DNA from: an uncultured Alphaproteobacteria bacterium
Lineage (GTDB): Bacteria > Pseudomonadota > Alphaproteobacteria > HIMB59 > GCA-002718135
DNA length: 47,403 nucleotides
Assembly (NCBI GenBank): GCA_902630465.1
Contig: CACOVJ010000006.1
Span: 1-47,403 of the forward strand
Direction: 5' to 3'
This document shows positions 1 to 47,403 of this stretch, one piece after another. The notes below the pieces were generated by a model that saw only the letters and a list, made by a program, of their open reading frames with translations, was not told where the DNA came from and made no database searches. Each line of letters begins with the position of its first letter. Position 1 is the stretch's first letter. A program made the position numbers and the translations under genes.

Positions 1-510
1 GACCCTTACTTTAACGAAGTGGGAAGAGTATATCCTAAGTACAAAAAGTATATAAAAATTTTAAATAAGGATTACTTAATAAATTCTAAGACATTGGTTC
101 ATGGAGATTTTAGTCCAAAAAATATACTGATTGGGAAAAATAAAATTGTATACCTAGATGCAGAATGTTGTAACTTTGGTGATCCAGTTTTTGACTTGGT
201 TTTTTTTTCAAATCATTTACTTATAAAAAGTATATTTATAAAAGATAAGTCAAAAGAATTTATTAAATCTTACATAACCTTTTATAAAGAATATTTAAAA
301 AATTTTAACGCTAAAAATTATAAACTATACATAAATAGAATTATTAAAATGACGCCAATAATGATGCTTGCAAGAATAGATGGAAAATCTCCAGTTGAGT
401 ATATTAAATCAGAGAAAATTAAAAATACTATTAGAAACAAATCATTCTTACTATTAGAAAGAAAAATTAATAGTTTAAATGATATTATAAGAATAATTAA
501 TGAAGGATAG
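1..510 (+). CDS. APH/choline-kinase-type phosphotransferase, 5'-truncated
   Basis: The reading frame is open to the first base of the window, so this is the C-terminal part (about 169 residues) of a longer protein. A GTG at base 19 is only an internal possibility. The kinase catalytic loop HGDFSPKN is encoded at bases 100-123, and an LDAE metal-binding segment followed by NFGDPVFDLVF comes shortly after. Both are typical of the APH superfamily, which includes aminoglycoside, choline, homoserine and methylthioribose kinases. The substrate cannot be read from the sequence. The gene ends inside the start of the enolase-like gene (11-base overlap), so the two are probably translationally coupled and may act in one pathway. 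Nothing indicates antibiotic resistance as such; a small-molecule kinase is more likely. Confidence 0.8.
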   Translation, partial: DPYFNEVGRVYPKYKKYIKILNKDYLINSKTLVHGDFSPKNILIGKNKIVYLDAECCNFGDPVFDLVFFSNHLLIKSIFIKDKSKEFIKSYITFYKEYLKNFNAKNYKLYINRIIKMTPIMMLARIDGKSPVEYIKSEKIKNTIRNKSFLLLERKINSLNDIIRIINEG

Positions 511-1738
511 TTCAATAATAGAAAAAGTTTTATCAAGAAGAGTATTTGACTCAAGAGGTAATCCTACGATAGAAACAGAGATTATTACAAAAAGTGGTGC
601 ACATGGTCGTGCAATTAGTCCATCTGGAGCCTCTACTGGTAAAAATGAGGCCGTAGAGATAAGAGACAAAGATGAAAAATTTAATGGTAAGGATGTTAAG
701 AGAGGATTAGAATTAATTGATAATGAAATAGCTAGTTTACTAATTGGTAGGTCATGTGAAGACCAAAAAGCTTTTGATAAAATACTTAATGATTATGATC
801 AAACAAGTCAAAAAAAGAGAATTGGCGGAAACGTAAGTACTTCACTCTCAATAGCAAATTATTTATGTGCTTCTAATTTAAATAAAACTCCTGCATTTAA
901 TTTTTACGCTAAATCAGAGAAGCTAAAAATACCTAAACCTGAAATTCAAATATTTGGTGGCGGTGCACATTCTGGAAATCAAAATAGTTTTCAGGATTTT
1001 CTAATATATCCAATAAATAATTTTTCTTACGAACAATTCTTAAATTCAGTTTATAATATCTTTAACTATACGAAAGAAAAGTTAAAAAAAAATAATAATT
1101 TTTTTGGATATTGTGATGAAGGTGGATTTTATCCAAATAAACTCGATCAGTTTGATATTTGTGAAATTATTAATGAAGGAATTTTAAAAAGCAATTTAAC
1201 CCCAAATCAAGATTTGGGTATTTCAATAGATGTAGCTGCATCCAATTTCTATAATCAAGGTAGCTATAATTTATATAATGATGAAATTGATAAAATAGAT
1301 TTAACTAATATTCTAAGTAAATTAATTAATGATTTCAATGTTAGTTTAATAGAGGACCCTTTTTATGAAGAGGATTTTAACTCTTTTGCATTATTAAAAA
1401 AACAACATACTAAGTCTGTAAAAATTATTGGTGATGATCTTGTTTGTTCAAATTATGATCTATTAAACAAGGCAATAAGAAATAAATGTGTTGATGGAAT
1501 AATAGTTAAAATAAATCAATGTGGAACAATTTCAGAAACTTTGGAAGTTATTCAATTAGCTAAAAAAAATAATATACAAACAATTCTCTCAGCAAGATCT
1601 GGGGACACTGAAGATGTTTTCCTAAGCCAGTTTGCCGTAGCATGGGATGTTGATATGATTAAAGTAGGATCTTTTTCAAGAAGCGAAAGAACATCAAAAT
1701 GGAATGAGTTAATCCGAATAGAAGAGAAATTAAAGTAA
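500..1738 (+). CDS. Divergent enolase (phosphopyruvate hydratase) homologue
   Basis: This 412-residue protein has the full enolase fold order: SGASTG loop (42-47), GGGAHSGN (153-160), DEGGF (206-210), metal ligands D244, E285 and D312/D313, catalytic-type lysine K337 (VKINQCGT), the SxRSG phosphate loop (364-368) and K388 in IKVGSFSRSER. Ordinary enolase makes phosphoenolpyruvate from 2-phosphoglycerate in the cytoplasm. Two conserved positions differ from what I know of the family: the QEF glutamate (E168 in yeast) is D166, and the histidine of SHRSG (H373 in yeast) is A365. The phosphate-binding residues are kept. It starts inside the upstream kinase gene with no clear Shine-Dalgarno. It may be the only enolase of the genome or a paralogue acting on a phosphorylated or phosphonate analogue; the changes favour the paralogue, but this is inference. 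Confidence 0.85.
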   Translation: MKDSSIIEKVLSRRVFDSRGNPTIETEIITKSGAHGRAISPSGASTGKNEAVEIRDKDEKFNGKDVKRGLELIDNEIASLLIGRSCEDQKAFDKILNDYDQTSQKKRIGGNVSTSLSIANYLCASNLNKTPAFNFYAKSEKLKIPKPEIQIFGGGAHSGNQNSFQDFLIYPINNFSYEQFLNSVYNIFNYTKEKLKKNNNFFGYCDEGGFYPNKLDQFDICEIINEGILKSNLTPNQDLGISIDVAASNFYNQGSYNLYNDEIDKIDLTNILSKLINDFNVSLIEDPFYEEDFNSFALLKKQHTKSVKIIGDDLVCSNYDLLNKAIRNKCVDGIIVKINQCGTISETLEVIQLAKKNNIQTILSARSGDTEDVFLSQFAVAWDVDMIKVGSFSRSERTSKWNELIRIEEKLK

Positions 1739-1746
1739 TAGAAAAA

Positions 1747-2217
1747 TTAAACTTCTAAAATCATATTTTCAGCACTACTTACTTTTAATTCACCAGATTG
1801 TTCAATTTTAAGAGATTTAATTTTATTATTTTCTATAAGCATTGCAAAACGAGAACTACGGTATCCCATAAAATTTTGTGATTTATCAGTTATTAAATCG
1901 TAATATCTTGAAATTTCAGCATTACCATCCGCAATGCCTTTAATTTGATGATCTTCAGAATAACTGATTAACCATGATTTCATAACATAATGATCATTTA
2001 CAGATAGACAATAAATATCCTCAATATGTTTCTTTTTAAATGATTCATAAAGTTTAATGTATCCTGGTAGATGTTTTTCAGAACAAGTAGGTGTAAATGC
2101 GCCAGGAACACCAAATAATAGTAGTCTTTTGTTGTTAAATTCATCTTTTAAAGATAATACATTTGAAACTCCATCTTTTATTATTGGCACTTTGATATCT
2201 GGTATATTTTTTATCAT
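1747..2217 (-). CDS. Peroxiredoxin, Prx5/redoxin type
   Basis: This 156-residue cytoplasmic protein is a thiol peroxidase that reduces hydrogen peroxide and organic hydroperoxides. The peroxidatic cysteine is C45 in the family motif PGAFTPTCSEKHLPGY, and the downstream SVND and NFMGYRSSRFA segments fit the atypical Prx5 group. Length is normal. The start codon overlaps the stop of the upstream DsbD/ScsB-like gene (ATGA), so both were probably made from one message, which suggests a shared thiol-redox role. It faces the enolase gene tail to tail with only 8 bases between, and I see no terminator hairpin there. Confidence 0.9.
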   Translation of the reverse strand: MIKNIPDIKVPIIKDGVSNVLSLKDEFNNKRLLLFGVPGAFTPTCSEKHLPGYIKLYESFKKKHIEDIYCLSVNDHYVMKSWLISYSEDHQIKGIADGNAEISRYYDLITDKSQNFMGYRSSRFAMLIENNKIKSLKIEQSGELKVSSAENMILEV

Positions 2218-4272
2218 TTCATTTTTTCTATTGAGTTTAGAATTTGTTTTTTAGATAATATTTCTGATAAAAGTATGCCCTCAGGGTATTTAGATGAAAA
2301 GAATGCATTCAATGGAATTCCAAATCTATTATACCTTTTTAAGAAAGTATCAATTTCTTTACTTGGTTTTGTCCAATCAGCTCTAACTAAAACAATATTA
2401 TTTTTCATAAATGCTTCTTTAATTTTTTTTGACTGTAGAACATTTATTTTATTAAATTGACACGTTGCACACCAGTCTGCTGTTATATCAATGAAAACAA
2501 CTTGGTCATTTTCAACAAGATTTTTAATATCTGTATCTAAAAAGTTTATCCAACTTTCATCATTTTTTATCATATTTTCTGATTTGATAAAATTTAAAAA
2601 TGGGATTGAAAATAAAGTAACTACAGACAAAACTGTTATTGTATTTTTAAAAAAGTTAATCTTGACAGATACAGTAATTAAAAAAACAATTATTAAAAAT
2701 ATTAGTACGAAATATAAATTGTAAAAATTTAATAAGATATTTATTATCCAAAATATTGTACCTATAAGTAATATTGATAAAAGATATTTAGTATAAATCA
2801 TCCATTTACCTGGCTTAGGTAAGAAAAATACCAATCTAGGGAATAGAACTACAACCAAATATGGAAGACTCATACCAAATCCCATAAAAATAAAAATTAA
2901 GAATAATGTTAATGAATTTTGTGTAAATGCTGCAGTTATAGCAGTACCTATGAAAGGTGCAGAGCAAGGAGTAGCCAAGAGTGTTGCAAAAAAAACCATT
3001 AAAAAAATTTTTAGCAAAAAAACTATTTCCTTGATTAAATATGTTTGATCTTTTTATTGAAGATGGCAGATTAATTTCAAATAATCCAAGTGTATTTAAC
3101 GAAAATACAGTTAACACTAATAAAATGAATATTAGGAAGTGTGGTTCTTGAAACTGCATGCCCCATGACACTGAAAAATTAAGTTGTTTTAGGATGAGAA
3201 AGAATGAAGCTAACAATAAAAATGAAGACAATATACCTAATGATGTATAAATAAAACTTAACCTAATAGACGAATATTTATTGTTTAAAACGGACATCAA
3301 TTTTATTGATAAAACAGGAAAGACACATGGCATTAGATTTAATATAAAACCACCTAACAAAGATATAAGTAAAATATATATTAATTGATCTTTAATAAAT
3401 ATATTTGATATTGAATCTTCTAAAGTTATGTTTTTTGAAAATTTGTAATTGTGATTTTGATCATTAATTATAACTTCTATTGGGAAATTTTTTTCGCTAA
3501 ACTGTTTTTTATTAAAATTAAATTTTGAGCTTATATTTTTTAAGTTAAAAGAAAGTTCATTAATTGGATTATATACCGGCAAACCAAATGGTGTGTGAAT
3601 ATAAATATTGGTATTTACAAAATTCTTTTGTGAGTCAGCAATAATATTTATTTCTACTGTTTGTGCACTCTGTGTTGCATAAACTTTAACTTCATTAAGT
3701 GCACTTAAATTTATATCAGTTAAAGGGATATTGGATTTGGCTTTTTCAATATCGTATAAAAAATTTGTGTATTCTCCAATTCCTGGAGGAATTTCTAAAT
3801 ATAAATTGGCATTACCTGGGATACAAATATGTTTACAAACTAAATAATTCGTGTTTAAATTAATTTTTGTCATTTTATTTATATCAAGCAACTTAATTTC
3901 CATGGGAAAAATTACACTTTCCAAATATCCAATTGAGTCTAATCCAAGAATTTGAAATTGAGTAGGTGTTGGCCATTCAATATTAATTTGACTTATGTTT
4001 TCTGAATTATTCCACACTAGGTTTTGAGGAAAACCACCTCCTCCAGGAGACTTCCAATAAGTTTTCCAACCAGGTTCTAGTTCATATTCTAAACCTATTA
4101 ATATTGTGTCAAGATTATCTGTATTTGTTTTTGATGAAATTAATCTAACTTTTGACTTGTCGTTTATAACCCAATCACTTGATAAAGCGAATATATGAGT
4201 GCTATAAAATGACACACAAGTCATAAGTACAGAAAATAGTACAAATTTAATATTTTTTTTTATCTTGTTCAT
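2214..4272 (-). pseudogene. DsbD/ScsB-type thiol:disulfide interchange protein, frameshifted
   Basis: The product would carry electrons across the inner membrane to periplasmic thiol proteins. Reading from 4272, there is a signal peptide (residues 1 to about 29), a periplasmic N-terminal domain with a CKHIC motif, then membrane helices beginning with LMPCVFPVL. After ...FFAKNFFNG the frame is lost. The missing part (ATLLATPCSAPF, more helices, and a C-terminal thioredoxin domain with WCATC) continues in the next frame from about 2986 to 2214. Removing one base from the run of eight T (minus strand; A at 2988-2995) restores a continuous protein of about 685 residues, normal for the family. It could be a sequencing or assembly error, a real mutation, phase variation, or a slippage site. 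Both halves keep their motifs, so decay is recent or only apparent. Confidence 0.85.
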
Positions 4273-4328
4273 AAGAAAAATTTGATATCATATTGAATAA
4301 TAATTAATTATACGAATATATATATTAT

Positions 4329-4880
4329 ATGAATTTAACTGGACAGTTCTTAATTTCAATGCCTTCTTTGCAAGACGAGCGGTTTGATAAAACGGTTATA
4401 TATATGTGTGCCCACTCTAAAGATGGCGCAATGGGTATCATAATAAATAAAAAAATTGATTATGATCTTTATCCTGATCTTTTAGAACAGCTTGGCATAG
4501 ACAAACCTTTAGGAAATAAAAAATTATATATAAGATATGGTGGTCCAGTTGAGAGTGGTAGGGGTTTTGTTTTACACTCTGATGAAGTTGTTCAAAAAGA
4601 AACTCTTAACATCGCCAAAGGCATTGCATTAACAAGCACATCTGAGTTTTTTGAAGATTTATCAAAAGGAAATGGCCCTAAAAATAGCATATTAGCTCTA
4701 GGTTACGCAGGTTGGGGTCCAGGACAAATAGAATTAGAGTTAGCTTCAAATAGTTGGATGACACTAAAAGCTGACAATAGTTTTATTTTTGATGAAAGTA
4801 TTACAAACAAATGGAAAGATGCATATAATTTATTAGGTATTGATCCTTCAAGGCTTTCTTATAATTCGGGTAATTGTTAA
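4329..4880 (+). CDS. yqgE: YqgE/AlgH family protein
   Basis: This 183-residue protein matches the UPF0301 (DUF179) family: it opens with a GQFLISMPSL segment, has MGIIINKK in the first third, YGGPVESGRGFVLHS in the middle and LGYAGWGPGQIELE near the end. Length is typical. No enzymatic activity is established for the family; the name AlgH comes from an old regulatory assignment in Pseudomonas. The gene is divergent from the DsbD/ScsB-like gene with about 56 bases between, so promoters for both must lie there. It meets the small gene on the other strand stop to stop. Confidence 0.9.
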   Translation: MNLTGQFLISMPSLQDERFDKTVIYMCAHSKDGAMGIIINKKIDYDLYPDLLEQLGIDKPLGNKKLYIRYGGPVESGRGFVLHSDEVVQKETLNIAKGIALTSTSEFFEDLSKGNGPKNSILALGYAGWGPGQIELELASNSWMTLKADNSFIFDESITNKWKDAYNLLGIDPSRLSYNSGNC

Positions 4881-5072
4881 TTATAATATAATATCAAAGT
4901 TTCGTTCCTTATCTTTTTCGGTAATTTTCTTAATTTTAAATTTAGATGTCTTAACCAGTTTATCACCCTTATTAGTTACAAATGATTTCATTTTAATTAC
5001 TTCTTTTTCAGGCATCTTTCTTTCATATTTAAGTGTATATTTTTTTCCAGAAATTATAAAAACTGTCTTCAT
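4881..5072 (-). CDS. Small lysine-rich hypothetical protein
   Basis: This 63-residue ORF is not recognised. It is rich in lysine and charged residues (segments such as KKYTLKYERKMPEKEVIKMK), has no membrane segment or cysteine motif, and looks soluble and basic. A GGAG Shine-Dalgarno lies 6 bases before the ATG. The opposite strand also holds a 78-codon frame here, but its hydrophobic, biased composition looks like an antisense shadow. The gene abuts the yqgE stop and lies downstream of amt on the same strand, separated from it by the hairpins at 5141-5203. Confidence 0.6.
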   Translation of the reverse strand: MKTVFIISGKKYTLKYERKMPEKEVIKMKSFVTNKGDKLVKTSKFKIKKITEKDKERNFDIIL

Positions 5073-5140
5073 TTAATTCTCCATTTTTTAAAATATTATT
5101 ATCTTTTTATTCTATCAAAAAATAGATTCAAAGTAATTAA

Positions 5141-5203
5141 ATGGGGGAATTAATTCCCCCATCTTAGTGATTAATTATAAGGAGTTTGAGTACTAATCAC
5201 TAA
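5141..5203 (-). terminator. Hairpins downstream of the ammonium transporter gene
   Basis: Bases 5141-5162 form a perfect 22-base palindrome with a G5/C5 core, followed on the minus strand by a T-rich stretch, which fits an intrinsic terminator for amt. Just before it (5164-5173 paired with 5194-5203) is a second inverted repeat of 10 perfect pairs with a 20-base loop. The two could fold in series or compete only at their flanks. The T tract is broken (TTTAATTACTTT), so termination may be partial and allow some read-through into the small gene at 4881-5072. Confidence 0.65.
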
Positions 5204-5210
5204 ATTTATA

Positions 5211-6467
5211 TTAATCACGTATAGAATAAGCTATTACCCCTACTTCAGCTTTATCAGTGCCAAGCTTCTCAGCTTCTTCACTAATCCGAAGTCCCATAGT
5301 GCTTTTTATTATATAAATAACGATGTAAGAAAATATGAATACAAATAAACATATTGAAATTACTCCTAATAGTTGTATTACGTATGAAGCATCAGGATTT
5401 GTAAAAGGAACTACTAATGTTCCCCAAATTCCTGCAAACATGTGAACGGGAATTGCTCCTACAACATCATCAAGTTTTAGTGAATTAAGGAGTTGAGTTC
5501 CATAATACATAATTATTCCACCAATGGCCCCAATAAAGATTGCTAAAAGAGGTGATGGCATTAAAGGCTCTGCAGTAATAGATACTAATCCTGCTAATGC
5601 TCCATTAAGCATCATTACTATGTCAGTTTTACCACCAATAACTCTTGTTATGATTGCGCCTGCCATACATCCGCCACAAGCAGCTAATTGTGTATTCATA
5701 AAGATTTGAGACATAGCAGTTGCGTCTTCATATGAGCCTAATGCTAATTGTGATCCACCATTAAAACCATACCAGCCCATCCACAAAATAAATGTTCCCA
5801 ACGTGACGAGGGGAATTGAAGATGGTGCAAATGGTGCCATGTTTGCTGGTTCACCAGATTCAGTAAATCTACCTAATCTTGGACCTAACAAAATAACACC
5901 TGCTAATGTAGAACCAGCAAAATCAGAAAAGCCAAGAGCATCAAGCCAACCTCCGCCCCATTCCCATCCCATTTGTATAGGATAGATAAAGCCACCTAAT
6001 ATTGCAGCAAAAACAAAAAATGGCCAAATCTTAATTCTTTCAGCAACTGCTCCAGATACAATTGATACTGTTGCACATACAAATAAAGCTTGAAAAAACC
6101 AATCTGAAGCGTCAGAATATCCTGTATCCATAGAAGTATTGTCAGTCCACAAAGAAGGAAATCCTAAAATACCACCTTCTTCAACTCCATAACCTAAATT
6201 GTAGCCAAATAAATAAAAAACAATTGAAACTATAGCAAACTTTCCAATATTTTTAGCAGCAATTGTTGAGACACTCCTAGTGGTTACAAGACCTGATTCT
6301 AAAAATAAAAATCCGGCAGCCATCCACATGACTAAAAAGCCACAAACTAGAAATGAAAAAGTATTTAAAATATATGCAACTTCAGCATCAACTTCAGCTC
6401 GTGCATATGAACTAAATAGTAAAAAACATGATACTATTCCAATTAAATAAAGAGATTTTTTAAACAT
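5211..6467 (-). CDS. amt: Ammonium transporter (Amt/MEP/Rh), lacking the first pore histidine segment
   Basis: This inner-membrane channel for ammonium/ammonia is 418 residues long from the ATG at 6467. That start is chosen because GGAGG lies 4 bases upstream and a signal peptide follows (MFKKSLYLIGIVSC...ARA); an upstream in-frame start at 6497 has no such support. Family landmarks are clear: WMAAGFLFLESGLVTTRS, FQALFVCATVSIVSGAVAER, WMGWYGFNGGSQLALG, and DDVVGAIPVHMFAGIWGT with the second pore histidine H342. In the family, a DFAGST segment is followed by a conserved (V)VH and a small-residue stretch before LGxR. Here DFAGST runs straight into LAGVILLGPR at about residue 187, so about 10 residues, including the first pore histidine, appear to be missing in frame. 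It is preceded by two glutamine riboswitch aptamers, which fits nitrogen regulation. Confidence 0.9.
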   Translation of the reverse strand: MFKKSLYLIGIVSCFLLFSSYARAEVDAEVAYILNTFSFLVCGFLVMWMAAGFLFLESGLVTTRSVSTIAAKNIGKFAIVSIVFYLFGYNLGYGVEEGGILGFPSLWTDNTSMDTGYSDASDWFFQALFVCATVSIVSGAVAERIKIWPFFVFAAILGGFIYPIQMGWEWGGGWLDALGFSDFAGSTLAGVILLGPRLGRFTESGEPANMAPFAPSSIPLVTLGTFILWMGWYGFNGGSQLALGSYEDATAMSQIFMNTQLAACGGCMAGAIITRVIGGKTDIVMMLNGALAGLVSITAEPLMPSPLLAIFIGAIGGIIMYYGTQLLNSLKLDDVVGAIPVHMFAGIWGTLVVPFTNPDASYVIQLLGVISICLFVFIFSYIVIYIIKSTMGLRISEEAEKLGTDKAEVGVIAYSIRD

Positions 6468-6471
6468 TAAT

Positions 6472-6476
6472 CCTCC
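6472..6476 (-). promoter_or_regulatory. Shine-Dalgarno GGAGG of amt
   Basis: GGAGG sits 4 bases before the ATG at 6467 and decides the start of amt against the in-frame upstream start at 6497. It is also the element a translation-controlling riboswitch would need to mask. Confidence 0.75.
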
Positions 6477-6492
6477 ACTATAAATTTCACAG

Positions 6493-6519
6493 AACACAGC
6501 TCACTCCGAGCAGTGTGTT
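6493..6519 (-). promoter_or_regulatory. Hairpin between the riboswitch and the amt start (expression platform candidate)
   Basis: AACACA-CT-GCTC can pair with GAGC-TGTGTT, giving about ten base pairs with a two-base bulge and a small loop. No T tract follows, so it is not a normal intrinsic terminator. It lies between aptamer 2 and the amt ribosome binding site and could be part of the switching structure. The loop contains GGAG, which resembles a ribosome binding site but has no start codon at the right distance. Confidence 0.45.
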
Positions 6520-6560
6520 ACTATTCATGCATCGCTATGGAAATTAATATATAAGATCCG

Positions 6561-6610
6561 CGTTCCTTCGGTTTAACCTACTTCCGATCTGAATAAATCC
6601 AGATTGAACG
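6561..6610 (-). ncRNA. Glutamine riboswitch aptamer 2 (glnA RNA motif)
   Basis: Read on the minus strand, this has the glnA RNA layout: P1 closing strands CGTTC and GAACG at the two ends, a second stem (ATCTG with CAGAT), then the conserved CGGAAGTAGG, a short P3 (GGT/ACC) and CGAAGGAACG. This motif is known to bind L-glutamine and to precede nitrogen-metabolism genes in cyanobacteria and marine metagenomes. It is the aptamer nearer to amt, about 90 bases from its start codon. Confidence 0.9.
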
Positions 6611-6628
6611 ATTTTATAACTAAGCATG

Positions 6629-6677
6629 CGTTCCTTCGACTTTCGTCTACTTCCGTCACTCGTAAGAGTGATGAACG
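6629..6677 (-). ncRNA. Glutamine riboswitch aptamer 1 (glnA RNA motif)
   Basis: This is the upstream copy of the tandem pair. It has P1 CGTTC/GAACG, a stem TCACTC/GAGTGA with a TTAC loop, the conserved CGGAAGTAG, a short GAC/GTC stem and GAAGGAACG. It is separated from aptamer 2 by 18 bases. The conserved core bases are identical in the two copies while the stem sequences differ with pairing kept, which is good internal evidence for a structured RNA rather than a simple repeat. Confidence 0.9.
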
Positions 6678-6691
6678 TATAAATTGACATA

Positions 6692-6720
6692 ATTTAATTA
6701 TTAAATTTATTAAGTTTCAA
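6692..6720 (-). promoter_or_regulatory. Candidate promoter of the riboswitch-amt transcript
   Basis: On the minus strand, TTGAAA (6720-6715) is followed after 17 bases by TTAAAT (6697-6692). A start about 7 bases further on would begin the RNA just ahead of aptamer 1. The region is very AT-rich, so the match is only moderately specific, but its position between an upstream terminator and the aptamers is right. Confidence 0.4.
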
Positions 6721-6733
6721 AATGTAAAAATAA

Positions 6734-6752
6734 GTATGCAAAAAATGCATAC
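6734..6752 (-). terminator. Intrinsic terminator of the dehydrogenase gene
   Basis: GTATGCA and TGCATAC form a perfect 7-base inverted repeat with a 5-base loop, followed on the minus strand by TTATTTTTACATTTT. It lies about 34 bases past the stop of the Gfo/Idh/MocA gene and would insulate the riboswitch-amt unit. The rest of the 318-base space between that gene and amt holds the promoter, the aptamers and the hairpin described separately. Confidence 0.6.
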
Positions 6753-6785
6753 CCAAATAAATCAATGTATTTTTGCAAATTCTTC

Positions 6786-7937
6786 CTATTTGACTGTTGA
6801 TAAATCTGTCCATGCAGAATTATTATTACTCGAAACTACAGTAGCCTTAATGAATTTCATAATGTGCAATCCGTCATTAACATTAGGTAGAATTTTAATT
6901 AAATCAGATTTATTTTCTTTGTTTAGAATAACATCTGCTGCATCTGAATAGATTTGTGCAAAAGCTTCTAGATATCCCTCTGGATGACCAGCTGGCACTC
7001 TTTCGAATGAAAATGAACCATGTTGTTTTAATGATCCTCCTCTCGTTATTATCTGGTTCGGCTTTCCAAGTTTACTAAATGTAGCGTAATTTGGATTCTC
7101 TTGTGACCAATGAAGTGCTCCTTTATCACCATACATTGATAATCTAAAATTATTTTCTTCACCTGTTGCAACCTGTGATATTGATAAGTTTCCTTTTACC
7201 TTATTTGACATCCTTATCATAATTGAGGCATCATCCTCAAGTTTTCTTCCATCAACAAAAGTTGTTAAGTCTGCAGCTACAGACATTAGTTTTTCTCCGA
7301 TAATAAATTCAATTAAATGCATTGTATGACTGCCAATATCTCCTACAGCACCGGCAACACCGCTTCTTTTAGGATCTGTTCTCCACTCTGCTTGTTTATT
7401 TTCACCTGTTTCTTCTTCTTTTGAGCCTAACCATCCCTGAAGATATGAACCTTTAACCATTCTTATTTTTCCAAGTTCACCGTTTTTAATTAATGAACGC
7501 ATTTCTCTTATAACTGGATAGCCAGAGTAATTGTGTGTCAGAAAAAAGTGTGCTTTAGATTTAGTAACTGTATCAGATAATTTATAAGCATCCTCCATTG
7601 TTGAAGTCATAGGTTTATCGCAAATAACATGTATATTTTTATTTAAAAATTCAATTGCAGGTGCTGCATGCATATGATTTGGAGTTACAATTGAAACTAC
7701 ATCTATTCCATCTTTTCTTTGTGATTCTTTTTCAGCCATTGTTTTAAAATCAGGATAACTTCTTGATGGGTCTAATCCAATTTCCTCGGCTGATTTTGTA
7801 GCTTTTTCTGGAGTTGAAGATAAACATCCAGCGACAAATTCATATTTATCATCCATCCTTGCACATAATCTATGCACTGCACCTATAAAAGCACCTTGCC
7901 CACCACCAATCATTCCAAGTTTAAGTTTTTTATTCAT
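6786..7937 (-). CDS. Gfo/Idh/MocA family NAD(P)-dependent dehydrogenase
   Basis: This 383-residue cytoplasmic oxidoreductase has an N-terminal Rossmann domain with the glycine motif GMIGGGQGAFIGAVHR, the CDKPM segment carrying the usual catalytic lysine, and a GDIGSHTMHL motif with the conserved aspartate and histidine of the C-terminal domain. Family members oxidise or reduce hydroxyl groups of sugars and inositols, and the exact substrate cannot be told. It follows the TIM-barrel isomerase by 9 bases on the same strand, so the two form a two-gene operon that probably handles one sugar or cyclitol by a dehydrogenase-isomerase route. The terminator at 6734-6752 ends it. Confidence 0.9.
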   Translation of the reverse strand: MNKKLKLGMIGGGQGAFIGAVHRLCARMDDKYEFVAGCLSSTPEKATKSAEEIGLDPSRSYPDFKTMAEKESQRKDGIDVVSIVTPNHMHAAPAIEFLNKNIHVICDKPMTSTMEDAYKLSDTVTKSKAHFFLTHNYSGYPVIREMRSLIKNGELGKIRMVKGSYLQGWLGSKEEETGENKQAEWRTDPKRSGVAGAVGDIGSHTMHLIEFIIGEKLMSVAADLTTFVDGRKLEDDASIMIRMSNKVKGNLSISQVATGEENNFRLSMYGDKGALHWSQENPNYATFSKLGKPNQIITRGGSLKQHGSFSFERVPAGHPEGYLEAFAQIYSDAADVILNKENKSDLIKILPNVNDGLHIMKFIKATVVSSNNNSAWTDLSTVK

Positions 7938-7946
7938 TTTAAAATT

Positions 7947-8999
7947 TTATATACCTAAAAGTTTTTTATTAGTCTGTTGATCCATACGGGAGTCTGCAAA
8001 ATCATCAAAAGCTTTTTCAGTGACATCAATTATGTGATCACTAATAAATTTTGCACCTTCCTCTGCTCCCTGTTGAGGACTTTTAATACAACATTCCCAT
8101 TCAAGCACCGCCCATCCATTGAAATCATATTGAGATAACTTAGAAAAAATTGACTTGAAATCTACCTGACCATCCCCTAAGGATCTAAATCTTCCAGCTC
8201 TATCTATCCAAGATTGGAAACCTCCGTAAACTCCCTGCCTACCTGTTGGGTTTAATTCAGCATCCTTAACATGAAACATTTTCAATTTTTCATGATAAAT
8301 ATCAATATGATCAAGATAATTTAAATGCTGAAGCACAAAATGACTTGGATCATAAAGCATATTACATCTTGGATGATTTTTTACTTTTTCTAAAAACATT
8401 TCAAAAGAAATTCCATCATGCAAATCTTCACCAGGATGAATTTCATAGCATAAATTTACACCTGATTGATCGAAAGCATTTAGAATTGGTAACCAACGAT
8501 TTGCAAGCTCATTAAATGCTTCTTCAACTAAACCTGATGGTCGTTGAGGCCATGGATACATATAAGGCCAAGCTAGTGCTCCAGAAAATGTGGCATGTTC
8601 TGTAAGACCTAAGTTTTTAGATGCTTTTGCAGCCATCATTAATTGATTTATTGCCCAATCTTTTCTTTTGGATGGATTACCTCTAACACTTTCATCTGCA
8701 AATCCATCAAATGGAATATCGTATGCAGGATGAACTGCTACTAGTTGTCCTTGGAGATGAGTTGATAATTCTGTAAGCTCAATTTTATTTTTGTCCAAAA
8801 TACCTTTTATTTCATCACAATAGCTTTTGCTTTCAGATGCTTTAGATAAATCAATAAGACGTTTATCCCATGAAGGTATCTGCACTCCTTTATAACCTAA
8901 ACTAGAAGCCCATTTAGAAATACCATCTAATGAATTAAATGGATTTTCATCTCCAACAAATTGAGCAAGAAATATAGCAGGTCCTTTGATTTTTTTCAT
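7947..8999 (-). CDS. Sugar phosphate isomerase/epimerase family (AP endonuclease 2-like TIM barrel)
   Basis: The 350-residue protein has the metal-site pattern of xylose-isomerase-like TIM barrels: NLCYEIHPGED (glutamate), NMLYDPSHF (aspartate and histidine), MFHVKDAEL (histidine and aspartate) and VLEWECC near the C-terminus (glutamate). Relatives include IolE, IolI, MocC and hydroxypyruvate isomerases, so a dehydratase or epimerase role on a keto-sugar or keto-inositol is possible. No signal peptide is seen. It is the first gene of the pair with the downstream dehydrogenase, and it lies far from the larger cyclitol region at 37700-47403. Confidence 0.85.
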   Translation of the reverse strand: MKKIKGPAIFLAQFVGDENPFNSLDGISKWASSLGYKGVQIPSWDKRLIDLSKASESKSYCDEIKGILDKNKIELTELSTHLQGQLVAVHPAYDIPFDGFADESVRGNPSKRKDWAINQLMMAAKASKNLGLTEHATFSGALAWPYMYPWPQRPSGLVEEAFNELANRWLPILNAFDQSGVNLCYEIHPGEDLHDGISFEMFLEKVKNHPRCNMLYDPSHFVLQHLNYLDHIDIYHEKLKMFHVKDAELNPTGRQGVYGGFQSWIDRAGRFRSLGDGQVDFKSIFSKLSQYDFNGWAVLEWECCIKSPQQGAEEGAKFISDHIIDVTEKAFDDFADSRMDQQTNKKLLGI

Positions 9000-9047
9000 T
9001 TTTATTTAAAAATATTTAAACATGATTTGCAATTCTAGTCATCTAAA

Positions 9048-9773
9048 TTAAATTATTTTTTTGAAATTTTTATATAAAATTTCTGCACTAGTATTCATTG
9101 ATTTCATATTAATTTTTGCATTTTGATCAAAAACTTTTAAAGCTCCTTTACCTAAACTATCTTCTAAGGCTTTCTCATATTCTGGTACACATGACCACTG
9201 GCTAACTGTATCTTCTTTAATTTCTATGTGAAATTGTATTCCATATGCATGATCCATGTATTTAAAAATTTGATACTTGGTAGTGGGTGATGAAGCTAAA
9301 ATTTTGACATCATTATTTTTTTCTAATTCTATTACTTCATAACTATGCCACTGAAGGGCCTTTATTTTTTCAGGATATTCTGAAAACAACTTATCAAAAT
9401 TTTTATTCTTGGTCATATTTATGTCCAATATTCCTATTTCTGGTGGGTTTGATTTAACAACTTGCCCGCCTAGGACTTCTCCAAGTAGCTGACAGCCAAG
9501 ACAAAAACCTAAATAAGGTTTTTTAAGGTTAATAACGTATTCCTTTATCTTATTCTTTTCATCTATTAACCATGGATATGTTTCTTCCATCCAAGTATCC
9601 ATTGGGCCACCCATACAAAACATAGCATCATAAGAAGATAGATTATCAGGAATTTTATCTCCCTGATCTAATTCAATAGTTGTTATGTTAAATTTATCTG
9701 TTTTCATTAAGTCGAGTATATAACCAGGTGTTTCTATTGGTATGTGTTGCAGTATTATTATATTTTTAGACAT
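9048..9773 (-). CDS. Class I glutamine amidotransferase domain protein (GMP synthase-like)
   Basis: This stand-alone GATase1 protein of 241 residues has the nucleophile elbow GFCLGCQLLGE with the catalytic cysteine, the oxyanion-side FCMGGPMDTW and the histidine in GIQFHIEIKED. Such proteins hydrolyse glutamine or gamma-glutamyl compounds; the acceptor is unknown and no synthetase domain is attached. Its start overlaps the end of the ogt gene by 8 bases, so they are probably co-transcribed, though no functional link is obvious. Confidence 0.85.
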   Translation of the reverse strand: MSKNIIILQHIPIETPGYILDLMKTDKFNITTIELDQGDKIPDNLSSYDAMFCMGGPMDTWMEETYPWLIDEKNKIKEYVINLKKPYLGFCLGCQLLGEVLGGQVVKSNPPEIGILDINMTKNKNFDKLFSEYPEKIKALQWHSYEVIELEKNNDVKILASSPTTKYQIFKYMDHAYGIQFHIEIKEDTVSQWSCVPEYEKALEDSLGKGALKVFDQNAKINMKSMNTSAEILYKNFKKII

Positions 9774-10212
9774 TAGCTTCTAGATTAAGTAATTTTTTCT
9801 TTAGCTTAATACCCCCTAAACCTGAAAATCCGCCAAGCGAACCGTCACCTCTTACCACTCTATGACATGGTATAATTAATAATAAATTATTTTGTCCACA
9901 AACATTTCCAACATAACGGGGAGAAGTTTTCAACTTTTTTGCAATATATCCATACGATACTGTAGTTCCAAATTTTATTTTGGATAATTCTTTCCAGATT
10001 TTATTTTGTAAGTCAGATCCAGATAAACTGTATGAAACATTAATTTTTTTTAATTTTCCTAAAGTATATAGTGTTACCTGTTTTGAGACATAAATTAAAA
10101 ATTTTGAACTTGTATAGTTTCTTATCTTACCAAATTTAAGTGATATAATTTTTGAACCACTAGATTTGATTGTTATCCATCCAAAAGAAGTCTTAAAAGA
10201 ATAAGAATTCAT
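9766..10212 (-). CDS. ogt: Methylated-DNA-protein-cysteine methyltransferase
   Basis: The protein removes O6-methyl groups from guanine in DNA by transferring them to its own cysteine. The active-site IPCHRVVRGDGSLGGFSGG-like motif is present, as are the helix-turn-helix residues (VSYGYIAKKLKTSPRYVG) used to bind DNA. I chose the ATG at 10212 (148 residues, MNSYSFKTSFGWI) because it matches the usual N-terminus; an in-frame start at 10248 would add 12 residues and overlap the divergent DUF6494 ORF. There is no clear Shine-Dalgarno at either. Confidence 0.9.
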   Translation of the reverse strand: MNSYSFKTSFGWITIKSSGSKIISLKFGKIRNYTSSKFLIYVSKQVTLYTLGKLKKINVSYSLSGSDLQNKIWKELSKIKFGTTVSYGYIAKKLKTSPRYVGNVCGQNNLLLIIPCHRVVRGDGSLGGFSGLGGIKLKKKLLNLEANV

Positions 10213-10267
10213 ATATTTAAATATATCACTATTGATGGAATCTAACAAAATAATTTATAATGTTAAA

Positions 10268-10477
10268 ATGGATGAAGATAATTTAAATATTGAAATTAGA
10301 AAATTTTTAAAAAAAGTTGGTATTACTTCTCAACGTGAAATTGAAAAATTTATAAGAAATAGCGTTGCTAATGGCAGCCTTAAGGAGGGTCAATCTATAG
10401 AAATTTCAATGAATTTGTCGTCAAAGAATAATGAATTATCTCATGTGATAAAAGAAACTATAAATATTAAAAAATAA
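10268..10477 (+). CDS. DUF6494 family small protein
   Basis: With the ATG at 10268 the product is 69 residues, starting MDEDNLNIEIRKFLKKVG and continuing TSQREIEKFIRNSV. This pattern resembles the small alphaproteobacterial DUF6494 proteins as I remember them; their function is unknown. In-frame earlier starts (TTG 10232, ATG 10235) would overlap the longer form of ogt and are less likely. It is soluble, with a helical N-terminal half and a beta-like C-terminal half. It is divergent from ogt and convergent with the flavin-reductase-like gene. Confidence 0.75.
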   Translation: MDEDNLNIEIRKFLKKVGITSQREIEKFIRNSVANGSLKEGQSIEISMNLSSKNNELSHVIKETINIKK

Positions 10478-10504
10478 ATCTTTTTCACGTAAATACATGG
10501 ATAT

Positions 10505-11110
10505 TTATTTAGGCCTTTTCATTTTAAATTTTGAACTGACCGTTGTATATTCAGAATATCCCATTCTCGCAACATAACGCATTGCTGCACTATTCACTCT
10601 TCCTTTTTCTATAAAGCTATCTTTAATATAAATTCCAATCACTTCACCCATTACCATTGTAGAAAACTTTCTTGAAGTAGACTTTAATTTTATAGATTTT
10701 AGTAACTTACATTCTAGATTTACAGGACTATCATCAACGGAAGGAACTGTAACCAATCTTGATTTACGTTTTTTCAATTTAGTCAAAACAAATTCATCAT
10801 CATCTTTATGAATATCTTTTGAAGAGAGGTTCATTTGTTTTCGTGTTGCTGTTGTTGCAAAATTAACTACAAACTCTTTTGTTGTCATTATGTTTGTTAA
10901 AGTGTCTTTTTTTAGAGAAGACCTATCAGACGCTCCCGCAACAAACATTATCTGTGGGGGATCATCTGCTATAGCATTAAAATAAGAATATGGGGCTAAA
11001 TTGACAATACCTTTTTTATCAATAGATGAAATCCACCCAATAGGTCTTGGAAATATTAATGATTTATAAGGATCAATCGAAAATGGGTTTTTTTTTGGCT
11101 GATAGAACAT
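10505..11110 (-). CDS. Flavin reductase-like FMN-binding split-barrel protein
   Basis: The 201-residue protein belongs to the flavin reductase/flavoredoxin group: FPRPIGWISSIDKKGIVNLAPYSYFNAI near the N-terminus and PPQIMFVAG with DTLTNIMTTKEFVVNFAT are the typical FMN-binding segments. It would bind FMN in the cytoplasm and act as an NAD(P)H:flavin oxidoreductase or partner of a monooxygenase, but no such partner lies beside it. It stands alone on the minus strand, ending 27 bases from the DUF6494 gene and separated by 66 bases from the M16 peptidase gene. Confidence 0.85.
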   Translation of the reverse strand: MFYQPKKNPFSIDPYKSLIFPRPIGWISSIDKKGIVNLAPYSYFNAIADDPPQIMFVAGASDRSSLKKDTLTNIMTTKEFVVNFATTATRKQMNLSSKDIHKDDDEFVLTKLKKRKSRLVTVPSVDDSPVNLECKLLKSIKLKSTSRKFSTMVMGEVIGIYIKDSFIEKGRVNSAAMRYVARMGYSEYTTVSSKFKMKRPK

Positions 11111-11176
11111 TATATTTTTAAATTAATAGTAAGTGAGTATTTATAAAAGTTCTAATAAATTAATCTAGACTAAATG

Positions 11177-12430
11177 TTAGTTAAGTCGAGTTTGAATTTT
11201 ATCAAGGTTTTCAAGTTTTGATAGAGGTCCAATACTGGAAATAGTGATAGGGCCTGACACTATTTTTCTCGATATATTTTGAACTGTTTCTTTAGAAACT
11301 AAATCAATCTTTTTAATAGTTTCAGACGGCTCAATAATTCTATTAAAAACTAATAATTGCCTTGCAGCACTTTCACAACGTCTGAATGCACTTTCACGAC
11401 CCATCATTAAACTTGCTTTTAATTGCGCCTTACCTCTATTAATTTCTTTTTCAGTTATGGAATTAGGACTATTGTTTAATTCATTACATAATACTGGTAT
11501 TAATTCTTGAATTTGATTTTCACCTGTGCCACAATAGATCCCAAACACGCCTGTATCAGTATAAGATGAGCTAAAAGAAGAAATACCATATACGAGTCCT
11601 CTTTTTTCTCGAATTTCTTGAAATAGTCGTGATGACATTCCACCTCCTAAAAGTGAAGAATAAACAAGTAAAGAATAAAAATCATCATGATGATAATCAA
11701 GTCCTTCAAAACCTAATAGTAAGTGGATTTGCTCTAATTTTTTGTCTTCTCTATATTCTCCAGATTTATAGTCAGCTTTTACTCTGGAATTTAAATGTCC
11801 CGATGGTAGATTGGTACAAGCTTTTTTAATAGACTCAACAAATTCATCATGATTAATCTTACCTGCAGCACTAATTATCATCTTATTTGGATTATAGTGA
11901 TTCATCATAAAAGACTTTACTTCTTCTCTAGAAATATTTTTAATAATATCAGTTTTACCTAATATAGATCTACCCATTGGCTGATTTGGATATGCTTTTT
12001 CTTGCCAGTAATCAAAAATCATATCATCTGGTGTATCAAGATACATGCCTATCTCCTGAATAATTACACCTCTTTCTCTATTAAGCTCTTCTTCAGCAAA
12101 AGTTGAGTTTTGAAGTATGTCTGTTAATATGTCTATTCCATATGGCAAGTCGTCTGCTAATAATTTAACATAATATGCGGTAATTTCTTTTGAAGTATAT
12201 GCATTAATATCACCACCGACGTTTTCTATAGTTTCAGCAATTTGCAGGGCATTTCTAGTTTTTGTTCCTTTAAATGCCATATGCTCAAGAAGATGTGCTA
12301 CGCCATTGACTTCTTTAGTCTCATCTCTTCCACCAACATAATTCCAAATTCCCATTGAAACTGTCTCAAGACCTGGCATGTTTTGAGTAACTATTCTTAA
12401 TCCATTGTCTAGTTCTGTAATTTTTTGCAT
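11177..12430 (-). CDS. M16 family zinc peptidase (mitochondrial processing peptidase-like)
   Basis: The 417-residue protein carries the inverted zinc motif HLLEH in VAHLLEHMAFKGT and the downstream glutamate region (ERGVIIQEIGMYLD) typical of active M16 peptidases. The C-terminal half has the usual GGGMSSRLFQEIREKRGLVYG segment. It is close to the MPP/PqqL type found in alphaproteobacteria directly after thrC, as here with 1 base between the genes. No signal peptide is seen, so it probably works in the cytoplasm on peptides. It closes the long cox operon-like run. Confidence 0.9.
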   Translation of the reverse strand: MQKITELDNGLRIVTQNMPGLETVSMGIWNYVGGRDETKEVNGVAHLLEHMAFKGTKTRNALQIAETIENVGGDINAYTSKEITAYYVKLLADDLPYGIDILTDILQNSTFAEEELNRERGVIIQEIGMYLDTPDDMIFDYWQEKAYPNQPMGRSILGKTDIIKNISREEVKSFMMNHYNPNKMIISAAGKINHDEFVESIKKACTNLPSGHLNSRVKADYKSGEYREDKKLEQIHLLLGFEGLDYHHDDFYSLLVYSSLLGGGMSSRLFQEIREKRGLVYGISSFSSSYTDTGVFGIYCGTGENQIQELIPVLCNELNNSPNSITEKEINRGKAQLKASLMMGRESAFRRCESAARQLLVFNRIIEPSETIKKIDLVSKETVQNISRKIVSGPITISSIGPLSKLENLDKIQTRLN

Positions 12431-12431
12431 A

Positions 12432-13799
12432 TTAAATATTTTGTAATAAGTAATTTTTAACTTCTTTGGTATTATTAGGTAATATAGTTAACTTTTCTTC
12501 TTTATCAAAGAGATTACTTAATTCTATTGGTATATCTGCTGTTTTATTAATAGCTTTTTCTACAGCTAAATTAAATTTAGCTGGATGAGCACAAGCCAGA
12601 GAAACCCAAGTCTCGTCATCATTTTTGTCCATAAGTAACTTTAAACCTGTAGCAGTATGAGGATCGGATATATAATTATACTTTTCAAATACCTTAGAAA
12701 TTGTATCTAAGGTTTCATCATCATTAATGCTAGAAGCATCATAAATTTTTTTAAAATTATTAATTACTTTTGGACTAAATAAATAATTTCCTGTTTTATT
12801 AAATTCATCAAAAGCATTTTTTACTTGATGACTATCTCTGTCAAAACTTTCAAACATCTGTCGTTCAAAATTACTCGATATTTGTATGTCCATACTTGGA
12901 CTATATGTTTGAGATACAATTTTTTTGTTCATTTGACCATGTATTAAAATAGATTTTAAAATATCATTTTTATTTGTCGCAACATGAAGTCGATTAATGG
13001 GAAGACCCATTTGTTTTGCTACATAAGCAGAAAATATATTTCCAAAGTTTCCTGATGGAACAATAAAATTAATGTCTTTATTTTTTATCTGTAGATGACT
13101 CCAAAAATAATATACAACTTGAGCTATTAATCTTGCCCAATTTATTGAATTTATTGCAGTTAAAGAAGTTTTATTTTGTATTTCATCATCTACAAATAAA
13201 GTTTTTACGATATTTTGACAGTCATCAAAATTACCTTCAATTGCAATATTAAAAATATTTTCTTCATCAATTGTCGTCATTTGTTTTTGTTGAATTGGAG
13301 AAACTTTGCCATGTGGGTGTAATATAAATACATTTATATCTTGATTTGTTTTAAAAGCATGAATTGCTGCAGATCCAGTATCTCCAGATGTTGCACCTAA
13401 TACAGTTAATTTTCTTGGATTTACATCTAAACTATTTGAAAATAATTTTCCTAAAAACTGTAATGCATAATCTTTAAAAGCATATGTTGGACCATAAATT
13501 AGTTCTAAAATATACTTATTAGTTTGTAATTCTTTTATTGGTGCTTTTTTTTCATGCCTAAAATTTGCATAACTCTCATTTAAAATTTTTTGTAAATTAC
13601 TTTTAGTAAAGTTTTCTCTTACAAATGGAAAGATTATTTCTAAAGCTACATCTTCGTATGATTTATTTTCTAAGTTATCAATATTAATAGTGGGCCACTC
13701 AACTGGCAGATATAATCCTCCATCTTTTGAAAGACCTTGATAAAGGATTTCATTGAATGATTTTTTAAGAGAATTATCTCTCGTACTTAAATATTTCAT
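12432..13799 (-). CDS. thrC: Threonine synthase
   Basis: This PLP enzyme converts O-phosphohomoserine to threonine. The cofactor lysine lies in YGPTYAFKDYALQFLG, the phosphate loop in TVLGATSGDTGSAAI, and the N-terminus has the ThrC signature MKYLSTRDNS...GLSKDGGLYLP. At 455 residues it is the normal length of the longer (type 2, proteobacterial) form. It directly follows the M32 carboxypeptidase gene with no gap and is followed at once by the M16 peptidase, a thrC-M16 order common in alphaproteobacteria. Confidence 0.95.
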   Translation of the reverse strand: MKYLSTRDNSLKKSFNEILYQGLSKDGGLYLPVEWPTINIDNLENKSYEDVALEIIFPFVRENFTKSNLQKILNESYANFRHEKKAPIKELQTNKYILELIYGPTYAFKDYALQFLGKLFSNSLDVNPRKLTVLGATSGDTGSAAIHAFKTNQDINVFILHPHGKVSPIQQKQMTTIDEENIFNIAIEGNFDDCQNIVKTLFVDDEIQNKTSLTAINSINWARLIAQVVYYFWSHLQIKNKDINFIVPSGNFGNIFSAYVAKQMGLPINRLHVATNKNDILKSILIHGQMNKKIVSQTYSPSMDIQISSNFERQMFESFDRDSHQVKNAFDEFNKTGNYLFSPKVINNFKKIYDASSINDDETLDTISKVFEKYNYISDPHTATGLKLLMDKNDDETWVSLACAHPAKFNLAVEKAINKTADIPIELSNLFDKEEKLTILPNNTKEVKNYLLQNI

Positions 13800-15278
13800 T
13801 TAAAGGTATCTATTATTTATATAATTTTTAAAATATTTAGCATTTAAACTTGAGTTTGTAACCTGTTCTAAAACTTCATTTGTACTAAAAAAACTCGCTT
13901 TTTCATGAATATTTGTCTTTAGCCATTTAACTAAATCATCAAATTTCCCTTTTTCAATATTTAAGTCTAGTTCTGGTAAATCAATTCTTAATTGACTTGT
14001 AAATTGAGCTGCAGTCAAGGCTCCAAGTGAATACGTTGGAAAATATCCAAATAAACCTGCATACCAATGTACATCTTGTAAACATCCGTCAGTATCTTTT
14101 TCAACTTTTCTATCAAACAATTTTTTATATTCTTCATTCCATGCTTCTGGCAAATCATTAACATTAATTTCATTATTAAATATTTTTCTTTCAAGATTAA
14201 AACGTAAAATAATATGCAGGGGATAGGTAACTTCATCAGATTCAACCCGAATAAACGATTTCTCAACTCTTGTTCCAAGCAAATATAAATTGTTTGGATC
14301 AAAAGAATTATCTATAATGTTGAATTTATTTTTTAATATTTTTGATAAAAATTTTTTAAAAGCTAGTGATCTTGTTATTTGCATTTCAATCATAAGGGAC
14401 TGGCTTTCATGCATTGCCATTCCTCTTGATTTGCCCACTGGTTGATGACTCCATTTCATGGGGAGATTTAATTCATATAATGCGTGTCCTGTTTCATGCA
14501 TAACTCCATCAAGAGATGAAAAAGGATTTTCTTTATTATATCTTGTTGTAATTCTTACATCATTTGTAGAACCGCCACAGAATGGGTGCACACTTTTATC
14601 AAGCCTTCCTCTTTTGAAATCAAAACCAATTATTTTCATAATGTGTTCAGCAATATCCTTCTGTTGATTTTCACTAATTTTGTATTGAATAGGAAAAATT
14701 TTTTGTGATTTTTGCTTTTCAATTATAGTATCGATTAAAGGTTTTAGAAATTGTTGAAGATCATCAAACACATTTGCAATTAGTTGCGTGTTTGACCCTG
14801 GTTCAAATTTATTAACTAGCGCTTCGTAGGGTGATAAATTAAATTCTTTTCCTAATATACCTGCTTCCTCTTTGGTAAGATTAATTAATTCATCCAAACT
14901 TTTTTTTATAAAATTAAAATTTGAATTTTTTCTTGCTTCCTGCCATTCACCTTCACATTTTGCTGCCATTCTAGATATTTTTTGAATTAGTTCAGAAGGA
15001 ACTGAAGATGTCAATTTATGTTCTCTTTCTATTTCCCTTAAATTACATAAGTCATTTTGATCTAAATCTTCATTCTTTGCTTCTAATATTAAATCTCTTA
15101 CTTCATTTGAGGATATTTTATCATGACTTAACTTGGATAGGTAAGCAAGCTGCTCCGCCCTTTGGTTTCTAGAGTTAAAGGGCATCATTGTTGACATATC
15201 CCAGTGTAAAATCCCTGCAATATCTGATGATAGAGAGGCCTCTCTAAAGATTTCCTTAAGTTTTGTATAAGCAATCAT
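13800..15278 (-). CDS. M32 family metallocarboxypeptidase
   Basis: The 492-residue cytoplasmic enzyme removes C-terminal amino acids from peptides. It has the zinc motif HETGH in GVMHETGHALYELN, the following GKSRGMAMHESQSLMIE and IRVESDEVTYPLHIILR segments, and the C-terminal GYFPTYSLGALTAAQF, all characteristic of thermostable carboxypeptidase 1 (Taq carboxypeptidase). Length is typical. Its start overlaps the stop of SURF1 (ATGA), and thrC starts immediately after it. Its position between SURF1 and thrC is not one I know as standard. Confidence 0.93.
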   Translation of the reverse strand: MIAYTKLKEIFREASLSSDIAGILHWDMSTMMPFNSRNQRAEQLAYLSKLSHDKISSNEVRDLILEAKNEDLDQNDLCNLREIEREHKLTSSVPSELIQKISRMAAKCEGEWQEARKNSNFNFIKKSLDELINLTKEEAGILGKEFNLSPYEALVNKFEPGSNTQLIANVFDDLQQFLKPLIDTIIEKQKSQKIFPIQYKISENQQKDIAEHIMKIIGFDFKRGRLDKSVHPFCGGSTNDVRITTRYNKENPFSSLDGVMHETGHALYELNLPMKWSHQPVGKSRGMAMHESQSLMIEMQITRSLAFKKFLSKILKNKFNIIDNSFDPNNLYLLGTRVEKSFIRVESDEVTYPLHIILRFNLERKIFNNEINVNDLPEAWNEEYKKLFDRKVEKDTDGCLQDVHWYAGLFGYFPTYSLGALTAAQFTSQLRIDLPELDLNIEKGKFDDLVKWLKTNIHEKASFFSTNEVLEQVTNSSLNAKYFKNYINNRYL

Positions 15279-15964
15279 TTATACTTTCTAATTAAATAAA
15301 TAATATAGATAATTAAAATCGAAAAGCTCATTAAAAACCAAGTAATAGCATATTGTAAATGATTATTTGAAAAATTATGTTTTGCTGTTGATGGAAATAA
15401 AAATTCTTCACTATATTTAGTCATATTTTTAATGAAAAACTTTTGATTTATATCGATTTGAAAATATTTTTGAATTTCTTTTAAGTCATAATAATACCAT
15501 TCATTTTTTTCTGGAGAATTTTTTGGAGTAAACATTTGTTTTTCAGTTGGATATCTCAAATATCCTAAAATTTCTGTAGAAATAATATCAGAATTGTTTT
15601 TAAAATAATCTAATTTATTATATTCAAACCAACCTTCATCAATAAGGTATTTATTGTTATGGTTATCAGTTAACAGACTAGCAATAAAAAAACCGTTTTT
15701 ACCATTGTATGTTTTAGCAGGAAAAAAAATTTTTTTTGATCTGTCAACAGTCCCTTTTGTTATAATTTTTGTAAACTCATCCATGTTTCTATACTTCATC
15801 TTTGCCATAGATAAAGATAAGGGTTTTTCTTTTGATAAATTATCAAATTCTTGGATTAAATTTTTTTTCCACACTAGTCTTTCGAGCTGCCAATTACCCA
15901 AGTATAATGTTAGGACTATGCAAAAAAAACTAAATAAAGAAAATTTTAAAGGAAATTTACTAAT
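15275..15964 (-). CDS. SURF1 family cytochrome oxidase assembly protein, apparent ATT start
   Basis: SURF1 is an inner-membrane protein that helps insert heme A into cytochrome c oxidase. The protein shows a first membrane helix (FSLFSFFCIVLTLYLGNWQ), the WQLERLVWK motif just after it, a periplasmic domain, and a second helix near the C-terminus (WFLMSFSILIIYIIYLIRKYK). The first ordinary start codon in frame is TTG at 15901, which would remove the first helix. The frame stays open up to the coxC stop, and ATT at 15964 sits 5 bases after GGGGAG, giving 229 residues. I therefore call the start at ATT. The gene begins directly behind the coxC stop codon and overlaps the M32 gene at its end. Confidence 0.85.
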   Translation of the reverse strand: MSKFPLKFSLFSFFCIVLTLYLGNWQLERLVWKKNLIQEFDNLSKEKPLSLSMAKMKYRNMDEFTKIITKGTVDRSKKIFFPAKTYNGKNGFFIASLLTDNHNNKYLIDEGWFEYNKLDYFKNNSDIISTEILGYLRYPTEKQMFTPKNSPEKNEWYYYDLKEIQKYFQIDINQKFFIKNMTKYSEEFLFPSTAKHNFSNNHLQYAITWFLMSFSILIIYIIYLIRKYK

Positions 15965-16813
15965 TTATGCTCCCCAAACATACACACAGACAAAAAGGAA
16001 AAGCCACACAACGTCAACAAAATGCCAATACCATGCAGCAGCTTCTAATCCAAAATGTCTATCAGGTGTAAAATGATTTTTATAAATTCTATACAAACAT
16101 ACTGCTAGGAAGATTGTACCTACCATGACATGAAATCCATGAAAGCCAGTTGCCATATAGAATACAGATGGATAGATCCCGTCAGTAAAACTGAAGTAAT
16201 GATGAGCCGCTTCGTAATATTCTACTCCTTGCATAAATGAAAAGAATACCCCTAGTCCAACTGTGATCCATAAAGCTTGAATCGCTTGGTCTCTATGACC
16301 TTCTCTAACTGCATGGTGTGCCCATGTACAAGTTGTTCCAGACATAAGTAGTATTAATGTGTTTAGGAATGGAACATCTAAGGGATCAAATGTTTTGATT
16401 CCTTCAGGTGGCCAGATTCCGACCGCGCCATCAGAGTCAAATGTTTCAGAAAATTCTTCAATAGGTAGTTTAGGAGTTAAACTTGCATCAAAAAAAGCCC
16501 AGAAAAAAGCTACAAAAAACATAACTTCTGAAGCAATAAACAAAGCCATACCATAGCGTAATCCTAACTCTACAACAGGAGTATGAACTTTTTGAAAAGT
16601 AGACTCTTTAATAACATCTCTCCACCATAAAAACATAACAGTCAAAAGGCCAATTGTTCCTAATATTAACAACCATTTAGTATCGTAGTGCATATAGAAA
16701 ACTAAACCAGCTGCCATGGCCAGACCAGCAACTGAAGATAAAAATGGAAGTGGACTAGGGTCAACTAAGTGATATGGATGTTTTTGACCAGTTGAAGTTG
16801 ATTTGTTAGCCAT
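15965..16813 (-). CDS. ctaE: Cytochrome c oxidase subunit III
   Basis: Subunit III of aa3-type oxidase, 282 residues and seven predicted membrane helices. Typical segments are HPYHLVDPSPLPFL at the N-terminus, RYGMALFIASEVMFFVAFFWAFFDASL with the conserved membrane glutamate, TWAHHAVREGHR, and TGFHGFHVMVG followed by EAAAWYWHFVDVVWLFLFVCVY at the end. It lies between ctaG and SURF1 in the normal order. Its last codons contain the GGGGAG that probably serves as the SURF1 ribosome binding site. Confidence 0.97.
   Translation of the reverse strand: MANKSTSTGQKHPYHLVDPSPLPFLSSVAGLAMAAGLVFYMHYDTKWLLILGTIGLLTVMFLWWRDVIKESTFQKVHTPVVELGLRYGMALFIASEVMFFVAFFWAFFDASLTPKLPIEEFSETFDSDGAVGIWPPEGIKTFDPLDVPFLNTLILLMSGTTCTWAHHAVREGHRDQAIQALWITVGLGVFFSFMQGVEYYEAAHHYFSFTDGIYPSVFYMATGFHGFHVMVGTIFLAVCLYRIYKNHFTPDRHFGLEAAAWYWHFVDVVWLFLFVCVYVWGA
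15970..15975 (-). promoter_or_regulatory. Shine-Dalgarno GGGGAG for SURF1 (decides ATT start)
   Basis: GGGGAG inside the last codons of ctaE is followed by CATAA and then ATT at 15964. The 5-base spacing is ideal, and no ATG, GTG or TTG is positioned to use it in the SURF1 frame. An out-of-frame ATG just before it opens only an 11-codon frame. Confidence 0.6.
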
Positions 16814-16817
16814 AATA

Positions 16818-17333
16818 TTAATCTATATATTTAAAAAAGGTATATGACAATGTTATCTCTTCTACATCTTTCATTGTTGGATCTTCACTTATAGCAGGGT
16901 CTACATAAAAGACCACAGGCATGTCTACACTCTCACCAGGATTTAAAGTCTGTTTTTCAAAACAAAAACATTGAGTTTTAATAAAATAAGGTCCAACTTT
17001 TTCTGGTAACACATTGAATGTCGCAGTTCCTGTTGTTTGAACATTAGATAAATTTTCAGCTTTGTAGTTAACAAGCATATTTTCTCCAACCTTAAATTTA
17101 ATATTTTCAGGTGCCTTAAAAGACCAGTTTATACTATCGTTTACATCAGCATTAAACTTCAAACTTATATCTCTTTCAAGAATAGTTGAGGACTGAAATT
17201 CAGAAATATTTGTTTTCCCTCCATATCCTGTAACACGACAAAAAATATCATATAACGGAACTGAGAAGCCTACTAGTATAATCATAGTTAAAACTATTAA
17301 AGATAAACTTAATGCTGTTCTATTATTTGTCAT
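16818..17333 (-). CDS. ctaG: Cytochrome c oxidase assembly protein CtaG/Cox11
   Basis: The 171-residue protein delivers copper to the CuB site of subunit I. It has one N-terminal membrane helix followed by FSVPLYDIFCRVTGYGG, the periplasmic domain, and the copper-binding CFCF motif in IKTQCFCFEKQTL. It ends LSYTFFKYID, close to the family's usual C-terminus. The start codon overlaps the stop of the small CoxF-like gene (TAATG), and ctaE follows after 4 bases. Confidence 0.96.
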   Translation of the reverse strand: MTNNRTALSLSLIVLTMIILVGFSVPLYDIFCRVTGYGGKTNISEFQSSTILERDISLKFNADVNDSINWSFKAPENIKFKVGENMLVNYKAENLSNVQTTGTATFNVLPEKVGPYFIKTQCFCFEKQTLNPGESVDMPVVFYVDPAISEDPTMKDVEEITLSYTFFKYID

Positions 17334-17440
17334 TACACACCAAATATGTTTGCTTTAAACAATGTCCACAAGTAAAAAAAAGCAACTATGCAAAGAAGTA
17401 TAATTAATGTGATTAAATTTTTTTTTCTTTTGTTTTTCAT
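17333..17440 (-). CDS. CoxF-like small membrane protein
   Basis: A 35-codon frame lies exactly between ctaB and ctaG: it begins 2 bases after the ctaB stop and its stop overlaps the ctaG start (TAATG). The product starts with a strongly basic MKNKRKKN, then a single hydrophobic helix of about 20 residues (LITLIILLCIVAFFYLW), and ends KANIFGV. Small one-helix proteins at this place are known in alphaproteobacterial cox operons under the name CoxF; their role is not firmly established. The tight packing and sensible membrane topology argue it is real. Confidence 0.75.
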   Translation of the reverse strand: MKNKRKKNLITLIILLCIVAFFYLWTLFKANIFGV

Positions 17441-17442
17441 AA

Positions 17443-18357
17443 TTAAATAAGATGATCGATTAGTAGAGCTGAAAATAAACTAAATAAGTAAAATATAGAT
17501 ATAGCAAAAAATTTTAATCCTTCTGGATTGGGTAATGATTTTTTTTCTTTACTATTTTTTAATTTTATCGAACTAGTTATTAAAAAGAAATTCAGTATTG
17601 TTGCTAAACCTAAGTAAATAACTCCTACACTATCACTAACAAATGGAAGATAACTGGAAATGATTAAAACTGCTGTGTAATTAACTATTTGCTTTTTGGT
17701 GCTGTCTATACTTTTAACATTTGGAAGCATTGGTACTTTGGCATTTTCATAATCATTAAATCTGTATACTGATAAAGCCCAAAAATGTGGTGGTGTCCAA
17801 AAAAATATAATTAGGAACATACTTAATGGCAGAAAGCTGATTTCAGGAGTAACTGCAGTCCAACCAATTATTGGAGGTATTGCCCCAGCTGCTCCTCCAA
17901 TTACAATATTTAAAGAGGTAGTTCTTTTTAGCCAAAAAGTATAAATAAAAATGTAAAATAATATTGTAAACAAGAGCAAGCTTGTTGAAAGAGGATTGGA
18001 ATACCATTGCATTAAAATTAAAGATATGATTCCGGTAAAAATTCCTAATACCAAAGCTTCGTTTTTAGAAACAATACCCAATGGTATGGGTCGTATTTTT
18101 GTTCTCTCCATTGTCCTGTCAATATCCTCATCAAACCACATATTGATGGCAGCTGACGAGCCTGCTCCAATGGCAATTGCTATAATCACAATAATGTAGT
18201 TTATGTTTGCTATTTCTCCTGGAGCTAAAAACATTCCAACAAAAGCGGTAAATATTACTAAACTCATTACTCTAGGTTTCATGAGCTCATAGTATCCCTT
18301 AAGCTTTCTCAGAAAGAGATTGTCACTATATCTTTCTAATGTAGATTTATTGTACAC
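17443..18357 (-). CDS. ctaB: Protoheme IX farnesyltransferase (heme O synthase)
   Basis: This polytopic membrane enzyme attaches a farnesyl group to heme B to make heme O, the precursor of heme A. The 304-residue protein has the UbiA-superfamily aspartate motif NMWFDEDIDRTMERTKIRP and the second conserved loop with WTPPHFWALSVYRFNDYENAKVPMLP. The reading frame starts with GTG, and a GAAGG-like sequence lies too close to it, so the exact start is uncertain by some codons. It sits between subunit I and the CoxF-like gene. Confidence 0.96.
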   Translation of the reverse strand: MYNKSTLERYSDNLFLRKLKGYYELMKPRVMSLVIFTAFVGMFLAPGEIANINYIIVIIAIAIGAGSSAAINMWFDEDIDRTMERTKIRPIPLGIVSKNEALVLGIFTGIISLILMQWYSNPLSTSLLLFTILFYIFIYTFWLKRTTSLNIVIGGAAGAIPPIIGWTAVTPEISFLPLSMFLIIFFWTPPHFWALSVYRFNDYENAKVPMLPNVKSIDSTKKQIVNYTAVLIISSYLPFVSDSVGVIYLGLATILNFFLITSSIKLKNSKEKKSLPNPEGLKFFAISIFYLFSLFSALLIDHLI

Positions 18358-18362
18358 CTTCT

Positions 18363-20769
<2,407 letters not shown>

Positions 20770-20828
20770 CTTTATTAGAGCTATATAACATTTATGAATA
20801 AATAATTCAGCTATTTACAAAAGATTTT

Positions 20829-20848
20829 CTGTCTATTTATTAGGACAG
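20829..20848 (-). terminator. Weak hairpin between rsmE and ctaC
   Basis: CTGTC and GACAG can pair around a 10-base AT-rich loop, and the minus strand continues with AAAATCTTTT. The stem is only five pairs, so termination would be inefficient; it may just separate rsmE from the cox operon. I see no stronger signal in this spacer. Confidence 0.25.
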
Positions 20849-20856
20849 GTTGTCGC

Positions 20857-21597
20857 TTATTTCATATTTTCAACTAATGACTGTAATGAAAAAATTGCTA
20901 CAGTCGTTGCTGTATCTGATCTTAAAATTCTTTTTCCAAGTGAGACTGGAATTGTCTGCGGAAGGGATAGTATGTTTTCTTCTTCTTCTTTTGAAAAGCC
21001 TCCTTCTGGTCCAATTAATATGGCCCATTTTTTATAATAATTAATATTCTTAGACAAAGCATCATAAATCATAGGAAGATTTTCATGATTTTCATTACAA
21101 AAAATTAAACATCTATCTTTTGGAAAATTTTTAACTATTTTATCCAATGTTGCCACCTCATCTATAGAAGGAACCAATAATCGTTCTGATTGCTCAGTGG
21201 CTTCAATAATATTCATCCTTAAATTTTTAATATTAATATTTGGTTGATTAGTAAACTGTGTTGCGCAGGGTATAAATCTAGTTATACCAAGTTCCGTCGC
21301 TTTTTGGATTGTAATATTAATACGAAATAATTTTATAGGGGAGAAGATTAACCAAATATCAGTTTCAGATTTAATTTCTCTAGTTTTATTTGTAACTTGG
21401 AGTACAATATTATCACGATTAATTGAAACAACTTTTGAGAGCCATTCGCCTGTTAAACTATCAAAAATTAAAATATTATCATCAATTTTTATTCTTAAAA
21501 CATTTTTTAAAAAGTGATGTTGCTTTTTTTTTATATAAATCATCATATTTGATGATAATTTCTTTTCTATATACAATCGTGTTTTAGACTTTTTCAT
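20857..21597 (-). CDS. rsmE: 16S rRNA (uracil1498-N3)-methyltransferase
   Basis: The 246-residue SPOUT-class methyltransferase modifies U1498 of 16S rRNA. The SAM-binding knot is recognisable from the LIGPEGGFSKEE motif and the LGKRILRSDTATTVAIF segment near the end; the N-terminal RNA-binding part has HHFLKNVLRIK. It is divergent from ubiA with 37 bases between, so the two promoters must overlap. The gene pair rsmE-ubiA back to back is common in alphaproteobacteria. Confidence 0.93.
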   Translation of the reverse strand: MKKSKTRLYIEKKLSSNMMIYIKKKQHHFLKNVLRIKIDDNILIFDSLTGEWLSKVVSINRDNIVLQVTNKTREIKSETDIWLIFSPIKLFRINITIQKATELGITRFIPCATQFTNQPNINIKNLRMNIIEATEQSERLLVPSIDEVATLDKIVKNFPKDRCLIFCNENHENLPMIYDALSKNINYYKKWAILIGPEGGFSKEEEENILSLPQTIPVSLGKRILRSDTATTVAIFSLQSLVENMK

Positions 21598-21634
21598 AAC
21601 AATAGTTTAAAAAGTATTAACATTTTATTCATAT

Positions 21635-22498
21635 ATGTTGGATAGTTTAGTTTTAAAAAAATTCACTAATTATTTAGAATTAATTAGATTTAATAAACCA
21701 ATTGGTTTCTTATTATTGATGTGGCCATGTTGGTTTGGTTTGTCACTTTTAGAATTACAATTAAAAAATTTTATAACTTGGTTAATAATATTTTTTTTAG
21801 GTTCCTTTTTTATGAGAAGTGCTGGATGTATAATAAATGACATTATCGACAGAGACTTTGACAGATCCGTTCAGAGAACTAAACTTAGACCTATTGCTTC
21901 AAACGCGATTAGTATTATTGAGGCAATGGTATTATTATTTATTTTTCTAATTCTAGGATTGATTATTCTTTTACAATTTAGTTTATATACAATTTTCATT
22001 GGATCATTGAGTCTACCTTTTATCATTCTATATCCTTTTATGAAACGTTTTACATTTTGGCCTCAAGTTTTTTTAGGATTAACATTTAGTTGGGGTATTT
22101 TAATAGTTTCATCACATTTTAATGAATCAATAACATTTGAATTCATTTTACTCTATATTGCATGTGTAATTTGGACTTTGGGATACGATACAATTTATGC
22201 ATACCAAGACAGAAAAGATGATATTAAGCAAAATATTAAATCTACAGCAGTACTTTTTGGTGATTATGGCAAATGGTTAGTTTTAAGTTGTTACTTAATT
22301 GTGCTTTCTATTTTTGTGTATTTGGGTTGGAATTCCTCATATTCCCCATTTAGTGTATTTATTATAGCTATCATTGGCATTTGTACGTATATAGCTATTC
22401 AAAAATGGGATATAAACTCAACGGAAAGCTCAAATTATTATTTTCGTCAGAATAATATTTTTGGATTTATGTTATTTATATATTTGTTAACTTTTTAA
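21635..22498 (+). CDS. ubiA: 4-hydroxybenzoate polyprenyltransferase
   Basis: This membrane enzyme attaches the isoprenoid tail to 4-hydroxybenzoate in ubiquinone synthesis. The 287-residue protein has both aspartate-rich motifs of the family: NDIIDRDFDRSVQRTKLRP and DTIYAYQDRKDD. It is separate from the heme O synthase in the window, which has its own signature. Its stop codon overlaps the start of the msbA-like gene (TAATG), placing it at the head of the lipid A block. Ubiquinone fits the aerobic respiratory chain encoded beside it. Confidence 0.93.
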   Translation: MLDSLVLKKFTNYLELIRFNKPIGFLLLMWPCWFGLSLLELQLKNFITWLIIFFLGSFFMRSAGCIINDIIDRDFDRSVQRTKLRPIASNAISIIEAMVLLFIFLILGLIILLQFSLYTIFIGSLSLPFIILYPFMKRFTFWPQVFLGLTFSWGILIVSSHFNESITFEFILLYIACVIWTLGYDTIYAYQDRKDDIKQNIKSTAVLFGDYGKWLVLSCYLIVLSIFVYLGWNSSYSPFSVFIIAIIGICTYIAIQKWDINSTESSNYYFRQNNIFGFMLFIYLLTF

Positions 22499-24246
22499 TG
22501 AAATCCTCAAAGAAACATTCTGTTACATCGAGAATAATATTTAATTATCTTATAAATCATAAGTTTAAAATATTGTTAGCTTTGATAATGATGATTATTT
22601 CCGCAGCTGCTACTGGATTGCATGCATGGTTGGTTAGACCAGCTTTAGATGAAGTACTGATTAAGGGAAATAAAGAAATGCTTTTTTTAATCCCGATTGC
22701 AATTATTATCGTAACTTTAGTTAAAGGATTAGCTACTTACACTCACTCATACCAAATGAGCAAAGTAGCTCATGAAATAATTGCTAAATTACAAACACAA
22801 ATGTTTGAAAAATTAATGTATTTGAATATGAAGTTTTATAATGACTCAAAATCAGGTAATCTTATTTCAAGATTAATAAATGATACTTATTATCTAAGAC
22901 TAGCAATAGTAAAATCAGTTACTGGAATAATAAAAGATGTATTAGTAATTATCTTTTTGCTAGGTAATATGTTTTACCAGAGCTGGACCTTAACTCTTTT
23001 TGCATTTTTTGCTTTTCCATTAGCATTATGGCCAATAAGAAAAATTGGTAAAAGTATCAGAAAAATTACTTACACTATACAGAGTGAAATAGCTGTATTT
23101 TCAAATGTACTTACCGAAAGTATAAGGGGTATTAAGCAAGTTAAGTCTTACACTAAAGAAAATTATGAAAAAAAACGTGCATTTGAAACAATCGATTTTA
23201 TAAAAAAATATTTTACAAGATCTGCATTTATAAGTAACCAATTAAGTCCACTGATGGAATTTATTGGAAGCTTAGCTATTGCTCTATCAATTTATGCAGG
23301 TGGTACTTTTGTCCTAAATGAGACAATGACCACAGGTCAATTTATGAGTTTCTTGGTTAGTTTACTACTTGCGTATCAGCCAGTTAAGGCACTCGGGAAT
23401 TTAAACATTAGTGTTCAAGAAGGCCTTGCTGGTGCAGAAAGAATTTTTAAACTTCTTGATACCTCTGATAACAAGATGGAAGAAATTTCAAACAAAGCAA
23501 GTATTAAATTAGATGGTGATATTTTATTAAAAAATATTTCTTTTAGTTATGATCAAAAAAATGTGCTTGATAATATAAATATAAATATTCCTAAAAATAA
23601 GAAAGTTGCACTAGTTGGTTTATCAGGTTCAGGCAAATCAACTATTGCTAACCTAATACCAAGATTTTTTGACAATTATAGAGGTGAAATTACAATTGGT
23701 TCTAAAAATATAAAAGAACTTCATTTAAAAGATCTTAGAAATAATATCTCAATTGTTACTCAGGAAACTGTTTTATTTAATGATACAATCAAGAATAACA
23801 TTAAATATGGAAGATTAGAAGTATCTGATGAAGAAATTGAAAATGTTGCAAAATTAGCTGGAATATCTGAATTTGCAAAATCTTTAGAAAAAAAGCTTGA
23901 TACAGTTATTGGAGAAAGCGGAATTAAACTATCAGGAGGTCAAAGACAACGAGTAGCAATTGCGAGGGCTATTATAAAAAATGCTCCAATACTTATATTG
24001 GACGAGGCTACATCTTCATTAGATAATATTACTGAGAATAAAATTTATAAAACAATTAAAGATTTAATGAAAGACAAAACTATTTTAATTATTGCACATA
24101 GACTCAGCACCATTGAAGATTCTGATATAATTTATGTGGTTGACAATGGTAGAATAAATAGTTTTGGGTCTCATGAAGACCTTATTAATAATTCAGAAAT
24201 TTATAAAAAACTTCAATTAAGAGAAAAACTAGAAAATGAGTTTTAA
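22498..24246 (+). CDS. msbA: Lipid A/lipid flippase-type ABC exporter (MsbA-like)
   Basis: A half-transporter of 582 residues: an N-terminal ABC exporter membrane domain of six helices and a C-terminal ATPase with Walker A GLSGSGKST, signature LSGGQRQRVAIARA, Walker B ILILDEATSSLD and the switch histidine in IIAHRLST. The neighbours (acyltransferase, waaA, lpxK, lpxL) make flipping of lipid A across the inner membrane the most likely job. Other type-IV ABC exporters look similar, so the assignment rests partly on context. Confidence 0.88.
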   Translation: MKSSKKHSVTSRIIFNYLINHKFKILLALIMMIISAAATGLHAWLVRPALDEVLIKGNKEMLFLIPIAIIIVTLVKGLATYTHSYQMSKVAHEIIAKLQTQMFEKLMYLNMKFYNDSKSGNLISRLINDTYYLRLAIVKSVTGIIKDVLVIIFLLGNMFYQSWTLTLFAFFAFPLALWPIRKIGKSIRKITYTIQSEIAVFSNVLTESIRGIKQVKSYTKENYEKKRAFETIDFIKKYFTRSAFISNQLSPLMEFIGSLAIALSIYAGGTFVLNETMTTGQFMSFLVSLLLAYQPVKALGNLNISVQEGLAGAERIFKLLDTSDNKMEEISNKASIKLDGDILLKNISFSYDQKNVLDNININIPKNKKVALVGLSGSGKSTIANLIPRFFDNYRGEITIGSKNIKELHLKDLRNNISIVTQETVLFNDTIKNNIKYGRLEVSDEEIENVAKLAGISEFAKSLEKKLDTVIGESGIKLSGGQRQRVAIARAIIKNAPILILDEATSSLDNITENKIYKTIKDLMKDKTILIIAHRLSTIEDSDIIYVVDNGRINSFGSHEDLINNSEIYKKLQLREKLENEF

Positions 24247-24907
24247 AAAAAAACTATTTAAATTATCTATTATACAAAAGTTTTTAGCCTACATCGGATA
24301 TCTTTATATTTTATTTGTTGGAATTACTTCTAGAATAGAAATAATTAATCAAGAGTTCTCAAATAAGATGTGGGAAGAAAAGAAACCTTTCATTTTAGCA
24401 TTTTGGCATGGACAATTAATGATGATTGGCCATGTGTGGAAAAGTAAAGCTGTTTTAAATATGTTAGCCTCAAGTCATAGTGATGGAAGATTTGGTGCTT
24501 ATATAGCTGGACATTTTAATTTAAAAAATATTTCTATAGAATCCAAAAATAAATCCCCTTCTTTAAGACAAGTTTTTAAAATATTAAATAATGGAAATTA
24601 TTTAGGTGTTACTCCAGATGGGCCAAGAGGGCCAAATCAAAAAGTATCCGAGGGTATAATTAAAATTGCTATTAATTCTCAAGTTCCTATTATTCCTCTG
24701 GGATTTGCATCTAGTAGAAATTTTAAGCTCAAATCATGGGATTCTTTTTTAATAACATACCCATTTTCTAAATGTAAATTTATTTGGGGAGACCCAATAG
24801 TAATACCATCAACAACAGAAGATGGAGAGATAGAAAAATATAAATTATTTTTAGAAGAAAAGATTAATAATTGTGTAAATACTGCTAGTTCAAAATTAAA
24901 TGCTTAA
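24236..24907 (+). CDS. DUF374 / lysophospholipid acyltransferase-like protein
   Basis: The 223-residue protein has FWHGQLMMIGHVW (an acyltransferase-like histidine region), SSHSDGRFGAYI and VTPDGPRGPNQKVSEGI, typical of the DUF374 family, plus one N-terminal membrane segment. The family is thought to be a glycerophospholipid-type acyltransferase acting at the inner membrane; the real substrate is not settled. The position between msbA and waaA is conserved in many alphaproteobacteria. It overlaps both neighbours by 8 to 11 bases. Confidence 0.88.
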   Translation: MSFKKKLFKLSIIQKFLAYIGYLYILFVGITSRIEIINQEFSNKMWEEKKPFILAFWHGQLMMIGHVWKSKAVLNMLASSHSDGRFGAYIAGHFNLKNISIESKNKSPSLRQVFKILNNGNYLGVTPDGPRGPNQKVSEGIIKIAINSQVPIIPLGFASSRNFKLKSWDSFLITYPFSKCKFIWGDPIVIPSTTEDGEIEKYKLFLEEKINNCVNTASSKLNA

Positions 24908-26120
24908 CTTATATAATTTTTTTAGTTACATTTTCATTCCTATAATTTTAATTAATTTATATTTAAGATTAATAAATAAAAAAGAGGACAAAAAAAGATA
25001 TAGAGAAAGATTAGGAAAGACAGATTATAATTTAAAACGTTCAAAGAAAATTATCTGGATACATGCAGCAAGTGTTGGTGAATTCAAATCTTGTAATTTA
25101 ATAATTGAAAAATATTATAGAGATTTTCAAATACTAGTTACAACAACGACAAAATCTTCAGCTGATTATATAAATAAGTATTATGATAATAAAGTTATTC
25201 ATCAATTTATACCTTTTGATGTTCCCTTATGGTGTTCTAAATTTTTAAATCATTGGAAACCCTCATTAGTTTTATGGATTGAATCTGATATTTGGCCAAA
25301 CATGTTAAAAATTGTTAGAGATAAAAAAATTAAATCTTTCTATATAAATGCTAGAATATCACCAAAATCTTTTAATAAATGGAGAAATTTAAAAGAACTA
25401 TACTCTGTATCATTAAGTACATTTAACAAAATATATGCTCAGAGCTCTAATGATTTGGAACGTATTAAAATTTTAAGTAATGCAGATATTAATTATATTG
25501 GTAATTTGAAATTGTCGAATTATATTGAAAACGATCTAAAGCAAAATAAGAAAAAAATGTTTTCTATAATGTTAGCAAGCACACACGAAACTGAAGAAGA
25601 AAAAATAATCAAAAACTTAAAACAAATAATAAAAAAAGATCAGTTAAAACTTTGTATCGCCCCAAGACACCCAGAAAGAATAGTAAAAATTTCTAAATTT
25701 TTGATTAAAAATAAATTTTCATATTCTTTAGATAGTAATCAAAAAAATAATAAAGAAGGGATTATAATAATCGATAGTTTTGGTAAATTAGATTCATATT
25801 TTAATAAAAGTGATATAGTAATTTTGGGAGGATCTTTTGTCAGTAAAGGAGGTCATAATCCTGTTGAACCAGCGAAGTATGGATGTGCAATTATTAGTGG
25901 GATTCATATATACAATTGGCAAAATATTTATGATGAAATGTTAAAAAACGAGGCCTGCATAATATTGGATAATATTGAAAATTTAAAAAATATAGTCGGA
26001 AATTTGTTTTCAAACAAAACTCTACTTGAAAGTTATCAAAAAAAAGCACTGGACTTTTCAAATAAAAAGTTTTTTGATAATGAAACTTTGTTTAAAGAAA
26101 TTAATTTGGTTTTGAATTAA
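24900..26120 (+). CDS. waaA: 3-deoxy-D-manno-octulosonic acid (Kdo) transferase
   Basis: WaaA/KdtA adds Kdo to lipid IVA on the cytoplasmic side of the inner membrane. The 406-residue protein has an N-terminal membrane anchor, the YRERLG segment with the catalytic glutamate, IWIHAASVGEF, VLWIESDIWPNML and, in the C-terminal GT-B lobe, LGGSFVSKGGHNPVEPAKYG. Length is a little below typical but complete. It follows directly in the msbA-DUF374-waaA-lpxK run, and its stop is adjacent to the lpxK start. Confidence 0.94.
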   Translation: MLNLYNFFSYIFIPIILINLYLRLINKKEDKKRYRERLGKTDYNLKRSKKIIWIHAASVGEFKSCNLIIEKYYRDFQILVTTTTKSSADYINKYYDNKVIHQFIPFDVPLWCSKFLNHWKPSLVLWIESDIWPNMLKIVRDKKIKSFYINARISPKSFNKWRNLKELYSVSLSTFNKIYAQSSNDLERIKILSNADINYIGNLKLSNYIENDLKQNKKKMFSIMLASTHETEEEKIIKNLKQIIKKDQLKLCIAPRHPERIVKISKFLIKNKFSYSLDSNQKNNKEGIIIIDSFGKLDSYFNKSDIVILGGSFVSKGGHNPVEPAKYGCAIISGIHIYNWQNIYDEMLKNEACIILDNIENLKNIVGNLFSNKTLLESYQKKALDFSNKKFFDNETLFKEINLVLN

Positions 26121-27119
26121 ATGTTAAAAGCACCTAGATTTTGGTACAAAAAGAGTGATACGTACTTATCAAATACCTTGTATCCTCTTTCACTTTTATT
26201 TAGATTTGGAACTAAACTTAGAAATATAGTTAGTAGGCAGAGAATATCAAACTTGCCAGTAATATGTATTGGAAACATTGTTGTAGGTGGTGCAGGTAAG
26301 ACTCCCGTGGCTTTAAAGTTAGGATCTTTACTAAAACGAAATGGATATAAACCACATTTTGTATCCAAAGGTTATGGAGGTATTGAGACTAATAATACAC
26401 TTATTAAAGATTGGCACTCTGCGCAAAGTGTTGGTGATGAGTCTTTGCTACTTTCAGAAGTAGCACCAACGTGGATAGGCAAAGATAGAAATAAATCTTT
26501 TATATTAGCTAAGGAAAATGGTGCAGATTGTATAATAATGGATGATGGATTTCAAAACCCTACTTTACAAAAAGATTTTTCAATCATTGTAGTTAATGGT
26601 GAACAAGGATTTGGTAATAAAAGAGTTATTCCATCTGGACCACTAAGAGAGAGTATTTCGAGAGGTATTTCTAGAGCCAATCTTATTATAGTAATTGGAG
26701 AGATTGCAGATAATATAAAAAAGAAAATTTCTAATAGTGTTCCATTGATTCATGCAACATTTAAAATTAGCAAAAATAATAAAATATATAAAAATCAAAA
26801 AGTAACAGCATTTGCAGGAATTGCATATCCTGATAAATTTTATAACTCTCTTCATGAACAAGGAGCGATATTAGAAAAAAAAATCAGCTATCCTGATCAC
26901 CACATTTTTGATGAAAATGATATGTTAAATTTAGCTGAAACAGCTAACATGACAAAATCTATACTTGTAACAACTAAAAAAGATTTTGTTCGTATTCCAA
27001 AATCATATAGATCATTAGTAAGTACACTGAATGGTGAAATAGAATTTGAAGATGAAGGGTTGTTAATTGAAATTTTAGGCAATCTTTTAGAAAATAAAAT
27101 TAATGAACTTTCCTTATGA
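26121..27119 (+). CDS. lpxK: Tetraacyldisaccharide 4'-kinase
   Basis: LpxK phosphorylates the 4' position of the lipid A disaccharide. The 332-residue protein shows the P-loop GNIVVGGAGKTPVALKL, the HFVSKGYGG segment, DDGFQNPTLQKDFSIIV and the VIPSGPLRES motif. An N-terminal membrane-associated helix is expected and seen. Together with waaA and lpxL it shows that the cell makes a Kdo-lipid A type outer membrane. It overlaps lpxL by 4 bases (ATGA). Confidence 0.95.
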   Translation: MLKAPRFWYKKSDTYLSNTLYPLSLLFRFGTKLRNIVSRQRISNLPVICIGNIVVGGAGKTPVALKLGSLLKRNGYKPHFVSKGYGGIETNNTLIKDWHSAQSVGDESLLLSEVAPTWIGKDRNKSFILAKENGADCIIMDDGFQNPTLQKDFSIIVVNGEQGFGNKRVIPSGPLRESISRGISRANLIIVIGEIADNIKKKISNSVPLIHATFKISKNNKIYKNQKVTAFAGIAYPDKFYNSLHEQGAILEKKISYPDHHIFDENDMLNLAETANMTKSILVTTKKDFVRIPKSYRSLVSTLNGEIEFEDEGLLIEILGNLLENKINELSL

Positions 27120-27979
27120 AAAAGTTTTTTTATTTTATAGAATACATTGCAGTCATGTTAATATATTTGTTATATAAAATTTTACCACTAAATTATTCTA
27201 TTAAGTTTTCATCTTTTTTATTTATGACGTTTGGTAAGTTTTCTCGTGCAAATAAAACTGCCATAAATAATTGTAAATATGTTTTTCCAAATCTACAAGA
27301 AAAAGAGGTGAAAAATATTATTAAAAAAAGTTGGAACAACTTAGGAATAACGGTTTGTGAATTATTAAGATTAAATGAAATATTTGATAAAAAGAAAATA
27401 AAATATAAAAATTTGGAAAATATCCAAGAGTGTATCAATAATAATAAACAGGCAATTTTTATCAGTATTCACCAGTCTAATTGGGAAGTATTAGTTCCAG
27501 GCTTAGATAGAATTGGAATAAGTATTGGTGGAATTTATAGACATATAAATAATATTTTCATTGATAAGCTAATATTTAAAATAAGAGGAAATTCACTTAT
27601 ATCAAATAAAAGTTTTTATACGCCTAAAGGAAAAAAAAGTGCACGAGATATTGTTGATGCAATAAATAATTCCTTATCAATCGTGTTATTAATTGATCAA
27701 AAAGATTCTTCTGGTGAAGATGTAGTGTTTTTTAACAAAAAAGTTAAGACACAAATAGGTTTCTTGAAAATAGCCAGAAAATACAAACTACCTATTGTAC
27801 CAATACAGAATAGAAGAGTTAACAATGGCAATATAGAGCTTACGTTTCTTAAGCCATTTTACCATAATGATCTAAAAGTAGATGATATTCAAATGATGGA
27901 AAAGATTCATAATAAGATTGAAGATTGGATAAAATTAGAGCCAGGCCAATGGTTCTGGCAACATAAAAGATTTAGTTAA
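27116..27979 (+). CDS. lpxL: Lipid A lauroyl/myristoyl acyltransferase (LpxL/HtrB family)
   Basis: This inner-membrane acyltransferase adds secondary acyl chains to lipid A. The 287-residue protein has an N-terminal hydrophobic anchor, the HX4E catalytic pattern in SIHQSNWEVLVPG, and the GIYRHINN and LIDQKDSSGEDVVFF regions typical of the family. The ending GQWFWQHKRF is also characteristic. Its 3' end overlaps that of the convergent xseA by 8 bases, leaving no space for a conventional terminator between them. Confidence 0.92.
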   Translation: MKKFFYFIEYIAVMLIYLLYKILPLNYSIKFSSFLFMTFGKFSRANKTAINNCKYVFPNLQEKEVKNIIKKSWNNLGITVCELLRLNEIFDKKKIKYKNLENIQECINNNKQAIFISIHQSNWEVLVPGLDRIGISIGGIYRHINNIFIDKLIFKIRGNSLISNKSFYTPKGKKSARDIVDAINNSLSIVLLIDQKDSSGEDVVFFNKKVKTQIGFLKIARKYKLPIVPIQNRRVNNGNIELTFLKPFYHNDLKVDDIQMMEKIHNKIEDWIKLEPGQWFWQHKRFS

Positions 27980-29309
27980 TTTTTGTAACCCTGACATCAA
28001 TTTTACCATCAACAATTTTTACAGAAAGATTATCATCAACAGTGACTTTCTTTATATTTTTAACAATTTTATTATTATTCATCAGAATTGAATAACCTTT
28101 TTTAAGATTTGAAGAAATGGAATTTGAATTAAGCAATCTTATATTTGATTTATATTTTTCTAATTTATCTTTATAATTATTATATAAGTTCAAATTTAGG
28201 TTTTTAGAAAGATTATCAATTTTTGATTTTTTTAAACTTATTAGTGAATCTGGGGAATTTATAGATTTACCTAAATTACGAAAGCCTAATTTTGTTATTC
28301 TAAGTTTATTTTCAATTGATAAATTTAAATTTTTAAAATGATCTAAAAGTTTATTTTTATATTTATCTACTATCGAACTAGGGGATCTAAGAAATTTATT
28401 TAAATATTCATAATTCTCTTTCTTAGATTGAATTCTGGAGTTAATTGTTGTGTTTAATCTAAGTTGAAAATTTTTAATTTTTTCAATTAATTCAAATTTT
28501 ACTGGGATTGCCTTTTCAGCTGCTGCTGTAGGCGTGGAAGCTCTCATGTCAGATACCAAATCAATAATTGTTGTATCTGTCTCATGACCTACAGCAGAAA
28601 TAATTGGGATTTTTGAATTAAAAACACTTATTGCAAGATTTTCATCATTAAATGCCATTAGATCTTCAATACTACCTCCTCCTCTGGCTATAATTATAAT
28701 ATCTGGTTTACCAAGCTCCAGTTTATTAAAACCTTCAATAGCATTTATAATATTATCTACTGCATCAACACCCTGTACAGAGACAGGCCATATATCTAAA
28801 GGTATTGGAAATCGATCATTCACTCTATTAATTATATCATGTATTACGGAACCAGTTGGTGAAGTAATAATACCTAATCTGCCAGGTAAAAAGGGTAGTG
28901 ACTTTTTTTTATCTTCATCAAAAACTCCTTTTTTTTGTAGTCTTTTTTTTCTTTCTTCAATTAGTTTTAAAAGTGATCCTTCTCCAGCAATTTCAATTTT
29001 ATCAATATCAATTTGATAAGTAGTTTTGTAACGCGACCAGGTAGTTATTCTACCTGTAGCTATAATTTCTAAACCTTCTTCAGGATTTACATCTAAATAT
29101 TTTTTTTTTTGATCCCAAACAACACCGCTCAAAATTGAGTCCTTATCTTTAAGTGTCAAATAAATTTGACCTCGTGTTGCTGTTTTAACCTCAGAAATTT
29201 CTCCCTTAACTCTTACATAATTAAAATTAGACTCAATTATTTCTTTAAATGCTTTGTTAAATTCTGAAACTTCAAACTGGGGTATATTAACTTTATTAAT
29301 CATTTGCAT
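27972..29309 (-). CDS. xseA: Exodeoxyribonuclease VII large subunit
   Basis: XseA with XseB degrades single-stranded DNA in repair. The 445-residue protein has an N-terminal OB fold (FNYVRVKGEISE, GQIYLTLKDKDS), the catalytic domain with GRLGIITSPTGSVIHDI, IIIARGGGSIEDLMAFND and ISAVGHETDTTIID, and a long helical C-terminal part. No xseB is seen in the window. The first codons overlap the end of tadA, so a coupled message is likely; ATG at 29309 or the ATG two codons later could be used. Confidence 0.94.
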   Translation of the reverse strand: MQMINKVNIPQFEVSEFNKAFKEIIESNFNYVRVKGEISEVKTATRGQIYLTLKDKDSILSGVVWDQKKKYLDVNPEEGLEIIATGRITTWSRYKTTYQIDIDKIEIAGEGSLLKLIEERKKRLQKKGVFDEDKKKSLPFLPGRLGIITSPTGSVIHDIINRVNDRFPIPLDIWPVSVQGVDAVDNIINAIEGFNKLELGKPDIIIIARGGGSIEDLMAFNDENLAISVFNSKIPIISAVGHETDTTIIDLVSDMRASTPTAAAEKAIPVKFELIEKIKNFQLRLNTTINSRIQSKKENYEYLNKFLRSPSSIVDKYKNKLLDHFKNLNLSIENKLRITKLGFRNLGKSINSPDSLISLKKSKIDNLSKNLNLNLYNNYKDKLEKYKSNIRLLNSNSISSNLKKGYSILMNNNKIVKNIKKVTVDDNLSVKIVDGKIDVRVTKIN

Positions 29310-29748
29310 TTTTGAAAAATTTTTTTAATAAATCACTACATTCTTTTTCCATAATACCCCCATAGATGGTCGGCATAAATATATTTTTTCTTTGAAAGGC
29401 AACTCGAAGCTTTTCAATGCCGCCTTTTTTTTCATCATAGGCTCCAAAGTAAATATTTGTTATATGAACTTCACTTATAGCACTAGCACACATTGTGCAT
29501 GGTTCTAAAGTAACAAATAAAGTCATATTTTCTAAGTATTTAAGTTTTGATTTTTCACAAGCCTCGTTAATTAAGTTTAATTCACAATGCTTTATAGCAT
29601 TATTATCTTTATTCACTGTATTGTAACTTCTAGCAACAATTTTATTAGAAATATTATCTACAAGTATTCCCCCAACTGGTACTTCATTTATTTTAAAAGC
29701 TTTTTCTGCTTCAATAATGGCCTTCTTCATAAAAAAATCAACGTTCAT
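29296..29748 (-). CDS. tadA: tRNA-specific adenosine deaminase
   Basis: TadA converts A34 of tRNA-Arg(ACG) to inosine. The 150-residue form starts at the ATG at 29748 (MNVDFFMKKAI); an in-frame start at 29760 would add four residues. The zinc site is visible as HCELN and PCTMC; the first motif is normally HAE, so the alanine is a cysteine here, but the histidine and glutamate are kept. EVPVGGILVDN near the N-terminus also fits the deaminase family. The gene is divergent from the C26 peptidase and shares the palindrome at 29771-29791 with it. Confidence 0.9.
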   Translation of the reverse strand: MNVDFFMKKAIIEAEKAFKINEVPVGGILVDNISNKIVARSYNTVNKDNNAIKHCELNLINEACEKSKLKYLENMTLFVTLEPCTMCASAISEVHITNIYFGAYDEKKGGIEKLRVAFQRKNIFMPTIYGGIMEKECSDLLKKFFKNAND

Positions 29749-29770
29749 TGTGGAACACACTTGTTATGTA

Positions 29771-29791
29771 CATTATAGTTGCACTATAATG
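29771..29791. promoter_or_regulatory. Palindrome in the tadA/puuD-like divergent region, overlapping a start codon
   Basis: CATTATAGT and ACTATAATG are perfect 9-base inverted repeats around TGC. The right arm contains the start codon of the C26 peptidase gene. On the minus strand the left arm provides TATAAT with a possible TGGTTT 17 bases upstream, which could be the tadA promoter. It may be an operator, or a chance symmetry of a promoter in AT-rich DNA. Confidence 0.45.
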
Positions 29792-30487
29792 AAAAAACCA
29801 ATTATTGGAATAACTCTTGATAGCGAAAAAGAGAAAACATATTCAAACTTTCCATGGTATGCATTGAGAGAAAATTACTTAACTTCATTGACTAAATTTA
29901 ATGCTATTCCGTTTCCATTATTACATGAAAAGAAATATATTAGTGATTTTTGTGATTTAATTGATGGTCTAATTATTACTGGAGGAAATTTTGATATTGA
30001 TCCTAAATTATATAAAGCAAGTAATATTAAATCAAAAAATATTAAAAATAAGAGAACAAATTTTGAGATAGGTATTTTCAAAAATTTTTTTAAATATAAT
30101 AAACCAATACTGGGAATTTGTGGTGGAGCACAAGTTATCAATGTTGCATGTGGCGGAACATTAATACAAGATTTAAAAAAAGAGCCAATAAACCATGAAC
30201 AAATAAATCCTAGAAATCAAACTAGTCACAATGTTAATATTTTAGAAAATACTAAACTTCATAAGATATGTGGAACTCAAAAAATTAAAGTAAATAGTGC
30301 CCATCATCAATCAATAAAAAAAATTGGGAAGGAATTGAAAATTTCCTGTAAGGCCAATGATGGTGTTATAGAAGGGATAGAGCACAAAAAACACAAATGG
30401 TGTATTGGCTTACAATGGCATCCTGAATTTTTAATTACACCATATGATTTACAAATAATAAAAAATTTTATCGATGAATCAAAGTGA
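29789..30487 (+). CDS. C26 family gamma-glutamyl hydrolase-like amidotransferase (PuuD-like)
   Basis: The 232-residue protein starts at the ATG at 29789 (MKKPIIGITLDS); in-frame codons further upstream would run through the tadA gene. It has GLIITGGNFDIDP, the nucleophile elbow ILGICGGAQVINVACGGTLIQD, a VNSAHHQSIKKIG segment and the histidine-glutamate GLQWHPEFL. Relatives hydrolyse gamma-glutamyl-GABA in putrescine breakdown or related gamma-glutamyl amides. No putrescine genes are near, so the substrate is open. Its stop overlaps the GTG start of the next gene. Confidence 0.88.
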   Translation: MKKPIIGITLDSEKEKTYSNFPWYALRENYLTSLTKFNAIPFPLLHEKKYISDFCDLIDGLIITGGNFDIDPKLYKASNIKSKNIKNKRTNFEIGIFKNFFKYNKPILGICGGAQVINVACGGTLIQDLKKEPINHEQINPRNQTSHNVNILENTKLHKICGTQKIKVNSAHHQSIKKIGKELKISCKANDGVIEGIEHKKHKWCIGLQWHPEFLITPYDLQIIKNFIDESK

Positions 30488-31176
30488 ATATTAGAATTTC
30501 AAAATATCTGTCAAGTGCTGGGATTTGTTCACGGAGAGATGCAGAAAAATTAATAGTTGAAAAAAGAATTAAAATTAATGATCAAACATGTTTTCACCCA
30601 AGTCATAAAGTAAGTGATTTAGACATTATAAAAGTTAATAATAAAGTTATAAAGACATCAAAGAAAATTGAAGTGTGGAAGTTGTATAAACCAATAAAAT
30701 ATATTTGTAGTTCAAAAGATAATTTAGGTAGAAAAAAAATTTTTGATTTGTTGCCAAAAAATATAAGTAAATTGATAAGTGTTGGAAGATTGGATTATAT
30801 GAGTGAAGGATTAATATTGCTAACTAATAATGGAGATTATTCAAGATATTTAGAACATCCGTCTTCAAATATTGAACGGATATATAGAGTTTGTGTAAAT
30901 AACAATGTAAAAAATAATGATTTAAAAAAAATAAATAAAGGAATTAAAGTTAAAGAAATTAGCTATAATAAAGTTAAGGTTGTTTTTGAAAAAAAATTAA
31001 AAGATCATAATTGGTTAATTTTTAAACTGAAAGAAGGAAAAAACAGAGAGATTAGGAATATTTGTAATTATTTCTCATGGAATATAGTTAAATTAATAAG
31101 AATTGGATATGGTCCATATAGGCTAGGTAGACTAAGAGAAGGGCAATTTCAAAAATTAAATCCAATTAGCAAATGA
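30484..31176 (+). CDS. rRNA pseudouridine synthase, RsuA/RluB/RluE family
   Basis: The 230-residue enzyme starts with GTG (GTGA overlap with the previous gene). It has an N-terminal S4 RNA-binding domain (RISKYLSSAGICSRRDAEKLI), the catalytic aspartate in GRLDYMSEGLILLTNNGD, and the EGKNREIRNI motif near the C-terminus. It isomerises uridine in ribosomal RNA; whether it is RluB-like (23S) or RsuA-like (16S) cannot be decided. It overlaps rsmD by 4 bases, an order frequent in alphaproteobacteria. Confidence 0.92.
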   Translation: MNIRISKYLSSAGICSRRDAEKLIVEKRIKINDQTCFHPSHKVSDLDIIKVNNKVIKTSKKIEVWKLYKPIKYICSSKDNLGRKKIFDLLPKNISKLISVGRLDYMSEGLILLTNNGDYSRYLEHPSSNIERIYRVCVNNNVKNNDLKKINKGIKVKEISYNKVKVVFEKKLKDHNWLIFKLKEGKNREIRNICNYFSWNIVKLIRIGYGPYRLGRLREGQFQKLNPISK

Positions 31177-31733
31177 TACGCATCAGTGGAGGAAAATTTA
31201 GGAAAAAAAAATTAGCTAGTATTGATAATTTTGTGAGACCTACTTCTGCTCTAAAAAGAGAAGCTTTTTTTTCAATTATTGAAAGTTATGCAATAAAAAA
31301 TTCTATCAATTTATATAAAAGAAAAATTTTTTTAGATCTTTTTGCAGGTATTGGCACAATGGGTTTAGAAGCACTTTCTAGAGGTATGAATAAAGTAATT
31401 TTTTTTGAGAATAATATTGAGGTCATTAAAGTTTTAAGAAAAAATTGTTTATCTATTTGCAATAATGATCAGTTTCAAATTTATGAAGAAGATATAATTC
31501 ATTCTAAATTAGAAGTAGAATTTAAAAATATTTCAGTTATTTATATTGATCCTCCATATGAAAAATATAATTTAACAAAACTTTTAGGAAATTTATTAAA
31601 TAAAATTAAAAATACTACTTTAATTGGATTGGAGACAAGTGTGAACGATAATATTGAAATACCAAAAAATTTAAATCTATTTCAAAAAAAAACTTATGGT
31701 AAAACAATAATTTATTTTTTAAAATTATTTTAA
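31173..31733 (+). CDS. rsmD: 16S rRNA (guanine966-N2)-methyltransferase
   Basis: The 186-residue methyltransferase modifies G966 of 16S rRNA. The N-terminus MIRISGGKFRKKKL and the VRPTSALKREAFFSII segment are typical, the SAM site is DLFAGIGTMGLEALSRG, and the catalytic motif is IDPPY. It ends 9 bases inside the 3' end of the convergent pgi gene. It probably shares a transcript with the pseudouridine synthase, making a small rRNA modification operon. Confidence 0.93.
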   Translation: MIRISGGKFRKKKLASIDNFVRPTSALKREAFFSIIESYAIKNSINLYKRKIFLDLFAGIGTMGLEALSRGMNKVIFFENNIEVIKVLRKNCLSICNNDQFQIYEEDIIHSKLEVEFKNISVIYIDPPYEKYNLTKLLGNLLNKIKNTTLIGLETSVNDNIEIPKNLNLFQKKTYGKTIIYFLKLF

Positions 31734-32924
31734 ATAAGTCTTTGTTAGTTTTTTACCTTGTTCAACAGCAGGTTGATCAAAAGGGTCTACATGTAAATAC
31801 ATACAAGAAGCAATCGTTTCTATAATACTAAAAGATAATAATTTACCTAAGTTTCTTTCATCTATTTTTGGAATATAAATTTCTCTAAAATTAAAGTTGT
31901 TTAATTTAAAAGTTTCAATGGTTGCACGCTGTTCGGCCTCCATTAAATCTCCCATTTTTTTATCATGAAAATAGTCAATATTTGTTCCTTCAAAGATATC
32001 GTTATTAATTTTCATGCCTTTGTTTGAATGATCAGTAGTTATAAAAGTGAAATATTTATCTTTAGGTCCGTCTAAATACAATTGTAATTGACTATGCTGA
32101 TCTGTAGTTCCTACTGAATGAATTGCGGTTATACCTCTATTTTTTTTTCCAATACTTTCTGCCCAAAGTTGAAGATACCACTTTCCAAAAAAATAAAGTG
32201 AATCCGAGTATGTCATTAAAACATTGTTTATAAATTTTGCATTTTCTTTTTGAGTTAAATATCTGCCAAGATCATATGGTTTGTAATTATCGATATTATT
32301 AATTACTTCAGATGCTCCACTAAAAAGTTCTTTAATATTTAATCCAGAGATAATTGAAGGTACTATACCAACATTTGTAAATATAGAATATCTGCCTCCA
32401 ACATCTTTATGATGCTCTAATAATAGACAATTATTTCTTTTAGCAATATTAAAAAGAGGTGATTCTTTAAATTCAGTTATAATTAAAGTATTAGAAAAAA
32501 ATTCTTGAACTTTGTTAGCTTCTATTGCTTTTTGATAGAGGCATGAAAATTGAGATAATGTCTCTGGTGTGGTTCCAGATTTTGAAATAACAAGAAAGCC
32601 AGTAGACTTAAAATTAACATTTTGAAAATTTTTTTCAAAATTAATAGGATCAACATTGTCATAGAATTCTAAAGTTATTTTATTTTTCAAAATAATATTG
32701 TTTAAAGCTCTTGCTCCTAAATTTGAGCCTCCTGTACCAAATACAATTATTTTTTCCTTATTATCTTTAAATTGATTTGAAATTTTTATAGTTTCTTCTA
32801 ATAAATTTTGATCAGATATAATATTAAGACATGAAAGTTTATCTACTATATTTGTAATACTTTGATCGATATCATCATTTTTAATAATTTTTTCAAAATT
32901 TGAATTAAAATATTTTATTTGCAT
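31725..32924 (-). CDS. pgi: Glucose-6-phosphate isomerase, short form
   Basis: This enzyme interconverts glucose-6-phosphate and fructose-6-phosphate. It has the FGTGGSNLGARALNN and SKSGTTPETL phosphate-binding motifs, DVGGRYSIFTNVGI, and GTTDQHSQLQLYLDG. At 399 residues it is much shorter than the roughly 550-residue enterobacterial enzyme, but close to shorter forms I know from other alphaproteobacteria. It follows the DUF3035 lipoprotein gene by 8 bases. With the nearby xylose isomerase and the enolase at the start of the window it points to active sugar metabolism. Confidence 0.92.
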   Translation of the reverse strand: MQIKYFNSNFEKIIKNDDIDQSITNIVDKLSCLNIISDQNLLEETIKISNQFKDNKEKIIVFGTGGSNLGARALNNIILKNKITLEFYDNVDPINFEKNFQNVNFKSTGFLVISKSGTTPETLSQFSCLYQKAIEANKVQEFFSNTLIITEFKESPLFNIAKRNNCLLLEHHKDVGGRYSIFTNVGIVPSIISGLNIKELFSGASEVINNIDNYKPYDLGRYLTQKENAKFINNVLMTYSDSLYFFGKWYLQLWAESIGKKNRGITAIHSVGTTDQHSQLQLYLDGPKDKYFTFITTDHSNKGMKINNDIFEGTNIDYFHDKKMGDLMEAEQRATIETFKLNNFNFREIYIPKIDERNLGKLLSFSIIETIASCMYLHVDPFDQPAVEQGKKLTKTYLK

Positions 32925-32932
32925 TTAATTGA

Positions 32933-33496
32933 TTAAAAAAAGAAAAATTTTTTTTTCTTTTTTAGTATGTCTTCTTTCTCATCATCATTTTTTTCTTTAC
33001 TTTTAAAAAAGAAAAATCTTTTTTTCTTTTTTTCTTCTTTGTTTACATTTTTACCACTTTTATTATTTTTTTTAGTTGTTTCTACGGCAGCATCAAATTC
33101 TTCTTGATTACCAAAAATAGTTTCATCATCTATAGATGATTTTTCTCCTGCAAAATCTTGATCGATTGTTGACCTTATATTTTCTTCGACTTTATCTGCC
33201 TCTGTTTCTTTTATTATTTCACTAATTAATGAATTTTCTGAATTTGTATTGTTAGTTTCTTCCTCTAGACCAAAAAGTATTTCTTTAGCTAATTCACTAT
33301 CAGTATCATCAATATTTTTTGATTCCATTTGATCTGGTGGAAGCAGATTAAAATTTGGAGGTATAACTAATGGTGGATTTTCAACTACTGCATATTCATC
33401 GATGACTTTTCTATTTACCCCAGCACTATCTCTTACGGTGTTGCAAGATATTAAAAATAAATTTGAAACAATAATTAGAAAGATTATTTTTTTCAT
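32933..33496 (-). CDS. DUF3035-type lipoprotein with lysine/phenylalanine tail
   Basis: A 187-residue lipoprotein: signal peptide and lipobox (VSNLFLISCNT, cysteine at about 18), then YAVVENPPLVIPPNFNLLPP, the conserved stretch of alphaproteobacterial DUF3035 proteins, which have been linked to the BamC-like/BamF subunits of the outer-membrane assembly machine. The central part is acidic. The last about 45 residues are unusual: two blocks of lysines followed by FFFF, encoded by A-run/T-run palindromes. The start overlaps the lspA stop, which fits since LspA matures lipoproteins. The function in this cell is inferred from family and order. Confidence 0.8.
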   Translation of the reverse strand: MKKIIFLIIVSNLFLISCNTVRDSAGVNRKVIDEYAVVENPPLVIPPNFNLLPPDQMESKNIDDTDSELAKEILFGLEEETNNTNSENSLISEIIKETEADKVEENIRSTIDQDFAGEKSSIDDETIFGNQEEFDAAVETTKKNNKSGKNVNKEEKKKKRFFFFKSKEKNDDEKEDILKKKKKFFFF

Positions 33497-33945
33497 TTAT
33501 TCTCTTTTGATACTTTAAAAAAACTCATTATTAACATGATAATACCGATAGTAATATAAATATCTGCTAGATTAAAAGCAGGCCAATAAAAATTATTATA
33601 ATGAATTGATATAAAATCTACTACATAAGTATTTATTGTTCTATCTAATATATTAGCAATAGCACCAATAATAATTATAAAATAAGCTTGTTTTTCTAAT
33701 TTTTTGTTTGAAATAAACATTAAATAAATAATTAAAAGAACAACAAGTAAAGCAACGGTGATTAAAAACCAATGCGAGACTGTACCTGAAAATAGACCAA
33801 AAGAAACACCATAGTTTTGAATATAAACAAGATCAAAAAAACTATTAAATTTTATTGTTTGATTTAACTCTAAATAGTTTTTTATCAAAAATTTAGAAAT
33901 TAAATCAAAAGAAATAAATAAACAAAATATCAGAATCTTTATCAC
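33493..33945 (-). CDS. lspA: Lipoprotein signal peptidase (signal peptidase II)
   Basis: The 150-residue inner-membrane aspartyl protease cleaves prolipoprotein signal peptides. Four hydrophobic helices are visible, with the catalytic aspartates in ANILDRTINTYVVDFI and in FNLADIYITIG. It sits 4 bases behind ileS, the classic ileS-lspA order, and overlaps the DUF3035 lipoprotein gene, one of its likely substrates. Confidence 0.95.
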   Translation of the reverse strand: MIKILIFCLFISFDLISKFLIKNYLELNQTIKFNSFFDLVYIQNYGVSFGLFSGTVSHWFLITVALLVVLLIIYLMFISNKKLEKQAYFIIIIGAIANILDRTINTYVVDFISIHYNNFYWPAFNLADIYITIGIIMLIMSFFKVSKENK

Positions 33946-33949
33946 TTAA

Positions 33950-36724
33950 TCAGTTTATTGCATCATGGCATCTTTTACAAATCTCATCTTCTATAAGGTC
34001 ATCTTCATATTTCCAACATCTTTGACATTTTTTACCATCTACTTTGGATGCCTTTACTTTTGTATTTGGAATATCTTGAAGTTCAAATCCAACTGTATTT
34101 TCATCAATTATATTTATTTTAAAAGATGAAGTGATTGCAATTTCATTAAAGTGTATGTCTTGTATTACTTTAAATATCTCTTTAGTAACATAGATATCAA
34201 GATGTGCCTCAAGGCTTGATCTTATAATTTTTTCTTCTCTTATTTTTTCAATAGCGCCTGTAGCAACTTTTCTAATATTTTTAACAACTGACCATTTTTC
34301 ATTTATATTGTTATTCTTATATAATATGTCACAACTTAAAAAATCTTCTAAATGTATACTTGTGGTATTACCCATCGCTTTCCATGCTTCTTCAGTTGTA
34401 AAAGAAATTGATGGGGCAAACCATCTAACTAAATAATTAAATATAATATTTAGAAGAGTTCTAGATGATCTTCTTTTTTGAGAACTTTGATTATCACAGT
34501 AAATTACATCTTTTCTTATATCAAAATAAAAAGCTGAAAGATCATTTGAACAAAAATTAAGCAAAGTTGTAAACATTAAATGAAAGTTAAAACTATTTAC
34601 ACATGTTTTAACTAATTGATCTACTTCCCATAAACGATGAAGAAGATATTTCTCAAGTTCAGGAAATTCTTTTTCATCAATAATTTCATCTTTATTAAAA
34701 TCATTTAAGTTTCCAATTAAAAATCTAAATGTATTTCTTATTCGTCTATACGACTCAGCTTGAGATTGAAGAATGCCTTTATCAAGCTTTAAATCGTCAT
34801 AATAATCTGATGCAACTACCCACAATCTTAAAATATCTACTCCATATTGCTTGAGAATTTCATCAGGTGAAATAACATTACCAAGTGATTTGGACATTTT
34901 TCTACCTTTTCCGTCAACAACAAATCCATGTGTTAGAACACTTTCATATGGTGCTTGACCTCTAGTACCTGAGGACTCTAATAAAGACGAATGAAACCAT
35001 CCTCTATGTTGGTCACTGCCTTCTAGATACATAGATGCAGGCCATTTTAAATCTGAACGTTGCTCTAAACAAAAAGCATGGGTAGATCCACTGTCAAACC
35101 AAACTTCTACAACATCTTTAACTTGATCAAAATCATTCGAAGAATATTCATTACCTAAAAATCTTTGGGGATCTTCTGTAAACCAAGTATTGCTTCCTTC
35201 TTTTTCATAAATATCTGCAATTCTATTAATTATTTTTTCATCTCTAAGTGGCTGACCTGTTTTTTTATTTATAAACAGAGGTAGGGGAACTCCCCAAACT
35301 CTTTGTCTTGATACACACCAATCAGGTCTGGTTTCAATCATAGATCTTAATCTGGTTTGACCTTGAGGTGGATAGAATATTGTTTCATCTATTGATTTCA
35401 AAGCAATATTTCTCAGCCCATTTTTTTCCATTGAAATAAACCATTGAGGAGTGTTTCTATATATTAATGGAGCTTTTGATCTCCATGAATGTGGGTAGCT
35501 ATGTTTTAACGTACCTTGAAATAAGAGTTTTGAAAACTCCTTTAATTTATCGGCTATTTTTTGATCAACTTTATAAACATGTTCACCTTCAAAACCAACT
35601 GCATGGTGATTATATTTACCATCATCTTCAACAGTTTGAATGATATCAACATTGTTTTTTATTCCAAGAACATAATCATCATCTCCATGTCCCGGAGCAA
35701 TATGTACTATTCCAGTTCCTTGTTCTAAATTTACAAATTCACCGTGAAATGGTTTAACAATAAAATTGTATCCTAAATCTTTAAAAGGATGGTTACATTC
35801 ACATGTTGCGAGATTTGATCCTTTAAATTGTTTTACAATTGAATATTTTGTAATGCCTATTTCTTTTGTAACATTATCTAGTAAGTCTTTGGCAAAAATT
35901 AATTTATCATTAAGTTTTGCTAAACTGGAGTTTTCAACTTCATCAATTTTAATAATACAATAATCTAAATCATTTCCATAAGCTAATGCTCTGTTACCTG
36001 GTATAGTCCACGGAGTGGTCGTCCATATTACAATATTTGCACCTACTAAATCTTTGTCATCTGAATTTGAAATTGAAAATTTAACATAAATTGTATTGGA
36101 AGTATGATCTTCATACTCTACTTCTGCATCAGCTAATGCTGTTTTTTCAACTACTGACCAAAGCACAGGTTTAGCACCTTTGTATAGACTTTCATCAATT
36201 AAAAATTTTCCTAATTCTCTAACAATTTGAGCTTCAGCCTGATTGGACATTGTAAGATATGGGTTTTCCCAATCACCCTCTACACCTAAACGTCGAAATT
36301 CTCTTTTTTGAATCTCAATCCATTTTTCTGCAAATTCTCTACATTCATTTCTAAATTGTACTATAGGAACGTCATCTTTGTTTTTACCCTTTTTTCTATA
36401 TTCTTCTTCAATTTTCCATTCGATTGGAAGTCCATGGCAATCCCAACCTGGAACATAAATTGAATCTTTTCCGGCCATCTGCTGTGTCCTAACAATCACA
36501 TCTTTTAAGATTTTGTTCAGAGCAGTACCCATATGAATATGTCCATTTGCATAAGGAGGTCCATCATGGAGTACAAATTTTTCTCTGCCTTTAGATTTCT
36601 CTCTTAACTTTTTAAATATTTGCTCCTTATCCCAATCTTCTAAAATCTTTGGCTCTTTTTGTGGAAGATTAGCTCTCATTTCAAATGAGGTTTTTGGTAA
36701 AAAAATTGTATCTTTATATTCCAT
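33950..36724 (-). CDS. ileS: Isoleucyl-tRNA synthetase
   Basis: The 924-residue class I synthetase has the HIGH-type motif in YANGHIHMGTALNK, the KMSKS motif in GRKMSKSLGN, the editing domain (WTTTPWTIPGNRAL), WFDSGSTHAF, and the C-terminal zinc finger CQRCWKYEDD...CKRCHD. This arrangement is the bacterial IleS type with full length. The start overlaps the ribF stop by one base (TAATG), and lspA follows after 4 bases. Confidence 0.98.
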   Translation of the reverse strand: MEYKDTIFLPKTSFEMRANLPQKEPKILEDWDKEQIFKKLREKSKGREKFVLHDGPPYANGHIHMGTALNKILKDVIVRTQQMAGKDSIYVPGWDCHGLPIEWKIEEEYRKKGKNKDDVPIVQFRNECREFAEKWIEIQKREFRRLGVEGDWENPYLTMSNQAEAQIVRELGKFLIDESLYKGAKPVLWSVVEKTALADAEVEYEDHTSNTIYVKFSISNSDDKDLVGANIVIWTTTPWTIPGNRALAYGNDLDYCIIKIDEVENSSLAKLNDKLIFAKDLLDNVTKEIGITKYSIVKQFKGSNLATCECNHPFKDLGYNFIVKPFHGEFVNLEQGTGIVHIAPGHGDDDYVLGIKNNVDIIQTVEDDGKYNHHAVGFEGEHVYKVDQKIADKLKEFSKLLFQGTLKHSYPHSWRSKAPLIYRNTPQWFISMEKNGLRNIALKSIDETIFYPPQGQTRLRSMIETRPDWCVSRQRVWGVPLPLFINKKTGQPLRDEKIINRIADIYEKEGSNTWFTEDPQRFLGNEYSSNDFDQVKDVVEVWFDSGSTHAFCLEQRSDLKWPASMYLEGSDQHRGWFHSSLLESSGTRGQAPYESVLTHGFVVDGKGRKMSKSLGNVISPDEILKQYGVDILRLWVVASDYYDDLKLDKGILQSQAESYRRIRNTFRFLIGNLNDFNKDEIIDEKEFPELEKYLLHRLWEVDQLVKTCVNSFNFHLMFTTLLNFCSNDLSAFYFDIRKDVIYCDNQSSQKRRSSRTLLNIIFNYLVRWFAPSISFTTEEAWKAMGNTTSIHLEDFLSCDILYKNNNINEKWSVVKNIRKVATGAIEKIREEKIIRSSLEAHLDIYVTKEIFKVIQDIHFNEIAITSSFKINIIDENTVGFELQDIPNTKVKASKVDGKKCQRCWKYEDDLIEDEICKRCHDAIN

Positions 36725-37653
36725 TAAATGTTGTGGTATTTTTTTGCTATTTCTATGTCTTTTTTTATCTGTTTAGCTAATTCTTCAAAATTAGCAAATT
36801 TATGTTCAGCCCTAATAAATGTAAGGAATTGAACAGTCAATTCATTACCGTAAATTTCTTCACTAAAATTAAAAATATGAGTTTCTAAAAGAAGTTTAGA
36901 TCCGTCTACTGTCGGTCTTTCACCAAAATTTGCAATGCCTAAATATTTTTGATTTTTGACATAAGCCTCAATACAGTAAACACCTTTTCTTGGCAGAATA
37001 TGTTTACCTGGAATAACATTAGCTGTTGGAAAATTAATTCTTCTTGCCCTCTTATCACCCTCAACTATTAAGCCTGTCATATGCCAGTGCCGTCCTAATG
37101 CAAAATTGGCTTTTTGCATTTCACCATTTTTAATATTTTCTCGTATCAATGATGAAGAAAATTTATGTAAACTGTTAGAAAGCATTACTGATTCTACAAG
37201 ATGAACATTAAAGTTATTGGTTACTGAATAATTTTTCAAAATTTCAAAATTACCTATTCTATCTTTCCCAAATTTAAAATCTTTACCTACTACTACGTTT
37301 TTTATATCTAACTTATCTATTAAAATATTTTCTACAAATTGATTAGCTGATAGTTCCGAAAGGTTTTTATCAAAAGTAAATTCAACATAAATATCAATAT
37401 TAAATTTTTTTAAAAAATTAATTTTATCTGATTTCGTATAAATATTAAAATTTTCAGTTTTATTTTGAAAAAATTCTCTGGGATGTGGATTAAAACTCAT
37501 TATTGCTGTGGGTTGGTTTTTTTCATTTGCTATTTTTTTTAACAAATTAAGAATAGCAGTGTGCCCTTTATGAAAACCATCAAAATTACCTATTGCTAAG
37601 CATAGGTTTTTTTCTTCAAACTGAGATTGTGTATCTAATTTATAATACTTCAC
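36724..37653 (-). CDS. ribF: Bifunctional riboflavin kinase/FAD synthetase
   Basis: The 309-residue cytoplasmic enzyme makes FMN and FAD from riboflavin. The N-terminal adenylyltransferase domain has CLAIGNFDGFHKGHTAIL and VVGKDFKFGKDRIGN; the C-terminal kinase domain has GDKRARRINFPTANV and LLETHIFNFSEEIYGN. It precedes ileS in the order usual for proteobacteria. Its 47-base upstream spacer toward xylA shows no clear terminator. Confidence 0.96.
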   Translation of the reverse strand: MKYYKLDTQSQFEEKNLCLAIGNFDGFHKGHTAILNLLKKIANEKNQPTAIMSFNPHPREFFQNKTENFNIYTKSDKINFLKKFNIDIYVEFTFDKNLSELSANQFVENILIDKLDIKNVVVGKDFKFGKDRIGNFEILKNYSVTNNFNVHLVESVMLSNSLHKFSSSLIRENIKNGEMQKANFALGRHWHMTGLIVEGDKRARRINFPTANVIPGKHILPRKGVYCIEAYVKNQKYLGIANFGERPTVDGSKLLLETHIFNFSEEIYGNELTVQFLTFIRAEHKFANFEELAKQIKKDIEIAKKYHNI

Positions 37654-37699
37654 GTTTCTTCTACTATTACCTTATAACATCTGAGTTATTAAGTAAGAA

Positions 37700-39013
37700 C
37701 TATAAATATTTATTTATAATATTTTCTAAATATTCCTGTCTTCCAGATCGGGTTTTTGGATCAATATCATTATCAATAACTCTTTGATGAATTGAGTCCA
37801 ATGATGAATCTTTATTATGTATATATTTGCCCAATTCCCCATCCCAATCAGAATAACGATCTTTGATAAACTTAGGAATTACATTATCATCAATTAGTTT
37901 TTCAACTGCAACTAATGTTTTTGCGCAAACATCCATACCTCCTATGTGAGCATAAAATAGATCTTCTGGATCAATGGATTGTCTCCTAATTTTTGCATCA
38001 AAATTTAATCCTCCATTTCCTAGTCCGCCATTACTAAAAATAAAATAAAAAGCCATTATTAAATCTGCTGGATTATTTGGAAACTGATCTGTATCCCAGC
38101 CAATTAATGTATCTCCTCTATTTATATCAAGACTTCCTAAAGCATCATTGGCAATTGCATAAGCTATCTCATGTTCATAGTTATGGCCAGATAGAGTTGC
38201 GTGGTTTGCTTCTATATTAAGTTTTATTTCACCCTCAAGGCCAGCCTTTCTAATAAATGCTAGACATGCGGCAGAGTCAAAATCATATTGATGTTTTGTT
38301 GGTTCATGGGGCTTAGGTTCAATCAATATTTGGCCTTTAAAACCAATTTTGTGTTTATAGTTAACAACAAGTTCTAAAAATCTTTTTAAATTGTCCATTT
38401 CTTTAGACATATCTGTATTGAGTATTGTTTCATAACCCTCTCTTCCTCCCCACAAAACATAATTTTGTCCACCAAGTCTTAATGTTGCATCCATGCAATC
38501 TTTAACTTGGGCTGCTTTGTAAGCAAAAACTTCTGGATCTGGATTTGTTGAAGCACCACTCATGTATCTTTTATGAGAGAAGGCATTTGCTGTACCCCAT
38601 AATAATTTCATACCAGTTTCTTCGATTTTATATTCCATTAAATCAATAATATGCATAAAATTTTTTTGTGTTTCTTTATAATTTGAACCCTCTGGAGCAA
38701 TATCTCTGTCATGGAAACAGAAAAAAGGGGTCTTTATTTTAGTAAAAAAATCAAATGCACAATTAAGTTTTTGTTCCGCCATTTTAATTGGATCAGCATT
38801 ACCCATCCATGGTCTTTCAAATGTTTGTCCTCCAAAAGGGTCTAACCCTGGCCACGTAAACGTGTGCCAATAACAGGTAGCAAAGCGGAAATGCTCTTTC
38901 ATCGATTTTCCTAAAATAGTTTTATTTTCATCATAAAATTTAAAAGCTAATGGATTGTCACTATTTTCACCTTCGAATTTTATTTCAGGTATATTTTTAA
39001 AGTAATCTTGCAT
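37700..39013 (-). CDS. xylA: Xylose isomerase
   Basis: This TIM-barrel enzyme converts D-xylose to D-xylulose and also interconverts glucose and fructose. The 437-residue protein has the family-2 signatures: CFHDRDIAPEG with the catalytic histidine, VLWGGREGYETILNTD, LIEPKPHEPTKHQYD with metal-binding glutamate, and NIEANHATLSGHNYEHE. GGGAG-like Shine-Dalgarno (GGGAG) stands 5 bases before the ATG. No xylulokinase or xylose regulator is adjacent, so it may work as a scavenging isomerase or for a related pentose. It is divergent from gloA. Confidence 0.95.
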   Translation of the reverse strand: MQDYFKNIPEIKFEGENSDNPLAFKFYDENKTILGKSMKEHFRFATCYWHTFTWPGLDPFGGQTFERPWMGNADPIKMAEQKLNCAFDFFTKIKTPFFCFHDRDIAPEGSNYKETQKNFMHIIDLMEYKIEETGMKLLWGTANAFSHKRYMSGASTNPDPEVFAYKAAQVKDCMDATLRLGGQNYVLWGGREGYETILNTDMSKEMDNLKRFLELVVNYKHKIGFKGQILIEPKPHEPTKHQYDFDSAACLAFIRKAGLEGEIKLNIEANHATLSGHNYEHEIAYAIANDALGSLDINRGDTLIGWDTDQFPNNPADLIMAFYFIFSNGGLGNGGLNFDAKIRRQSIDPEDLFYAHIGGMDVCAKTLVAVEKLIDDNVIPKFIKDRYSDWDGELGKYIHNKDSSLDSIHQRVIDNDIDPKTRSGRQEYLENIINKYL

Positions 39014-39082
39014 TTCTTCTCCCTTAAGATTTAATTTATTTTAATTGTAGTCTAAATAAAATTAAATATAATTAAATATAAT

Positions 39083-39508
39083 ATGAAATATTTACACACA
39101 ATGGTAAGGGTAGAAAATATTGAAAAATCTCTACATTTTTATTGTGATATTTTAGGGTTAAAAGAGGTTAGAAGAAAAGAGAGCGAAAAAGGAAGGTTTA
39201 CTCTAATTTTCTTAGCAGCAGATAATAGTGATGAAAAAACAGGTTTATTAGAACTTACTTATAATTGGGATCCTGAAGAATATAAAGGTGGAAGAAATTT
39301 TGGACATCTTGCTTATAGTGTGAAAAATATTTATGATACATGCAATAGGCTAATGCAAAATGGTATTATTATCAACAGACCTCCTAGAGATGGACATATG
39401 GCCTTTGTAAAATCACCTGATGGTATATCAATTGAGATTTTGCAAGAAGGAGATCCACTTTCTGAGAAAGAGCCATGGAAATCAATGACTAACTCAGGTA
39501 CTTGGTAA
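39083..39508 (+). CDS. gloA: Lactoylglutathione lyase (glyoxalase I)
   Basis: The 141-residue metalloenzyme condenses methylglyoxal-glutathione hemithioacetal to lactoylglutathione. It begins LHTMVRVENIEKSLHFYCD with the first metal histidine, continues LELTYNWDPEEYKGGRNFGHLAYSV and ends with FVKSPDGISIEILQ carrying the last glutamate, as usual for GloA. It stands alone on the plus strand between xylA and the desaturase-like gene and likely deals with methylglyoxal formed during sugar catabolism. Confidence 0.93.
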   Translation: MKYLHTMVRVENIEKSLHFYCDILGLKEVRRKESEKGRFTLIFLAADNSDEKTGLLELTYNWDPEEYKGGRNFGHLAYSVKNIYDTCNRLMQNGIIINRPPRDGHMAFVKSPDGISIEILQEGDPLSEKEPWKSMTNSGTW

Positions 39509-39518
39509 GTTTATTAAA

Positions 39519-40502
39519 TTAGTTTTTTAATCTAACTTTATAATAATTTTCAGAATTATAAGCTAAACCAACAACTGATGGTAAAACTGATTTATAAAAA
39601 TCATACAAACTATTAAATGGCTTTGGAAGTTGATCATCTATCTCATCTCTAAGTTTCTTTAAGTTATAAGATGGAACTGATGGAAACATATGATGTTCTA
39701 AGTGAAATTCCATATTCCAATATAGAAAACTTAAAATGGGATTTATTTTAACTGAATATGTGCTTAGTCTGTGATCTTTAGTGTCAATTTTTGCAGCTAA
39801 ATGCTGTGTAACATTTACAGCAAACCATATTGGCTTTCCAATATATGTTGGCAAAATAATGTATACGATAGGTAAAAAAGACCATATGTAGAATGAGTAA
39901 AGTATTACGAGAGTCCAAATCAATAAATATAATCTTGAATTCCAAAGTATTTTTTTTTGATATATTTTTGATGCAGTTATTTCTACAACTGGTGAGAATT
40001 TGCCAAATGCATGCTTTATCACTTCATACTTTATTAATTTGTGAGGAAAAAATAAATCACTTAATGGAATAAAATTAAGAAAAAAAGATAATAATTCTAT
40101 TGGTCTAGATACTTGTATCTCATGATCGTAATCATCTTGCGTTTGAAGTGTGTTTGTGTGATGAAATGTGTGACTTCTTCTCCATCTAAAACCTTCAAAA
40201 TCACACATAAAAGAACTTATGTGATAAAATAATTCATTTAACCATTTTGTTTTAAATGCAGTGCGATGAACAGTTTCGTGCCAATTTGCGACACTAAATG
40301 CATATATTGTGCCATAAATAAAAAAAAATAAATATGTCCACCAAGTACCAATGGTAATATAAGCAATATATCCGGATATAAATAATAAACAAAAATATAA
40401 AAAAAAGTGAATTAAGCCAGGTAAATCTTTTTTTACTGAAAGTTCTTTAATTTTTTTCTTATCTATTTTTGGTCTATACCAGGTGTCGAGATTAACATCC
40501 AT
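39519..40502 (-). CDS. Membrane fatty acid desaturase/hydroxylase family protein (MocD-like candidate)
   Basis: The 327-residue membrane di-iron enzyme has the three histidine clusters of the family: HETVH, HTFHH and HLEHH (NMEFHLEHHMFPSVPSYNL), set among four or more hydrophobic helices. Family members introduce double bonds or hydroxyl groups; the group includes fatty acid desaturases, hydroxylases and the MocD oxygenase of rhizopine catabolism. It follows the PhyH-type gene by 41 bases on the strand of the ABC importer operon. No ferredoxin or reductase gene is next to it. A plain lipid desaturase remains the simplest reading; a MocD-like role is suggested only by the surrounding cyclitol genes. 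Confidence 0.82.
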   Translation of the reverse strand: MDVNLDTWYRPKIDKKKIKELSVKKDLPGLIHFFLYFCLLFISGYIAYITIGTWWTYLFFFIYGTIYAFSVANWHETVHRTAFKTKWLNELFYHISSFMCDFEGFRWRRSHTFHHTNTLQTQDDYDHEIQVSRPIELLSFFLNFIPLSDLFFPHKLIKYEVIKHAFGKFSPVVEITASKIYQKKILWNSRLYLLIWTLVILYSFYIWSFLPIVYIILPTYIGKPIWFAVNVTQHLAAKIDTKDHRLSTYSVKINPILSFLYWNMEFHLEHHMFPSVPSYNLKKLRDEIDDQLPKPFNSLYDFYKSVLPSVVGLAYNSENYYKVRLKN

Positions 40503-40543
40503 AAATTATAGTATACATAACTAGAATTTAATTACAAAAAAAA

Positions 40544-41479
40544 TTACTTGTCCCAACGCTCTAACCACGAACCATCTACGGTAGAATCAAAAGCATCTTT
40601 TTTTGAAGTACCTCTAAACTTAGTATGTTGTTCTTCATAACCTTTGAACCATGAGTCCCAATCTGCAATATATTCGGGATCATCTGATTTTCTCATAATG
40701 ATTGGATCTACTAAACCTGTATGGAAGCCTGCTTCATCCTTTGGGTTTTGGAACCTTAAATCAACACTCCATCTTACATCTTCAGATAAATTTTCAAGTG
40801 AACGATGAGGTACTAATTGATGAAGAAATAAAACTGACCCTGCTTTCATTTCACATGTTACAACTTTATCTTCTGGTATATCTTTATCCTCTATAAATAA
40901 ATACCAAGAATCTTTTACGGAACCATCTTTTTTTTCAAGCTTATGATTTAAAACTCTCTCTGGATTATGACCGCCTGGAACAACTTGCATGCATCCATTA
41001 TTTTTATCTACATCTAAAAAAGGTATCCAAGCAGCTGGTTGAGTAGTTTTTTCTGCTCCTTCTTTTAAATAAGCTGAGTCCTGATGCCATGGGACAGTCA
41101 TTCTTGCTGTTTGAGGTGTTTTTGATCTTATATTCCAAACTGGATGACCTGAAATATCTTTTCCTACCCAATTTTCTACAATATCTAATAATTTTTTGGA
41201 CCCCCATAAGTTAGCTAAAGCTGGTTTTAATTCTCCTCTATGGTGAATTAAAACTGAAGAGCCCTTAAAATCTTTTTCTAATGCAGCTAACCTTCTAAAA
41301 ACATCTTTATCACTATGTTTGTTTGAAATTTTACCAGCTTGAAATGCCTTATTAGCAAAATCTTCAACAATTTCTTCAAATTCATTTAAAATAGGATTTA
41401 AATCATCCATATTGAATACATCTTCAACAATGGTGTAACCCTCTTCATTGTATTGATTTATTTGAGCTTGATTGATCAT
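40544..41479 (-). CDS. PhyH-family Fe(II)/2-oxoglutarate dioxygenase
   Basis: The 311-residue soluble protein has the iron-binding HxD in TVPWHQDSAYLKEG, a distal histidine in HQLVPHRSLENLS and the 2-oxoglutarate arginine in RWSVDLRFQNP. Relatives hydroxylate small molecules such as phytanoyl-CoA, ectoine or mitomycin-like compounds; bacterial ones are very varied. A GGGAGG Shine-Dalgarno precedes the ATG. It lies 14 bases after the ABC ATPase gene on the same strand, so it is most likely part of the importer operon and acts on the imported compound or a product of it. Confidence 0.87.
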   Translation of the reverse strand: MINQAQINQYNEEGYTIVEDVFNMDDLNPILNEFEEIVEDFANKAFQAGKISNKHSDKDVFRRLAALEKDFKGSSVLIHHRGELKPALANLWGSKKLLDIVENWVGKDISGHPVWNIRSKTPQTARMTVPWHQDSAYLKEGAEKTTQPAAWIPFLDVDKNNGCMQVVPGGHNPERVLNHKLEKKDGSVKDSWYLFIEDKDIPEDKVVTCEMKAGSVLFLHQLVPHRSLENLSEDVRWSVDLRFQNPKDEAGFHTGLVDPIIMRKSDDPEYIADWDSWFKGYEEQHTKFRGTSKKDAFDSTVDGSWLERWDK

Positions 41480-41493
41480 AATTCCTCCCAGTG

Positions 41494-42231
41494 CTATCCA
41501 TTCACTAATAGATCGGTGAGATGATCTATTGTTGTATCTTTCTTCTCCATGTCAGCAATTTTTTCACCTCTAGCCATAACACATAAGTGATCAGCAATTG
41601 GGTACACATGACTTAAATTATGAGTAATAAATATTGAAGTAACGCCTTGGCTTTTTAGTCCTTCCACAAATCTAAGCACTTTATTTGTTTCTTTTACTGA
41701 TAAGTGGTTTGTCGGTTCGTCTAATATTAAAACTTTTGATTTAAAATACATAGCTCTTGCAATAACAACACCTTGTCTTTCACCTCCTGATAATTGGTTG
41801 ACTGGTGTATCAGGTGAGCGAAGATGTAGTTCTACATCTGTTAATGCTTTCATGGCATCGTCCTGCATGGTTTTAGTTTTCATTAAACCAAAATTGCCAA
41901 CATTATATTGAGTTTGTTCACGTCCAATAAAAATATTTCTTGCAATAGACATTTCTGGAATCAAAGCTGAATATTGATAAATTGTTTCAATTCCCAAATT
42001 CATAGCCTCTTTTGTAGATTTGAATTTTACTTTATTGCCTTCAAAATATATATGACCAGAATCAGGTTGATGTGCACCAGATAAAATTTTAATTAATGTT
42101 GATTTACCAGCACCATTGTCACCAATGAGACCAACAACTGAATCTTTTTTAATTTTTAAACTTAAGTCTTTAAGTGCGTGAACACCTGAATAATATTTAT
42201 TGAGATCTTTGCATACAATAATATCTTCCAT
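41494..42231 (-). CDS. Sugar ABC transporter ATP-binding protein, single-domain (FrcA-like)
   Basis: The 245-residue ATPase has Walker A GDNGAGKST, the YQYSALIPEMSIARNIFIGRE segment, signature LSGGERQGVVIARA and Walker B VLILDEPTNHLS. I place the start at the ATG at 42231 (MEDIIVCKDLNKYYSGV), one base after the permease stop and with AAGGA in front; a longer frame from 42258 overlaps the permease. Carbohydrate importers of this class usually have a double ATPase of about 500 residues; a single domain is typical of the fructose FrcA type. It energises the importer with the permease and binding protein upstream. Confidence 0.92.
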   Translation of the reverse strand: MEDIIVCKDLNKYYSGVHALKDLSLKIKKDSVVGLIGDNGAGKSTLIKILSGAHQPDSGHIYFEGNKVKFKSTKEAMNLGIETIYQYSALIPEMSIARNIFIGREQTQYNVGNFGLMKTKTMQDDAMKALTDVELHLRSPDTPVNQLSGGERQGVVIARAMYFKSKVLILDEPTNHLSVKETNKVLRFVEGLKSQGVTSIFITHNLSHVYPIADHLCVMARGEKIADMEKKDTTIDHLTDLLVNG

Positions 42232-42232
42232 G

Positions 42233-43210
42233 TTAGTCCTTTGCTTTGTTCTGACCAATTCGTGTTGCTCTTCTACTTATATAAGTATTAAACACTACGG
42301 CTATAATAATCAGAGAACCTAGGCCTGCTCTAAACCATTCAGCATCAATTCGTGCCATGATGATACCACTTTCTAGAAAACGAATAAGTATTGCGCCTAT
42401 ACATGCTCCGAAAATTGTTCCAATTCCACCAAACAAACTAACGCCACCAATAACTGCTGCAGCAATTGACTCAAGTTCTAATAAATATCCTTGAGATGGC
42501 AATGGTGCTTCTAATCTGAATGTTTGTATCATCCCTGCAAAGCCTGCTAAAAAACCACATAGGATAAAACAAAACATTTTTACATTATTTGTTTTAATTC
42601 CCATTGAAGAAGCCGCATTAGTATCTCCGCCAGTTGCATAAATCCAGTTACCTACATTGCTTCGATGTAGCATTATTCCTAGAACAAAGGCTACTAACAA
42701 GGCCCAATATAATGACGCCCGAAAGAGTTCGAATTGATAAACAAAAAGTTCATTAGGCAAAATATGTGGGAATGGTGGAGGAAAACCTGCTGTAGCTACA
42801 GTTGTAAGACTTCTAGCAATATAGAGCATGCCAAGTGTTGCAATAAAAGACGGAATTCCAAACCTTAATGTAATAAACCCATTAACAAAACCAACTATAA
42901 CACCAATCATTAATCCTAAAAAAATTGCAAACCAAGGAGGTACTCCTTGGTGAACCATTTGCACCATAGTCATTGGAACTAAAGCAAAAACTGATCCAAC
43001 TGATAAATCAAATTCTCCAGAAATCATTAATATTGCTATACCAATAGCAACTATCATGTACTCAGGTGTAATACCCATTACGATTCTAATATTTCTTGCA
43101 TCAAGAAATCTTTCATTTGCCAAATAAAAGCCAATCATGATAACTACAAACATAATAAATGTTGCAACTTCTGGTCTAACTAATAAACTTTTAAGATTAA
43201 GATTTTTCAT
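42233..43210 (-). CDS. Sugar/cyclitol ABC transporter permease (RbsC/FrcC type)
   Basis: The 325-residue inner-membrane permease belongs to the BPD_transp_2 family: the GEFDLSVGSVFAL motif in the third helix region, GFVNGFITLRFGIPSFIATLGML and AAAVIGGVSLFGGIGTIFGA near the end are typical. About eight to ten helices are visible. It follows the binding-protein gene after the hairpin at 43218-43241 and directly precedes the ATPase. The substrate class (ribose, fructose, xylose or inositol) cannot be told from the permease alone. Confidence 0.93.
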   Translation of the reverse strand: MKNLNLKSLLVRPEVATFIMFVVIMIGFYLANERFLDARNIRIVMGITPEYMIVAIGIAILMISGEFDLSVGSVFALVPMTMVQMVHQGVPPWFAIFLGLMIGVIVGFVNGFITLRFGIPSFIATLGMLYIARSLTTVATAGFPPPFPHILPNELFVYQFELFRASLYWALLVAFVLGIMLHRSNVGNWIYATGGDTNAASSMGIKTNNVKMFCFILCGFLAGFAGMIQTFRLEAPLPSQGYLLELESIAAAVIGGVSLFGGIGTIFGACIGAILIRFLESGIIMARIDAEWFRAGLGSLIIIAVVFNTYISRRATRIGQNKAKD

Positions 43211-43241
43211 AAAAAAATAACCGGGCTTTTAAAGCCCGGTT
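43211..43241 (-). terminator. Terminator-like hairpin between binding protein and permease genes
   Basis: AACCGGGCTTT and AAAGCCCGGTT (43219-43241) form a perfect 11-pair GC-rich stem, followed on the minus strand by a run of seven T that ends at the permease ATG. This is a strong intrinsic terminator inside the operon, and would make the binding protein more abundant than the membrane subunits, as is common for ABC importers. It also protects the 3' end of the upstream transcript. Confidence 0.85.
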
Positions 43242-43254
43242 TGTTTGTAAAAAG

Positions 43255-44220
43255 TTATCTTACAGACATTCCTTTGAATGATCTGATTGTTTCAACATCA
43301 TCCGGACCAATCATAGCTTTACCAGTGTTGATGTCTAGTGCACTTAAACCATACTTATTCATTAAGTATAATTGGTGAACTGACATGTAACCTTGGTAAT
43401 ATGGTTGTTGGTCAACTGTTAGTTGAACATAACCTTTGTCCATTTCTTCGAAAACTACGTCAACTAAGTCAAAACCAGCAAGAAGAATTTCACCAGGTCC
43501 ATAACCTAAGTTTCTTACTGCTGCAGCTGCACCAGCTTCCCAGAAACCTACATCAAGGTATGCAGTTGTATTTGGGTTAGCTTGTACATAAGCTGCAACT
43601 CTGTTTCCAACAGTTGAAAGGTCTAAGCCTGATTCAATTTTTTCGTATGTTACATTTCTGTCAGGATTAGCTGCTTTGTAATCTTCCATGAAACGAGCAA
43701 TACCGTTTCCTCTAGTGTAAGCCCATGATTGGTTCATGTCTGCTACACCGATTAGAACGTGGATATCTCCATCAGGAAACATTTCAGAAAGATTAGCTGT
43801 TAATTCATAACCAGCTGCTTCTAAGTCTTGTCCGACATATGCTAGTCTGTTACTTCCAGCAGCACCTTCTGGATCATCAGTGTTAGCTGTAATTACTGGA
43901 ATACCAGCAGCTAATGCTTCATCAACTGCAGCATCAAAGATGGTTGGGTTAGTAATTGTAGTTACAATACCATCAACACCTTGAGCAATTGAAGACTCTA
44001 AGTTTTGTAATTGCTCTTGTTGGTCTCCATCACCTGAAAGAGTTAACATTTGGCAATCAGCATTGATTTGTGCACAAGCATCTTTAAAACCTTTGTGAAC
44101 AGCTGCCCAAAAAGCATTGTTAGTATCACTGTGCATAACGAAGTTAAATTTATATTCTGCCTTTGCTGAAGTAGCCATTAGAGCTACAGAGGCGAGAATA
44201 ATTGAAGCAAGTTTTTTCAT
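43255..44220 (-). CDS. Periplasmic sugar/cyclitol-binding protein (RbsB/MocB type)
   Basis: The 321-residue precursor has a signal peptide (MKKLASIILASVALMATSAKA) and a periplasmic-binding-protein type 1 fold: FNFVMHSDTNNAFWAAVHKG, GVDGIVTTITNP, AGIPVITANTDD, LAGFDLVDVV and VQLTVDQQPYYQGY. A strong AGGAGG lies 5 bases before the ATG. The gene looks richer in G+C than its neighbours (the line 43441-43500 is 40% G+C by my count), probably codon choice for high expression. With the permease and ATPase downstream it forms an importer; the ligand is likely an aldose, ketose or inositol. Confidence 0.93.
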   Translation of the reverse strand: MKKLASIILASVALMATSAKAEYKFNFVMHSDTNNAFWAAVHKGFKDACAQINADCQMLTLSGDGDQQEQLQNLESSIAQGVDGIVTTITNPTIFDAAVDEALAAGIPVITANTDDPEGAAGSNRLAYVGQDLEAAGYELTANLSEMFPDGDIHVLIGVADMNQSWAYTRGNGIARFMEDYKAANPDRNVTYEKIESGLDLSTVGNRVAAYVQANPNTTAYLDVGFWEAGAAAAVRNLGYGPGEILLAGFDLVDVVFEEMDKGYVQLTVDQQPYYQGYMSVHQLYLMNKYGLSALDINTGKAMIGPDDVETIRSFKGMSVR

Positions 44221-44225
44221 TAATT

Positions 44226-44231
44226 CCTCCT
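44226..44231 (-). promoter_or_regulatory. Strong Shine-Dalgarno of the binding-protein gene
   Basis: AGGAGG lies 5 bases before the ATG at 44220. It is among the strongest ribosome binding sites in the window and agrees with very high expression of the binding protein. Confidence 0.8.
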
Positions 44232-44285
44232 ATAAATATTAAAGTGGTACCAGGAAAAAAAATCTAAAACAAGGATAAAAATTAG

Positions 44286-44303
44286 ACACTTTTTCGCAAG
44301 TGT
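44286..44303 (-). promoter_or_regulatory. Inverted repeat upstream of the importer operon
   Basis: ACACTT and AAGTGT flank a 6-base centre in the 119-base spacer between the dehydrogenase stop and the binding-protein start. On the minus strand it is followed by CTAATTTTTA. It could be a weak terminator of the dehydrogenase gene or an operator for a sugar regulator. No regulator gene is in the window. No convincing promoter boxes were found nearby. Confidence 0.35.
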
Positions 44304-44339
44304 AAGAATATTTCGTAATATTTGAAATTTATGAATTTA

Positions 44340-45488
44340 TTAATTTTTTAGAAGAATTTTTATGCGATCATCCTTGAAAGTTGGGGGTTTTTCACACTTT
44401 GTAGTAATTTTAACTTCCTTTTTTAAAGAGGAAGATATCATAGTAGATTCTATTATCTCCAATACATGCAAAGCTAATTGTCCATTACATATGTGCAATC
44501 TATTATTTTCGATTGAGTCTATCATCTCGGCTAGACCAATTCCTCTATAATTTGCTTGTTTAGGTGCTTCATTACTTCTTCCGCTAGGGTTTACAATATT
44601 AATCTTTCCTAAAGGTTTTTTATCAACACTAATTTCTTCCCATTCAGATCCTAACTCGCGTGAAATTAAAACTGGACCTCCAAACATATTTGGATCTGGA
44701 ACAACCATTGATCCTTTTGTTCCATAAAGTTCAATGTGGTTATGTTGATGATTTAAAACATCGAAAGATATGAAACCTTGGATAATGGCACCGTTTTGGA
44801 ATTCAAGATCCAACATATAAGTTGTTGGTATGGTAACATCAAATTTATTATCTTTTTTTGGTCCAGCTTTATATGTCCTTTGATGAGAGAATTTTTTTCC
44901 TCTAGCTCTTACATTTTTTGCTGGTCCAAGAAGATTGACAAGCGTTGTAAAAAAGTATGGACCCATATCAATTGCAGGACCGCCTCCCTCTTGAAACCAA
45001 GATTCTGCATTAGGATGAAAATCTTGCACCCCTGGAAAGGCAAATATGAAACTTCCAGTTAATACTTCTCCGATAATTTTATCATCTATTATTTCCCTAG
45101 ATAATTGTCCACCACCTCCTAAAAAAGTATCTGGTGCATTTCCAATATATAAATTCTTATGATTTGCTAAATTCAATAATTCATTGGCTTCATTAAATTT
45201 AATACTCATTGGTTTTTCACAATAAACATGTTTATTCGCTTCAAGTGCCTTTTTTGAAATTTCAAAATGAGCTTTGGGAGTTGTTAGATTAAGAATTACA
45301 TCAATGCTATCTTCATTAAAAATTTGATCTTCTGATAAATATTTAATTTTATATTGCTTAGCAGTTTTTTTAGCAATTTCTTCATTAATATCAGAACATG
45401 CTATAAAATTAATATTGTTAAAATATTTTTGTGACCTAAAATATGTTTCAGCTATATGCCCACATCCTATTAAGCCAATATTTTTCAT
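44340..45488 (-). CDS. Gfo/Idh/MocA family dehydrogenase (inositol/sugar type)
   Basis: The 382-residue protein has a Rossmann start GLIGCGHIAETYFRS, the catalytic-lysine segment VYCEKPMSIK, and GGGPAIDMGPYFFTTLVNLLG, where the usual D-x-x-x-H motif has tyrosine in place of the histidine, as in some other members. Such enzymes oxidise hydroxyls of inositols or sugars with NAD(P). It lies between IolD and the ABC importer on the same strand, which suggests that it oxidises the imported compound, for example as an inositol dehydrogenase. It is clearly different from the other Gfo/Idh protein at 6786-7937. Confidence 0.9.
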   Translation of the reverse strand: MKNIGLIGCGHIAETYFRSQKYFNNINFIACSDINEEIAKKTAKQYKIKYLSEDQIFNEDSIDVILNLTTPKAHFEISKKALEANKHVYCEKPMSIKFNEANELLNLANHKNLYIGNAPDTFLGGGGQLSREIIDDKIIGEVLTGSFIFAFPGVQDFHPNAESWFQEGGGPAIDMGPYFFTTLVNLLGPAKNVRARGKKFSHQRTYKAGPKKDNKFDVTIPTTYMLDLEFQNGAIIQGFISFDVLNHQHNHIELYGTKGSMVVPDPNMFGGPVLISRELGSEWEEISVDKKPLGKINIVNPSGRSNEAPKQANYRGIGLAEMIDSIENNRLHICNGQLALHVLEIIESTMISSSLKKEVKITTKCEKPPTFKDDRIKILLKN

Positions 45489-45585
45489 AAAAAGATTGTA
45501 TAAATTTTAGAAATAATTGCAAAGGTCAAAAATAAAAATTTTTTTTCACATTATTCAAATTAATTAAAATAATGGATAAGTTTAT

Positions 45586-47403
45586 TTAAACACCCTTTCG
45601 TTGCTTACTTTTTCCTTCTAAAAATTCTTCTAGAGCTAATTTATTTCCTTTAGTTGAAGTGACTTCAAGTGTTGGGCTTTCCCAAAAAGCTGTACCTTCT
45701 AACCATTCATATCCATCCGTCTTCATTGAAATAACGTAGGTTTTATTTGATTCTTTAGCTCTCTTAAATGCGGCCTCTAATTCTGAAATAGATTTCACAG
45801 TTTCACCATTTGCTCCCATACTTTTTGCATGTGATTCAAAATCTACTAATTGAAAATTGGTAGCTCTTGCTTTACTTAGATTGCAAATATATTCTTTGCC
45901 ACCTTTAGCAAGTTGTAATCTATTTATAACCATGTGACCGCCATTATCGCAAACTATAACTATTAATTTTTTATTATATAAAATAGAACTATAGATATCA
46001 CTGTTTTGTAAAAGATAAGAGCCATCCCCAACAAATACAATCACATCTTGTTCAGGCTTTGCCATTTTAATACCAAGTGCGCCTGAAATTTCATAACCCA
46101 TACAACTAAATCCCCATTCTGTTTCAAAAGTATTTATTTCTTTGGGCTTCCATACTTGTACTACCTCGCCTACTAATCCTCCAGCAGCTGTTACTACAAT
46201 ATCTGATGGATCTGAATTTCTATAAATTGCTCCAACTGCTTGAGCATAAGTTGGGAGTTCTTGATTAGTTGGGCCGCTTTCTTTCTTGACGTATTCATCC
46301 CATTTATCTCTCTCGTTAGTTGAATGTTTATACCATTGTTCTGGAGCTTTCCAGTCTCCTAAAACTTTCGATAATTCCTGTAACCCAATTTTTGCATCAC
46401 TAACAATAGGTGTTGCCCTATGTTTTGTTGTATCAAATCTAGAAGTATTTATTGATACAAGTTCAAATTTATCATTATGAAAATTAGTCCATGATCCAGT
46501 AGTAAAATCAGATAATTTTGTTCCAACTGCAAGGGCTAAATCTGTATCTTTTGAAAGATTGTTTGATGAGCCCTCACCTAAACATCCAATTGCACTTATA
46601 TAATAAGGATCATCTTTGTCCATACACCCGATGCCCATTACCGTTGCAGTTACAGGTATATTATGTTTTTTTGCAAAGGCAGCGATTTCAATTTCTGCTT
46701 CTGAATATAAAACTCCTCCACCTGAAATAATTATTGGTTGTTTAGAATTCTTGATTTTATCGGCAGCTTTTTGTATTTGATTAGGATCTGGATGAACTCT
46801 TCGGATTTCATGGATTTTTTCTTCAAAAAAGATTTCTGGATAATCATAAGCCTCTCCCTGAACGTCTTGAGACATAGAAATTACGGCAGGTCCGCAATCA
46901 GCAGGATCTAACATAACATTAATTGCTTGTGGTAAAGATGTTAAAATTTGCTCAGGTCTAGTTATCCTATCAAAATATCTTGTTACTGATTTAAAAGAAT
47001 CATTTTGAGTTTCAGACGGTGAATTAAAATGTTCTACTTGTTGTAATACAGGATCTGGAAAACGACTAGAAAATGTATCTCCTGGAAGTAATAAAATAGG
47101 TAATCTGTTACTTAGCGCTACAGCAGCAGCAGTTACCATATTTGTTGACCCAGGACCTACTGATGAAGTTGCAACAAATATTTGTTTTCTTCTCATTGCC
47201 CTCGAGTAAGCTATTCCTGTCAATGCCATATTCTGCTCATGATGGCCTCTAAAACCTGGTAATTCTTGTTGATATTGCTCCATTGCTTGGCCAATGCATG
47301 CAACATTGCCATGACCATAAATAGCAAAAGCACCTGGAAACAATTGTTGTTTTTTTCCATCAATCATTATTTTTTGACTTATCAAAAATTTAATAAGTGC
47401 ATG
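45586..47403 (-). CDS. iolD: 3D-(3,5/4)-trihydroxycyclohexane-1,2-dione hydrolase, 5'-truncated
   Basis: IolD is a thiamine-diphosphate enzyme that opens the ring of the trihydroxycyclohexanedione formed from inositol. The frame is open to the window edge; upstream of the TTG at 47385 it still reads ALIKFL, matching the usual IolD N-terminus, so the real start lies outside. Seen are FAIYGHGNVACIGQ, PGFRGHHEQNMALTG with the cofactor glutamate, TSSVGPGSTNMVTAAA, and the TPP/metal motif GDGSYLLQNSDIY...VCDNGG. About 605 residues are present. It is the most specific pointer to inositol catabolism in the window. A 97-base AT-rich spacer separates it from the dehydrogenase; I see nothing clear in it. 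Confidence 0.92.
   Translation of the reverse strand, partial: HALIKFLISQKIMIDGKKQQLFPGAFAIYGHGNVACIGQAMEQYQQELPGFRGHHEQNMALTGIAYSRAMRRKQIFVATSSVGPGSTNMVTAAAVALSNRLPILLLPGDTFSSRFPDPVLQQVEHFNSPSETQNDSFKSVTRYFDRITRPEQILTSLPQAINVMLDPADCGPAVISMSQDVQGEAYDYPEIFFEEKIHEIRRVHPDPNQIQKAADKIKNSKQPIIISGGGVLYSEAEIEIAAFAKKHNIPVTATVMGIGCMDKDDPYYISAIGCLGEGSSNNLSKDTDLALAVGTKLSDFTTGSWTNFHNDKFELVSINTSRFDTTKHRATPIVSDAKIGLQELSKVLGDWKAPEQWYKHSTNERDKWDEYVKKESGPTNQELPTYAQAVGAIYRNSDPSDIVVTAAGGLVGEVVQVWKPKEINTFETEWGFSCMGYEISGALGIKMAKPEQDVIVFVGDGSYLLQNSDIYSSILYNKKLIVIVCDNGGHMVINRLQLAKGGKEYICNLSKARATNFQLVDFESHAKSMGANGETVKSISELEAAFKRAKESNKTYVISMKTDGYEWLEGTAFWESPTLEVTSTKGNKLALEEFLEGKSKQRKGV

Follow-up and report, generated by a model that had tools for sequence, protein, structure and literature searches.

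The first two genes of the DNA stretch analysed here (the window; 47,403 nucleotides from an uncultured alphaproteobacterium) belong to a widely conserved two-gene module, in which an APH-type phosphotransferase is paired with a distinct subfamily of enolases that is masked by current annotation. We propose that the two proteins carry out consecutive steps of a catabolic module that would convert a glycerate-type acid to phosphoenolpyruvate (PEP) or a close analogue, a reading that we hold with about as much confidence as doubt. As a general class of mechanism, it is likely that a 2-hydroxyl is phosphorylated and that beta-elimination then gives an enol phosphate. Enolase is regarded as among the most invariant of metabolic enzymes, and the subfamily described here has two catalytic residues altered in every member; its proteins are annotated as phosphopyruvate hydratase even though they are tied to a dedicated kinase. 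If the two-step chemistry is right, the module would constitute a new way of feeding hydroxy acids into PEP. A literature search, made mostly outside subscription journals, yielded no paper on this kinase-enolase pair.

An APH-type kinase gene overlaps an enolase gene

The enolase homologue (positions 500 to 1738, forward strand, 412 amino acids) starts at an ATG that lies inside the final codons of the phosphotransferase gene (positions 1 to 510, forward strand), giving a same-strand overlap of 11 bases (positions 500 to 510). This arrangement, reported in the initial annotation, is confirmed by the open reading frame coordinates, by matches to Pfam and NCBIfam and by intact relatives (L032, L105 and L106) in which an identical 11-bp overlap is found. 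The window kinase fragment matches Pfam APH at 3e-06, and the downstream frame matches Enolase_N (5.5e-38) and Enolase_C (6.4e-61) and scores 386.6 bits with the TIGR01060 eno model (cut-off 300).

Because base 1 of the window is also the first base of its contig (G000:C6), the kinase reading frame is open at its 5' end, and the window holds only the C-terminal 169 amino acids of this APH/fructosamine-kinase-like protein. Reading upstream of base 1, as had been recommended, located the start of the kinase gene and an RbsBAC transporter on contig C13 of the same genome. The missing N-terminus (60 amino acids) is encoded at G000:C13:1-180 on the minus strand, directly behind rbsC, and with intact orthologues of 323 amino acids as a guide, approximately 93 kinase residues fall in the gap between contigs C6 and C13.

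Assignment of the kinase to the APH-type phosphotransferases is supported by PF01636 (34.5 bits), with additional matches to PF03881 and PF02958. The HxD and Asp-x-Glu motifs are present: HGDxSPKN and LDxE are conserved in the family alignment, with HGDFSPKN and LDAEC as the catalytic motifs. The window kinase is approximately 26-31% identical to paired kinases from outside its genus. Its nearest solved and curated relatives are methylthioribose kinases (2olc and TIGR01767). A function as methylthioribose kinase in methionine salvage was rejected, given a TIGR01767 score of 54.4 bits against a cut-off of 275 and no methionine-salvage genes seen among the neighbours. No match in Pfam was obtained to either class of glycerate kinase (class I, PF02595; class II or MOFRL, PF05161). 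These glycerate 2-kinases (PMC2063504) resemble the proposed system in phosphorylating a 2-hydroxyl to feed an enolase, but they are unrelated in sequence family to the APH/fructosamine kinase-like type found here, which co-occurs with MOFRL kinases and does not replace them.

The pair recurs across lineages

A profile of the kinase matched 39 of 385 alphaproteobacterial genomes, distributed over many families, and most of the kinase loci that were read have an enolase homologue next door. Further relatives reside on plasmids of Rhizobium, Sinorhizobium, Azospirillum, Cupriavidus, Paraburkholderia, Methylobacterium, Paracoccus, Roseibium, Sphingobium and Rhodococcus, and of the haloarchaea Haladaptatus and Halomarina. 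The pair is rare in the window's own genus: it was seen in 6 of 110 genomes sampled from the family, a sample that includes many incomplete genomes.

Our census comprises 58 kinase loci that were found through the kinase, one genome being counted twice (L032 and L239). The enolase gene is adjacent and on the same strand at 46 of these loci, lies in the same stretch at 7 and is not nearby at 5. Such frequent adjacency, together with preservation of the 11-base overlap in the intact relatives, indicates that the overlap is not a product of chance, and we infer that it couples translation of the two genes. Among the five unpaired loci is that of genome G428, in which the kinase and the variant enolase are both present (L154 and L241) on different contigs, and thus the pair can be split.

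The reverse, enolase-first comparison matters because the census loci were found through the kinase. When the 385 genomes were searched with a profile of the variant enolase, 32 matches scored at least 591 bits and all others listed scored 574 bits or less. Lower scores were obtained for the window's own copy and for another subclade that is more divergent, and neither is included among the 32. All 32 of the genomes are kinase-positive. Pairwise distances of kinases and enolases are also correlated (r = 0.80 over 52 loci; 0 of 2000 permutations). The initial annotation had named recurrence of the two gene types together as one supporting result, and such co-occurrence was observed in both directions, with a kinase neighbour that is conserved.

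In a tree built without the two signature columns described below, a single clade (SH-aLRT 99), apart from the canonical enolases, unites the 49 paired enolases of genera other than the window's, and the four enolases of the window's group sit alone on a very long, AT-rich branch. When a thinned set was put to an AU test, a single clade for all paired enolases was not rejected (p 0.73), and the constrained tree scored higher. The paired enolases probably had a single origin and then spread laterally.

Two active-site residues are altered in every paired enolase

To define the variant, 53 aligned paired enolases were compared with 48 canonical enolases, taken both from those genomes and from other bacteria and from archaea (yeast numbering is used below). 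Two columns are completely fixed in each group yet different between them. The Glu168 position is Asp in 53 of 53 paired enolases and Glu in 48 of 48 canonical enolases (Asp166 in the window; codon at 995 to 997, forward strand), and the His373 position is likewise Ala in all 53 and His in all 48 (Ala365; 1592 to 1594, forward strand). E168 and E209 have been named as PEP-site residues (PMC6585157). At four further columns (window residues 149, 153, 205 and 389) the two groups have no residue in common; three of these (153, 205 and 389) border on conserved catalytic motifs or stand at most a few residues away from one, and residue 149 lies just upstream.

The remainder of the catalytic core is retained. 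On the forward strand of the window, the three Mg2+ ligands span positions 1229 to 1435 (Asp244, 1229-1231; Glu285, 1352-1354; Asp312, 1433-1435) and are invariant in all sequences, as is the general base Lys345 (Lys337; 1508 to 1510). The general acid Glu211 (Glu207; 1118 to 1120) is Glu in all paired and canonical enolases, and the Lys396 equivalent (Lys388; 1661 to 1663) is followed by Val389, where canonical enolases mostly have Thr. Equivalents of the metal ligands, both lysines, Glu211, His159, Arg374 and Ser375 are invariant among the paired enolases. The residues that define membership in the enolase family are accordingly present at the metal ligands, the lysines, Glu211 and Arg374/Ser375, and absent at Glu168 and His373. 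Although the variant gives a full-length, two-domain match to canonical enolase (PF03952 and PF00113, with TIGR01060 above its curated cut-off), it departs from the canonical form in its motifs (NGG to GGG or SGG; GDEGG to (A/C/S)DEGG; KTG to K(V/I)G), in the Glu168-to-Asp and His373-to-Ala changes of every member, and in its coupling to a kinase.

In enolase, Glu168, Glu211 and His373 surround the C3 hydroxyl of 2-phosphoglycerate. The distribution of retained and altered residues thus implies that the proton-abstraction side of the active site has been kept and the leaving-group side changed, and the two invariant changes make a non-canonical substrate likely. Alternatively, the alteration of two residues at the leaving-group site might reflect loss of catalysis, with the variant regulating the kinase or serving as its scaffold. 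We consider this very unlikely, since the metal ligands, both lysines and the other catalytic residues listed above persist in all paired copies, which is unexpected for an inactive protein.

The nearest solved structures to a profile of the window's group are annotated as enolase, and the two that were aligned have the canonical residues at the Glu168 and His373 sites. An AlphaFold model of the window enolase, computed from four sequences, has a pLDDT of 73.8, with its active-site loops at low confidence. The subfamily allows a direct test of how Glu168 and His373 contribute to enolase specificity, and its QDF and SARSG motifs would, if the two-step chemistry holds, serve as a marker to tell true eno genes from the variant.

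Most genomes with the pair also carry a canonical eno

A second, canonical eno had been predicted to occur elsewhere in the window's genome, and one was found on contig C7, 36% identical to the paired enolase. Most of the 40 kinase-bearing genomes have exactly two eno genes, and a separate canonical copy accompanies the variant in nearly all genomes; G137, G450 and G470 are the only kinase-positive genomes without a second eno. TIGR01060 scores separate the two forms, at 579-686 bits for canonical enolases of the kinase-bearing genomes and 370-487 bits for paired ones, except for a truncated copy in G422 (272 bits).

These data bear on whether the pair simply salvages D-glycerate, with the kinase as one more kind of D-glycerate 2-kinase, and with an enolase that performs the ordinary conversion of 2-phospho-D-glycerate to PEP, both co-regulated for high flux. 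A D-2-hydroxyacid dehydrogenase resembling hydroxypyruvate reductase adjoins the pair at 25 of the 58 kinase loci (best solved match, glycerate dehydrogenase 2cuk), and a class V aminotransferase at L147 and a PEP carboxylase in Rhizobium operons resemble serine-cycle logic. However, a MOFRL-type D-glycerate 2-kinase is encoded in 30 of 37 pair-bearing genomes and 26 of 43 others (class I, 1 of 80), and the pair is therefore not a replacement for the D-glycerate route. A simple stand-in for missing D-glycerate kinases was rejected because MOFRL kinases are at least as frequent where the pair is present. With a D-glycerate 2-kinase and a normal enolase already available in most pair genomes, neither gene of the pair would be needed for plain D-glycerate use, which looks redundant, and the universal changes at Glu168 and His373 are unexpected for the canonical reaction. 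The phosphorylated acid is thus best read as something other than 2-phospho-D-glycerate, and we consider plain D-glycerate salvage unlikely overall. In the window's genus, neither MOFRL nor class I glycerate kinases were found, and there the pair could serve plain D-glycerate for that reason.

An independent kinase-enolase pairing was noted at G185:C16:25487-28107, where a third enolase (506 bits) adjoins a MOFRL-type glycerate 2-kinase.

Neighbourhoods are catabolic

On contig C13, genes for an RbsC permease, an RbsA ATPase and an RbsB binding protein precede the kinase start, and intact copies from congeners have the order RbsB-RbsA-RbsC-kinase-enolase, all in one direction. An RbsB-type binding protein is encoded at L108:1971-2951. 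Divergent from the transporter are genes for a PanB-like protein, a desaturase-like oxygenase, an SMP-30 lactonase, an SDR and two MR/MLE dehydratases, the second of which scores above the galactonate dehydratase cut-off, along with a DHDPS-type aldolase and an IlvD-type dehydratase that were named from sequence by eye. The divergent cluster is a sugar or sugar-acid catabolic region, and in this lineage the pair closes an RbsBAC sugar-transport operon that adjoins a sugar-acid degradation cluster. Rhizopine (moc) catabolism is not supported for this operon (rhizopine-binding protein model NF052284, 82 bits against a cut-off of 420). The PanB-like protein beside the transporter (L108:3101-3928; L032:2640-3467) is possibly an aldolase-like paralogue of the sugar-acid cluster; the segments that usually hold the metal ligands in PanB appear to be replaced.

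The initial annotation had offered two interpretations, of which a hydroxy-acid kinase followed by enolase-like dehydration is still the best reading. The other, a phosphonate or phosphonolipid cluster cut off at the window edge, has been largely refuted. Carboxyphosphonoenolpyruvate synthase of phosphinothricin biosynthesis is a known enolase homologue with a proposed dehydration of a 2-O-substituted glycerate, and the variant might act likewise; the PanB-like neighbour belongs to the PEP mutase fold superfamily. However, that neighbour matches only Pantoate_transf in Pfam, and the pair loci differ from the phosphinothricin pathway in lacking pepM. A nearby pepM had been suggested as support; neither the window's genome nor its congeners, all of them incomplete genomes, yielded a pepM, and in the 3 of 40 pair-bearing genomes where pepM exceeds the family cut-off it is on a contig other than that of the kinase locus. 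The neighbourhoods are instead catabolic, with transporters and sugar-acid or aromatic clusters, and a phosphonate function is accordingly barely credible.

In other lineages, an FAH hydrolase lies directly 3' of the enolase at 8 loci (best match, L-2,4-diketo-3-deoxyrhamnonate hydrolase 8gsr). In Paracoccus, Roseibium and others, genes for both an SDR and an FAH hydrolase come after the pair, and LacI-kinase-enolase-FAH-SDR is a recurrent order. Hydrolases of this FAH type would cleave hexonate-derived diketo acids to pyruvate and a 2-hydroxy acid, which for the hexonate version would be glycerate. The non-phosphorylating pathways for L-rhamnose and L-fucose likewise use an SDR and a 2,4-diketo-3-deoxy-aldonate hydrolase, but they end in lactate and are not known to use a kinase or an enolase. 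The pair instead hints at a final product that bears a 3-hydroxyl, for example glycerate.

Elsewhere, L153 has the order TRAP transporter-kinase-enolase-dehydrogenase-LacI, and TRAP and Tct acid transporters occur in some pair operons. In Halomarina, a galactonate dehydratase, a DHDPS-type aldolase and MR/MLE dehydratases lie near the pair, as in the window's group. Rhizobium operons show PEP carboxylase-dehydrogenase-kinase, and a pyruvate kinase gene lies near L159. Clusters in Rhizobium, Cupriavidus and Sphingobium look aromatic, with an HpaD-like dioxygenase.

Two sets of plasmid loci have other surroundings. At L173, L179 and L180 (haloarchaeal plasmids), the pair is flanked by genes for a ketol-acid reductoisomerase homologue, several MR/MLE proteins, cupins and TCP-1 chaperonins. 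On an Enterobacter chuandaensis plasmid (L171:6214-8939), a kinase homologue accompanies a more degenerate enolase paralogue (DEGG to EKGG; SHRSG to AGRSI) in an apparent biosynthetic cluster with a U32 peptidase, an aminotransferase, an iron redox enzyme and an MFS transporter.

Proposed reactions and candidate substrates

We infer both reactions, the substrate and the product as follows. Using ATP, the kinase would phosphorylate the 2-hydroxyl of a small 2,3-dihydroxy acid, most likely a glycerate, arising from sugar-acid or related catabolism. In the variant enolase, the Lys345 equivalent would then take the C2 proton and the Glu211 equivalent would help expel the C3 hydroxyl, so that PEP, or a compound close to it, is formed and passes into central metabolism. 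The changes at Glu168 and His373, beside the leaving-group site, would suit the enzyme to a substrate outside the reach of ordinary enolase, for which the candidates are 2-phospho-L-glycerate or a C3-substituted 2-phospho acid. Glycerate-type acids feeding PEP are compatible with most neighbourhoods. On the other side, neighbourhoods vary by lineage and one substrate cannot account for all of them; the substrate of the window's pair could differ from that of other pairs because of its very long branch.

For the first candidate, an APH-fold L-glycerate 2-kinase would form 2-phospho-L-glycerate and an enolase of reversed stereospecificity would convert it to PEP. If true, this would be a new entry into central metabolism common to bacteria and haloarchaea and masked as 'eno', but we regard it as doubtful. 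The L-enantiomer would have its proton facing Glu211, and the base and acid roles would therefore have to be swapped. Furthermore, D-2-hydroxyacid dehydrogenases normally yield D-acids, and D-glycerate fits such neighbours better than L-glycerate does. Taken together, the retained lysine and the dehydrogenase neighbours point rather to a D-configured, C3-substituted acid. The class II glycerate kinase of T. tenax acts only weakly on L-glycerate (30%; PMC2063504). Both enantiomers of 2-phosphoglycerate are commercially available (PMC13228409).

In the case of the second candidate, the substrate might carry an extra C3 group or another leaving group, as in a C4 2,3-dihydroxy acid or 3-sulfolactate, and the product would be a PEP analogue or PEP plus the released group. 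Both invariant changes leave a smaller side chain close to the C3 leaving group, the acid transporters of some operons are consistent with such a substrate, and the D-2-hydroxyacid dehydrogenase would suit a 2R acid. However, no sulfonate- or C4-specific genes were seen, and the nearby PEP carboxylase and pyruvate kinase suggest ordinary PEP. The association with PEP carboxylase comes from a single group of related Rhizobium operons. Our estimate is that a C3-substituted substrate is tentative and rather unlikely. Sulfolactate itself was rejected, with neither a gene nor a paper found in support.

Other features of the window

Approximately 5 kb from the enolase, a Gfo/Idh/MocA-type oxidoreductase gene and a sugar isomerase/epimerase-like gene (positions 6786-8999, minus strand) form a further sugar or polyol catabolic unit. 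An AmtB-type ammonium transporter gene (5211-6497, minus strand) lacks ten residues, VHACGGSAAL, that are present in L105 and L106; the missing segment holds a conserved histidine, and the in-frame deletion is either real or an assembly effect. A DsbD-like gene (2214-4272, minus strand) is divided into two overlapping frames, with the shift at approximately 2839-3011 beside a run of A. Because the gene is a single open reading frame in L032, L105 and L106, this split is probably a frameshift or a sequencing error.
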